Origin: Isoetes taiwanensis
Lineage: Eukaryota; Streptophyta; Lycopodiopsida; Isoetales; Isoetaceae
Direction of reading: 5' to 3'
DNA length: 64,000 nucleotides
NCBI GenBank assembly: GCA_021234155.1
Contig: JAJEKV010000036.1
Location: forward strand, 628,777 to 692,776
Position 1 is the first letter of the stretch. Every line of letters starts with the position of its first letter. The position numbers were made by a program, and so were the translations under genes. The notes below the pieces were generated by a model. The model did not search any database. It was not told the origin of the DNA and saw only the letters and a program-made list of their open reading frames with translations. This document shows, piece by piece, positions 1 to 64,000 of the stretch.

Positions 1-438
1 ACCAGAATAGAAGTTCCATGAAGTTAGCATTGCCCTTGCTTTATCAGATAAAACCAAAAAAAAATCGCTACCATACCATTCCAAAATACCCACTGTAACC
101 AAAATGAAAAACCCTAATGCAAAAGACACAATGCTCAAAGGGCTACAAAACCTTAAACTTAGCAACTTTTTGCCAAGTACTGTTTCTCACCTTAGAAAAC
201 CATAGGGCTTTGTCTTTGGTTTCCAGATTATAGTACGTAATATCTATACAGGCAAAATGTATTATCTATAATAATATAACATGTGCATTTGCAGATGCAT
301 GCAATGGTACTATGCAAAAGCGCATGCAGTGGTACTAGTATCTTGTATCATGGAGGCTCTTGACCAACGAGCCTATTTACGTCTGCCTCCGGCCAACACA
401 TTGATATCAAACTATGTACATGATCATTAGTAGTTATC
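1..438. other. AT-rich intergenic sequence
   Basis: No convincing gene or element. Short open frames here lack coding character or recognisable motifs. Confidence 0.5.
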
Positions 439-579
439 AAGGTTTTTCCCTCGAAACTTCTTTGGAGCGAGGTTTTTAAATCTGCATAGTAATGGGCTTA
501 CTGTGATCTTCGTATATTGCATCTTATAGACCATTTAATCTTTATGAACAATAAAAATAAATTCATTCATTCATTCATT
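439..579 (+). repeat. Retroposon-like 3' tail ending in (ATTC)n
   Basis: The segment opens with a small imperfect stem (aaggtttttccctcg ... gcgaggttttt) and ends in an ATTC microsatellite at 561-579, just after an AATAAA-like stretch. A related block occurs at 33028-33190 with the same opening stem but an (ATTCT)n end. A shared body with different short-tandem tails is what 3' ends of some non-LTR retroposons look like. No protein-coding part is visible, so the family cannot be named. Confidence 0.4.
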
Positions 580-907
580 TTTTGTCATCGACCATCTTTG
601 ATTGATGTCGTTGAAGGCAAACAAGCCACAAATTTTTTGAAAGGGTAGTTGTCTATCGCTTGTAGACAGGATCTCCTTGTTTGCTTTTTGCATCACATAA
701 AAACCAGTTACTTGTAGTCCTGGTCCCACTCCCAATCTGATCATGCCATGTGGCGCATCTTCAAAGCCTGAATTGTAGCAACTCTGCTTGCAGATCTCTT
801 CTCGACTCTTCAAGGATTTACCTGACATTCTGCTAGCTACACTGCACATTCTGCTCATTTACCCTGCATTCTAGACCCAGAACAACACGTAATTATTTTT
901 CACATTA

Positions 908-1013
908 CAGGAGTGTCTGTTTACCAGACATTCCTGGGATGTCAACAACGCCTTTGCGCTCCGCACGTCGACACTATTCCATCTCAGGAACGTCTGGTAA
1001 GCAGACATTCTTG
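908..1013. repeat. Foldback hairpin 1
   Basis: Two 33-base arms (908-940 and 981-1013) are imperfect inverted repeats, about 27 of 33 paired by eye, around a 40-base loop. The arm contains acattcctgggat, similar to the arms of the hairpins at 23505-23594 and 39628-39688. It could be a tiny foldback element or a miRNA-type precursor. No target or transcript evidence is available from sequence alone. Confidence 0.55.
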
Positions 1014-2339
1014 TATACATAAAGTGATATGCTGGTGCTCGGGGGAGTGGTTTGGAAAGCAAGAATAAAATAGTCACATGCAAATTAAATTATTAAGACG
1101 AACTGTTGAGATACTTATATAACCTTGGTAAAAGATTGAGATACATTTACATGTACTATCTTCTGGCAAAGGCTCCTTGATCTCCATATAAGGAAAAAAG
1201 ATGTGCTTATTATGATTCATATCTTCCTCCTCCAATATCCTTGCTCTTTTGCTACTCAATATCTTCCTAGTGTTTATCCAATCTCTCTTAAGCCTTCAAC
1301 GACTCTGTGTTCCTTAGAGAAAATTTTGTTCCCTTCCATATTCCTTTCCAGTCTCCGATAACTGCAATTATTCATGGACCCTCTTGGTATTTATACTTTA
1401 CTTGAGTGGTGAGCTTTGGCCTCAAGGGTTATTAATACTTTATGATTCCTTGCATTGATTTAATTTATGATACAGTCATTGTTTGTGCGCTAACTTTTGT
1501 TTTCATATCAAGAGTTTTATCAAAACAAGGTTCTAAACTCTTTGGAACCTGTGGAATCATAAATTCAAATTTGAAATTAATTTAAAAACTAGAGCTAGTA
1601 CATTAATCCAAAAGCTTTCTAAATACAATTGCAGGATATGGTCATAGAAATCAATACTTTTGTTGTGGATTTTTTCCTAAGAGATTACCTGGTTTGCCAA
1701 AAACCAATTTTACCTAACTTCTGGGGATGGTGCTCCTAGTTACTATCTCAAAATATAATTGCATAAGAAATATAACCTAGAAGCATAACTATATGTGCAG
1801 TATTCTTTGTCTAGATTCACCATTTTTGGTCTAGCACTCTCTTACAAATGAACTATGAAATGTGCCACCCCAATTTAGAAAGTAGACTCAGAGAACTATC
1901 CAAAAAGGTGCAATCGGGCCATTTTGAATTGGATTTTCAAGTATAGCCTTCTGTTGGGTATTTTTTTAAAACGTAAAGATTAATTTTAACAAAGGTCTAT
2001 CTATAAGTGACAAAAAAAAGTGTGGGTTTGTTATTGTTTATTGCTAACTGTATGAGATGAATTTCATCCTTTCATTAGAAAACCTCAGCTTGAAGCCACT
2101 CCACAAAACCGTGCCATTGCTTCATTTAATAAGGCATGATACAAGGGCTCAATTTTTCTTTAAATGTTTTTCTTTTAAACCCTATTGTTCTTTTGTATTT
2201 GGTCCTTAAGAGCATATTCCAAGTCTTGATTGTGATACATTGGAATATAGTGGTCTTAACAATAAGTTCACTTCTTGAATTAATGCAATCCCTTATGGTG
2301 AACCATGCCAATAAGTTTACCTTGAAGTTTTGCTGAGAA
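1014..2339. other. AT-rich intergenic sequence
   Basis: No recognisable gene, RNA or repeat. The small open frames at 2126-2336 overlap on opposite strands and look like chance. Confidence 0.5.
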
Positions 2340-2530
2340 AAGTTTAGAAACTTTGCAAGATTATTTTGATACTTCGAGTTTAATTTAAACGACTTGTTGT
2401 TTTTAATTCCACGCTTTCCTTCTGAGATTTTATTCCTGCCTTTGTATCTTTTTTTGTATTTGACTTTTGATTAAATAGAGATTGATGTCCTTCGACCCAA
2501 AAAAAAAATAAAAAATAAAAAATAAAAAAA
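2340..2530 (+). mobile_element. LINE-like 3' end with poly-A tail
   Basis: The segment ends in gattgatgtccttcgaccc followed by an A-rich tail with interspersed T (2501-2531). The same style of ending (ATTGATG ... CTTC then A-run) is seen in the LINE ending at 3781. I read it as the 3' untranslated end of a heavily 5'-truncated LINE copy. The 5' boundary is arbitrary, because no coding sequence or target duplication is visible. Confidence 0.4.
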
Positions 2531-2817
2531 ATCTTGCTTGTCAAAGTAGCTTCTTGGATGTTATACTTTACGATAAAGAGAATAAGGATCTTTGTGTGTG
2601 ATGGAACTATTGGGCAGTAAGTTCTATAGGAAAATTAAAAGAGGAAGTTCAAAGTCTAAGACATAGCGCTTGTTACCTGAGGTAAAATTTCTTTGATTTT
2701 GGTTATGACAAAAAATTATACTATTCTCAGTCAATTGAGATTGATATTTTAATTGAAGAGCAATAGATGCAAATAACTTTTCTTTCTCTTAAATCTTTCC
2801 TTCTAACAAGCCATGAG

Positions 2818-3781
2818 CTGATGTGCTCACCTTGGGGGATTGGTATTGGGGTGGTCAGCTAGCTTCTTGGGAGTTCTTTCGAGCTCACTTTCGCTGAGGG
2901 GCAGTGACCGGCCTATCTGGAACAAGTGGCGGGGAGTATTCCGTTACACATACCTATAGTCCCTCAGGATGATGTGGTGGTGCAGGTTTGGAAGGTTCAT
3001 CCGGATGTGTCTTCTTGTTTTGTGCGGTCTTGTTACCGGGTGCTGGCTATTCATGACACTCTGCCCCCTTCAGGCAAGTGGTCTCTGCGCTTCCCTTAGG
3101 GCGCTCGGTTTGGGCGTGGACATGGAGCTCACTTCCCCACCAGAAGGTTAGGGTGGTGCTTTCGTGGCGGTGGTGCACCACCGTATCGGGGTAAATGCCC
3201 TTGTGAGTCAGTTTAGGTCGGGTGTGAGCCCTCTCTGCCCTTGTTGTGGCCTTCATCGTGAGACTGTGGAGCATTGTGCGGTTTTATGCCCTCACTTGCG
3301 GTGTCAGCCGGGATTGGGTCGGGGCTCTGTTTCGTGTGAGATTGACTAGCCGCCAGATTGCCGCTTCATGTGTATCCTCGGTGCTTGGCCACTCTTGCGG
3401 CAGCAAGCCTTGCATCTGTGCGTGGCTTGGTTGGTGTGGCTGATTTGGAAGTGGCGGCGGTTGTGGATCTTTCAGGGGATTCAACAGCCTGCAGCCTCTC
3501 TGATTCCTCGACTCGGATACAAGCTATTTCAAAGCTTTCTGGTGTTCCCGAGATTAATGGAGCGGAAGTTTGCCATTTGGCGGGACTTCTTGGGTGTTGT
3601 AGATGGTAATGGTCGGTTTGTACAGCAGTAGAGTTGTAGTTTTTCTGTGAGTTTGTTGTGGAGTGTCGAGGTATCACTGTCTCTTTGGGGCAGTTCTCCT
3701 TCCTCCTCACTTGCTTTGTAATATTATCATTCTTTTAATATATTGATGACACAGTTCTTCAAAAAAAAAAAAAAAAAAAAA
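2818..3781 (+). pseudogene. 5'-truncated LINE ORF2 C-terminus (zf-RVT domain) with poly-A tail
   Basis: Read in several frames, this stretch gives the end of a plant L1-type LINE ORF2. A segment near 2960-3050 resembles the aspartate/tryptophan-rich region before the terminal zinc finger. The frame at 3164-3349 shows the zf-RVT signature CPCCG ... ETVEHCAVLCPHLR (Cys, Cys, His, Cys). The copy ends with a typical LINE 3' end and about 19 A at 3763-3781. Reading frames are broken by stops and frameshifts, so it is a dead, 5'-truncated copy. G+C is higher than in the flanks. No clear target duplication could be found. Confidence 0.75.
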
Positions 3782-4371
3782 CTGAATTTTAAATTTTTTG
3801 GAATTTTAAGGTGTTTTTTTTCCCAAATCATTTCTCATGCCTAGCAAAAAACTTTGATTCCTAAAGAATTGTGATGAATTTATTTTGGTTCAGATCTTCT
3901 ACATTATTAAACATATTATAATGAAAAAACTCTATCTATCTATCTATAATGAAATTTTTTGAGACTGCTATTATGGCTGCAACATAATACTTGATCTTGG
4001 TAATTATATCATTAAAAAGTAAAAGCCTTAACGATTGGATTTGAACAAAAAATTTAGCTTGTAGAGCTTGACATGAGTATTTTAAGTTGTGGACTCAACT
4101 AGGGTTGTAATCATGGATTTGGTTGTGAATTTTCCATGTGCAAAGAGGTTGATTTCATAGTTTGGCCATTTTGGAGTGGCAAAGAAGGATCGAAAGGCCC
4201 TAAGAATCACTGAAAAAGGAAGGGGAATGGAGATACTTAGGATGATGGAACCGGAACAAGAGAAAAGGGGTATTAGCGTCAGCCATAGCATCAGATGGAT
4301 ATTTTGGATGTTTTTTGAGGTGAAAACAGTGTTCTGTAGTTAATACCAGCAGTTATGGGTCGAATAATTCT
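3782..4371. other. Intergenic, with a short (CTAT)n run
   Basis: AT-rich sequence with a short CTAT microsatellite near 3932-3947. No gene is supported. Confidence 0.5.
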
Positions 4372-4934
4372 CTAGTGCTAATTCTGACTCTATGTTTGAC
4401 TCTATGGATGAACTACAACATTTTAACCAAACTAACGCTATAACTGACGCTATCACTGACTCAAGAGCTGATGCATTATGAATCAAATATGTTAGCATTA
4501 GGTTCAAGCCTACATGCCATCTGACTCTAATTCTGACCTTAGTATTGACGCTACGTGTCTCTTTAATGTGAGCACTAAATCTGACTCTATGCTTGACTCT
4601 ATGCCTGACTTTAATGTGACCTCTATTCTGACTCTATAGTGACGCTAGGTCTGACACTGCTTTTGATGCTAAGTCTGACTCTACTGCCGACTCTATGTTT
4701 GATATTACTATTGACTCTATATCTAATCTTATGTATGACACTACCTTTGGTTCTAATTCTGAATCTACTGTCGACTCTATATTTGATGCTATTATATCTA
4801 ACCTTATGTATGATACTACTGTTGACTCATACAGTAGTATGACTCTACTATTCATGGTAACATGTGATCTCGCTCTTATCTGTACGTTATCTCTAGATTT
4901 GATGCTATCATTGACTCTATGTCCAACTCTATAT
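4372..4934. repeat. Degenerate 12-bp tandem repeat (consensus tctgactctaat)
   Basis: Over about 560 bases the motif ctgactcta recurs with roughly 12-base spacing and many point changes (tctgactctatg, tttgactctatg, tctgactctact and similar). Because 12 is divisible by three, frames stay open on both strands (for example 4695-4940 plus, 4634-4855 minus) and yield artificial Asp-Ser-Asn-rich peptides. A second array of the same unit lies at 38134-38560. This is a dispersed satellite or minisatellite family rather than coding sequence. Confidence 0.85.
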
Positions 4935-5600
4935 AATTGACCCGTATAATATACGCTCTAACAAGTCATGAGCTTTACTTACTATTCATTTTAAACTTTT
5001 CGAATAATCTCATATGCAAAAGTACCAAAAAAGGACTCACTTGCCATTTATGAAAAAACCATATGCCTTTACAAATTAATGTTTCTCTACATTTTTCACT
5101 TTCTCGAAGTCTTAATTTCAGATCATCCTATGTGGCTAGAACGAGATTACCTTGGCTATGAATATACCATAATATGTTATCTTATTTATCTCATATGCTT
5201 CAAAAGTTCATCAATGCATAATATTAGCAACTGTATCAAGAATATCTCAATACAATATTCATCAATGACAATTAAATATACTTAAAAAACTAATTGAGTT
5301 GGTCTTCAATAATGACATATAGCACATCGCGCTCAACCTCTTCTATTTCATCATCATCCAATTGCAAAAGAAGCCCCGATATATGTCTCTCTGTCTGAGT
5401 TTCTCTATCGTTCTCCTCATTAACATAAGTATCTAATGTTCTAAACTATGCATTATTGGAGACCTCAACTGAAGGTCTTGATGGTCCTTGTGTCAATCAT
5501 ACCCATGATCAATGATTTCTTCAACTGGGTCAACCAACTCCAACTCGTGAGGAAGTGGGAGTCTATCAGACGTTGATCCTTGAGTGTCACAACTAGCATC
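4935..5600. other. AT-rich intergenic sequence
   Basis: No gene recognised. The part from about 5300 may be downstream sequence of the CACTA relic on the minus strand, but I see no domain in it. Confidence 0.4.
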
Positions 5601-5623
5601 ATTAAAGACAGGCATGGCAATAA

Positions 5624-6177
5624 CTATTCGAGAAGTTGGTTGTGAATGAACCTGACTAGGAAATGCTCGTCCAGATCCCTTAAGACGTGTGCAGTAACTA
5701 CCTCATAAAATCCAGAATGGTGTGCTCGAATGGTTTGATTTCTTCTACGGGTTTGCGTTTTGAGCCATTTGACCTTCAATACGTTCATATGGAATGATTG
5801 AAAGTTCAAGTTCATGATTTTGGTACTAACTCCAACATACTCCACATTGCTATCAATAGGATTTATGTCCCTCGCACTACATTGACTCCTTTGAAGAAAA
5901 GAGGCATTTATTCCAGAGTCAAAAGTGACACAACCTTTGTCAACTTCCTCAATACGAAAGTGTTGTCCATATGCCCACATGTCCATATGGCAAAAAATTC
6001 TTCATCACTTAGCTTTCGACCTTCCTTACCCAATCCTTGTAACATTTCAACTTCTAGCTCTTCTTCAACATCCTTTTTCCATATTCTAGGATGTACTGAG
6101 GCCGTAGCTTCAGTAAGAAAAAATAATGTCTCTTGTACCAAATGTCCCTCAGCAATACAACCTTTGGACTTTGCCAT
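5624..6177 (-). pseudogene. CACTA (En/Spm) transposase relic, DUF4218/DUF4216-like
   Basis: On the minus strand the upper part (6177 down to 5908) begins with KGCIAEGHLVQETLFF. This resembles the conserved end of DUF4218 in plant CACTA transposase genes (pattern: EGSIAEGYIAEE followed by aromatic residues). In another frame (5986 down to 5624) EYVGVSTKIMNLNF ... LKVKWLK ... HFLVRFIHNQ follows the DUF4216 pattern, in which a Tyr-Gly-Val strand precedes an aliphatic-Lys-Trp strand. The order DUF4218 then DUF4216 matches CACTA Tnp2-type genes. Two frames are needed, so it is frameshifted and non-functional. No CACTA terminal inverted repeats were located. The assignment rests on motif resemblance from memory, so it is moderate. 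Confidence 0.55.
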
Positions 6178-6451
6178 TTGCTGGACAAATCCTTTCGAGA
6201 CTTTCAGATATCTCTCTAAAAGAACATCCGCCTTAATGGAGCTGGACCAACAAGTGCACCTAGCTTCTAGGTTTGCTTTTAGTTTTGCTCTTAATATTCT
6301 ACTGTCAGACCTCTACAGATAGGTAATATTTCTCATAAGAAGGACAAATTTCGTTTCCAGATAACAGGGATAGATAATATTTCGCATTCAGATCAGATTA
6401 GGGAAGGATGCAAGACGGTTTTGTTTACATGCAGATGAATTGACAGACAGA

Positions 6452-6456
6452 CAGAA
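6452..6456. repeat. Target-site duplication, left copy (cagaa)
   Basis: cagaa immediately precedes the left LTR and recurs immediately after the right LTR at 17008-17012. A perfect 5-bp duplication is the normal integrase signature of Ty3/gypsy elements, and it shows that the two LTRs belong to one insertion event. Confidence 0.9.
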
Positions 6457-8036
6457 TGTGACGCTCCCTGAACATATACGACACTCGGACGTATACATAC
6501 GGGGACTTTCCCCTCCCATGGCAACCAACTCACCATGAGCAGGGCCCTCCGTCTAACTCGGGCCATCTATAAGAAGATGCTCAAGTGAAGGACACAGAGG
6601 GGTCATTCGGCCCACGCCTTCAATGGGGCTCCTACGTCGCGGAAGCGTGAATACAAGGTTAGCACACAGCATAATCATATCATAATTTACCACCACGAGG
6701 GGTGGCACATCCATCCAAGTGACAACAACAAAGAATATGCATTTAATACTAAGGAAAAACACCCGAACCCATGGTTCTACCCCGGCTTAGACTCCAGTGA
6801 GGATCGACTGACGGCTAGGTCTCAAGAGATCAGCAGACCGAATCTTGACATGGCGTTGGCTGGCATAGAACATCAGCTAGGGTTGTCTACTCCATCCGCC
6901 CCTCCTGTGCACACTTTGCAGATGAGTCCAATCATGCTATGGCGTCACTATAGCCTTCCGGACACGTAGACTCAAGGTATCACCCTTCGAGCCTACTACA
7001 GGGTTCATGAAGCCCCGTCCGATGAGGCAGGTCAGGGAAGCGTCCCCTTCCAGAATCACAGTGGTTCCATGGGTGAGCTAGAGAATACGTGCTGCATCAG
7101 CGACCCCCGCATCCGTACCCGACTTACTCACCCTAAATCTACTCAAAGTGCAAGATGCTCCATACGGATCACACCTCTACACCCAGGGAGTGTCAGACCC
7201 ATACCCGGCCCTCTACGTGACCGGTTATCAGGCCTAGCCCACTGTAGGAGTCTCAGGAGCCTTTTATGTTCGTGCAAGACCCCACCCCCGCTTCACCACT
7301 GTGTCCCTTGTTTGGTGCTAAGTCACTCCATAGCATCCACGACTCGGTGGTCTCTTGTACACAGGCCGCATCTAATGGAAATTACCGGGATCAACCTAGG
7401 AGTATACTACTAACATGGCTCAGAGGCCTCTACCCCCCCCTTAATTCCCCCATTTCCAGAGTAATACTATGCAAAGAACTATCAATCCATCCTTTAAGAG
7501 CAAGACCAGAATCAGAAATAAAGAGAACTCACCTTTACAATCAAGGGTTAGTTCCTACAAGTAAAACACAGAGAGAACAGACGAAACAACACAACAAGTG
7601 CCCAACAGGGGCGCTACCCTAGAATTCTCAAGCTATCCTAACCACCCACCTGAGTTCCTGCTGGATCCGTTGTCATTCGGTGCTTCCATCTCCCTGGGAC
7701 TTGGCGCTCAGCTATGGCTACACAGGTAAAGGTGCTTGACAAGGTGGGCGCTCAGCTCCTTCTCCTCTTGGACGATTTTGGGGAGTCAATTAGGGATAGG
7801 GGTCAGGTTGATGGCTCAATTTGGAACTTCCCATGCTGGCCAATCGAATTAGGCCAGGTGGCGCTCCCCTAAATAGCCAATTAGGCCAATTCAATTATCC
7901 TTTAATGTTTAATTTAACATAGCTAATTAAATTCCTTTTAAGTCAATGTCAAAATACCCCATGGTGGCGTACCTTTGTTGGTGACGTGTTAGCATATTAT
8001 TTATACGTGTTCCGTATAAATACATGGAACGTCACA
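6457..8036 (-). repeat. 3' LTR (left copy)
   Basis: 1,580-base LTR beginning tgtgacgctccc and ending gaacgtcaca on the plus strand. By eye it differs from the right LTR by about 20 substitutions, almost all C/T or G/A, plus a short length change in a C/T run near 7431-7442. The changes fit deamination of methylated cytosine. Open frames inside it (7069-7413, 7266-7622) are antisense to the element and are not considered genes. Confidence 0.95.
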
Positions 8037-8050
8037 TTCTCCCCTCCTTA
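8037..8050 (-). promoter_or_regulatory. Polypurine tract (plus-strand DNA primer)
   Basis: Read on the minus strand this is TAAGGAGGGGAGAA, directly abutting the 3' LTR. That is the position and composition of the polypurine tract used to prime plus-strand DNA synthesis in LTR retrotransposons. Confidence 0.85.
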
Positions 8051-8527
8051 GAAATAATGCTGTCCTCAGCATTGGGGTTAGCTACAACAATAGAAAATTA
8101 TATTACGAAGAAAGGTAATTCCTTATTTTGCGAAGATAATACATTGAAAGCTTTAAAGTTTAAAACAGTTTAAGCACCGAGGTGCATTTCACATGATCAT
8201 GATAAGAAAATAGTTCAAGGACCGAAGTCCAATATCACATCATAGTAACAAAATGACAAGACTGGTAGACAATGTAAAACGGGAGAAGTCGGGTCATCAG
8301 GAACCCTCTATACATGGGCAGGTCACGTACTGCTCACTGGCCTGCACATGTCAATATATATAGATAAAATAATTAGGTTGTGGTTGAAGGGTCCACCCCC
8401 TATAAGAAATAAAAGAAAATTGATCTACAAGGAACCTATCATGCCTATGGTTCGCAATTCATTGCGGCGTAAGGAATGGTCAAGTTCCTATTATAGCCAA
8501 AATGAACGCGGCTATCAACTACATGCT
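8051..8527 (-). other. Residual interior 3' of the truncated pol
   Basis: In a complete chromovirus about 2.5-3 kb of RT C-terminus, RNase H, integrase and chromodomain would lie between the RT fragment and the 3' LTR. Only about 480 bases remain. I see no integrase or chromodomain motif in the minus-strand frames, although a short stretch near the RT break could be a leftover. A large internal deletion is the simplest explanation. Confidence 0.6.
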
Positions 8528-9060
8528 TTACAAGCAATTCGCGGTCGTGTCCACGTTGACAGTACACCATGTCCTAGGGAGCACGAAGGTATCATTCATC
8601 AATCGCATAAAGGTTGCGGGGGCATTAGTTAATCCAAAAGGCATAACAGTAAATTCATAGTGCCCATACCTAGTGCGAAAGGCAGATTTATGGATGTCCT
8701 CCTCCTTAATTCTGATCTGATGATATCCGAAGCGTAAATCAATCTTCGAAAAATGCTTGGCCCCTTGCAACTGGTCCATTAGATCATCTGCCCTAGGCAA
8801 AGCATAGCGATTCTTGATGGTGTGCTTATTGAGCTGCCTATAATCAATACACATCCTCAAGGAGCCATCCTTTTTCTTAACAAAAAGGATAGGAGCGCCA
8901 AAAGGCGAAACACTAGGCCGAATGAAGCCTAGGTTTAATAACTCCTGAAGTTGCTTCTTAAGCTCTGCCAACTCAGGGGGACTCATACGGTACGGGGCCT
9001 TACTGGTAGGCTTAGTACCTGGTTCCAAAGCTATCTCACATTCTACTCCTCTAAAAGGAG
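8528..9060 (-). pseudogene. Reverse transcriptase, N-terminal part only
   Basis: The reading frame covers fingers and first palm motifs of a Ty3/gypsy RT. It shows [15 protein letters not shown], then [20 protein letters not shown], then [33 protein letters not shown] and [18 protein letters not shown]. The first catalytic Asp (in SKIDL) is present. Directly after MRLMND the homology stops and unrelated residues run to a stop at 8528, so the YxDD box with the other two catalytic aspartates is missing. The apparent start is a TTG; homology actually extends upstream to about 9060. There it is separated from the protease frame by an in-frame TAG (9136-9138) and a one-base shift. It cannot encode an active polymerase. 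Confidence 0.92.
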
Positions 9061-9135
9061 GAAGCTTGGAAAAAGATCGCTAAACTCTCGGAGAAGATTG
9101 GCAATCCCTTCTGGCAAGGTATCAACTACTTGCTT

Positions 9136-9912
9136 CTACTTGGCATCTGACTCAATGGAGGCAAGTCTAATAATGCAAAGCAACTTATCTTTACGTATAG
9201 CCTTATCTAACTGCCTGATGGTGATAGACTGCATAATGAGGTTTAAGGAGTCATCTTTTATAGTTACTCGGGCTCCGTTAGTGGCGTCGAAGGTAACTTC
9301 CTGTTTCTCGCAGTCTATATTGGCTTTTGCAGATGCCAAGAATTCCATACCAACAATCAGATCATATTTGCCAATATCCATTATCTCGGCACCCAAGGCA
9401 ACTGGTGCACCTGGCAACTGCATCTTAAGGTTAATACGACGGCCATGAGTGTGTATGATCTTACCACTGGCCAAAGTGACAGGCTTCGGTCGGGATCTCA
9501 AAGTTTCAAGCCGCAATACCTGGGCCATTCTAGGAGAAGCAAAATTATGTGTACTACCCGTATCCATCAGAATTATAAAAGGTTTGCTGTCTACTTGACC
9601 TATGGTGGAAATAACGGCAGGCTGACTTTCAGCATTGCCGGTTTCAATGGCTGCAAGGATATGGGACTCACCGTGAATGTATTCGGGAGCCTCCTCCTCG
9701 ACAGGTAGTGTCGACTCGAGATCGTCCCAATCGAGGTCGGCCATGGCCAGCTGTGCAGTCTGTGTGACATAAGGGCAGTTCTGCATGAAATGCCCGGGCC
9801 GCATACACCTGTAACATGCCTTATCACGGCGGAGCTGTTCTCGAGCCTCTTTGGGAATAGACTGTAAGAGGTTCTGAACTTCCTTACCGACATTGTTCGG
9901 TTTGTCGGACAT
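9136..9912 (-). pseudogene. Gag zinc knuckle plus retropepsin-like aspartic protease
   Basis: 258 codons from an ATG at 9912. Residues 33-46 (CYRCMRPGHFMQNC) form a CX2CX4HX4C zinc knuckle, the nucleocapsid RNA-binding motif. Further on, FIILMDTGSTHNFAS contains the DTGS active site of a retropepsin, which dimerises to cleave Gag-Pol. A C-terminal glycine-rich strand (YDLIVGMEFLA) fits the family. The frame overlaps the end of the gag frame by 29 bases in a different register, so gag and pol are joined only by a frameshift. The frame ends at TAG (9136-9138), after which the same frame stays open toward RT. That stop and the later frameshift are best read as decay, although programmed recoding cannot be excluded. 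Confidence 0.88.
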
Positions 9913-10696
9913 GTTGAAGGTGACTTGGCGAACGGGGTTTGTAAGGTGTGGACGGGCGTGGCTGCGAGTAAGGGGCAGGACGCGGGTACTGGTTTCTTGG
10001 TGTGTCCTCCTCGAGGCTCAATGCCTTAGCCTCAGCCTCTGCAACTGATTTCGGGTCTATGGCCTTCACCATTCGTTTAATTGATGGGGCCAACCCTTCA
10101 ATATAGCCCTCCACTGCCCTCTTTTCATTCATTCCTGGTACATACAGCCTCAAGCGCATGAATTCATCAGTGTAGGCCTGAACTGTCATATCCTTCTGCT
10201 CTAACCTATAAAAGGTCTGGATTTGTTGGCATTTGTGCGCACGAGGCACATAATGCGACTTAAAAGCTTTTGCAAACTTTTTGAACTTGCACCTACTTCT
10301 ATCCAGATGCTTGGCTCTGGCATAGCCCTTCCACCAAATACGGGCAGCTCCTGTAAGGTTTGTGGTGGCAACCTTCCCGGTATCCTTTTCTGTCATACCG
10401 TACCAGGACTCTGCATTCAGTCCGCCTCTAGATTTCCCATCGAATTGGGCCAGTTTCCTATTCTTCCATATGCTAGTTATGGCCGTATCAACCGTCTTAC
10501 GGTACTCCTTGTCCCGTCGCCTTGCATGGTCACCGGATGATACCGACGACTCAGAGGACACAGAGGTGGCTGATTGTGAGGAGGTGGCACTATCCCTAGA
10601 GGAACTCTGACGACGTTTAGAATGGTGCCTCCTTTGTGCAGGCACGGGGCCTAGTTCAGGTGCAAATGGCTGCTGTGAGGGTGGACTTGGCGGCAA
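9884..10696 (-). pseudogene. Gag (capsid region), broken N-terminus
   Basis: 270 codons with a Ty3/gypsy retrotransposon gag (UBN2/Retrotrans_gag-like) core: GAARIWWKGY ... FKSHYVP ... FYRLEQKDMTVQAYTDEFMRL, then VEGYIEGLAPSIKRMV. A Ser/Arg-rich stretch precedes it and a Pro/Arg/Ser-rich stretch follows it. The displayed first codon is TTG, and the same frame continues upstream through an in-frame TAG (10730-10732) to about 10900. That upstream part encodes PEQELMLMKRQLVELQTYV, a typical Gag N-terminal helix. The TAG therefore truncates Gag. A candidate 3' splice site (pyrimidine-rich run ending TATAG) lies near 10863 on the minus strand. Gag would form the virus-like particle. Confidence 0.88.
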
Positions 10697-11128
10697 CGGA
10701 GGTAACTCCGGTCCATCCTCCTGTACATGCTACGGTGGGTTGGCATTCAACACATAAGTTTGTAACTCGACTAATTGCCTCTTCATCAACATAAGTTCCT
10801 GCTCAGGTGTTAGTCGACTGGCATTCGAGGGTGTCTGCCAGGCGGCATTGCGTGCACCGTCTATATTGAGTATAAAAAGGTATAAGCAGAATTACAGTGA
10901 CATGAAGTCTCACAAAGAATGTCATTTCGAATAGTATTTAGAGAGAGAGTAAATAGAAGAGTACGATAGAAAAGGTCTTTATTATAAATGAAACAGTTGT
11001 TACATCAGAGATCATTACATTGGAGGCAGTTACAAAACTTAAGGTATATAATACAAAGGTAGGCACTTTACATTGAGCAATTTTTCAACTCACACATAAC
11101 ATAGAAAACAAAACTGAGGGGACCGGGC
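10697..11128 (-). other. Spacer between accessory frame and gag
   Basis: Holds the interrupted Gag N-terminus (10730-10900) and about 230 AT-rich bases without a usable frame. On the minus strand a run ctttttatactcaatatag ends near 10862 and looks like a splice acceptor ahead of gag. If used, splicing would remove the accessory-ORF region from a gag message. Confidence 0.4.
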
Positions 11129-11620
11129 CTAGGGGTTCGCAAATGGGTACAAGATAGAGTAGCGAACACTTTCACGTACAACCCTGATTAGCTTGTAACG
11201 CGCCCAGGCCTGGACGATAACAGGTTGGTAGTCTAGCGTTGGGCTAATAATAAGGAGATTAAAGAGCCTCCTTAGTGCATAGAAAATCTGCCACAGGTGA
11301 TCGTTGGCATCCTCAAAAGCTTCGTGCCTTGTCATGTCCCAATAGTCCCATGTTCGACGAAGAGTCTGCTGCAGATCCGCATAAGCACGTTCACGGAGAA
11401 TGTTGATGATTTCCAATCCCTTGGCTGGATCATAAGGCTCTCCCTCTTCCGCAGGGTCCCCCACCTCGTAATCATCACCATCCCGCTCGGGGTACTCCCC
11501 GTACCGTTGGCCATAATCCTGTTCTGGAGGCCCTGGATCGTCCCTTCGGATCTCATTTGTGATCCTTTCCTCAAACTCAACGAGGTCATATTCTGCAAAG
11601 CGGCAAGAATGAGCATACAA
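11129..11620 (-). CDS. Accessory ORF 3, acidic protein of about 163 residues (unknown)
   Basis: Not recognised. The frame is open for 163 codons, with no ATG near its start; the first candidate start is TTG and the frame remains open upstream. Splicing into it is plausible: cttgccgctttgcag occurs about 20 bases inside. The N-terminal half is very acidic and Tyr/Pro/Gly-rich (EEGEPYDPAK, YGEYPERDGDDYEVGD). The C-terminal half looks helical, with Trp, Arg and Leu (LQQTLRRTWDYWDM, LWQIFYALRRLFNLL). It lies in sense orientation between the larger acidic ORF and gag, and the amino-acid composition resembles a real protein more than chance. The opposite-strand frame at 11297-11638 is its shadow. 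Confidence 0.5.
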   Translation of the reverse strand: MYAHSCRFAEYDLVEFEERITNEIRRDDPGPPEQDYGQRYGEYPERDGDDYEVGDPAEEGEPYDPAKGLEIINILRERAYADLQQTLRRTWDYWDMTRHEAFEDANDHLWQIFYALRRLFNLLIISPTLDYQPVIVQAWARYKLIRVVRESVRYSILYPFANP

Positions 11621-11810
11621 TATGGAACAATTTCTTAGACTTGAAACTCGAATAGATACAAGGAAGTATCATGGATAAGACTAATTTAATTGTATTCACT
11701 GATATGATAATCATAATTCATAAGAAAGGCACATCCATTATAGAATGGCTAATGAATTGCCAGGTCAAATTTTACAACTATACGCAATACAAAATGCGTA
11801 ATACAATTGT

Positions 11811-12164
11811 CTAAGAACTAGGTCCCTCCTCTTCATCCATAGGCCGAGGAGGTGGTGGCGGCGGTCGATGTCGTAACAAAGTCACCCCTGGGTCTACTGT
11901 GGCAGCTGCAATGGAGGCAACCTCTGGTGGATAGGCAACAGCTAATGGGGCCGCCGTAAGGAGTTTCATACTCATCCAGGGTGCAATATCCTGCCCCAAG
12001 GCCGTCAAGGCAAGATCCCGTCGTACGAGTACATAAGTAAGCGTACGATAGGGAAGCTTCTTGTGCCCTGCCAATGTGGAAAGAGCACGGAGGGTCCACC
12101 ATGAAGCCTCGGCCTCTGGCCCTAAGTCCCGGGCTACAAAAAGAACTTGCCCCTGCCGAAAAGC
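11811..12164 (-). CDS. In-frame continuation of accessory ORF 2 beyond a TAA stop
   Basis: Immediately after the TAA (12165-12167) that ends accessory ORF 2, the same frame is open for another 117 codons. It runs through VLFVARDLGPEAEASWW and TLTYVLVRRDLALTALG and ends in a proline run followed by MDEEEGPSS. The acidic tail and absence of frameshift suggest the two parts were, or still are, one protein of about 466 residues. Either the TAA is a recent nonsense mutation or it is read through, as happens at some retroelement stops. The other frame over 11833-12102 is rich in Cys and Ser and looks like a shadow. Confidence 0.5.
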   Translation of the reverse strand, partial: AFRQGQVLFVARDLGPEAEASWWTLRALSTLAGHKKLPYRTLTYVLVRRDLALTALGQDIAPWMSMKLLTAAPLAVAYPPEVASIAAATVDPGVTLLRHRPPPPPPRPMDEEEGPSS

Positions 12165-13211
12165 TTATAGGAAGAAGCGAGTAAGGTGATTCCCCAGTAG
12201 CTTCCCTTGCGGGGTCTCCGACGTGGCAACTTCCTTATCCAAGTCCATAGGGACTTCTTCTTCCTGGAGTTCCTGCTGCTCTTCCTTCAAATGGCCAGGA
12301 TTATGGTATATATCTTCTCCCTCCTCATCCGAACCGGAGGGAACTTCGACCATGTTAATGTTTGGGACATGAGGCCCCATAGCTGTAAAAGCATCCGGCG
12401 AGGGCTGAGATGGCGGATCCTGCATCACGAGTTCCCGAAGCCATAGCAAAGTTTCGGCCGGCTCTATGGTCTCCTGGTGGAATTGGAGCAGCTGCTGCAC
12501 CTCCTGGGGCAGTTCAATAGGAGCGAAGTCGATGAAGTCATCCATACAGTACTCCGCTAACTCATAGAGTACATGGTCCTTGTGCCGGCGCTTAAACCCG
12601 GCCACCATGTGATAGGTCCAGATGATATCATCCAAGAGAAGATATTCTTGCCCTTGGTGATACACAACTGGAAGGGCGTCTAGCCCTGACAAGCATGCAG
12701 CTTGTTCCCGATGTGGTGGCATCTCCTCTGCCAACTGCTTCCAACGGGTGAAGTCACCCATACCTATATGTTCATCGTCTTCCTCCTCGGAAGACTCAGG
12801 AAGTTTGGCTTTCTCTGCCGGCAATGTCTCATCCTCAACGTACTGATCCATGAGGATGGCTAGGGCAAAGGCAACTTCAAGATATTGTCGCCCCTGGTGC
12901 TGCACAACTGGCAGGTGCTTGCCCCATCTAAGTTTACCCTTTAGCACATCATATGCGTGGGTGTCACCTCCTAGCATATCCCGAACTACCTCCCGTTCTA
13001 GATACAACTGGGGGGGTTCCCCAAGAGGAATACACAGAGGAAGCATCTCCTCTGTGTAAAACTCTAGGAATCCAGCATAATCTGGGTGCCGCTGCATATT
13101 AGTGATGAGATCAAGGCGCTGACAGAGAAAGGGCCATAACAGGTCGAAGGGCACTTGCGGATCACAATGCTCTCCATCCTGGTACCATGCAAGTAGGTCG
13201 GTGGCAGCCAT
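12165..13211 (-). CDS. Accessory ORF 2, acidic protein of 348 residues with internal repeat (unknown)
   Basis: Not recognised as a known family. I start it at the ATG 13211 (MAATDLLAWYQ...) because it has good context (CGCCCATGG) and sits just downstream of a pyrimidine-rich tract ending CAG. An internal duplication is visible: LPVVQHQGRQYLEVAFALAI (about residues 100-119) and LPVVYHQGQEYLLLDDIIWT (about 189-208). Each copy is followed by an amphipathic stretch. Acidic tracts occur at about 145-153 (PESSEEEDDE) and in the C-terminal third (SGSDEEGEDIY, EEQQELQEEEVPMDLDKE). It ends in TAA, after which the frame stays open. It lies directly downstream of the H3-fold ORF. Long acidic tracts are common in histone chaperones, so a histone-handling role is an attractive guess but is only inference. 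Confidence 0.65.
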   Translation of the reverse strand: MAATDLLAWYQDGEHCDPQVPFDLLWPFLCQRLDLITNMQRHPDYAGFLEFYTEEMLPLCIPLGEPPQLYLEREVVRDMLGGDTHAYDVLKGKLRWGKHLPVVQHQGRQYLEVAFALAILMDQYVEDETLPAEKAKLPESSEEEDDEHIGMGDFTRWKQLAEEMPPHREQAACLSGLDALPVVYHQGQEYLLLDDIIWTYHMVAGFKRRHKDHVLYELAEYCMDDFIDFAPIELPQEVQQLLQFHQETIEPAETLLWLRELVMQDPPSQPSPDAFTAMGPHVPNINMVEVPSGSDEEGEDIYHNPGHLKEEQQELQEEEVPMDLDKEVATSETPQGKLLGNHLTRFFL

Positions 13212-13396
13212 GGGCGCTGGAAGGGAGGAGGAAGGAAGAGAAACAGATATGAACAAATGAAATGAAACTTTGAAGATCCTTTTTAGCCCTTTTATTTATG
13301 CTGACGTCAGCATTTTCGTACTCAATACAAAACAAAAGGTAAATTTTTATTTAATATCAAAAAAATATTTACAATGCAAATATCCTGCAAAATTTG
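13212..13396 (-). promoter_or_regulatory. AT-rich junction with poly-A signal, TGACGTCA palindrome, TATA-like box and splice-acceptor-like tract
   Basis: On the minus strand, reading from the H3 stop codon, the order is as follows. First comes AATAAA (13346-13351), then a perfect 14-base palindrome tgctgacgtcagca (13299-13312) holding the bZIP core TGACGTCA. A TATA-like CATAAATAAAAG follows immediately. Last is a long pyrimidine tract (tctcttccttcctcctccc) ending TTCCAG five bases before the ATG of accessory ORF 2. The layout could serve as the end of one transcript plus promoter or splice acceptor for the next. It is the only strongly AT-rich stretch between the accessory ORFs. Function is inferred from motif order only. 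Confidence 0.5.
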
Positions 13397-14122
13397 CTAA
13401 GGACGCTCTCCCCGAATCCTGCGGGCGAGGGCTAAATCCTTTGGCATTATGGTGACCCTCTTTGCGTGAATAGCGCAAAGATTGGCATCACCAAAGAGTG
13501 CCACCAGGTAGGCTTCCGCAGCCTCTTGCAGCGCTAGGATAGCAAAAGTCTGGAAGCAGAGGTCGGTTTTAAACTCTTGGGCGATCTCCCGAACCAACCT
13601 TTGAAAGGGGAGCTTCCGTATCAGAAGTTGCGTGGACTTCTGAAACTTACGGATCTCCCGTAAGGCCACGGTACCGGGTCTATACCGGTGGGGCTTCCTT
13701 TGTGGAGCAGGGTTAGGGGGCGGCCCTTTGTGCCCCGGGATCGTCTTGGCCCCTACAACTGGACGGGGCCGAGAGGCATCCACCCGCTCCTGTCTCCGGC
13801 TGGAACTGGCGTTCTTCCCAAAGGCTCCGACAGTCTTCAACTTTTCCTTGTACTGGCTGCCGGACTTTCGGGCTACGGATTTCCTCCGGTGCTTAACGGT
13901 CGTATGCTCCGTTTGGTTTGGACCCTGCCCACTCCCTGTTCCCCCATCGCCCTGCTGATCCGGCTGCTCTTGCCGGGCCTTCTCCTCCTTTTCCTTTTGG
14001 ATCCTTTCCTGCTCCTCCTTGTACTCCCGAGCTCTCCTGAGGTCTTCTTCAATCTCATTGTATCGTCGCTCTACAATGCGGCGAAGGACTTCTGCATGGT
14101 ATCGATCGGGCCGCTGGTTCAT
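13397..14122 (-). CDS. Histone H3-fold protein encoded by the retrotransposon (accessory ORF 1)
   Basis: 241 residues from the ATG at 14122 (a GTG 18 codons upstream is also in frame). Residues 143-241 align without a gap to H3 residues 37-135: [75 protein letters not shown] count about 13 changes from plant H3.3: Y54F, E59Q, D77E, R83C, S86T, Phe at 87, V89I, G102A, E105G, T107A, I124L, Q125A, A135P. Tyr41 and Leu90 are as in plant H3.3. Loop 1 has normal H3 length, unlike CENH3. K56, K79, C110, H113, R116 and D123 are kept. The usual tail is replaced by a charged coiled-coil-like helix (about 8-52), a Gly/Gln/Pro linker, and a basic stretch with ARKS (84-87). A chromatin role is inferred; the fold is clear. 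Confidence 0.93.
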
Positions 14123-15415
14123 ATCAATCTGGATCGTCGTTAAGTAATCCAGTCGATGTCGTGAATCACTCCCCACATGAAGCGGGAGGCTTCATGCCAT
14201 TGATATGGGGAATCTCGATGGCCCTCGCCATCTATAACGGCAACTCCATCTCCAAGGTACCCAGATTCCCTACCTCGAAGCCGCCAGATCGCTCGCCTCC
14301 ACTTCCCTACGGTCATCCTCCCCGCCAAGTTCGAACGCGGTCAGCCTCTTTACTTATATCCTCCTCTTCGATGTGGCCTTCACATTCGGAGGGTAAAATT
14401 TTATTAGCATCATGACCAAGTCGGTTGTTCGGCCATGGTGTAAGGAAGTCAGTTTGAGATTCAGCCTAACCAAAAACGGCTCCGAGTAATGGTAAATTGG
14501 ATAGGGGATCCTATCATTGTTCTCAAACTGTTTACCAACTCGTCCAACAAGATATCAATCAAGGTGGTCGGTGAGCCATGTGCCGGGCGATCAAAGCATA
14601 AATCTCGCTATAGTGAGGGTAGTGGGGTCCACGGTACTCTTGGTGTTGGCCATACCATACTGGGTCAACAGATCGCTGAAAAGGAGGCTACCGGTGGTTA
14701 AGGCGACGATAAGGAAGGCGCTTAGGGTCTGAGAAGGCTGTAGGGATAACCCAAGGTGGACAGGCAAGGTCGGGTCCGGTAGCTATGGCAGACGTCAGCT
14801 CTAGCGGGCGGAGGCGCTTTAAGACAGGGAGAAAGCAAAAAGTTAACGGCCCTTAACCCTAAAAAGTTTTAAAAGTTTGCTTGTTTTTTTTTTTTTTTTA
14901 AACATTATACGACGGGAAATTTGCGCGAAAATACGGTCGGGCGCCGACGGCATTCTACGCTGGCCCCACCGCTGACCGGGTCGATTTAAAAGCAAGCGGC
15001 GCCCGGTTGACTTTCATACCTGAAATTCACGCTGATGGTACGGTCGGCGCCGACCGTGATTCCACGACTCCTCGCCACCCTCAGAATCGATAGAAAGCAA
15101 GCGGCGCCCAAGTTGACTTTCGGGGCCCCTCCGTCGCCATTTTTCGCCAGCGACGACTGTTCTAGGGTATTTTGGGTACGCCCGATCCGATGGAGCCGTT
15201 TCCGCCTTCGTCCAAACTACCTTTAAGAAGTTATAGCCCCTCCAAACTTGGGTCTTCTAGTCGCCCTACTTCTTTAAACCTACAATTTCTTACTTTAACC
15301 TAACACAAAGCCAAACATCACAGAAACTAAGCCCCCACTAGATTAGCCTCCTGCCTAACTAACGAATACGAGTTAGGGTTTGGCCAGTGCTATGATTCCG
15401 GGCAACCGAAATCAC
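14123..15415 (-). other. Retrotransposon leader between primer site and H3 ORF
   Basis: About 1.3 kb of mostly GC-rich sequence with no long sense frame. A 62-codon minus-strand frame (14140-14328) overlaps the start of the H3 frame in another register; it ends in [19 protein letters not shown] and might be an original N-terminus now out of frame. A 16-base T run is at 14884-14899, and a direct repeat lies at 14933-15121. Plus-strand frames in this interval (14489-14732, 15035-15226) are antisense and unconvincing. Confidence 0.5.
14933..15121. repeat. Imperfect direct repeat of about 83 bp in the leader
   Basis: Copies at 14933-15015 and 15040-15121 both begin acggtcgg(g)cgccgac and end gcaagcggcgccc..gttgacttt, with a less conserved middle. 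The 107-base spacing leaves a 24-base linker. Each copy starts with a GC-rich palindrome (ggtcggcgccgacc in copy 2), so the pair may form stem-loops in leader RNA. That could relate to packaging or dimerisation, which is inference. Confidence 0.75.
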
Positions 15416-15428
15416 GGCTCTGATACCA
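15416..15428 (-). promoter_or_regulatory. Primer-binding site for initiator tRNA-Met
   Basis: The minus strand reads TGGTATCAGAGCC one base inside the 5' LTR. This is the classic complement of the plant tRNA-iMet 3' end that primes reverse transcription, as used by Ty1/copia elements and chromovirus-type Ty3/gypsy elements. Confidence 0.95.
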
Positions 15429-15429
15429 C

Positions 15430-17007
15430 TGTGACGCTCCCTGAACATATACGACACTCGAATGTATACATACGGGGACTTTCCCCTCCCATGGCAACCA
15501 ACTCACCATGAGCAGGGCCCTCCGTCTAACTCGGGCCATCTATAAGAAGATGCTCAAGTGAAGGACACAGAGGGGTCATTCGGCCCACGCCTTCAATGGG
15601 GCTCCTACGTCGCGGAAGCGTGAATACAAGGTTAGCACACAGCATAATCATATCATAATTTACCACCACGAGGGGTGGCACATCCATCCAAGTGACAACA
15701 ACAAAGAATATGCATTTAATACTAAGGAAAAACACCCGAACCCATGGTTCTACCCCGGCTTAGACTCCAGTGAGGATCGACTGACGGCTAGGTCTCAAGA
15801 GATCAGCAGACCGAATCTTGACATGGCGTTGGCTGGCATAGAACATCAGCTAGGGTTGTCCACTCCATCCGCCCCTCCCGTGCACACTTTGCAGATGAGT
15901 CCAATCATGCTATGGCGTCACTATAGCCTTCCGGACACGCAGACTCAAGGTATCACCCTTCGAGCCTACTATAGGGTTCATGAAGCCCCGTCCGATGAGG
16001 CAGGTCGGGGAAGCGTCCCCTTCCAGGATCACAGTGGTTCCATGGGTGAGCTAGAGAATACGTGCCGCATCAGCGACCCCCGCATCCGTACCCGACTTAC
16101 TCACCCTAAATCTACTCAAAGTGCAAGATGCTCCATACGGATCACACCTCTACACCCAGGGAGTGTCAGACCCATACCCGGCCCTCTACGTGACCGGCTA
16201 TCAGGCCTAGCCCACTGTAGGAGTCTCAGGAGCCTTTTATGTTCATGCAAGACCCCACCCCCGCTTCACCACTGTGTCCCTTGTTTGGTGCTAAGTCACT
16301 CCATAGCATCCACGACTCAGTGGTCTCTTGTACACAGGCCGCATCTAATGGAAATTACCGGGATCAACCTAGGAGTATACTACTAACATGGCTCAGAGGT
16401 CTCTACCCCCCCTAATTCCCCCATTTCCAGAGTAATACTATGCAAAGAACTATCAATCCATCCTTTAAGAGCAAGACCAGAATCAGAAATAAAGAGAACT
16501 CACCTTTACAATCAAGGGTTAGTTCCTACAAGTAAAACACAGAGAGAACAGACAAAACAACACAACAAGTGCCCAACAGGGGCGCTACCCTAGAATTCTC
16601 AAGCTATCCTAACCACCCACCTGAGTTCCTGCTGGATCCGTTGTCATTCGGTGCTTCCATCTCCCTGGGACTTGGCGCTCAGCTATGGCTACACAGGTAA
16701 AGGTGCTTGGCAAGGTGGGCGCTCATCTCCTTCTCCTCTTGGACGATTTTGGGGAGTCAATTAGGGATAGGGGTCAGGTTGATGGCTCAATTTGGAACTT
16801 CCCATGCTGGCCAATCGAATTAGGCCAGGTGGCGCTCCCCTAAATAGCCAATTAGGCCAATTCAATTATCCTTTAATGTTTAATTTAACATAGCTAATTA
16901 AATCCCTTTTAGGTCAATGTCAAAATACCCCATGGTGGCGTACCTTTGTTGGTGACGTGTCAGCATATTATTTATACGTGTTCCGTATAAATACATAGAA
17001 CGTCACA
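15430..17007 (-). repeat. 5' LTR (right copy)
   Basis: 1,578-base LTR matching the left copy at about 98-99% by eye. As the upstream LTR on the minus strand it should hold the element promoter. I could not fix a TATA box or start site with confidence. The 187-codon plus-strand frame at 15823-16386 runs antisense and corresponds to a shorter frame in the other LTR, where substitutions break it, so it is not annotated as a gene. Confidence 0.95.
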
Positions 17008-17012
17008 CAGAA
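17008..17012. repeat. Target-site duplication, right copy (cagaa)
   Basis: Matches 6452-6456 exactly and closes the retrotransposon insertion. Confidence 0.9.
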
Positions 17013-18573
17013 TACTGACATACAAGCTTTGGGGAATGTACAAGAGCATAGGTACATCCGGACCACCATCAGCTGTGGCAATATCTATAGTACCCTTGAA
17101 CATGTTAAGACAGGACACAGAATAAGAGACATATAATTTAGGTTAATTATGGCAAATTAAGGTTTTGACCAACAAAACAAAGGAATATGGAGCCATTTCA
17201 AATGAGTTGCCTAAGCAATAATACCTTATTTTCATAATTCAACATATCAAGGAAACAATGGACATACTTATTGAACAGGCGATGGATCTGTCACTAAAGA
17301 TGTTAACTGTAGAGATATGAGCTTGCCACCGTAAAAATCTAGCTACAAGTAAAATGCTCTATCAACCTTGAATTCCTAAGGTCCAAATTCCTAAGGTCCT
17401 TGTTTGGGCAGGAATCCTTCCCTTTCATGTTTTTATTGCTTGCATGTTTTGTGCTTTGCACTTTGCTGGCTCAGCTTGTTTAACTATGGAATGAACCTTC
17501 TCATGCTATGGAGATAAAAGAATATGCATTTCTTTATAGGCTATGGTAACGTAACTACTAAGTGGACTTGTGATGTCAACTATATAAACTATTGTACAAA
17601 TTGTTATTCTAACATGAATAATTTAACACCATTAGAGATTACTTTTGAAATTAATCTTTGGAATTCTTATATCTTTGCTTATAATCATTTTATTTTTATC
17701 AGTTTAGCCCCATGTTTATGACTGGACGGCATTTTTACACATGGGTATATTGTAGGGACCTTGACATTGTTGGCAAGGCTGATTTGCTTGGCAATGATTT
17801 GCAAAGAAATTTGCACCCGAAAATTATTGGTCTAGAAAGCATGAGACAACAATAAAAAGTAGTGATTTAATCGTGTCCTTTTGCAAGAACCCAGAAGCAC
17901 ATGAATCGTCAACACCCAAGTAGCCTTACACAAGGTGTTCATCGTTATACAGAGGTGTTCATCATTATGGTAGTCAAGTTCAATAGTTAGACAAATTGTT
18001 CTTAGAATGTTCTAGTTGAGAAATTGACTTTTACTTGTTACATGCAAGGCTTTAAAAGAATACTCAGAATATTGCCTAGCATTTGGGAATGTACCTTCCA
18101 TAGTAAAGTCTCTTGCCAATCAATGCATCACCTGTAGAAACATCCAGTCAAAATCCACCTTTAGAACCATTTAAGAACTTGCTGTTGAAATCCATGATCT
18201 CATAACCAATAGGTTGACACTAACTATTATGTTCACTCCAAGTATGAAGCACCGTGCTATATTCTTCTGAAAGTTCATGAGTAAAAATGGCATGGGAGGA
18301 ATCCAAGGCTTAACAAAGACTGATGTTGGCCAAAAATTTTCAAGACCTATATTTGTTCAATCTATGGCATACCTCGACAAGGGCCAATGTATTTAAATTT
18401 GGTGACAGCGTTGGCTTTATACCTCTGGCAGCAAGTATATCTTCGACAGTCCTGTAAATCAAACACATGCATAGCAATAAGAAATGTATGCAATGTGTAT
18501 AGAAAGAAAAGAACATGTTGCTCTTTGTTTCATTAGCTAGTTACAGTGCGAAAGAAAAATTATTCTACAGGTT
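17013..18573. other. Intergenic or intronic sequence; one unrecognised exon-like block on the minus strand
   Basis: No known gene. On the minus strand 18451 down to 18373 is a 79-base open block flanked by a good acceptor (tttacag) and donor (gtatgcc). It encodes TVEDILAARGIKPTLSPN and a few more residues. It looks like an exon of an unidentified gene, but nothing else supports it. Confidence 0.35.
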
Positions 18574-18696
18574 TTCCAGGGAATAGCAGGTTTGAAGCAG
18601 TTTCTGACATATCCTAGGTATATTCCAGCATATACTTAGAATATGCTGGAAACCCACATGAGCAAGGGTTTGCCCCCTAGGGGCAACCCAAAAACA
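18574..18696 (-). repeat. Hairpin-ended repeat family, copy 1 (inverted)
   Basis: The reverse complement of copies at 18865-19043 and 24079-24254. The family begins TTTTTGGGTTGCCCC with a GC stem closed by GGGGCAAACCC. It continues with CATGTGGGTTT and a self-complementary AT-rich block around ATATGCTGGAATATAC. Copies 1 and 2 face each other 170 bases apart, so the locus can fold into a large stem. Confidence 0.7.
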
Positions 18697-18864
18697 GTTG
18701 AAGGAAATTAGTGGCATATATCCTTATTGGATAAGTTGAGGATTATTGTTGAATTTGTCTAAGTGAAATATTGAAATACTAACATAAATCATGCAGGTAA
18801 TTTATTTTCATTTTGTTTTAAATTGTTCCTTCGATATGTGTGATTTACCTTATAAGGAACTTTT

Positions 18865-19043
18865 TTTTTGGGTTGCCCCTAGGGGGGCAAACCCTCGTTT
18901 ATGTGGGTTTGTGGGATATACTGAGTATATGCTGGAATATACTCAGTATATGTTGATGACTGCTAAAAACCCTTTGTTCCCTGTAAATGCACGGTCAATT
19001 GCGTTGTGGATCAAGGATGTTCTGGACCGGGTAACTGGCAGCT
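18865..19043 (+). repeat. Hairpin-ended repeat family, copy 2
   Basis: Same start and internal palindromes as copy 1 and longer on its 3' side, sharing a second block (gttctggaccgggtaactggcag) with copy 3. No coding potential or target duplication is evident, so the class (SINE-like, MITE or other) is open. Confidence 0.7.
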
Positions 19044-19239
19044 CCAATCTGATGAATAAGAACACAGCACGGAGCGATAAATCTGCCCGAAATTGGTTTG
19101 TGCAAAATTCCATAGCAATTGGAGCTCTCAGTTAAAAGCTTCGATGCAGGTTGGCGAAGGAGAACAATAGAAGGGGGAGCAGACAGGAGGGAAGTTGAAA
19201 ACTAAAGGGAAGGATTCAGTATTTCTTAAGGATTGAATG

Positions 19240-19330
19240 TTGTTAAACTGCGGGCCAGATGATGTTCGATTGCAGTTTGAGCAGTTTGTGCATGTTAAGG
19301 ATGTCTATCTTCCGAAGGATTATTAAACAG
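19240..19330 (+). pseudogene. SR splicing factor (SC35-like/SCL30 type) RRM exon relic
   Basis: The open frame reads GPDDVRLQFEQFVHVKDVYL followed by PKDY, a stop, then Thr-Gly. Plant SC35-like SR proteins have the RRM segment R-P-D-(D/E)-L-R..FE-(Q/R)-F-G..KD-(I/V)-YLP-(R/K)-DYYTG at this point. The second Tyr of DYYTG is a TAA here, and the exon ends at a good donor (acag then gtaat). Only this one exon is found. It is a dead gene fragment just upstream of the partial IFT80 gene, on the same strand. Confidence 0.6.
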
Positions 19331-19540
19331 GTAATATTTACACTGCTACCAGTTTAGGCTGGACTTTTAAAGCCATTTTCCTGGCATCAACAATGCTATG
19401 TAGAACATTTGTGTATATTTGAAGGAACTCCATAAATGGCTGTATTGTCTCATGCGGCGAAGACTGCTCCTACAAGGTTATTTTCCTACAATAATCTGTT
19501 GAGTGAATGGTAGAATTTCTCATTACTGATAATTCAGAGC

Positions 19541-22500
19541 TTGAATTTCAGCTTTGGGATTGTCATGGGCGTCCAATATACCAGAGTTCAAAGTATGGCA
19601 ATGCCACTACTTCAGTTTCATGGAGTCCTTTTGGTGACATGTTTGCTCTTGGCTCATATAATTCCTTGCTTCTTTGTGACAAGACAGGGGTTTGTGACGG
19701 CAGATACCAAATGTTATTTAAGTAGACCCTAGCTTTTAAAAGTAAGAAGTTACCTTGTTTGCAGTGGCTCATATCAAGACATCAACATTTAGTTGGTTCT
19801 TTGCTAAAATTAACATGGAGTTTTGATGGGACACAACTGGCTAGAGCAGGGACAAAAAGCTCCATCCCGTTGGCACAATCTGTAGGCAGGTTTGTTAAAA
19901 ATACATGCACGTAAAACTTGCTCCTTAAAGGACTCCTTTGTGATTAAGGACACGACTAATCAGAAATAGAGACATGATACAATATAAAAGAAAGGGCACA
20001 TCACTCAATCTGTATTGTTAACCATCTAGGGACCTGTGTATATTTTCATAGGAATGTAAGGAAGTAGATTGAGCCAAATACATGGCCAACCAGAAAGATG
20101 TATTAGACAAATGGCATAGAACATTATTGGTCATCTTTGCAGCACTGGTCATTCCCCAATTTTAGATTGACAGTGTCAATTGCACTTCGTCACATTGCGA
20201 TGTGAAATGATAAGCATAGAAAAGTTGCAGTATTTCTAGAGATTGTTTTAATATTTGACATGCACAACAGGAAACTGGAATGGTCAAAAGCAAGTGCTAT
20301 TATTGAGGATTCTAATCACATTAAAGTTAATGTAAGTACTATCTTTCTCTTATACGCACACTTAGTTCTATGTGTTTGAAAATGGTTGGTTTCGCTCCCG
20401 AGAATATTTTAACTGGATTGTCGAATTGCCTGGAGTTTCGTGGACCGTGTCATCATTAAAATCAGCTTAGGCTTTGGCTATTTGGTAGTTATTACCACAT
20501 CGGGGTATAGGATAAAAGCAATGAATGCTTCTCGTTTTATTCTTTTCATGGACGGTGCAGTTTGGACAATTTTAACATTATTATTGACATCCTTAACAAT
20601 TGCTATATTTACTCAGCTACAACCGGAAACCGGTGCACATTTTCGAGATGAAAGATACCATTCTTCCGACTAAACAATGTCGCCGTATTTCCTCTTTGTA
20701 GGCTGTTTCACGTGTCTTCATTTGTTTGGTTATGATGGTCGGCAGTTATGCAAACTCTAAACTTCAAGGTGATATTGAAGAGAACAATGTTAAACAATAA
20801 TGCTCTCTTACATACCCAGCAAATAATACAACTGAACGTTTGCATTTATCCGAAAACAAAGCAATGTTATCCTGAATGTTTTCAGCAATCCAACAACACA
20901 AAACCGTAATTGTTACTAAGTAATAAGATATCTTGTTGCATCTTAATGCATGTGTGGCATGAATGCACATCTTTAACTTTTTTTTTTCGTTTTCATTATG
21001 GGGATTACATCCAGAGGCTTTAAATGATAAGAACCTCAAAGATATGTAATGATACAATAGCATTTGTTGATACCTATGACCATAAAGGTAAATGGTATGC
21101 TACGTATTGTCACTATATACTTTAGAGGTTCTAAATCATAATTTTTTTGTTTCAGTTTTGTAACAAGCACAATTTATGAATGACACAAGAGTTTATTTAT
21201 AGAAGTATGTTCTACTGTGCAAATCTGTAGAAATTTAGTAAGTATTGAGAAATGGATCAAACTTTTCGTTTCAGTGGTGCAGTTTATTGATGCAAATAGC
21301 GGAAAGGTCTTCACAAATGCCTTTAGGCACAACTTGGATATAGCAGAGATTGGGCTTAATCAAATGGGAAATTCTACTCTTCGTAAGCTTGCTTTTATTG
21401 ATCACAATCAAGACCTTTATATCATTCTAACTATTGTGAGATCCTGTTTCATAAAATGCAACTTTCCTTTGAGGATAATTTTTTGTTCAGAATAATTTAC
21501 ATCAGGTCATGTATCATAAGAATCTTATATGATTTAAATTTAAGTAGATGAATAATTTTACATACAGCCATCCACATCACCCGAAGTTTGCAATGGACTG
21601 CCACCATGTGGAATTGCCCCGAAAATTTTGAGAAATATGCCTGCTTTTGATTATTGTTATCCTTAAATGTGATCTGTAGGAACTGAGTAGTTTACTGATT
21701 TTTCCCATGGCTTCATATGCATATTACATGCAATAATCCAAGGCAATTGATCCTGAATTATCTACCATTCCGCAAGTCTCTCAGAACCCATCACATTTGT
21801 CAATTGATAAAGTTGATGTTGGAATCTGTGATTTAGGGAGTCATCTTTTGTAAATGGTTTGACACTGTGCTGGGAGTTGGAACGAAATGAAATTATTACT
21901 GTGCCATGAAAGGTATATAGTACAGAGTATGCATGGGCGATGCCATTTTTATAATAAGGTTATGCCAAATTGGAACACATGGCATGTGCATGTACGTCAT
22001 CGTAAAGAGTCAGGCAGTGGAATATTAACATCCATGTTTCTAGGGAAGTTTAACAGGCTTGCTTTTAGAGCTTAAATAGACTCAGTAAGGGCCCATCTCC
22101 ATTAGGCTCTTTTTGGGGCGTTCCTGTGCCACGTGGCAATTCCGACTGCACGATTTTCCGTTCCTATTAGTTTTACAGGAACTGAATTAGGATGACATGG
22201 CACAGAATCCGGCAAAATTTCAGATGCTCCTTCACTCCATCTGAAAAACTGAAGTCGCCCTGGAGTTTGTTGTTTTTCTGAAGCTTTTTGTCTTGTAGCC
22301 AGTCTCCGCCATAGATTTCTGTCTTGTAGCTAGTTTAGCCATCATGATTTTGGTTCTTGCTCCACTTCGAGAGCTCGGAGTACCTATTTTCAATGAAAAT
22401 GGTATTGATTTGGAGGCCTGCGCTTTGCTTACGTGACAAAACCCAGAAACTGGGTTTTTCTGTAATGGGGATCCGCCCTAATGATCAAACTAATCTGTCT

Positions 22501-23122
22501 AAAGACCAGATTTTTTGTTCTAAATTTAAAAACCTGGAGCATTCAAGTTGTCAACGATGGTCGAGGCTGCTAGGTGGAATGATACTTCTGATATGCTAGT
22601 AGCTCTAGTAGATCAGAAGCTTATTGTTTGGTGTTATCCACATGCTGCATACATTGATCAAGATCTTCTTGAGCGTATCAAGGTTGTAAAAGAGTAGTAA
22701 GCACAACTACCTATAATCCTGTCAAATCTTGCTTGTACTAATATTGTAGATTATTAATTATCATTAGAATCTCTATGTTGAAACGCAGTGACCTAGGAAA
22801 GAGCCCAAGCATTATAAGCTTCAACGGTTCACAATGTACAGTACGACGTACTGATGGTGCCATAAACATAACTTATATATGTCCTTATGCACAAATACTT
22901 TTGGACTATGCAATTTCAAAGCAATGGAATTTTGCTCTACGGCTTTGCAGGTTTATGAAGGTAAATATTTTCAAATTTCTTTTGGGGCACAGTAAAGACA
23001 AGCGAATAAGAAGCAACAACTAATGCAGGATGAGCTTCTCTGGGCATGTTTAGCACCACTGGCTGTGGAGGCACGGGAGTTTGGCATAGCTGAGGAAGCT
23101 TATGCTGAGGAGGCCCTTTAAT
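19541..23122 (+). pseudogene. IFT80: Partial IFT80 (intraflagellar transport complex B) gene, probably a pseudogene
   Basis: Eight exon-like blocks with mostly good splice sites follow the central part of IFT80 in order. They are about 19553-19689 (WDCHGRPIYQSSKYGN ... LLLCDKTG), 19765-19889 (LTWSFDGTQLARAG), 20272-20332 (KLEWSKASAIIEDSN), 20403-20518 (NILTGLSNCLEFR then DRVIIKISLGFGYLVV), 21275-21435 (FIDANSGKVF, RKLAFIDHNQDLYI), 22548-22696 (RWNDTSDMLVALVDQKLIVW), 22789-22960 (RRTDGAINITYICPYAQILL, ALRLCRFMK) and 23030-23122 (LLWACLAPLAVEAREFG). IFT80 is a WD40/TPR component of the IFT-B particle needed to build cilia and flagella. Exon 4 has an extra G (20441-20443) that shifts the frame. 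The N-terminal WD repeats, one or two middle exons and the C-terminal TPR part are missing, and the last block ends in TAA. Angiosperms lack this gene, which informs the host identity. Confidence 0.82.
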
Positions 23123-23504
23123 TCACTATCATAGAAAGTGTGAATGGAATAACATGTTTTTAAGTTTGGTGTAATTTGTTTATAAATACGTGAAAAATAG
23201 TTAGAAAACATTCTGTCTTTCCGTCCAATAGCGAGATAACACATGACAACTTTATAACCCAGGAATGTCGACAAAAAATCTCTTGGCAGTGCGTCAAGCT
23301 TCCCTGCCTGGTGTTACAGTCGACGAACTTCCTCGGCTGGTGTTACAACCTCGATTGGTATTACAGTGTGTGTCTTGTCTTCACGATTCACTCATTTACT
23401 TGTATTCTGGTCATTTTACCTAGCATTCAGAAGCTTTACCCATCATTCCAAGGAACTTTACAGCCCAAGAGTGTATTTGTCTTCCATGTTATACATGCTA
23501 TATG
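23123..23504. other. Sequence rich in CATTC/TTTACC motifs 5' of hairpin 2
   Basis: No gene seen. It contains repeated short motifs (tttacctagcattc, tttacccatcattcc) that also occur around 810-870, suggesting a shared degraded retroposon. Confidence 0.35.
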
Positions 23505-23594
23505 AATGGCCCTTTACATGCCATTCTTGGCATAGAAACAAGACTCCACGCTTCGCCCTGTTTCCATGCCAAGAATGGCATGTAAAAGGTCATT
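23505..23594. repeat. Foldback hairpin 2 (miRNA-precursor-like)
   Basis: Arms 23505-23541 and 23557-23594 pair almost completely, for example tttacatgccattcttggca against tgccaagaatggcatgtaaa. There are only a few mismatches or bulges and a short loop of about 15 bases. The size and near-perfect stem are compatible with a young MIR-type or foldback-transposon hairpin. Arms carry a ccattcttggcat core resembling hairpins 1 and 3. Confidence 0.7.
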
Positions 23595-24078
23595 TCTGTC
23601 TACGTAGAGATCACTTGGCTTCCAATCAGGGCTACTAAAACTTCCAGAATGTAAGGTGAAAACATTGGCGTGTAGTGTAGATAGCCAGAATGCAAGGTAC
23701 ATGACATGCAAAGTAAACATCTGAAGCTGCTAAATTGTCATGGAAAAACTTGAACAATTTTGATTTAGGGAAAGATAGATAGATAGATAGATAGATAGTA
23801 TTTTAACGTCACGCCACTAGGCAGCATCCAACTGGACATGTGACCACACACCACACTACATTGCACAACACATGTGGTGATGCTTGGTTGGAATATTGGA
23901 CCAGAATGGAAGCCAAGTTATCTCTATGTAACCGGTTGAATTCAGATTTTTATTGTTTACAAGAGCATAAGTGCAAAAAGGAGGATGAGAAAAAGGTAGC
24001 TTCTGTGGTTGCAATATTTGATGCACATGCTAATAGGTTTGGATTGAATTGACTCATTTGCTTTTACTCCTGGAAGAA
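23595..24078. other. Intergenic sequence with a (GATA)n run
   Basis: A GATA microsatellite at about 23772-23798. The 70-codon frame at 23840-24052 (WTRMEAKLSLCNRLNSDFYC ... KCKKEDEKKVAS) is unassigned. Confidence 0.4.
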
Positions 24079-24254
24079 TTTTTGGGTTGCCCCTAGGGGG
24101 GCAAACCCTTGTTTATGTGGGTTTATGGCATATCTTAGGTATATACTAGAATATACCTAGGATATGTCGGTGACTGCTAAAAACCTACTCTTCTCTGTAA
24201 ATTGGCGGTCACCTGCATTGTGGGCCGCTGATGTTCGAACCGGATAACTGGCAA
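24079..24254 (+). repeat. Hairpin-ended repeat family, copy 3
   Basis: Begins tttttgggttgcccctaggg and follows copy 2 through the AT-rich palindromic block (atatactagaatatacctag) to accggataactggcaat, with scattered differences. Confidence 0.7.
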
Positions 24255-27200
24255 TACAACAGAGCATCTGGCTATGGATACTCTCAGTAGCATGCGCAGC
24301 AGCACCAGCCCACCATGTCCTCTCAGTTTCACCTCTTGTCGGTAACTCTTTTACGCCTTCTTCTCTAATCTAGTCGCCTTCAGATTTCTTCTCGCCTCCA
24401 TTTGTTGAATAAATTTTACAAGTGTTTGTTTTTTGTTTTAGTTGATTGAAACTGTTGGTGACGCCATTGAAGGAGTTCGCGATCACCCATTAGGATCTAT
24501 AAAAAAAAAATTGATCCCATTTTTATATTGCAAATTTTCAGATTGAGTGATCCGGATTACGCCTTGAGGGCCATGTTCGAGTTTACAAAGCCTTCGAGGT
24601 TGAATATAAAGGTTTGAGTTATTGTATTTTCCAGGCTTTGATTTCTTAGAGTAAGGATGGGTTTTGTCATTTCTGTAAGAATCATGGCTCGGTTCTATGC
24701 TCAACTTATGCAAAAACCCATGTTTGATGGCTATTTCTTTATCTAATATTTGATTCTGTAAAACTTGTTTATTCTCTTAATCCATGTCCCCACATGCAAA
24801 TGCTGCTGCATTTGATCCATCAGGCTATGCCCACGCAGAGATAAGATAAAACAGAAAATGATCACAAAAGCGTGCTCTTGAGGCCAAAGATTTGAAGTAG
24901 GATGCACAAATATTTTGCCTGCAGTTAAAGGATTTAACACAGGATCAATCATGGCACATCTGGGCCAGAAAGAGACTCTGCAGAATGTACAAAGCACAAA
25001 GACAAATACTGAAAGAGATTTTGGCACAAGCCTACTTGCATTATCTTACGTAGATGGGTCTTTAATAGTTGCCAAAACAGGCTACAACAAGCTCCAAAAC
25101 TGTGATAAGAGCTGAATGTTATGGATTAAGGGATGTAGCAAAAGCAAAACAGGTTTGAAACCCGAATGAGGCATGCATGGCTACTGAGACGAATTTGTCC
25201 GGCTTTACATTTTCTTTCGTCTCCATCCATTCACTTATAGTTTTTAGTACGTGTGAGCACATTAGCATAGGATTGCATGAACATTATCTATGTGTTTCAT
25301 GCACTTATAATGCATGTTCACGCCATCTTCTTTATATGCCTACAAGCAAGCCTTAAATTTAAAAGGGAACATGCCCAATTTGTTAGCAACCCCGCATGCT
25401 TAACCGAGAAAGGAAAAGAGATATGCTTTAACATCTTCGACATATTACTATGGCTAGAATTTTGTTTGTGCAACTAATTGATGCCATGTATTGGTGAAGC
25501 CGCCAGTAAACATTATTAACACTTTATAGATAGAAAAGCTTATATTTTTACATCCTTGTGATGCAGCCGCGTTGGAACCGTGGAAAGGTTACTCCGAATG
25601 CCATAAACCACTTCAAGGCTAAGAAAAGATAAAATGGTAAGAGAAAAAGCTGTTGTGTAGTTTTCCTACGTTTCTTTAGAGGGCATTAAAGTGTCCCACC
25701 GTATTGAAATTTAATTGATTACCTTTCACTTTAAATTGACTTCTAGGTGGCCTCTTGACTTTTTCAACTTTGATTGCTAGGCTAAATAGATTCTTTGAAT
25801 CTTCCCCGCTTGTTGTGGGGATTTGGATTTTTGAAATACTGCTATTTCTTATGCCATCTTTTCAGGAATCGATCAAGGCAGCGTGTACACATCTACAGGG
25901 TGTAGTAACTTCTCAATCAGCAGCATGAGTTCATCCTAACACTTAAAAATTAGTATTTTGACGTGCCTTGCAGGTTGTCTTCAGAGTCATCCCATGCGTT
26001 GATTGTTTTCTAGTTTTGCAACCTGGATTGGCTGGGAAATAGTCATTAGGAAATTGCTCCAAGTAAGAAGTCAGGGAAGAACCATTCTAAGCAATCCATC
26101 CTTTTCAGTCATGTAATTGTTTGGTGTAATGTGGTCTGTAAAATATTTTAACTTGCTGAATATGCAGGTCAAGAATTGAGAGATTTGTTAAAAGCTGGAA
26201 AGTCATCATTATTCCTTTGGGCTGCGCTTGCAGGTTGGTTTTCAGTGTAGGAAAGGTTGGATGACAAGCTCTAGTGCTCCAAGCTATTGTTTCTTAAAAT
26301 TTGTTATGGCATGTGTATGACCTTTCTAGTTTGACCAGGGGAATCCTTAGTAAATGAGAATTCTGATTACCATGTGCTTCCTAGTTGGTACAAGTAGCTT
26401 TTAGTGGGTGCTTTTAAAATTAACTGGTTTAGGATCACATGGTGTAATCATGTAGAAAAATGCCTAGGAGCCAGATTTGAGGGCATAACGCTTCCCCACA
26501 TGCAACTTGGCTGTATCTTGTATCTGCAGTATTGATTGCTTTAAAATCCGTCCATACCTTCTTCTTGTCTTCTTCTTATTCTGTTACTTCCTTCCTCTTA
26601 GAGTGGTCCAGATATATAGAATGTCATGTTCTAGAAAAAAGCATCTACAATTTGAATATGCTTTGCCATCCATGATCTAGAATGCTTGGCATCAAACTCA
26701 AAGAATGTGGATGTTCTGCAGTGAAAACAATTAATTGACATGATATGGAATTCTTTGGGCATAAAACATTGGATAATTTTCGTTAAAAATTTCACATGTA
26801 CTCAGAGAGTCATGTTTCCATGTAATTACAATGCATGTGGTAGTCTGGCCTCAACCACCAGCCAAAGCAAATGGTATGTGGATATATGTAAAGCTTACTC
26901 ACGGAGGTTGTAATCCGTTGAAAGTGCATTGTCTTACTTAACTATAAGCGCAAGATAAACACTATTTTGGCATGATGCAACTGTAGAATTATAAATTCAA
27001 ATGGAATTGTAGCTTCTGAAATGTAATTCACATCCTTCTTGGTATATAGCATATAAAACCTTGTAAGCTTGTAAATGTGGAGTCTCATTTCTTTTTATAA
27101 GGAATCGTGTTCTTGTCAACATAGTGTGACCGGGTTTTCCTTTCATTTCCACAGAGAAACAAAAACGGATTCTTCAAAACACAAAAATGTGCTTATTCTA

Positions 27201-29779
27201 TTCTATAATTTCCATGAGTTACATATCTTTGGTATATATGGAGATGGGGTTTCTTTACATCCCTTGGCGGACGCTGCCAGATAATTTGGAATATTTTATA
27301 TACAGAATGTGTGTTACCTTTTTTTCTCCGTTTCCTCGCATGATGCTTAGTCACATCAGATGTTGGTACCAAAAGTACATTATTTTACTTAAGGGGTTCC
27401 TTGAAATGGAAATGCATTTTTTCTCTGCATGGAATTCCCCTGGATGCGATCGCATAGAAAGTTGGGAAAAGTTAATCAACCCGGACTATTGTAGGACCAG
27501 ACCACCGGCTATTTTGCAAGCAATGAATTGCTACACTTAATACTGCAAGCAATGGATTGCTACACTTATAAATTATTCCAGGAGTGTCATTTTTCGCTGC
27601 CATTATGCAATGTGAGCTGATAAGTTGAAAGCATGTATAGCCATACATTGGTTCGTTGATTGGTAAACTTGGGGAAGTATAATTCTTTGATGTCAATTCC
27701 TTGGTCCAAGGTTTCTACAGTGAAATGCCATCTGTTTGCAAATGACATGAACTTTTGTGAATAGATTGGGCGTGTTAGGTCTCAAGAAGGTTAATAACGA
27801 TCATTTCATTTCCAGACATAGTGATTGCTTGGTCGCGGCAAGATTCTTGACACTTGATTGTGATACACAACCATTTTTCACGTGTGGTGTGGTGGAAAGG
27901 ATACTTAGGTATATAACATGTAGAGCAAAAAGCAATGCGTGCGTGATAATTATCCAACATAATTTATCTTCTATAAATACTGGGGCTAAAATATGGCTAT
28001 TGCTATGTGATGAACAACAAATTTCTCATTTCTATTGGACATTTTGTTTCATACAAGTAGTCCAACAATTAGACATCACATGTACCATTGAAAACCATGA
28101 TATGTAGTTCATAATATTTTCTTATTCATGTACAAGCAATATCCAGCCTAAAGTTCCATGATTAAGATGCAGCTCCATTTTTGCAACGAAAACAATATGC
28201 CCAAATTGTTTTGTAAAAGGGTTCAGAACCATCGACAATGTGGCACTTGTGAATGTTGAAGGATAAGTTCCCATCCTGCAAAATACAAGAGAAAAGGCAC
28301 TCTCTTAAGTTGTACAAATTTGCTTATATACATGGTTTTGACTTCGAGTGGAGTGGTTGGTGCCTAGTGTTGCTAGTGACATCTTTAAGGCAGTCAAAGG
28401 TGTGAGTCAACAAACATAGTCTTCTCATTATCGAAATTTCAGTTTTCTTAACGCCTTTTGGTTGATTTAAGGAGCAAGTAGTGAACATTCAGTTTGCTTT
28501 GCAGCTCTAGAAAAGGAGGTCTAGGTAGCGGCAAAGGCTCCAGAAAGGAAGCTCAAGAGGGCCTTAGAAGTTGTGCATATTTCGAGGGTATTTGTATTTG
28601 TCTTGAGTAATCTTATTACAGAGTTGCTTTGTTCACTTGTCCGTAAACTTTGTGCAGATTGAGGTGATTAAAAATGTAGCATCTTGGCAATAGTTGGACA
28701 AATGAATAGCCACCAAAGACACACACGGTGTAAGTGCAACCTTGTGATGCACTGGCAAAGGTAATCCGTGGTGCTTGATTCAGATGTATTTGCTAGATGT
28801 GTGTGTAAGTAATCTGATCTTCTTTAGATGTGTCTTGCAGGCAAATGTTAATGTCAGAGCTATAGCTCAAGATTGCTCTGTGTATAATAGTACGATGGTC
28901 ATAAATAGAGAGCGCCCTGTGAAAGCATGTGTTCAGCTTTGTGCAGCGCCCATCATACACATGTATCAGTCACTTGGTTTGAGCTATAGCTCAAGGTTGC
29001 TCTCAGGTATAATAAAGATGCGATGGTCATTAATAGAGAGCTCGTGAAAGCATGTGTTCGCTTTTTGTGCGGCTCATCATCACGCATGTATCGGTCACCC
29101 CGGTTTGTCTTATTAAATGCTATGTATTGAATACCATTAAATGCTATATAATGACATTCGGATGTCTTTGCTGAGTTGTAATATTGTATATAGATCGTTT
29201 GGGATGTCCTTCATATGGGATTGGCGTTCACAAGTGTTAGCAGTGCATCCGGATAATTAGGCATGAAGTTGGCCAAGTTGTTGACGCTACAAAAGAGCTT
29301 TGGAAAGCTAACACTTTACAATGTTGTTTTTATGGCATTTCTACACTAGGGCATTTGCTCTCGAAATGTAATGGGACTTTTTCATTATTGTTCCATGAAC
29401 ACATGATGTAACACTGGAAGTTGGTGGACCGTCTTGCACATACAGTTAGTTCTTCTTCTCCAGTGAAATTGACACCTTGCATTGTTAGGAACGATCTGAT
29501 ATCGTGGTTATGCCATATAAGCTTGCATTTTAACACCTATAGCTTAAAATATTATGAATACTGGCACGTGTTGTGATTGTGTCTGCAAGACATAAAACAA
29601 GTACAGATATTTCTACAACATTAAACTACTCAGTTGCATACACAATTCAATCGAGGGGCACATGCGGACGGGCTTGTACATGAATGTAGGGGACCTACAA
29701 ACTGATTGTAAGAACATGGTAGAGCTCTACTTTAATTTAAATATAAATTGTGAAAACATGACTTCACGTTTTGATTTAG
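24255..29779. other. Gene-poor stretch with unrecognised exon-like blocks
   Basis: No gene can be named. Exon-like plus-strand blocks include 24442-24480 (LIETVGDAIEGVRDH), 24547-24612 (RLSDPDYALRAMFEFTKPSR), and 26168-26233 with good acceptor and donor (QELRDLLKAGKSSLFLWAAL). They are too short to assign. Two near-identical blocks (agctatagctcaaggttgctct with following agagagc) recur at about 28857-28925 and 28981-29045, giving a roughly 120-base tandem duplication. Confidence 0.35.
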
Positions 29780-29834
29780 GCCACTTCACCCTCAAGAAAC
29801 TGGAGGGCAACCCTCCGTGCGCAGCACCTTGTTT
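29780..29834 (-). repeat. Short repeat with GGAGGGCAACCCTCC palindrome, copy 1
   Basis: gccacttcaccctc then eight to ten variable bases then ggagggcaaccctccgtgcgca and caccttgtttt. The same unit occurs at 35069-35122. The palindromic GGAGGG-CAA-CCCTCC core can fold into a hairpin. Confidence 0.65.
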
Positions 29835-30818
29835 TCTATTGGAAACATGGTGTTTGTAGAAGGGAAAGGATAATGATTCAAAATGGAACATAAATTTGTT
29901 GTAGATCCTCTTATCTTCTTCTACAACACTTCCTAATATAAGTACTAGAAACCACTACAAAAGGCATACGGTTCAAGATAAATCATCAAGGGATGACTCA
30001 ATGGCTTTACTGTACTCGCCATCATGTAGATGAACTATAGTGCCCATAAAAGCTTTGTCACTGTTTTCAGAAACTTGAAAGATATGGTTGGATTCTAAGC
30101 TGACTGCACTTTGACCTTTTTATACAACATTCAAGAGCCATTCCTTTTCAGAGTCTGGAGGAGGAAATCATTCCTCGCCATATCTCATTTTAAAAAGTTT
30201 GGCATTCTCTAGTCTCATTATGTACATGGTTCTTGAAATAAGCAAGATTGTTTGGAAGTATAATGTGTTTATACCCGAAAAAAAAAAAAAATACCACATG
30301 TACGATCTATACTAGATCTAACCAACTACCCATCCTACCTTCTCTACATACACCCATTGACAATTCATAAATAACAAACACTTCTGATTCTAGTATTAGG
30401 TATCGTGTCTTTTGCATCACTCATTGCATACGTTCCCTATGTGGATAGTCAAGGTTCTAATTAGGTATCTGCATAAAAAGCAAAAAAGATGTTTGCTGGC
30501 AAACAAATTGCGTGCAATCGAAATAGTTCATGTCTGCATTTCAGGCCTGCACAAATCATCTGAGGTTGCAAAGGATTTCTCTTACATGTTTAGACAAACA
30601 GAGCTGATAAACGTTTAGACAAACAGAGCTGATAAACTTGATAAAATTTACCATCGCCCGACTTGTGGGTATTAGCTTACATTTTTTGCATTTAGAATTC
30701 TGTGTTGTAGTTAGCAATGCATCCTGAAGTGTTGTTTGGTTCATGATATTATGGATAGTAAAGGCACGGAAATGGACTGGGGCGTCCTATGACTTCCCAT
30801 AATTGAATCTGAGCTATT
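29835..30818. other. Intergenic, with an isolated poly-A tract
   Basis: An A-run at 30281-30294 may mark the 3' end of a plus-strand retroposon whose body is not recognisable. A short tandem repeat (gtttagacaaacagagctgataaac) occurs twice at about 30588-30636. No gene is supported. Confidence 0.4.
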
Positions 30819-30953
30819 TAGGATTAAAGAAAGTATGCACGTCATTGGTTGTTTAATATTCAAGAAGTGGTGATAGATATGCCGGTAGTGTGCCTTGCCT
30901 GTTTTTCTACTGAGTACTATTCTTGGTGTTGCTATCATAGAACTTTACATATT
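30819..30953. repeat. Duplicated segment B, original-side copy
   Basis: 135 bases identical to 32588-32722. The right end lies four bases before the MITE at 30957. Confidence 0.85.
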
Positions 30954-30956
30954 CAT

Positions 30957-31245
30957 CCCCTTTGGTTTGGGTGCATATTCACACGGGGGGTGACTCCGGT
31001 CAACGAGAGCTGTTGGATAGGTATATTCACCCCTTATTCCTTAATCTACACCGTACGTAAAGTTCCTCGTTTGTGGGATATGCAAGTACAAAATTTGCTA
31101 TACTGTATAACAAGATTCGCAAAATATTATAAGATTTCAAGCGGAATACTATATGGTGTTGATTTTGTACGTGCAAAATACAATTATGAGGGCTCTCGCT
31201 GTCCTACGTCAACCCCCGTGTGAATATGCACCCAAACCAAAGGGG
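30957..31245. mobile_element. MITE with about 38-bp terminal inverted repeats
   Basis: The left end starts cccctttggtttgggtgcat and runs to tgac at 30994. The right end, 31208-31245, is its near-perfect reverse complement. The 289-base element has no coding capacity. The target duplication could not be fixed, because the flanks are C- and A/T-rich, so the superfamily is uncertain. Confidence 0.8.
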
Positions 31246-32101
31246 GTTTAAGGGGGATTTTAATTTAAATGTGTTGGATCTAATGGTTGTGTTAATTAAT
31301 GTCAATGGTAGTTATGTGTTGGTTGTTAATGTCAATGGTTGTTATGTGTTGGTTGTTATGTGTTGGGGGATTTAATTTTTATATGTCGGATGTTAATGGT
31401 TTGTATTGCAAAAAAAAAAATTTGCGGGGCCTTAGGGACGCCCCCCCCCCCTCCCCCCCCCGGGGTGTGACAAAAATTTTAGAATTCAAACCAGAAAAAA
31501 AACTAGAATTCACTTGAGGCTTTCATCACCTGTAGCTTTTGAATTTCATCACAATAAAACAAATAGAACATAAGTAAAAGTTACCACAAGGATAGAGCAG
31601 ATTGGTCCCATTATTCTGAAAGTCATAAAGTTTGCAACACCCATACACAAACATTTTTCAACTGGAATTTAACAGCAGCCTTTGGCCTCCATGGATTCTT
31701 GTGGCGAGAAACCAAAGTGGGAAACTTTTCTGCTTGTTAGCACAAGGATCTAGAAGCCTTGGAATTTTCTTAATAACTGCCTCAAAATCTAAAAATGCAT
31801 GGTAATTTTTTTGCAAGCTTCATTCGGAATGAGCCATAAAACAATATCCAATAGCGCAATCCTGTATTAATCAGCTGGTAGGTTGTGAAAGCCTACCAAA
31901 TCCGGCTGAAAATTTGCTGTTTTAGCATAGATAACTTAACCAAACATATCCATATCATACACTATCAAAAAGATCTCGGAGAGAGCTTTCCAACGCAATA
32001 AAAATCATCTCAAACAGAGCTCTCGATCAAAAGTTATGATAAGAAATGTGTTGCCGGCGGGGGAACTGCACTACATGTGCCCTTCAAGCTTTTCATGTGC
32101 C
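31246..32101. other. Intergenic, with low-complexity tracts
   Basis: Contains short gttatgtgttggttgttaatg repeats (31305-31365), an A10 run, and a C-rich block at 31441-31460. Nothing coding is recognised. Confidence 0.45.
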
Positions 32102-32332
32102 CATTATGCACCACACACACAAAAAGAGGGCTTTTGTTGTGAGCCATTGGTTGTTGACCATTATGCACCACACGGACAAAAAAAGGGCTTTTGTTGTGAG
32201 CCATTGGTTGTTGCCCATTATGCACCACACACACAAAAAGAGGGCTTTTGTTGTGAGCCATTGGTTGTTGACCATTATGCACCACACGCACAAAAAAGGG
32301 GCTTTTGTTGTGAGCCATTGGTTGTTGACCAT
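32102..32332. repeat. 57-bp minisatellite, four copies
   Basis: Units start at 32102, 32159, 32216 and 32273 (cattatgcaccacac...). They alternate slightly: copies 1 and 3 carry acacacaaaaagaggg, copies 2 and 4 carry a g-substituted variant. Since 57 is 3 x 19, frames stay open across the array on both strands and give 19-residue peptide repeats. An A-run of about 14 follows at 32334. The alternation of variants suggests the array grew by duplicating a two-unit block. Confidence 0.92.
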
Positions 32333-32486
32333 TGGAAAAAAAAAAAAAAGGCTAAAATCAATGGCTCAGAAATGGTGCACTCTAGATGTACGCATTAGTA
32401 CATCCATTTGAATACATCACGAAATCATAGGAAAACCTTAGTAAAAAGCGTACAAAAACACAAAGAAAACCCCCTGTTATTATGCT

Positions 32487-32819
32487 ACATATTAGAATCA
32501 TTGTTTTGAACTTCGTTATAAACTGAAAGTAAGTATTTATATACTTTTATCAATCTACTGTTCTTACAGATGATTGGCATCCATGGGTAGGATTAAAGAA
32601 AGTATGCACGTCATTGGTTGTTTAATATTCAAGAAGTGGTGATAGATATGCCGGTAGTGTGCCTTGCCTGTTTTTCTACTGAGTACTATTCTTGGTGTTG
32701 CTATCATAGAACTTTACATATTAGAATCATTGTTTTGAACTTCGTTATAAACTGAAAGTAAGTATTTATATACTTTTATCAATCTACTGTTCTTACAGAT
32801 GACTGGCATCCATGGGTAG
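32487..32819. repeat. A-B-A duplication block
   Basis: Segment A (32487-32590, acatattagaatcattg ... catgggtag) is repeated at 32716-32819 with one visible change (gatgattgg to gatgactgg). Between them sits segment B (32588-32722), identical to 30819-30953. Junctions share short homology (tagg; acatatt), so template switching or microhomology-mediated repair is likely. Confidence 0.88.
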
Positions 32820-33027
32820 GGGCTTTATGCCTGCTATTCTGTGTTGTGTTGATTCTTGCCATTATAACAAACCCATTTCAAATTGATAAAGATTGGTGGT
32901 TATCCTTTAAGTTGTAGGACATGATTTTATTTCCCAACATTCGAGTTTTGATCCACACTTGCTCAACTCCAAATGATCCTTACTGTCCTATGCAATTGTA
33001 CAGTGTGCCAGCAGGCTTATTACTGCT

Positions 33028-33190
33028 AAGGTTTTTCCCTCGAAAACCCTTCGGGGCGGGGGTTTTTTAATCCTGTCAGTAATATGCTTGCTGCTCTCTT
33101 TTTTGTTTGGGTCCCATAGGCCAATTGGTCTCCGTGGACGCTAAAAACCTATTCTATTCTATTCTATTCTATTCTATTCTATTCTATTCT
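33028..33190 (+). repeat. Retroposon-like 3' tail ending in (ATTCT)8
   Basis: Shares aaggtttttccctcgaaa, the cttcgg..cggg stem and the ttttttaatc block with 439-510, but ends in eight ATTCT units (33151-33190). Confidence 0.5.
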
Positions 33191-33464
33191 CAAGAGAATA
33201 AGAAATAACCTTGCATGAGAATAAGAAATCAACTTGCATTACTGCCTTACAAGATTGGTAATCCACAGGAACACAATCTGCATAAGGTTATTACTACATT
33301 TAGGGTCTTTTCAAAGTAATTTATTCTTCTTTAACTTGGTGTTAGCCAAGACATAAGGCATAAAAGTACGTTCACACAATTCGAAAGGTCCAAAAACTTG
33401 CTCCTTGACAATAAACAATGTTATGAGAAACTTTCATACCTAATGTTAAGCATTAGTGAGAATA

Positions 33465-33560
33465 TTTTGTTCTTTAGGGACATTAACCACGCACATTAAA
33501 ACCCATTCTAAAAATTTTTGTTCTTTAGGGACATTAACCACGCACATTAAAACCCATTCT
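33465..33560. repeat. 51-bp tandem duplication
   Basis: ttttgttctttagggacatt...aaaacccattct occurs at 33465-33509 and 33516-33560 without visible change, indicating a recent duplication. Confidence 0.9.
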
Positions 33561-35068
33561 CAAATCTTTCACGCTAGGTGAATAATAAAACATTTTAAAA
33601 TCTCCCAATAAGAGCCAATTACTAGGCACCACAAATTCTTATACTTTAAGGCTACTAGCTAGGTGATTTAAAGAACATTACGAAGCTTCCCATTACTTTA
33701 GAATTGTGCATGCATCAAAATAAATACTATATGAAGTTGGGTTCATCATAGCTAACCTACATTACTTGACCACTCTCTTATCTTCCTTTGTTCCAACTTC
33801 AAGTTATGCCACTATAACCAATGAAAACACCGGACTATAAAAACCTCTCCTCAAGATCTGACAATGAGTACTAGCAATTGCATTATTATTATTGTTTCAC
33901 ATGAATAACATTTATGGATGTGCATTATGATATTAGTTAACTAGGTGTGCTTAATTCCTGTTCCTAACACAAAAAAAGATGCATCACTCATTTACTTTGC
34001 TTCATTGTATTTGCTAAGTGCAATTTAAGTCATCCAAACAATCCAAAGTTAGTTGACAAAAGCATTAAAATATAAGAATTACGCTAAACTTAATGTAAAA
34101 ACACCGAACTTGCGCCTACCCCCCTTTACACCATCCATCGGTGCGTAACTTGTAGTATATATAATATATGTACCAGTACCAGATATATAACATACAACCG
34201 CGCCCTGTGCACCCCTGCTAGTGGAGGATTGCATTATTAAAACAATTGATGCAATTTGTTGATGGTTCTCAACTTCCTTACCATCGACTGAATGGCAATA
34301 ATAATAGATTAGCTAACATCTTTAATAGTTTCATGGCCTATCAATAACAATCATATTTCCAATATCATGGCACATCTTCTAGTTGTTCCTTTGGTTCCTT
34401 TGGTGAAACCTACATACCTGAACATGGGTAAAAGCTTGCAAGTCCAATGCGTTTGGAGGATTGTGAAATGCAATTTTAGCATTGAGGAGGGGTAGAAAAC
34501 GACAGAATGCTATTTCTTAGATTGAGTTTACTTTCAATGATAGCTATGCATGGGTAGATCATGGCAAATACTTAGCAAACATTGACAAATGTTACTTGCA
34601 TATATGTTATGCAATCCTAGTTCGCAATGTTGAAAAATAGTTCTAGAAATATTAATAAGTGTTACGCATTAAATATTGGGCAATTACTTGTTATAAAAAA
34701 TATAATGTCAAAGAAAATGTTCTACAAATATTAGCCAACATATGCAAAAAAAATGATGGGAAAGTGTTAAGGATATATAAATGTTGGGCATATGATGGAT
34801 ATATGTTGGACAAAATTTTAAAAACGATATTTCTTTTATATTGGCTATGTAGTTATTTACTGGTTATGTAGTTATGTACTTGACTACATAGAATGTGGGC
34901 CAGACCAAGAGAAAATTTATACAGACATGTCTCATCACATAATATTTTGACAGATTAATGCGCACAATGGAGACAACAAACGCCCCTTCCTCTTCTAATG
35001 TGTACTCTTGGAGTAACAAGAGGGCAGGGAATGATAGGGTGGTACTGTGGTTGTCAAACTGTTCCCAA
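33561..35068. other. AT-rich intergenic sequence
   Basis: No gene or known repeat identified. Short frames such as 34659-34871 are Ile/Lys/Asn-rich by composition. Confidence 0.5.
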
Positions 35069-35122
35069 GCCACTTCACCCTCTGGCCATGGAGGGCAACC
35101 CTCCGTGCGCAACACCTTGTTT
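35069..35122 (-). repeat. Short repeat with GGAGGGCAACCCTCC palindrome, copy 2
   Basis: Second copy of the unit at 29780-29834, adjoining a T-run (35119-35128). Confidence 0.65.
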
Positions 35123-35600
35123 TTTTTTGAAGGACGACAATCTATTATCAAGGAAAATCAAGATACATACAAGGGACCTTATAAGGAACCTTACTCGTGC
35201 ATTACCATTAATAAGGCAAGCAGACTTCATGACTTGATTTTTGGCTAGAGCAACCATTGGGCAAACCTTGGGACCATTGTGGAGTGAGAAATTAAAGGCA
35301 TGGTGGTATAAGTTCACAAGCCCATCCTTTTTAAAAAGCAAGGAAACCCAAAGGCTTTGAACCATGGTGGAGCAATAATGGTCACTTCGCTGGAACAAAG
35401 GGCTTGAAGACCAAGGTGGGTAATAAGTGAGGGGTAAATAAAAGGAAAAGATCACATGGGGGCAATAGGAAATGGTGTGTGGAAATGCCATTTTTACAAA
35501 TCCGTGGTAGAAGAACAAGGTACAAGGGTATTTGGACAAAGGCAATGGTGGTAAAATTTTAATAAAGGGCATGGGTGAAAGAAAATGATTAAGCTAAAAA
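35123..35600 (-). mobile_element. Possible minus-strand retroposon 3' end
   Basis: Read on the minus strand the sequence ends gataatagattgtcgtccttc followed by an A-run, the same style of ending as the LINE tails at 2500 and 3763. A frame stays open for 165 codons (35075-35572) but matches no family I know. Low confidence. Confidence 0.3.
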
Positions 35601-36839
35601 ATATAAAGGTGAGCATAGGGAACGAGTGAGCATGATGGGAAAAATGGAATATAGATACGAGGAAAATGGCTAAGACTTAGACAAGCCTTCTTCCCAACCC
35701 TGCAGTTCCGCTAGTTACATTACTTTGATATTTAGAATTATTGTGGTGAAGGGTTAATCCTATGCATTTTAATTGAAAGATACTTTGCAACCAGATACGT
35801 ATTTATGTATTACTTTTTTGAGCTTGTATGGGGTAAAATAAAATCTGATCGCGATACTTGTTGGGCGATACCCTAACCCTAAAAACGGCTCTCAAAGAGT
35901 ATTGTACAGAGCATACTTGGCGATGATGAACAAATCAAGGGACCAAATGGAAGCAGTTGCATGCAGATCAGATCTGCGGCTACAAACTTGATCGGGCCAA
36001 GTTGGGCTTCTTACAAGAACCTGATTGCCAGCAAAATACCAGGTAAATGCAATACCGATGGAACTATTGGTAAGGCTTTCTTTATAGAGTTAATAGCATT
36101 TTATTACGAATCATTAGGACGTTAACACAAAGAAGAGATCCAGCCTAGAAGGCAATACCACTTTTTTAGGGGACATAGACAGAAACAAAGCTCAGCGGTG
36201 TTCTATGGCTCGTTAGACTGTAATGAAGACAGATAGCAATAACTCGACATGTTGTAACCGTTTAGCTAGGCAGAGAAAAAGGAAAAGGAAGCTATGCATA
36301 AAGTATCCATGCCTGCAAAGGTGCAGTTTTAACCCCTTAAAAAAAGCAGTACTCTTATTTGATGAAGTAAGGATGTAGGAAGGTAAGGATTTAATTTCTA
36401 GGATTGAATTTTGGGTTGATGATAAATGTTTAATCTTCCTTGACTAGGGTTTTAAGCCTTTAGGCCTATAGGAAGCTGCTGTTCAAATCCATAAAGGAAA
36501 AACATTATCGCCAACACAAACTTGGCTGGAAATTTGGTGCTATGGAGCGCAATAAGTGATTATCTTAAGCATTACACATGGGAAACCACATTGCTTAAGA
36601 TGGTTGTCAATGTAGATGACATAATAGCTTCTAGGATAAAAACTAGAAACTCGTTACCTTCAGAATTGTGGCAGTAAATTTTTTACTCACTTGATTTAGT
36701 AACCCATATATCGTGACGAACGTGATACTTCTAATGAGTAGGGTATGATTCTAGAATACTTCTGCCAAGTTACAAGTTTAGTGTTGGATGTGCTGTTATG
36801 AATTGACTGCTCATTATATTTATGGCTTTAAATGCGCAT
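35601..36839. other. Intergenic or intronic sequence
   Basis: No gene recognised. It may include intron sequence upstream of the LCB1 relic. A brief ccctaaccctaaa at 35873 is too short to be an interstitial telomere. Confidence 0.45.
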
Positions 36840-38050
36840 TCACATTTGGAAGAGAAGCTGGTGCAGTTCCGTGGGATATCTGATGCAATTCTTTACACCT
36901 ATAGCATTTGCCACTGCCTCAAGTGCAATTCCTGCTTTCTGCAAAAGGGAGGACATTATTATAGCGTAAATGTTCTTCTTTTCTGTACAAGATTTTTTTT
37001 GTGCATTTGGAAAATTGGTTTTTGGCCTTACCCAAGTGCTTCATATTTTCTTGGTTGCCAAGTGATGCCTATGGTTTTGCCTTCTTTATAAATAATTTTT
37101 CTTGTTTTTAAGCTAACACTTTGTAAGACATGAAGCTAGACATCTTCTGGTGAAAGCTCCAATGATGGAATTTGCTGTTGTAAATAGAAAATCTTTCGCT
37201 AAAGGCTCTTGTCTGTGGCATTGCAGTGATGAAGGAATAAAGTGGGGAATACAAACTGGATTGCCTTTTTCAAGAAGCACTATTATGTACTGCAAGTACA
37301 ATAACATGGCATCACTGGAAGCACTGCTTGAGGAGGTAGCCCAGTAAATAAGAGACGGTTACATGGCTGGTTTATTATCGTGGAGGCAGTCTACCTCGTA
37401 CTTAAATGGTACAATTTTTCTTAAGAAGAGCGAAAAAATGACATGAAAGAAATTGTTGCAAAATTCAGGTCAGATGGCGCCACTTGACAAGATTGTGCAG
37501 TTGAGAGGTAAGTACCGCTTTCGGATATTTATGGAGGAAAGTAACTCCATAGGACTACAAGGTCTTGAAATTTGATGCACTATGCATATAGATAGACCTA
37601 GTGATAGCAGGAGCTCAACAGGTTCTAGCTTGCAACTGCATGTTTGATGGATGCATTCCTTCCTTGATGTGACTTGGCTGACAAGCTTTTGAATACGATT
37701 TTAGAAGATGCATATATTATAAAAATGTGGCGACTGCCAACTTGTCGGAAGGAATGCACATCATGGGAACCATGGTCATAGCTTTATGTTCGAACATCTT
37801 TGAGGCTTAATTGTAAGTAACTGAGGGTACTGGTTGTATTATTAGTTCCTATGTCCTGTGATAAGGAGCCCTTTTTTTTGCAGTGTTGGCAAAGCTTATA
37901 GTACCGGCCATTCCTTTGGGGATGCACAATTTGAGCATTACGTTTGTGAGCTTTCTTATAGGACATGCTACAGCTGCCGTTGAAGATGTGGGCTGGCTGA
38001 ATCAAATAATCAGAATCTCTGTTGATCAGCATAATTTGTTCACCCCGTTG
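36840..38050 (+). pseudogene. LCB1: Serine palmitoyltransferase subunit 1 (LCB1) gene relic
   Basis: Consecutive exon-like blocks match LCB1, the non-catalytic PLP-fold subunit of the ER enzyme that condenses serine with palmitoyl-CoA in sphingolipid synthesis. They are 36840-36965 (HLEEKLVQFRGISDAILYTY, then in the next frame ATASSAIPAFCKREDIIIA), 37227-37390 (DEGIKWGIQTGLPFSRSTIM ... SLEALLEEV, then in another frame WFIIVEAVYL), 37470-37560 ([28 protein letters not shown]), and weakly 37883-38030 (FLIGHATAAVEDVG). Splice junctions between the first two keep phase (GC then gtaaat; cag then T). A one-base insertion near 36900, a stop and shift near 37345, and missing ends show it is a decayed copy. 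The first ~150 residues were not found. Confidence 0.75.
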
Positions 38051-38133
38051 ATCTTCTATATATGAAAAGTTAAAATTTAATTTGTTTATAGAGATTTGTG
38101 ATTCTTTTGGTAGGCTATCTAATGTAACATTTT

Positions 38134-38560
38134 GACGATAGGGCTGCTCTAAATTCTGATGCTAGAACTGACTTTAGGTCTGGCACATAATCTACTCAAT
38201 TTTGACTTTAATTTTGACACAATTTTGATGCTAATTTTGACGATAGGGCTGCTCTACATTCTGATGCTAGATCTGACTCCCAAGTCTAACACTCAATCGA
38301 CTCAATTTTGACGCAATTTTGAAGCTAATTCTGACTCTAATATTGATGATAGGGCTGCTCTACATTCTGATGCTAGATCTTACTCTAAGTCTGACACAAA
38401 ACCGATTCAATTTTGACTCTAATTTTGACGCAATGCTGATGCTAACTTTGACTTTGATTTTGACGCTTAACTCTGACTAATTCCACTTCTAATTTTGACT
38501 TTAATTCTGACTCTAATTCTGACGCTAACTTCTGACATTAATTCTGACATTTAAACGACA
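38134..38560. repeat. Second 12-bp repeat array with a ~105-bp higher-order unit
   Basis: The 12-base motif (ttttgactctaa, attctgactcta and variants) recurs throughout. On top of it, a block starting ga(c/t)gatagggctgctct recurs at 38134, 38239 and 38345, that is every 105-106 bases. Simple 12-mers follow to about 38560. It is the same monomer family as 4372-4934 but with its own higher-order structure. Confidence 0.85.
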
Positions 38561-38929
38561 GAGCTTAGAGTCAGTTGTAGCATCAGCTATAATGTCAGTT
38601 TAAGGGTTTTGTCTTATTTTTTTTAGTTTAAGTTTATAACTAAGTGACTCTAATACCCTCTTCCTCTTGTAGTGGGCGGAGGAAAAAATCAATCCCTAGA
38701 GGGAGAGATGGACGAGAAAACTTGAACAAATCGGCACTACCTGGACAAGGACTGCAACGAATCTGGACAGGGAGGGCAGACATAATGCCCTACTGCCAAT
38801 CGATCTGGTAGAAGGCAACCATGAGGTTGAACCACTAGCAGAAAGCCGGAAAGGCGGCAAGCAGCGGACCATACCATGACAAGACCGAGATCTATCAACA
38901 AAAATCACTAATCCAAACTCAAATCTGAT

Positions 38930-39560
38930 TCATGCACTGAAGGAAACCACTAACCAACCAAATGCCACTATTTGTGCGATGCAACTCAGGCACTCCCATG
39001 TCTGCCAGATCATCTCGTTACTCGCTCCCTCGCAAGTCGACTGGAGTGATCTAATGAAAGCTTGTCCCGTCACAATCTGCTTTGCTGGCCTTCTTCGCAT
39101 TTCTGAGGCATTACATCTGAATTGGCGGGACTTTTCCTTTTTTCCTGATCATATCCAGTTATATATCCGCAAGTTCAAATGTGACCAATCAACTGCCGCT
39201 CAAGAGGTCCTTCTAGCTTGTACATTTTTCCCTTTTTGTCCTGTCATGTTATTGCAACGTTTGTTATCCATTTGTTGCTTTCGCACCTCTGATCCACCTG
39301 AAGGCGGCATCCTCTGTTTCGCTCATCCTTGACATCCAAACGCTCTCTGTCATATGTCGTTGCCCGCTCCTCGTGGTTCAAGTCTCTGCATCTTATCGTA
39401 TTGGAGCCTGAGGAGTTTGGCACCCATGCAGGTCGTAGAGGTGGCACCACTGCCACTGCTACGTCTTCCGTCCCCTTCTGAGGTTGTCCGCTTCCATGGG
39501 CGTTGACGCTCTGCTTCCTCCCATTTTAACTACATTCTACCCAATGTCCAGGAGTGTCTC
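38930..39560 (+). pseudogene. Tyrosine recombinase (Crypton/DIRS-type) relic
   Basis: Across two frames the stretch shows the conserved parts of an eukaryotic phage-integrase-type recombinase. FAGLLRISEALHLNWRDF (about 39085-39136) holds the first catalytic Arg in its LR-x-SE context. IQLYIRKFKCDQ is the beta-hairpin. EEFGTHAGRRGGTTATAT (about 39410-39460) is the H-x-x-R box. VVRFHGR (about 39483-39503) carries the second His. FNYI (about 39524-39535) has the candidate nucleophilic Tyr. A frameshift lies between the first and second parts, and a TGA replaces the Trp expected after HGR, so the copy is dead. Such enzymes mobilise Crypton DNA transposons or DIRS retroelements. No adjacent RT or terminal repeat was recognised, so I cannot choose between them. 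Confidence 0.65.
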
Positions 39561-39607
39561 TCTGTATTCTGCTAGCTTGGTCTTTTGAGGTAGGTTCCTC
39601 TTCTATC

Positions 39608-40475
39608 GGCCACTTGTTTTGTATCTCAGGACCCATCTTAGGAATGCCATGGTTCTATTGCGTCAGCAATAGAACCGACATTCCTTGGATGGGAATGCCC
39701 CATCACCACGTCATCCTATATATAGTCCATTTTTTGCCCCTTTTGCTATCAGCGTTCTCTTGAGCCTTTGTTGGTTAGGCGTTATTAGCCCCACCTAGTT
39801 GCCCACCCTCCCTTCTTCTCTCTCTTTTGTGTGACATGCTTGTGGGGTTCTTTTTCGCTACTAGCGGGATCGGGTGGTTTATTTCTATTCTATTTCATGG
39901 TTCTTTGGTATGGTCAGAGCTTCCTTAGCACGTGTATTTTGTTCTTCCCTTCTTTTTCTCGGCTTGGTATTGTCGCCTCTAAGGCAGTGCCAATCGGATG
40001 TGTTCATTCCTGATTGGTCGACCGTATCATTCTCTCGCCATAGCCATGCGGCTTCCGAGCTCTTTTCTTTTTTTCGTGCATGGCATCTTTTTCATCTACC
40101 TCTAACGCCTAAAGGGTTATTTCTTTTCAGGTTCTTTTTCTAACTTTTTTATTGTCTACATTGTCTACAGTTCATAGGGACATCTCGACTTGGGACCAGC
40201 CTTACTCCATTCAACTTCCTATCAAAGTTTTACATTCGACCCTGGACGTTGGATGGAGGCATATATTTTCGGGCTTCCAAGCCTTTTTTATGTACCTATA
40301 TATAGTTGATGATGGACAAGCTCCCAATAATAGTCTATACTTCAGAGCTATCTTAGGAACAGTAATTTTGTCTACCTGATTGAGGGGAACATTGTATTCA
40401 GTGTTTTTCTAAAGCTTAATGAAAACACCACTTTACTTGGCCACTTGTTTTGTATCTCAAAACCCATTCTAGGAC
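39608..40475. repeat. Pair of 37-bp direct repeats flanking about 800 bp
   Basis: ggccacttgttttgtatctc plus 17 further bases at 39608-39644 recur at 40439-40475 with about five changes. They lie just after the recombinase relic. The intervening sequence has no recognised gene; frames at 39554-40143 are hydrophobic and unassigned. The repeats may be ends of the recombinase element or a local duplication. Confidence 0.6.
39628..39688. repeat. Foldback hairpin 3
   Basis: Arms pair over about 28 bases, including the perfect ggttctattgc / gcaatagaacc stem around a gtca loop. Outer arms are cccatcttaggaatg and cattccttggatggg. It resembles hairpins 1 and 2 in its CATTCC(T)GG core. Confidence 0.7.
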
Positions 40476-41945
40476 AGAAGCTTTATAATATAACATGCAT
40501 TTTCAGAAGGACGAAAGCAGCATGGTTAACTTATACCAGCGTTAATTAGATACTTAGATGCTTTGCTAACTTAAAATCCTGAATTGATTTAAATTATTGG
40601 ATTTAGGTTCAACAGTTGGTGATCTTAGTCGTGAATCTGATCATGAAGGCTTTCACAGAAGTGCCAAGAACTAGAAGTCCCATTGCAAGATGTGAGTTAT
40701 GCTTTCATGCATATTGGATTTAGCTTGGATTTATCGTTGCTTTTTCACATGTCCTAGTACTGTACCATTCCATTTATATGTTTTATAATCATTCCTCTAT
40801 CTAATGAATCAAATCGTCATTCTTGTATGCAGTTCATCTCTTAATACTTGCATATGAGTTTATATATTAGCAAAATCTGAGATACAATAGTGCTTAACCT
40901 ACAAGCTATCATTAATAAAGTATTTTTTATCTTGTTTTTGAGTCATTGCAAATAGGTTCACTAGGATGGCAAAACAACTTGCTGTTCAGTTGGGTTTTCA
41001 AAACACTATGTAACATGTATCGGTAAGTGATATATCTTCAGCTTGTGCTTCACGTTTTGTTTGTTTGAGGACATTCTGTTGGCAAAAGAATATGAAGCTT
41101 TCTTACTTAGTGCGTGAAGGTTTATATTATAAAGCTTAGGTGTGCTCTCAAAAGTGCTATCACTAGGGAAAAGGCCACGCAGCTGGGTCTCTTGACCAGC
41201 ATTGGCTATTTGTATTCATGGTATATCCTGAGTCAACATCAGGTGAGGACTAGCGTTGCCAGCAAAGCATTATGTAACATTTGAGTAAAATCAAGCATGG
41301 TATACCCTTCATTGGAAAAATATCAGAATTGCTTGTTGATGATCCTAAGAAATATAGCAGATCTAGATCACAAAAATCACGTTATTCTTCTTGGATCAAT
41401 TGTGCAAGGCTTCATCAATACTATCACGAATTGGCTAAATGTAATCATATATAAAGCAATGCAATTTGACCTTTTATAGCTTCTTGTGTCTTATTTAGCA
41501 ACCTCTTTTGCGTGATACCTATTTTAAAAACAATGTATGAATATATGTAAACAATGCAAATTTAAGAGATTCATCTTCAGTTGCAAGTTAGAACTTGCAA
41601 GGAAAAACTTAGTGCCCCGGACTTTAGCCCTATTTATGGAGTGAGTTCGAAGGACAAAACTAGCTTTGATTGTCCTTGAAACAGATAAATTGCATAATGA
41701 AGTTGCTCTCATTGGGAATATAAAAGAATTAAATCATTTCAAGGTGGACCCTAAATGGTAAGTTTGTAGCTATATGTTTAAGGATCTTGAATTGACAAGA
41801 TTATGCATATTAATCTGTCATTTTGGCTATCTACATCCTGCAAACTGCCAGTCCATGTGTATGACGAGCCTGCCTGGGAGAATCAAGTGCATGAGCCGCC
41901 ATGAAAATGCCCCCGTCTAGACATTAAGGACAAGGGAGAAGCCTC
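40476..41945. other. Gene-poor stretch with unassigned exon-like blocks
   Basis: In plus-strand frames, 41310-41450 reads KISELLVDDPKKYSRSRSQK and 41660-41760 reads LIVLETDKLHNEVALIGNIK then ELNHFKVDPKW. These are conserved-looking strings that I cannot assign to a family. No splice-consistent gene model was obtained. Confidence 0.35.
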
Positions 41946-44900
41946 TTCCATGAAGAAAGAGGCACGGGCCAAAGCTCAATCGACAAGGCTGGCCCGACAG
42001 GCTGTGGATAGTTGCTCGGGTCCCACGGTGAACCCGGAATTGGCAGAACCTTGGAGACGTCTCAAGGCAGGAATTGAGGATAACAGTGCCCGCATTGCAA
42101 GCCTGATAGCGGAGATGCAGTCCTCAATATCCCAGATGCTGAGAAGGCAACTGGCGGTGGAGAAACAATGGACCGTAGAGCTAGAGACCCGCACACATCA
42201 GGTGAAAGACAACCTCCACTTGGGGCACTTTAAGAGGCAACAGGACAAGCAGGAGATCACTGACCTGCGTCGTGCTCGTCTAGACTCCCTGTCCACTGAC
42301 ATGGAAGCCATAACACAGGGCAAGCAACAGGCCGCGCAGGAGATAGTGGCAACCATCTCTCGCCTGACATGAGGAGTCTTGGATGCTTTTGAGGAGAGCC
42401 AGTCACATATGAGAGCCCTTCAGAGTAGGGTCGAGCCATAGGAACTACCTCGTGGTAGTGAACCCGACTCTGGACATCCACTTGCTGGAACTCGATCACA
42501 GCCCCGCTGCTCGAAATCGAGAGTTGAAGGAGCTGCAGGAGGCTGTCACCAAGCAAGGCAAGGGCGTCCATGTAGAGACTTATGAATAAGTGCAACAGTG
42601 CATGCAAAAGATGGCAAAGCAGCAGTAGTTTTAGCAGGAGCTGAGCTCCAATCTTCACAGAGCAAAGGCCGCAGCACAAGCCATGCTAGTCCCACATTCC
42701 CAACAATCTACACAACTTGCATGACATCAGCCAGGACTACGCACTGCCGTACCACCAAGCTGCCCCATGCCACCACCACCCAGCACAGGCCGTAGCCCAC
42801 GTCCACTAGCAGCAAGTGGCACCCACACAGCAGATATCGCAAACTTCCACAGTCAACATTGACCCATAGGCCACAGAACTTTGGGAACACATACAGGGAG
42901 GTCATGATTTGGTAATCCAGGGCCTACTAGAAGAAGAAGGGGAGAATCTCATTCACTGCCTCCAGACGTAGATCCTCGACTATATGAGGTTCCCTGCGCC
43001 TGTTCACATTGCTAGAGCAAGCTGCCATGCTGCTCATGACCTGACCACAACCGCATTGTCGCATTTACGATTGCAATTGCACAGGTATGGGGTGCCATAC
43101 TACGCCATGGCAAGCAATTGAAGGGGGCGTCCCTATATATGGACTAAGACCTCACTCAAGAGCAACAAGAGTCCTGCAGGGAGGAGCTCGCCAAGGTTAG
43201 AAGCATCTGCCGACGAGGAGACTCCACAGGACTAGTCCGAGTGTGCATTTTTCGCCCATCAAATGTTGCTGCAAACCCTCAGGACCACTCTGCCACAACC
43301 CCAATCTTCTCTGATCAAGCTCCTACCTCGCCTGCTCCATCTTCATGCCCAATGGCTACTGCGCCTCAAGTCACATGCTACCTCTGCTCCCACTGCTTCT
43401 CGCTCTGCCTCCACAACTCAGTATGCACACACAACAACTGCTGACAAATAGGAAATGTGCTTCCAGGTGGTCTTCTGGAACTGTCAGAGTTTCCCACGGC
43501 AGAAGGGGGATAGTCTCAACTCCATGGCTGCCAATATAGATCTCATCTTGCTCATGAGAACATACATAGGCTACCTGATCTTCCAGGTGACCAGCATTTT
43601 TTAGTCTTCAATTAGCTGCATAGGAAAGAGGGGACACAGTGGGGTTGTCTGTTACTACCGGACAACTTTGGCGCATTCGGCTTCCCTATAGAAGTTAGAC
43701 ACAACCAATATATGTGGGTGCGGGTGCATAATTGTAGTGGCAACCCTCTCTTCATGGCCGCCTGCTACTTCCCACATGTAGAGAGCAACTTCTACCATAG
43801 CCACTCATATGTGGATAGGATGGATCCTTATGTCGATCTTATCTGTGTGATGACATACAACAATATAAGCAATTGGGCAGTATCATACTTCTTGGAGATT
43901 TCAATGTGAGAACAGAAGTGGAGCAACCTATGAGACTTGACCCCTTGACTGACGATGTATTGCAACTGCACCTTGTAGAGGCAGCTTGGACATCATATGA
44001 TAACCAGGTCACGCACTTCGGCAAATAGTTGTGTCTGCTCTGCGGTATCTTGGACTTGATGATTCACAATGGCCTAGCACAGTGGCCCTCTTCCCGCAAA
44101 TGCACTTGTAGGCAGAAGAACCAGGGTGGAGAATCTAGTTTGATGGACTATATGTTGGTCGTTAAGCAGGATATGCATGTCATCAAACACTTTCGAGTAG
44201 GCACAAACAGTCAAGATGAGGAGACCGACTCAGACATTAGAGGTAATTTGAGATCACCTTTTGTCCCCATAAGAATCCTCCAATAGAATGAGTACTCTAC
44301 ATCAAACTGCAATTAATGCATCATTAACAACTTCATTGCTGTCGTTTTTTCCCTATAACTTTTGATCTACTCATGACTGCGGCGTTTGTTGCATTAGATG
44401 CAGAATGAAAAGATCTTTCAAGTGATATATGGTTATGATGTATTTCAATACAAGCCATATGTGTTAACCTTTAAAAATATGGTTTTTTGCTCTTTTCTTA
44501 TATATTTACATCCCAAAAGATATAACAATGGGTTGTCATTAGAAAGATCTTGAGGAGACGAATCCATTGCCACAAATAGTGTTCGAATCGGAGTTTTTGA
44601 TCAGAAGTTATAGTAGAAAAATGACACTGCAAAAGTTAGTTAGAACTGCATTAATTACTACTGCCACATAATACTGGAATAAAATACACTGGAGCTCTTC
44701 TCTTATTGGACAGTTTAAAAAGCTGATGTGGCTTTTTAAGCATCCCTTAATGGGACAAAATGAGATCTCAAATTACCTCTAATGTCACCTTCTGCTCTAA
44801 CTGAAGCTGGCTTAGCAAGCAATTAGAGCCCCCAATATGGCAGCCCATCGCCAACCTCAATTGCGATTGAATTACGAGCAGGCAAAGGATTACGTCGACA

Positions 44901-45000
44901 TGCTCATAGACGACATGGCAAGAATTTTGCAGGCATTTACAGAGCAGCAGACGGGCCAGCTGATTGAGCTACTAGTTCTAGAGCCTAGTTGAACTCCAAC
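41946..45000 (+). pseudogene. LINE relic with L1-ORF1-like protein and apurinic endonuclease
   Basis: 41950-42372 encodes a 140-residue coiled-coil-rich piece (SARIASLIAEMQSSISQMLR...). Near 42960-43215 broken frames give LDYMRFPAPVHIARA, YGVPYYAMAS and DLTQEQQESCREELAKVR. This follows the L1 ORF1 (Transposase_22) C-terminal pattern ending D-L-T-x-E-Q. From about 43455 frames encode an APE-type endonuclease: VVFWNCQSFPRQKGD, RGHSGVVCYYRTT, WVRVHNCSGNPLFMAACYFP, a GDFN-equivalent near 43900, LDLMIHNGLAQWPSSRKCTC and SLMDYMLV. The final S-D-H box is interrupted by a MITE (44233-44786), after which LRLNYEQAKDYVDML continues. No RT remains. Several frameshifts show it is old. The family differs from the plant LINE at 58-64 kb. 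Confidence 0.72.
44233..44786. mobile_element. MITE (about 554 bp) inside the LINE endonuclease
   Basis: The termini gacattagaggtaatttgag and its reverse complement at 44757-44786 extend as roughly 33-base inverted repeats up to ttttgtccc / gggacaaaa. No coding capacity. The LINE frame is interrupted exactly at the Asp-Ser-Asp / His junction and resumes after the right end. Confidence 0.82.
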
Positions 45001-45080
45001 ACAGACTCATAAACTAGGTAGAGATTGAAAATAGAAGAATGTGGTCAATATAGAAGCAAGAAATCATTTCAAAAAACTGT

Positions 45081-45440
45081 GAGAGTTAAAAGAGAATCAA
45101 ATCATAAATTGTGAAAGAATTTGCTTACCTAAAGGTCGAATTTGTCATCAATATAGAATGGAAGCTCAATTAGGAGCCCTTCTTTTCTGGTAAAATCCTA
45201 AATGCTATGATCCTGAAAGCATGTAATGATCCTGGTAGCATGGAACTTCCAAAATATCCTAAAACTTGGAGAGTTAAAAGAGAATTAAATCATGAATTGT
45301 GAAAAAGTTACTTATCTACAAATCGAATGTCATTAAAATAGAATGAAAGCTCAACTAGAGGCCCTTATTTTCTGGTAAAATCTTGAATGCCATGATTTTG
45401 GAAGCATGCAATGATCCTTGTAGTATGGAATTTCGAAATT
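45081..45440. repeat. 188-bp tandem duplication
   Basis: gagagttaaaagagaat begins both units (45081 and 45269), and each ends near a tagyatggaa block. Divergence of roughly 10-15% by eye indicates an older duplication. Confidence 0.85.
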
Positions 45441-46475
45441 GTAAAAAAATATCAGCTTATGTAGAAAAAATTAGAAATAGTTTGCCGATTCCTTAGAGCT
45501 ACATAAAGTTTTCCAACGAAATGAAATGAAGAAGAAATCTTATCTTATATCATGCAAAAGCCAATAGATTTGATTAATCAACAACTACCAAGATTATCAG
45601 AAGAAATTCTTTTAGAATTCTCCACCGACGAAATTCTATGTTGGCACTTTTTTCCTTAACAGTTATTGTTTCGACTACTTTAGTTTGGTTAGTTGAGGAC
45701 ATTTTTGGATTTAAGAAAATTTGAAAGGTAAAATTATAAATTTGGACAAATTCTGGGGTTATCTAGAATTTTTCCAAAGAGGAATTGCCATCAGCATATT
45801 GATTACAAATTTCTTGTGAATCATCCTCCACAATCAGGCCCTGCACTATTTCATCATGTACTGCCTTAGCAAATAATTGCAAAAGGACCTCAGCTACAAT
45901 TATAAATACAAGAAATTTATCCCGGTGGCCAAGGCCGCCGCAAACATTTCTCTTTCTCGACCCCTTATCTTCTACTCATTCACTTACTGGCTCAAATTTT
46001 GTCGAGCTCCGAGTGTGCACCAACTTGAGAGTGTGCGAGATTTGAACTCGTACAATTGCCTTGTGTTCCTGTGCCCATATGTTAGACGGGTGCTATTGAA
46101 CTCCATTTTCTTAGTCAATATTTAATTGGATTGCAAATACATCTTTCCACCTAGATTAGGTACTATGAGTTGGAGTCAGAACCATATTATAGAATTGCAA
46201 ATCTATCTATTTGAACCTAAGATTACATAGTTTGATTAGAAACTCCTATTATTTTAAAGCTCCTCTGAAGATGGGGAACAAATAATATCTTATTGATGGT
46301 TTAAAGAAACACACGAGCTAGTGCCAGCCATGGTGACGTGGTGCTGATACGTCTAGAAGAGACTCAAAAACAGAGTCATGCGTGGAAATCTCATGGGCTG
46401 CAGTCAAGACCAAACCGAAGAATTAGAAGTTGAAGAAGAGGTTGGAATACTGCAAGAAGCTGGCACAACGAATTT
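45441..46475. other. Intergenic, or exon context of the next insertion
   Basis: No known gene. The frame 46378-46475 (MRGNLMGCSQDQTEELEVEE...) ends at the retroposon's target duplication and stays open across it if the insertion is ignored for a further few residues, so it may be a small host exon. Confidence 0.35.
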
Positions 46476-46484
46476 CGCACATCG

Positions 46485-46489
<5 letters not shown>
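46476..46489. repeat. Target-site duplication of retroposon, left copy
   Basis: cgcacatcgaattt recurs at 48082-48095. A 14-base duplication next to a poly-A tail is the mark of LINE-mediated target-primed reverse transcription. Confidence 0.9.
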
Positions 46490-46526
<37 letters not shown>

Positions 46527-48081
46527 TAAGTTTTGTTTAATTAATATAGTGAACAGATTACACTTAATTGAGGCTCCACAATAGGCCTGATAGGAAAAAT
46601 TTAAACACAAAGGATCCCTTATGGATCAAATAGGAAGAATTCAAACTATCAATCCAAGACCGGAGTCTAAAACCAGGTTCAATCCTTCTGATTTGAGCAG
46701 AGATAAAGATCACTATAAGTCCTAAAGCTGCCACCATCTGAAGCTCCTCTACCGAAAGATGCAAGCTAATGAAGATCTCACAAGAGCAACTGTCGTTCCG
46801 CGCATTAACTTGGCCTGCTATATTATCCTGCATAGAAGTACTAAAAGAGGTCGGGTCTCTGTTCCAGTAATGTACTAAGAGATTCTCTCCTCTCTCTTTC
46901 AACTAAGTAGAACATCGTACAGGCCTTCCCTGAGGGGTGGTCCAATCACTCCCATATACATCTTCACTATTTGCATAGGCACCAACTCCACTACGCTCAA
47001 CTTTCTTAGAAAACCATGAAGTAAGCTCCACCCTAGACACTAGAAACATGGCCTCTCAAGTCTGCAACGATGAAGAAATTTTAATCTCCCGCTCAAAGTC
47101 TCTCCATTTGACCTGAATCCTTGCCCAAAGCATCCGTTCCTGAACCCGCCAATAAATCCCAATTCTGATCTCCCCCTAGCTGGGATAGGGATGGACGAAC
47201 TTTAGAATAGCTTAATACAAGAACAATCCATAATACTAGAACAGTAACACAGCCAGAGTTAAACCAACCAAACTACTTCCATGAAGAATCCGCCCTCCTA
47301 GGTCCGTCCAAAGTGCAGCCAACAAGATCTGCAGCTCAAGCAGCCAGAAACCCTGAAGAATCCAAGAGTAGGCAGCTTCATATGTCTGGCAGCAAAGTCC
47401 ATCCATTACTAGCTATATCAATATTTTCCATACATCTGGCTGCACAAGACCAAGTTAATCCACAGTTCTAATGCTTCAAACAATGTTAAAGCAAGCAACC
47501 CGAAAGCTCCAGCATTCCATGATATATTATCATGCCCTGCTTCTATAACTGCAATGAGTGCAGTTCCAGACCGCGGCTTTCCTTTGCAATGAGTGCAATA
47601 AGAAATATCTATGGCTAGGATAATATGCAAAGCTAGAACTGAAAAATCGAGCTATAAAACTGTTCAAAAGCTCATAGTCATGAACCAAACATAAGAAATA
47701 CATGCTGCCTTAAGCACACAACCGTTGTTGCTGAAGCTCTGAGGCACAGACAGTCCTTCAAATGCTTGTCTGATGCTAAGTTAATCTGAACTGGCTCAAA
47801 CCAAAATGGCAGAAACAAAAGAACTCATTCTTACCTAGTCCAACCTTAAACAAACAGAGGAAGGATTCCAGAGCAGCGGCCATGACCTGAAAGCATGTCC
47901 AAGTTGCAAAGATTCGATGAAGACCAAATAAGAGGCCTAGAGCAGCAGCCATCGGTCTGGCCAAGCAGAAGCAGACATTAGTCCTGCTCTTCCAGCGAGC
48001 TTCACCAAGTTTCGAGCTCAAGGCTTCGGGCGGCGGCCGCCGTCGCCTTAAGTAGCAGCTAGGGTTTCAGCCATTCCCTCC
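46490..48081 (-). mobile_element. Retroposed insertion (non-autonomous LINE or processed transcript) with poly-A tail
   Basis: A 1.59-kb insertion on the minus strand is bounded by 14-base target duplications. The 3' end is a 32-base poly-A (T-run at 46490-46521). The 5' end lies at about 48081, near a GC-rich aaggcgacggcggccgccgcc block typical of an untranslated leader. Broken minus-strand frames encode protein-like stretches (MAAALGLLFGLHRIFATW, RMLWARIQVKWRDFEREIK, SGVGAYANSEDVYGSDWTTP), but I recognise no RT or endonuclease. It is therefore either a short non-autonomous LINE derivative or a reverse-transcribed host mRNA. The long pure tail implies recent arrival. Confidence 0.8.
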
Positions 48082-48095
48082 CGCACATCGAATTT
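48082..48095. repeat. Target-site duplication of retroposon, right copy
   Basis: Exact match to 46476-46489. Confidence 0.9.
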
Positions 48096-51000
48096 GGCAG
48101 AAGGTTTTGATCAAATTCGTCACAATAAGGGAAAAATGTTGCAGTAGATGATTTTTTGCTTACTGATTTGAAGCGATATGGGGTTGGGTTCTCAAACCCA
48201 AATCCTTCTAAATTTATCATCTCCACGGTTTTGTCTTTTGAAGCTCTTCTGATCCATTTTGTGAGCGCCCAATATACTAGAATACTGGATGCTGCCTTTA
48301 ACATCTTATGCTGGGGTAAAGAAACATAACAAACAAACAACACAGAATAAACAGAAGACAAAGGATTTTAGGCAGCATGAAGAGATTTTGGACTGTTCAG
48401 CTTGAAGCTGCTCTAAGATTTCAATATGTGGTTACTTCATTGCTCCTTTGTTCAACATGTATGCTTCAGTCAATCCTTTTATACAAATGGAAACAGGATA
48501 GCTAGATGATGGAGAAAGAACCAACCCAGCTCATCAAGAAGATGCAATGCTCTGGATCAGGAATAAAAGATGCAATTCAGGAATAGTTCATCATTTTGAT
48601 GCCGCTTCATTATATCGCGATATCCACAAAGCTCTGCAACGCACCCCCATCCAAGCCAAGCAGATCTTCCTCTGCAATCCTGTTCAACTATACTCACTCC
48701 CTGTGCACAAAAATGGGGCACAGAAAAACACAAAATCATGAGCTGCCGTTCTGCTTCTACCTTAGCTGCTACCGCCATAGCCAAAGGCACGACCTTCTCC
48801 ATGGTTCTTCTCGCGACCATTAAAGGTGAATTTGATGCATAGAAAGCTGGTTGTCCTTAAAAATATTTGGAGCTTCTGGCTATGGCGGAACAGGGATGCC
48901 GGATTTAGGGCTGAAATCATACAGAGCCAGGGATTGCTCGCAGAGCAAGAAAGGGAAATAATGACGACATCTTTTTCAGGTGTCAACCACAGGTTTTTTT
49001 TCATCAAACAAAATAGGAAAAAACAGAAAAGGAACATGACTTATATATGAATGAAAAGTGGAGCTAATGGGAACCTTGACGAATTCCTCTCTCAATAGAA
49101 AATACAGTACATGGCTTCTCTTAAAAAGGCACAATAGGTGGAAAAATATGGAGCTTCATAACATCATTAGTGAATTGCTGATCAAAATCCAACGTCTAAA
49201 GGATAACCTAATTTAGGATAAACTATGCGCTGAGCTTTCAATCTAGTCCAATACGTACTATCAAAGTACTAGTGCTTTTATTCTCCAATAAATACTGGAA
49301 TTCAATATGTTTAGGTATAATTGCATTGCAAATTATCTTAGAACAAGTTTTACATATTAAATGCTAATTTCAATTGGAGAGAATATAAATCGGGAGTAAC
49401 TTTGTCAAGCTTTTTCACATGGCAATGCATGCATCTTGTCTAGCATGACATATAAAAATGCAACTATAGTCACACATAAGATATCATGCATCAAGTAATA
49501 CCCTTGTTGTGCCCGTTCGTGGCAACACCTTATATAGACATTATTCCAAGTCTTACTTCTAAGGATTGGAAGAAACATAAGTCTTACTTACTTGAAAATG
49601 GTAATAATGGAGAGAACATTTAATATACACATACATGAAGCTGGACTTTGCAAACTGCAATAGCAAAGTGAATAATCACAACAATAAAAAGAACCGAGCA
49701 CAACCAAAGATCCAGCCCCAGTAGGGCCATGAAATAATACCTTTCTTACTTCAATTAGAGATGAAAATAGTCAATGTCAACTCAACTGCTAGGAACAAAA
49801 ACATGGAATTGAATTGGCTTTTATCTTAGCGAAAACCAAAAGGTCTATGAGACATAATATAATAGAGAGCACATTAAGCCCATTACTATGTTTAGAAAAA
49901 ACTTGCCCCGAAGGTGTTTTCAAGTAAAGAACCTCCACGATGTAAGATGCTAAGCACATATTGTTGGTTGTCTAGGTAGAAAATAAACATTATAACTTTG
50001 GCCCACGTGATTGAAGAAAACCATTGACATAAAAAGAAAAAAAAAATGCATATGAACTCCAAACAAAAAAGAGCATAAATTGAAAAAACATTTACAATCT
50101 TGTCTCCAAAATTAAAGTAATATATGATGATTGACATTTACATATAGAGAGATTCTATTTTTCAAGTCTTCAATCTATAAGCATACGTAGGTTTGTGCCT
50201 TTTGCTCCTTATGCACATATATAAGAAACAAGTATTTTTACATAGATAAACAAGCAAGCTAAATATTGTGATAGAGATAGTTTGCATGTACACAAGCATA
50301 TAGATAAATTTTGGTATCTTACCACTTTGAAAAATGCTCATAACAATCATATTGAGATGGAACCAACGCATCTTGAACTAGGAGAAAATCATGCATGGCA
50401 AATCTCTCTTGAAAAGATATAAAAGTATTCTTTTCTGATATCATTTTCAATGTGTATTGCTAGAAACACCATGAATGATTGCAAATTCTTATATGCTTAT
50501 CCCTATTGGAATGATGCATTTTTTAGATACAAAATTGGAATGCAAAGAAAAATGATCCAACATTTATTATTTGATGTACAACATTACAAATGTCAGACAA
50601 TTTTGTCAAGCAATTTTTACATTTAAAATGGAACGTAAAATATCGAGATTGATATGTGCTCATTAGTTAAGAATGTCGATGAGCATCTACACGTGAAAGG
50701 ATGTGCCAATTTTTAAATCATATTATAAAGGAACGTGGTCTTATGAAAAAACACTTTCTTCCCCTCTCTTCTCTTCAAGCATCGAGCATCAAGCATATCT
50801 CTTCTTTTCACATGTCAAGTTGTACCTAATTTTGATTGAAATTTACACTTGTGTTCATCTATATTAGGCTCAAAGACATGTAATAAAGCATTGACCAAAT
50901 TAACTGGTGGCCTCTATCTTGAAGATTATGGAAATGAACTACATTTTTATTCCAAGCATGACACTATGCTGCGTTTGGATTTGCCATATCAGAGCTTGAA

Positions 51001-51249
51001 TAGGAAGTGGTTTTAAAATTCAATTTGCCATAGAAAAGTGCTAGTCTTAAGGAGACAAAATTGTATTCCACATCCACTTCCAAATCTGGCCCCAATCATC
51101 TCCTTGTACCTGTAGAGTTCACCCATCCACAGAAGGCAACTTATCTTGAATTGTCAGAAGCTCATAGCATGACTTAACAAAATTAGAGAGATCAATATTC
51201 GGATTACATTGCCATATCTGTCCACTACCTTATGGGGGGATGTAGCGGG
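48096..51249. other. Intergenic sequence with no recognised gene
   Basis: Several short frames on both strands (48059-49050) lack motifs. The rest is AT-rich. The minus-strand frame starting near 48820 (MVARRTMEKVVPLAMAVAAK...) could be a small gene start, but this is not supported further. Confidence 0.4.
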
Positions 51250-53160
51250 AGATTAAAACACTTGGGCCCAGATCAAACGACCTCACTCCTTGAGTCAAAA
51301 TTGATCATAGAACAGCCGCCATGGCGCCAATTGCCCATTCAAATACCAATCTTCTACTTAACAACACGTGTTGAATCCACCTATGCTGGATCCCGAGATC
51401 AACATATGATGCCAATAAAAAGGGTAACATACTTGGTGCTAGTGGAATCCTCCCTGGTGATGAAGTTGATTGTAGACAACCCGGGACATCGATATCAGAC
51501 AACGGGCGAATCTGCTTCCAAGCTCGCAAGAGGCCCTTCAAGGAAGGAAAGGCATTGGCATATGCTTTGATATCAAGAAATAGCGCCCAAGGAAGTTGGC
51601 AGGAACAGTTGGCTTATGAAAAACAATCGAGTGATATATGGACTGATGAAGCAACACCAAGCGGGAGAATCAATCTTATTCTTACGAGTTTTCTAAATAA
51701 GCTTGGAGATGTGGACCTTACTATGGAGAGAAAGGTCTAAGATCCCAAGTCCTCCTATTGCTTTGGGGCATACACACTTCCACCAAGCCACTTTAACCAC
51801 CGCGCCTTCCTCATTGCCTCCCCAAATGAAGGTACACAAAATGGAGAAAATCTCCCGCATCTTGCTTTCTAGGGCCAAAATTACAGAAGCCATGTAAATA
51901 TGTGTAGAGCATAATACTGACTTTTCCACCATGATTCTATCGCCCATTGAGAGCTTGCCACCTTTCTAACAATTGAGTTGTCGATGCAAACCTATCAATC
52001 TATCTTCCCAAATACCGTTGGCAGATATGTCGAAGCCAAAATGGGATAGCCAACAATTTTGGAGCACTTACCCTGCTGTTGCATTTGCCAAGGGAAGTGA
52101 GTCAAAGGGCTGGCAATAGCTCAGATGAGGGCCACAAAGTCAAGAACTTTGCCAGTGCATAAGGTAACCCGAAGCAATGGAAAACGTATCTAAAAGCTCT
52201 TTCGTGTCTATCAAATTCTCATCATCTATTTGTAAGGAAAGAAAAGTATCATCTGCATACTAATTTCCAATTTATTGAGACCCATCCTCCACTCTCAGAG
52301 ATTCTATGACACTATCCTCTACTGCCGAGATCAGAAATTGGGAGAGTGCTTCTACGACAATGGCGAATAGATAAGGAGCCAATGGGCAACGGTGAATTCC
52401 GCCGCCAATGTTAAAGATGGGGGGAGGGAGGAGTTGCTGCGGTCGCATAGCATTGATAGAATCCATCAGCATTGACTGAAGCTTTAGAGATAGAGCCTTC
52501 ACAATTATCTTGTATACAGAGGATAGTAATGTGATTGAATGCCAATCAGAGATGAAAATAGGATCTTCCACTTTAGGAATCAGTGCGATGCAACTAGTAT
52601 TAAGTCTAAATTCCAGAGCCTCTGTCCATAGCAAATCTTCATATGTCAACGACACTGAGTCTCCAACCATTCTCAGTATTCCTGAAATAACTCTACAAGA
52701 ATTTCATTTAGACCAGGGCAATTATGAGGAGCCATTGCAAGACATACCTTTTGGAGATCTTGCTTAGTGAGTGGTTGCTGTAACACTTTCATCTTATACT
52801 CTGACACCTACATGAAATCTTGATTAGCACAATTTCTTCCATCACATCACAGTATCTTATATATTTTCTCCTTGAAAGATTGAAAGCAATGCTCGAATGT
52901 AAGTTGTTTAATAGTAGTGTGATGATGAAGAATCTGACCATCATTCAACTTCAATGACGACATTGCCGCTGCACATTTTTTTTATCAAGCTACCCAAAAG
53001 AACATCGTAGAATTAGCGTCGCCTTCTCCCAGCCAAGTGAACTTTGCTTGAGATGCTCTCTTTGCTTCATCAGCAGCAATGAGGCACAAAATCTCATTTT
53101 CCCGTACTCTGTCAGTTGGTCGAAGCCTGAGAGTTTTAGGCTCTCGATAGAGTGCCTTCA
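51250..53160 (-). pseudogene. LINE ORF2 relic (linker, reverse transcriptase, C-terminus)
   Basis: On the minus strand several broken frames run in LINE ORF2 order. They are KFTWLGEGDANSTMFF (about 53040-52990), PLTKQDLQKVCLAMAPHNCP (about 52780), the RT start TSCIALIPKVEDPIFISDWH (about 52600-52545), a fused CPLAPYLFAIVVEALSQFL (about 52370), YADDTFLSL with the catalytic Asp pair (about 52250), and RIMVEKSVLCSTHIYM ... CTFIWGG ... KAIGGLGILDL (51930-51720). Sequence between the first RT motifs and the CPLAPYL box is deleted, and stops are frequent. It is an old plant-type L1 copy. Confidence 0.82.
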
Positions 53161-53641
53161 CTGATTATCAGTCTAGCTGAGCCTATTGTCTTCCTCAGGA
53201 CTTTGCAAAACTCTTGATTCTAGAATTGGGCTTGCATGAAACCTATAAAGCTTCCGATAGATAGGATTTTTATTTATCTCAGTAGTTTTCTGCAACGGTT
53301 TGGAGTGGATAGCTGTATATTTACAGGCTACCTACCAAAAAAATGTAAAACACAAGGAATATCTAGTTATTTCGCCTGGATCCCAAAAATAAAATTCTTA
53401 CAGAGGTCAGAATGTGAACCTACCGAGAGCTTATCGTTAGGATCAAAAGATCTCGGCCTTTCGAGTTTCGAGGAAAGAATACTTGGACAAAATGTAAGTC
53501 TGCAAAAATAGCTCCCACAAAAAAACCCATGATGCAAAGAATAATTGAAGTTACGCATCCCACTGTATCTACACATCACGAACACTAGAACACAATAATA
53601 AGAAAACAACAACCTCAAAAAGCGAGGGGCTATTCAGGATT
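53161..53641. other. Intergenic sequence, part of a local duplication
   Basis: The block attctagaattggg..tgcatgaaacc (53217-53252) recurs at 54184-54220. No gene recognised. Confidence 0.45.
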
Positions 53642-53901
53642 GCCGCGCCCCCGGGGGATTCATCTTTGATTTGATCAGCGTATAACCCATGAGAGTTCAA
53701 TGGAGGGGTGTTTTTTGGACCATTTGCGTACGTATACTTAGGGGTTAGGGGTGTTTTTAGGCACTAATTTGGTGCAATATCTATACACAGAGGGGTCAAA
53801 TTGCCTTTTAAAATTGCGTATACAAGGGGGGTTTTTTGCTACCCTCCGGACGCAGATGCCATACCCCCCTTATATATAAGTGCATCCCCCGGGGCCGCGC
53901 C
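53642..53901. mobile_element. GC-ended MITE-like element
   Basis: The ends gccgcgcccccgggggattc (53642-53661) and its near reverse complement at 53880-53901 bound 260 bases of low-coding sequence. A direct repeat of about 21 bases (aacctcaaaaagygagrggct) flanks it on both sides (53611, 53907), longer than usual for MITE target duplications. Confidence 0.6.
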
Positions 53902-54002
53902 ATAAAACCTCAAAAAGTGAGAGGCTGATCACATGTACCACATGATAAGAAAATGACATTTGCATGAATATACAAAAAATCAAGGGAGAGAGGGAGGGCG
54001 GA

Positions 54003-54425
54003 TGAGAATCAGGGGTACTGCTGAGAGATGAGAAAGCGGCGATAAGAAGGCGATGAAGAACCTTGCAAGAAATAGCAATCTCTCCAATGAACCAGAGGCC
54101 TAGAAAATGCATGCAATGCATGCATGTGAGACGTGCATGCTCGACCATTCTAGAATCCTGAATCGATGGCGCTGATCAATAGCATTCTAGAATTGGGATC
54201 GCATGAAACCAACAAAGCTCCCAACAAAAAGGGAAGTTTGATCATAAAACGAGACCGAGGGCGAAGGTCGAAGGAATTGTCCAAACAAGAGACAAGGCCG
54301 CATGGAAAGAGACGCCAAAATAGTTAAGCCAAACAAGGAGAAACCCCTCTTCTTCATGGTTTCAAAGAAATGAGAATCAAGGGTACTACTGAGAGATGAA
54401 AAAGTGCCGATAAGAAGCCAATGAA
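54003..54425. repeat. Two copies of a 55-bp block 368 bp apart
   Basis: tgagaatcaggggtactgct ... aagaaggcgatgaa at 54003-54057 and its slightly changed copy at 54371-54425. With the 53217/54184 pair this marks a locally duplicated region. A TGCATGCA-rich stretch lies at 54107-54137. Confidence 0.75.
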
Positions 54426-55559
54426 CCCTGCCGATAACTAAAATCTCAATCCGATGCTCGAATTGATGGCATAGCAGCCAAAGCCTTAATCATACTTGAT
54501 ATTTCCCGAAATCATCACCAAAAAAACAAAACCAAATCAGCTGGGCAACGCCATGAGAACTCTGCATCTTTCAAGAACCTAAAGTCACGCACGAGATTTC
54601 ATCTGTTGGCAGTGCCACGAGAACTGAGCACTTTTCAAATTCGTCATTTCCCTTGATATCTTAAGGGAAAACCAAACTGGGTGTTAAGGGGGCCGTTATT
54701 AGTCTCCAAGACTAGATATCGAGACCCTGACATTAACTTGAATGAGCTTAAACGCATTAAACATGGGAAGAACATGTGACTTTCTGCTTAAAAAACAAAG
54801 ACTCCTTCTACTAAGCTACAAATGCATGAGTTACGTATATGTATCGCACAAAATTTTCTAGTCATGATTGTTGTGATTATTATATAAAACATGTATCAAT
54901 ACAATACTGTCCAAAAGAATTAATACCAAATCCTAAAAATCACAATGGTTAAATTGACCAACAGAAATCCTAATACCATTGGCAAAATTGACATCTTCCA
55001 CAAAAATGATCACGACTACATGACTTCTAACAACTCACCATGCTCCCAGAGCGAACTTGGATTATGCAAAAAGTAAAAGGAAGGGACACATGCAAAACCC
55101 AACACAAATTAGAACGTAGAAAAAGAAAAAACCAATTCAATGGCCATGTACACATTCAACACAAAAGTCCAATTTAAATGCAGTACCGTCCTAACATATA
55201 TATTGACAATTGAAGCTATGAGCTTAGAATCCCTCCTCCTTCATCTGCATGATTCACAATTGTACCTTACATTGAAAAATCAAATTTAACAAATAAGGTG
55301 CCAAGACTCTTTAGATTTCATCATATAGATATCTATGTAAACTAGTTCCAAAAATAGTTTAGGCATCCAAACCATCATAAACAACTGGAGTCTTATCCTT
55401 AAAATATGGCCAACACAATTAGATGAAGACCTTTAACAGGAAGGAGTACTCATGAAGGCTCTGTGTTAAGTTGCCATATAAAGGCATTTACCTTAGGATG
55501 GACATGGTTATGCCAAAGTAAAGTGAAGTTTTGAACGAACTTACTTTTGAAAGTAACAG
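54426..55559. other. AT-rich intergenic sequence
   Basis: No gene or known repeat identified. Confidence 0.5.
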
Positions 55560-55629
55560 TTCTCTAATGCACATGTCTTTAAGGGTCGACACTTGAATTC
55601 ACAAGTAAAGCCATCATCAGTGATTTGTA

Positions 55630-55935
55630 TCCAATGTGTCGCCTTTGCACGGAGGCACTAGAGCACTGTCTGTTTCTATGAATGGAGATTCAGCCGATCT
55701 GGAATTGGGTCCAAGGACTATTCTACACCATTCTTCAAAGTCAAGAGGCTCTTTTTGGCATTGAACCTAGTAGGTGGATGCGAGTAAAGAATTTAGCATT
55801 TCATCTACATAAAGCAGAGTTGTTATGGAGGAAACAACACATGAAGGTCTTTAGAAATGCAAAATTGCATCTCAGGAATATGAACTATACATGTTCTACT
55901 AGGCCTCCACTTAGAAGGAACAATTCAAAGTAATA
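55630..55935 (+). pseudogene. LINE ORF2 C-terminal fragment (zf-RVT)
   Basis: MCRLCTEALEHCLFL, a stop where the next Cys is expected, then EIQPIWNWVQGLFY follow the terminal zinc-finger pattern of plant L1 ORF2 (C-x2-C ... E-H-x-F-x2-C-P...W). The frame continues 83 codons to 55933. Only the extreme C-terminus remains. Confidence 0.55.
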
Positions 55936-58060
55936 TTATAGACAACTGAAGTGTGATGGAACTAATATTTGACGCACTCACTTTCAAATAGACCATCATT
56001 TCCCCTTCAAGGACAGGATCATAAGGAATGTGCTATCGGTCTGGAGTAAAGGAGTTGTCTTGTAGTAAGGAAAGAATAAAGGGAATGCCAGTGCCTTAGG
56101 AGCACGGAATCGACATCAGACAGTGTCAGAATTGCCTCTGCCACCATTGCTGAAATATTGAACGCCTTACTTAGGTGAAGTACCAATCTTTTCTTGCCAT
56201 AGCTAATGACCAAAACCTGGACTAGTAAAATAGATAGCGTTTTTGCTGATACCAACTTGATACATGTGTATGATCATTCTCTTTTTGGGCTTTTTGTCTT
56301 CTTGGATGCAAGTATCTGAATCTCAAGTTTAGTTTTATAAGGCTTCCAAAAGTTCATGAATGTGTCTATGGTGTAAGGAGTGGCAAACATTTGGTAGATA
56401 ATCCTTAGAACCCAGCCATGAAAGATAATAGATCTTGCATGCTTTAAGAGTGTAGACCCTTGACATTACGGCTTTCAAGTCAGTACTGAGTTGGAGATTG
56501 TTGGCATTCTGCCCCATAGAAATGAGGATAAGAGACTGTTGAATATTACTACTACTTAATGGCAAGCTTAGAACCCGCTGGCTTGATACCCAAAGCCTCT
56601 TGTCCCAGCTTCCTAGGACATCTTCAACGGAAATCAGCCCTGACCTATTCAATAACTAAGTTTAACTTGGAAAACCACTATCCTGATGGATCGTTCCTAA
56701 AACAATATTAAAATTGAAACGCACTAATTTAAGAAGTGCATTTGGAAGATTCCTATAAAAATGAGCTTTCGTTGTTTTTAGCCATAAATTATGCAAAAGT
56801 CCTCTTCAAAACAGTCATTTTTAATAGACATTTAATAAATTGAATTGAATTGAGAGAGCTTTAAAAAAAAAAAAAAGGATCCTATTTTGTGGGGGTAAAC
56901 AAACCATTATGCAAGCTACTAAAATAACAAGTGGCAAAATCATGAAGATTGGGCAGAGATGTTTTAAGTTTGTTCATGATCATTTAAGGAATTGCATGTT
57001 GTAGGAGCCACTCAAAGTGATGCTTATAGCAGTAATATGCAGCTGTAAGCATAGCATACCATGACACATCATCTCGCATTGGCAACCCTTCAGGATAATC
57101 TGATATAAAATAGAATAGACCTTATCCATTTTAGAAAGGCATCAAGAAGAGTACTATAGACCACAACATTAGGCTTGCCTAGTTTATAGAAACCGTTGAT
57201 AATTGGCAATATGTAACCACATTCGGTGTTTCACCACATTCAATTATCTTTGCAGTACTTGGCATGCGTCATTTAGTTTTTTGGCCTTACAAGGTCCATA
57301 TAAATGTGTTGTCGAACATATCTATCTAATGAAGACTAATTGGCAATTGAATTATTTGTTGAAATTGTGAAGAAGTCTTGAGCATCAATTCTGCACTACA
57401 ATGTTTCACTTGTCATGGCCCTTGTAAACCTTCTCAGGAGAATTAACAGAAGGAACAAAGATACATGCTTCCAAAAGCTACAAGTCCAAGACAAGATGAA
57501 AACTCAGAAATGAAGTTCTAAATAACCTCGTATCTCATGATAGTCTAAGCTATTAAGCATCAATTTTCTCTTAAAATTTATTTTCTTTTTCTTTTATACA
57601 ATAGTCAACCTCTGTTCTAGTACCTGAGTTATGCATGACATTGTTCTTTTCCTAATTCGCCAATGGCTTGCAAAACGTTTCTTTATGTACAAATTTCCTA
57701 TATAGAGTTATAAATGTTTTGTATAGAGTATTGGTTTTGGGAACACATCCAATTTATTTATCTACAAAGTTTTGATACATTTTGAATGTAGAAGTAGCAT
57801 TTCATCTCTGATATCTAAAGCATCTCTATTGTAGCTCCAAGCTGTTTATATCAACATACTATTTACAGCAAAATATGGCATAGGGATACAGCCTGGAAGG
57901 GAACAAGAATGTTCAAGCGCCTATTTTCTTGGACTTTTTGGACTCTAGTGAATTTTTCTGTTTGCCTCCACTTCTTGCCCGTTTTTTGAAAATTTCGTTC
58001 ATCTAGCATCCAATTCAATCTAATCTCCTTGCTAGCTCTGTAGAAGCTAGCAATCCGGGA
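55936..58060. other. Intergenic sequence
   Basis: No recognised gene. Frames at 56019-56255 and 56335-56652 (minus) are unassigned and may belong to the neighbouring LINE tail. Confidence 0.4.
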
Positions 58061-58402
58061 TTGCTGCTACATGAATCCCTGCAATTTCACCTACAGATGG
58101 ATACAAAATTCTTTGTCATCCTCCAAGACAGAGGCAGATTAACTTGTGGTCATCTAAAAGGATCTGCTTCACATCTTTGGCGAGCATTGGTTACACAAAA
58201 TCTGTTCCCAGAGGAAAATTTCATTTCAGAATACATATTTGTGCCTAGCTGTGAAGAATTTGAAGTTGAAATACAATCTTGGTTAGAGGAATTTATTGGG
58301 AACAAAAATACAGAAGCCAGTGCCATTTTTCGAGTAAATTGTGAGTGGACAGACAAGAAATTGACAGTGAAATTGTACAATGAAACAGGATTTGAACAAT
58401 GA
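58061..58402 (+). CDS. Small ORF upstream of LINE ORF1 (unknown)
   Basis: 113 codons, MLLHESLQFHLQ ... SASHLWRALVTQNLFPEENF ... VKLYNETGFEQ. The composition is protein-like but I do not recognise it. It ends 167 bases before the LINE ORF1 start on the same strand, so it may be part of the LINE 5' region or a host exon into which the LINE integrated. Confidence 0.35.
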   Translation: MLLHESLQFHLQMDTKFFVILQDRGRLTCGHLKGSASHLWRALVTQNLFPEENFISEYIFVPSCEEFEVEIQSWLEEFIGNKNTEASAIFRVNCEWTDKKLTVKLYNETGFEQ

Positions 58403-58568
58403 GGATGTTTTCTCTGATCTCTTAGTGATAGATTTGATTTAGTTTCCCTTGGCATTCCGCTTCCAGTCCCTCCCCTCACCCCTCTTGCCTTCTCATTAAT
58501 CCTTTTCCCTCCATAATTTTTTTCATTTTCTCTCACGTGTCTCTGCTTTTTCTCCCTGAACCCTTTTC

Positions 58569-61077
58569 ATGGATTTTAAAGGCAATTACAGCCCTAAACT
58601 CCTTGCCTTCGTCCACGAGTTTGCCCATCTAGGTGACTCTGAGCGCCCGGTTCTGCTTCATCAGTTAAGACTTCTTCAAGAAAATCAAAAAAATTGTCTG
58701 CTCTTTGGTAATTTTTCTAATCTTCTTTCTGACAAGCAGATCATGCATCCTAGAACTCATCATGTTCCAGTTTGGGATAACCTCTCAAAAGATCCTGATA
58801 TTCATGGTCGGCTACCATTTCTTCATCCCTCTACTCAAATTCCTCTGCCATATGGAGTACCAAAAAACTGTCGAGGAGATATTCACGGTGATAATGCTTT
58901 GGATCTTTTGCTTTCTCTTTGGAGGCCCGGAGTTGGTGAAGGGAACAAACAAGCTTTATATCATGGTATTTCTTTAAATATCCCCTTACATTCATTCCAA
59001 GGTGTCAACTCGAAAAGATAAATTTGTTCTTGTCAAGGTTAATAGATGTGGAATTAATCTTGGTAAATTGTGGACCTTCTGCCAAAACCTTCAAAAAGGT
59101 GTTCTTATCAAAGCTATGTATTGGCTAAACTATCCATTCATAATGATTGAATGTGAAACTTCCAGAACAGCAAATTTCCTTCTAAATCGAGGTCATATGA
59201 CCTTTGAAAGCTTTCATATAAGCTTCCTCAAATGGAATCCCAAATTAGACATATCCTCTTTAGATTCTTTTTGTGTATAGCCTCTACCACCTTCTGGGGG
59301 CTTAGTCAATCTCTTTGGAATGAGGATTGCTTCAAATTACTTTTTAACTCTATTGGCACATATATCTCCACTGAATACTCCCCTGAGAGACCTCCTCGAG
59401 CCTTCATTCAAATTGATCTCACTAAACCTGTGCCTACCACATTACCCTTCTCTGATGCTTTTGGACAGAAATCACTCCTATCACTAAGATGGTCGGGTTT
59501 ACCTCCTCTTTGTCAGAACTGTGATTACAGGCATTTGTGGTATGAAAATTGTAAAATATCTTCTACCAAGCAAGCAGATATCATTGAGATTGAAAATCCA
59601 TCAAAGGAATCAAATGTAGCAACCAAAATACAAAATTCTGCTGAAATGATGTCAAACAAGAGCAACATTCCACAAGTTTTACAAGGGCCAACTTCATTGG
59701 AAGATCCAAGTAAAACTAATAATTTTGCTTGGAAAAGAGTGAATGGATCCCAAAGAAGAATTCAGAAAAATAGACTTGAGAAGGATAAGCAAAATAGTTC
59801 ACAAGGGTTGCTTATCTCAGAATTGACATCAAACAGAACTTCTCAAAAAGGTTGGCAGCAATATCAAAATAATTCTGGAATCAAAGTCATCCAAAAATAT
59901 GGTGAATTCAACCATAAAGGCAAGGCTCCTATGGACCAGGCTGCAAGATTAACAGAGGATCTGAATTCTACACTGGATAAAATTATTCAGGATGCTAAAA
60001 ACCTGAATAACTCTAGAATTTCAAGTCACTTGAATCTCAAGCAAAAAAGTAAGGGAGATTCATTACTTAGACAAAGCCATACTTCAATTCATAAAAATAT
60101 GAACACATTGGTTATAAAAGACAAGAAGACCTCGACCTCACTAAGTGATATTTCTACTCCAAAAGCGATTGGTGCGGCATCAATTCATTTTGAGTTTGGA
60201 CACAAGCTACAATGAGAATGACAATGTTAAAAAAGCTGAAAAGGAGGATAAGGTTCTCTGCTACAACCATTTCCAGGTACTTGCAAATAATAATACTAAT
60301 CATGATTCTAGTAATTTACTGAATTCTGAAAATCATGACCATTTGATTGATCATTCTGTTCAACCCTCATCCAACTCACCTGCAGACTTTTCTTCCAAAC
60401 CATCTCCCCTGAATTCCACTATCCAGTTTGAACCCCTTATTAATTTGGACATAAATTTGCCTTCTGAGAACCATGGCTGCCAGTCCATTTCTATAGATGT
60501 TGAGAAGCAGTTGGCTACCCTTCAAGAAGGTATATGGCACATGAATTCAGGTCAATGTTTTACAGCTCAAACTCGAGATCAGGTTGATACAGACCAAATT
60601 AAAGAAATTGAGAAAGAAAAGGATGTGGTACTTGATACACCTGACAGGCAATGTCCTCAAAGTGACAAAGCAGTCCCTCAAAGTCTCAGCCCTGAGATTG
60701 TCTTCAACACTCAAGACATGGAGAAAGATGCCCAACTATCCAGGCAAGTCCCTTTTCATAATAGCTCTAAGAAATGTCTGTTTAATAACCCTACAAATAG
60801 TATGTTTGAGTTCATCCCAGGTGGTATATCTGACAGTGAAGATGAGATTGATTCCAGGAAGGAGAACTTGGAGAATGCTAAATGGGGGGATGATGAGCTG
60901 TTAAGGGATACCTATCTGAACACTAAACCTCCATCTAAACCTCTGTCTATTCTAAAGGACTCTAATACTCCTGCTAATAATACAAGAAGTAGAAAGCAAA
61001 ATCAAGTCTCTAAGAGGGCTAAAAAAAGAAGTGAGTGTGGTCTTCCCTTTTCTCTGATTCTAATTATCTCTTTCTCT
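58569..61077 (+). pseudogene. Plant L1-type LINE ORF1 (DUF4283-like, CCHC), frameshifted
   Basis: Four overlapping frames give one ORF1. They are 58569-59021 (MDFKGNYSPKLLAFVHEFAH...), 59002-59280 (LIKAMYWLNYPFIMIECETS ... FESFHISFLKWNPKLD), 59232-60215, and 60145 onward. The second and third match the DUF4283-type nucleic-acid-binding region of plant LINE ORF1 (L-W-N-E-D-C ... IDLTKPVP). At about 59500, CQNCDYRHLWYENC is a CX2CX3HX5C zinc knuckle. The tail is Ser/Asn/Lys-rich with NHFQVLAN, the usual NRFxxL motif. Frameshifts near 59000, 59275 and 60200 disable it. The last frame runs without a stop into ORF2, so ORF1 and ORF2 are fused in frame. Confidence 0.8.
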
Positions 61078-64000
61078 ATGAGGATAATTAGTTGGAATTT
61101 AAGAGGGATTAAAGGGCCCCTAAAGAGAAGGAGGGCAATTGCTCAACTCAGACAGTATAATGCTGACATTATAATGCTGCAAGAACTGAAGCTCCCCAAA
61201 TTCGAGGCATCTAATCTGGGTGACTGGATCTACCCTGGGGCTTCCTCCATATGGATGGAAGCAAATGGAACTAAAGGTGGAATGTGTATTATCTGGAAAA
61301 ATCTCCATCATATCTCCTTCTGCAATAGCATTTCCAAAATGTGGCAAGCTGTAACTTTCTCATTAAATAACTCAACCTTTGGTGTTATTAATATTTATGC
61401 TTCTACTTGCCCCAAAGATAGAGAAAAGCTCTGGCCTGATCTTAGCTCTTGGATCATTAGCAACTCATCTATAGATTGGATTATGGGAGGGGACTTCAAT
61501 AATACTCCAGCCTGGGACTTGAAATTGGGGAATAAAATAAATATGTCTTTAACTGAAAAAAGGAATTGGGATAATTTTATGGCTGACTCCTCCCTAATTC
61601 ATATTCCATCTTCCACCTCTATTTTCACTTGGTCTAATAAGCAGAAAGATCAAGATAGAGTCTATTGTGCTTTAGATAGATTTTATATCTCCAATCCAAA
61701 TTCAGATTTCTGGGATAATTGCTTTGTAACAAGTGATGAAGGTACATCCATCTCGGATCACCAACCTCAATTTCTCAGTACCAAGCATCTTCTGAATTCT
61801 CCAAGAGATGGTAATATTCCCTTTAAGTTGAATTGCTCTCTGCTGATCTAAAGGTGTCATTCACTCCCATCGTTATCCATATTTCTAATCCAAATCATGC
61901 ACCAGTTTTTGATGTCGTTCATCTTGCCTCTGTTCTTCCTCCTACTCTAGCTTCTATTCCTAATCCCATTATTGGCTTAGACTCTACTTTTTGCTCTACT
62001 CCATCCTTATCTCTAGCGCCTATTCTACATCCACTAGTTCTAATTCCAACTCTGGTTCCTACGTGACCTCCAATTTTTTCTTCTGACTTTGGTCATCCCT
62101 ATATTTCTACTATTGCTCTAGCTCCTCTTTTAACCTGTGCTTCAACAGTTCATGGCTCAGTTCCAACTGTAATGCTACTACCTTAGCTTTCAGCTATGGT
62201 CATAGAAGTGATTTCACCTCTAGGATCTCTTTCCAACTTGAGTATTATTTGCGCTCGTGTTTTTGCTCCACTTACCGTTCTTAATCCAGCTTTTATCAAT
62301 CTTCCTTGTGGAATGCACGTTTCACTAATAAAATCAAGGTAGAAACAAGGCTAGCAAAGCCATAATATCATATCTTTGATCTAGGGGATACCAATTGATA
62401 CAAATCACCTGCAATGTCACAAAGAAACTAAAAAAATCTGATCAGTAGGGAAAAGCTCTATCCATCCAACCGGATTCACTAGGAAGTCATTCCATGAAAC
62501 ACTTCTACCACAAGATTAAAAAATCTAAGGAATGGATTAAGAGTTGGGCTAAAAACAAGCATATGGCTAAAGTGCAAGAGAAGGATAATCTAATGAATAA
62601 AATGAAAGAGATAAGATCTCTGCTCCAGATTGATCCTTTGAACTCTAATCTTCATGTTGGTGAGGAGCTCCTTGAGAGGCATCTGAAAAGTATAGAAGAG
62701 AGAGAAGCCAAATTCTTTGCCATTAAATGCAAGATTAAATATAATAGTGAGCTAGACTATGGCAGCTCAAAATTTTTCTTCAGAGTGGCTAAAAACAGGC
62801 TTTTAAAAAATTCTATAAATCAAGTAAACAATGGCTCTGGCTCTATGCTCACCTCGACCTCTGAGATCAAAAATTTCTTCCATGATAGTTACTCTTCTCT
62901 TTTTAAGAAGAATGAGCTTAATGCAAATGAGATTTTAGCCAAAGATAAATTTCTGGCAGATTTAAATGCAGTATTGCCAAACTCCATTGATAGCATGGAT
63001 GCTTCCTTTATCTCAATCCCCATGAAGATGAGATTTACAAGACTCTGCAGAGTTTCTCTATTAACAAATCTCACGGCCCCACGATGGATTTCCTCCGAAT
63101 TTTTCATAAAATTACGGGAAATTATGAAATTGACATTATTGGTCTTGTGCATGGTTTTGGGCCTCACGGTCACTTGCACTCTTCTATCTCTGCTAGTTTC
63201 ATTACCTTAGTGCCAAAAGTAGATAATCCCACATCTTTTGCTGAATGGAGACCAATATCTTTAACAAATTCTTCCTATAAGCTATGTGCTAAAATAATTG
63301 CCAGCAGAATTCAGGCTTATTTACAGAAAAATATCAGTGTCAATCAATGCGCCTTTCTACCCAAATGATTTATTCTAGATAACTACATCAGTGCAATGGA
63401 AGGTCTCCACTGGAATAAGATATCAAATCAGTCTTGCATTCTTCTAAAATTGGACTTCAAGAGAGCATTTGACACTGTTGATTGGAATTTCATTGACTTG
63501 GCTTTAAACAAAATGGGTTTCCATCCTAAACTCATTACTCTTATTCATGGTCTGAATTCTATGTCCAATTCTGCTATTCTAATAAATGGATCTCCCTCCA
63601 AATTTTTTCCTTTGGCCAAAGGAGTAAGGCAAGGCTGCCCTTTAGCTCCATATATCTTCCTCATTGTGGCTGAGATGCTCACGAGATGTGTAGTCAGTAT
63701 GCAAAATTCTGGATCTTTAATTGGTCTCAAGCTTCCAAATAACTTAGACATGCTCACTATATCTCAATATGCTGATGATACGTTTGCCTTCCTAGATTCC
63801 AATCCTGCCAATGTGAGTAGATTTTTGGATCTCATTAGAAATTTCTCAGCTGCCTCAGGGGTCCACTTAAACCTTGACAAAAGCAAAATCATTGGTGATG
63901 TAGACCATTCTTCCATATGTGGAATTTCTGTTCTAAGTTGCAATCAAGCCTCGAATCTCTTAGGTATGCCTCTCTCTCTAAATCCAAATCTGAGAGGTCT
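61078..64000 (+). pseudogene. Plant L1-type LINE ORF2 (endonuclease and reverse transcriptase), right-truncated by window
   Basis: ORF2 starts at ATG 61078 (MRIISWNLRGIKGPLKRRRA). Endonuclease motifs follow: IIMLQELKL (catalytic Glu), GGMCIIWKN, IMGGDFNNTP, and a final TSISDHQPQF (SDH). After 61851 about 600 bases of foreign low-complexity sequence interrupt it. The linker resumes at 62494 (KIKKSKEWIKSWAKNKHM). RT appears after a frameshift near 63020: LVPKVDNPTSFAEWRPISL, CAFLPK followed by TGA (probably CGA Arg by deamination), LKLDFKRAFDTVDWNFID, GVRQGCPLAPYIF and SQYADDTFAF with the catalytic YADD. It is open from 63369 to the window edge. RNase H and zf-RVT lie beyond. One nonsense, frameshifts and an insertion make it inactive. 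Confidence 0.92.
61852..62470 (+). repeat. Low-complexity insertion inside LINE ORF2
   Basis: Between the end of the endonuclease domain and the linker lies C/T-rich sequence full of ctctagc, cctattc and ctaattcc words with a loose 12-base rhythm. It encodes artificial Leu/Pro/Ser/Ile repeats (61833-62066). A normal LINE has only about 80 bases here, so roughly 500 are foreign or expanded. It resembles, but is not clearly the same as, the 12-bp arrays at 4372 and 38134. Confidence 0.5.

Follow-up and report, generated by a model that had tools for sequence, protein, structure and literature searches.

Silencing of plant transposons works partly through host histone H3 and its marks. The window analysed here, a stretch of 64,000 nucleotides from the genome of Isoetes taiwanensis, contains a retrotransposon in which an open reading frame ends in a histone H3 core. 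The locus raises the question of whether this H3 is a gene of the element or a one-off nested retrocopy, and of what an element might do with an H3 of its own. A sequence-only reading of the window had regarded it as an H3 captured by the element.

The H3-bearing insertion is a 10.55-kb Ty3/gypsy element on the minus strand (Table 1). In sense order it consists of a long terminal repeat (LTR), leader, H3 gene, ORF2, ORF3, gag, protease, truncated reverse transcriptase (RT), and LTR. The H3 frame is therefore sense-oriented and situated between the primer site and gag, where the sequence-only reading had placed it. The primer-binding site is presumably of the tRNA-Met type. The LTRs (1580 and 1578 bp) have 20 mismatches in 1580 positions (K2P 0.0128). 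The element had also been called complete-ended. Its ends are indeed complete (LTRs, target-site duplication, primer site, and polypurine tract), but there is an internal deletion in pol, which breaks off inside RT and picks up again beyond the chromodomain. The last residues of the RT frame match a sequence that is located after the chromodomain in a relative, L048. Pfam scans found no RNase H or integrase in the window copy, and no chromodomain was seen in it. The loss begins in the catalytic region of RT and extends past the chromodomain, so this copy looks non-autonomous.

Table 1 Features of the H3-bearing element in the window
Feature	Position	Strand	Basis or remark
Left target-site duplication CAGAA	6452-6456		read from flanks
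3' LTR (TGTGACG...CGTCACA)	6457-8036	-	98.6% identity to the other LTR
Polypurine tract AAGGAGGGGAGAA	8037-8049	-	adjoins 3' LTR
Reverse transcriptase, cut off at catalytic region	8531-9079	-	RVT_1 6e-21
Zinc knuckle (by eye) and aspartic protease	9139-10017	-	RVP_2 1.5e-13
gag (capsid)	9887-10729	-	Ty3_capsid 2.1e-16
ORF3, acidic	11132-11668	-	no Pfam match
ORF2, acidic, pI 4.4	12165-13211	-	open frame; no database relative
Histone H3 core (H3 37-135) with stop codon	13397-13696	-	Pfam, PDB search, alignment
Open 3' part of H3 gene, 241 codons	13397-14122	-	open frame
Whole H3 gene	13397-14653	-	homology to the 419-codon gene of relative L011; broken upstream of 14191
Primer-binding site GTGGTATCAGAGCC	15416-15429	-	adjoins 5' LTR
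5' LTR	15430-17007	-	LTR pair
Right target-site duplication CAGAA	17008-17012		read from flanks

The H3 frame runs from 14122 to 13397 on the minus strand and closes with a TAG at 13399-13397. Its last 99 residues align with H3 37-135 without gaps. About 86 identities had been counted by eye, and the exact number is 86/99 against plant H3.3, compared with 84/99 against plant H3.1. Each of two intact host H3 genes is identical to the window core at 87/99 positions. Pfam assigns the frame to the core histones (E 3.7e-39), and its top PDB chain is histone H3.3 (E 1.4e-52). The stop codon follows immediately after the last H3 position, where Pro replaces Ala. Of the 42 copies compared below, none but the window copy has C83; E77 is the host state and represents no change. 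A CENH3 identity appears disfavoured by the gap-free match to H3.3, in a comparison that covered H3.1 and H3.3 only.

An open frame of 264 codons has a chance of about 2e-5 at one given place with this composition, before any correction for the number of places. A neutral simulation of the window copy gave weak evidence: the probability of no stop was 0.19, and that of an intact frame with indels taken into account 0.009. The 241-residue part is basic (pI 10.4). Its AlphaFold model is poor, including the histone part (mean pLDDT 46.7), and the best-scored region is a predicted helix at residues 7-51 (pLDDT about 64-74).

A protein search with frame residues 1-150 returned 186 candidates, none at E<=0.01. 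In a search with the H3 part, 8000 proteins were scored, and identity did not exceed 87% among the 120 matches listed; the ten of these that were inspected are all tandem or fused ordinary H3. Since the search covered proteins with a length of roughly 145 aa upwards, the source may still be a divergent host H3 of smaller size. Scans of IMG/VR with the H3 frame, gag, and ORF2 confirmed no relative.

The evidence that decides between an element gene and a single retrocopy comes from the rest of the genome (1,658,258,908 bases, 1110 contigs), which we searched with the 241-residue window protein. There are at least 150 related places: every one of the 150 candidates scored, out of 14,865, matched at 69-100% identity. 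Most of the matches listed cover the whole query, including the 142 residues ahead of H3. No internal stop was seen in 105 of these 150 matches, and 45 have at least one (frameshifts left uncounted); among the best 30 copies 19 are free of stops. At least one open copy, L058, is frame-disturbed internally.

We examined ten insertions drawn from the best 25 matches. ORF2 is next after the H3 gene in all ten, at a distance of about 5 kb in one of them, and a whole or partial 5' LTR is present in nine. The stretches fetched include gag-protease-RT in five cases and no gag in the other five. Two relatives with both LTRs (K2P 0.0246 and 0.0248) have 5-bp target-site duplications of their own, GGAGC in C1033 and GCTGT in C923. 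The neighbourhood is thus conserved in independent insertions, which the sequence-only reading had proposed as a check. A search with gag gave a consistent picture: an H3 place lies 5' of gag at 41 or more of the 138 gag places, the window copy counted, and 38 of the 41 pairs are spaced by 3.0-3.7 kb, while at most 0.12 pairs would be expected by chance within 10 kb. The pairs were matched by eye from the search tables, and 41/138 is a lower bound because the H3 places are known only as the at least 150 matches listed. A one-off nested retrocopy is ruled out by the at least 150 related places together with the ORF2 neighbour in 10/10 insertions.

The LTR pairs L039/L048 and L037/L046 have transition to transversion ratios of 20:18 and 24:15, and that of the window copy is 19:1; the copies seem to have decayed under different mutation spectra.

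The relatives also reveal what kind of element this is. A single frame of L046 encodes RT, RNase H, and Integrase_H2C2; rve reaches 29.7 bits (E 7.8e-7) there, just short of the curated cut-off of 32.6. The chromodomain PF00385 is above the cut-off in L048 and L047 (1.1e-8 and 2e-8), and in relatives it is placed after a Tf2-like SH3 domain. The element is a chromovirus of the Ty3/gypsy group, and its family has H3 and a chromodomain together. The suggestion that the element supplies its own H3 in place of a chromodomain consequently fails, since relatives carry both. Pfam scans detected no hAT domain; an element of the type that carries H3 in fungi is ruled out by this, by the long direct LTRs, and by RT.

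In relatives the H3 gene is about 420 codons long, and the H3 core forms the C-terminal end of its product. The 241 codons had been described as an intact frame, and they are open, but they are merely the 3' part of this longer gene. The upstream part is present in the window copy as well, with homology from 14653, in interrupted form. There are 20 ATGs between the 5' LTR and 14123, six of them before 14653, where the homology to the full gene starts. The leader at 14880-15200 contains an imperfect repeat with GGTCGGCGCCGACC-like palindromes and an A run in the sense strand.

The protein of L011 consists of 320 residues without a known relative followed by the 99-residue H3 core. Likeness of the element tail to H3 residues 1-36 was not above shuffles (P 0.21; 88/200), and neither test supported homology between the two. 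Many copies share the tail motif A-[RH]-K-[ST]. Such an ARKS-like motif could still be open to methylation, although its likeness to the H3 tail does not exceed shuffles. When a profile of six full H3-gene proteins was compared with PDB, the 60 matches listed all hit histone H3 through the H3 part, and thus give no information on the first 300 residues.

For measuring selection we used a set of 42 copies, made up of the 30 best matches, one of which is the window copy, plus 12 from the 120 ranked below them; stop codons were skipped. Selecting copies 1-30 for their similarity to the window protein biases dN downwards. L058 is included in the 42-copy counts and was left out of the maximum likelihood run. 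Averaged over pairs, dN/dS is 0.041 in the H3 core, as against 0.190 in the 142 residues ahead of it. The pooled values with codon bootstrap are 0.047 (0.032-0.066) and 0.205 (0.156-0.273), respectively, and a maximum likelihood codon model for 41 copies gave 0.062 and 0.221. The 12 lower-ranked copies alone yield 0.044 for the core and 0.244 for the preceding part at a mean dS of about 0.90. The H3 core is under strong purifying selection. Many copies, a conserved neighbourhood, and low dN/dS (0.04-0.06 in the core) together identify the H3 as a long-retained element gene, in agreement with the sequence-only reading, and we are almost certain that it is a genuine gene of a multi-copy chromovirus family.

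A search with canonical H3.3 helps to distinguish element and host sequences. Among 150 matches scored of 9,031 candidates, 15 are host-like H3 genes, in one piece and at 97-99% identity. After a gap in E-value from 3.4e-79 to 1.6e-54 there follow 135 matches at 72-87%, many of them at places of the H3-frame search, which we took to be element-like. Two of the 15 host-like genes were used for comparison. They share Tyr41, Glu77, and Leu90 but not the residues at positions 31 and 87.

Eleven non-host residues are near-fixed in the 42 copies: F87, A102, A107, L124, and A125 (42/42 each), P135 (41/42, one gap), T86 (41/42), I89, G105, and Q59 (40/42 each), and F54 (39/42). Of the residues Tyr41, His87, and Leu90 of plant H3.3, Leu90 occurs in 42/42 and Tyr41 in 30/42. 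The two host H3 types differ at residue 87 (His or Ser), and since all 42 copies have Phe there, the route of deposition is uncertain. L060, the most distant copy inspected, retains host Y54 and E59, as if the non-host changes had been acquired stepwise.

Phe41 marks H3.1 of ferns and seed plants. It occurs in 11 of the 42 copies (among them L017, L025, L051, L053, L057, and L060), while both host H3 genes have Tyr41; Phe41 of the element copies is possibly a convergent change. The host state in both genes fits a plant that branched before ferns (PMC5809374).

Silent sites between element H3 and the two host genes are saturated in all 42 copies. In a FastTree tree with two host sequences only, the copies group together in a single clade that excludes the host genes (support 0.905). 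The H3 core is intronless, and so are the two host H3 genes. We infer that it was captured from host H3. The replacements are older than the window insertion because they are common to other copies, and the family has kept the H3 core far longer than the age of this insertion. An argument on H3 age from the base-change spectrum was dropped. In the window the ratio of transitions to transversions is 19:1 in the LTRs and 5:12 in the H3 replacements, or 5:11 against host H3 (Fisher 5.7e-5 and 7.1e-5), but the contrast was lost against the two other LTR pairs of the family (0.23 and 0.07, not significant; three pairs pooled, 0.014).

The conserved neighbour, ORF2, runs on in frame to 11814 past a TAA. 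A protein search with it returned 1807 candidates and no relative, its dN/dS is 0.218 (7 copies, three with stops), and its structural model is unusable (pLDDT 34.8). It has acidic stretches and two LPVV.HQG..YL motifs, a weak internal repeat (P 0.014 by shuffles). As speculation, its protein is possibly a histone chaperone. ORF3-related stretches occur near several of the ten relatives examined, and the likeness between the N-terminal part of the H3 gene and ORF3 is weak (P 0.012). The gap between the H3 gene and ORF2 (13212-13396, minus strand) is AT-rich, with 32% GC, and contains TGACGTCAGCATAAATAAAAGG, a CAG-terminated pyrimidine tract, and CCATGGCTGCC; by eye, its appearance would suit a promoter of ORF2's own or a 3' splice site ahead of ORF2.

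We found no LTR retrotransposon with a core histone in the open-access literature searched, and within that scope the statement that no such family is known stands; fungal hAT elements and viral H3s were found. The main text of the I. taiwanensis genome paper (PMC8566536) does not contain the word "histone". The gene was filed under histones captured by a mobile element or virus, a category already known from fungal DNA transposons and viruses. In Dothideomycetes (Pyrenophora H3L, Pseudocercospora, Cercospora, Sphaerulina) a captured H3 is likewise amplified by a mobile element, and tens or hundreds of copies are reported (PMC3538342, PMC6710886). Pyrenophora H3L fully matches neither H3 nor CenH3 and is described with tail insertions and ESTs (PMC3538342, PMC6710886). 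These carriers are DNA transposons with terminal inverted repeats, and their extra copies are reported as RIP-inactivated in one group, with drift suggested for Pyrenophora. The Isoetes element, unlike them, is an LTR retrotransposon with measured purifying selection, an N-terminal part of about 320 residues, and a chromodomain.

Single H3s of viruses (xenomavirus, Dishui Lake phycodnavirus, sylvanvirus, and others) are reported with folds 73-87% identical to a possible host H3, extended tails in 3/6, and altered residues 87-90, e.g. SAIL or TAIL (PMC9145170). The element H3 has FAIL at 87-90 in most copies, next to the 87/99 host identity of the window copy; the viral genes, however, belong to DNA viruses and not to a multi-copy LTR retrotransposon family. 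The bracovirus histone (CpBV-H4/CvBV-H4) is likewise a parasite-encoded core histone with an extended tail (PMC9145170), and it is reported to enter host nucleosomes and to alter host gene expression (PMC9145170, PMC5423620), but it is an H4 delivered by wasp particles. Plant chromoviruses share the LTRs and gag-PR-RT-RNaseH-IN-chromodomain, with no H3 gene reported in the open-access literature found. An orchid Ty3/gypsy lineage, detected in a screen of 121 angiosperm genomes, similarly keeps an extra host-type domain (PMC9289625). This domain is an enzyme, an m6A demethylase, and the section on the screen names no histone domain (PMC9289625).

Captured H3 now extends to an LTR retrotransposon. 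With its own selected H3 in the family, the substrate of silencing has been turned into an element gene, and the H3 core is naturally separated from the H3 tail. Marking of chromatin, packaging, and altered nucleosomes had been raised as possible roles by the sequence-only reading. The low dN/dS of the core and the four to five times faster change of the preceding part suggest that the protein enters nucleosomes, through contacts with H4, DNA, and chaperones. The element H3 would dimerise with host H4 and enter nucleosomes at or near element copies under active transcription, the replication-independent (H3.3) pathway being the probable route. Nothing recognisable as H3 residues 1-36 is present in the tail, and the usual silencing marks on K9/K27 would therefore be absent from such nucleosomes. 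H3.3-like nucleosomes would oppose DNA methylation, and the element would guard its own transcription. In Arabidopsis, H3.3 deposition at transposons is reported to prevent DNA methylation when DDM1 is absent (PMC10529913); we prefer an anti-silencing role owing to this effect and to the loss of the K9/K27 tail. It counts against this role that the element H3 protein has no known feature to confine it to element DNA; Phe87, the poor AlphaFold model, and the ARKS-like tail motif, which could still be methylated, weigh in the same direction. The whole explanation, from capture through nucleosome entry to anti-silencing, has in our judgement an even chance of being correct, and the mechanism itself, as an H3.3-like nucleosome variant, a slightly smaller one. 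Our first choice is anti-silencing, followed by self-addressed integration, nucleoprotein packaging, and titration.

Nucleosomes with element H3 could instead be landing marks that are read by the integrase chromodomain or by the long N-terminal part and would steer new copies to chosen chromatin. Relatives encode Chromo (PF00385) in the same element, and the tail motif is present in many copies, but it does not exceed shuffles, and we regard such self-addressed integration as rather unlikely. About as doubtful is a private chromatin state built of the H3 core, the 320-residue tail, and host H4, with ORF2 perhaps as a chaperone and the chromodomain as a reader, which would both escape silencing and direct insertions.

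The basic protein might also coat the RNA or cDNA of the element, either within particles or as part of the pre-integration complex, with the H3 fold and host H4 as a DNA-binding scaffold. Its charge, its encoding in the same element as gag, and the predicted N-terminal helix would suit this role. No fusion with gag or pol was seen, however, and DNA binding alone would hardly hold the core at dN/dS 0.04, which makes this role improbable. Titration of host H4 or H3 chaperones with a genome-wide loosening of host chromatin seems more improbable still. A multi-copy gene with a conserved core could act in this way, and there are changes at 124, 125, and 86-89, which we take to be chaperone or dimer surfaces, but the harm to the host would presumably be broad. 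A functionless retrocopy carried along as a passenger is contradicted and has hardly any chance, for although gene capture is common in plant LTR elements (PMC3726574), H3 copies are reported as inactivated in one fungal hAT group (PMC6710886), and stops or a disturbed frame (L058) occur here too, most of the matches listed have no internal stop and dN/dS is far from the value of about 1 required, also in the lower-ranked copies at dS 0.90.

The preferred anti-silencing role and the integration role lead to a question that is testable now, namely whether an element escapes silencing or chooses its insertion sites via nucleosome composition. The locus hints that a parasite of the genome may use a host-derived histone to build or mark chromatin.

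Outside the element, the window contains a 122-bp inverted repeat (18573-18694 and 18866-18987, 75% complementary, spacing 171 bp). An exon like that of IFT80 (intraflagellar transport protein 80; E 6.3e-10) lies at 19552-19692 on the plus strand, 2.5 kb from the element; IFT80 is its best natural match, in one colinear stretch, and two designed WD-repeat proteins score slightly higher. Such an exon points to a host with motile sperm. A frame of a LINE-type endonuclease (Exo_endo_phos, 2e-9) occupies 60145-61851 on the plus strand.
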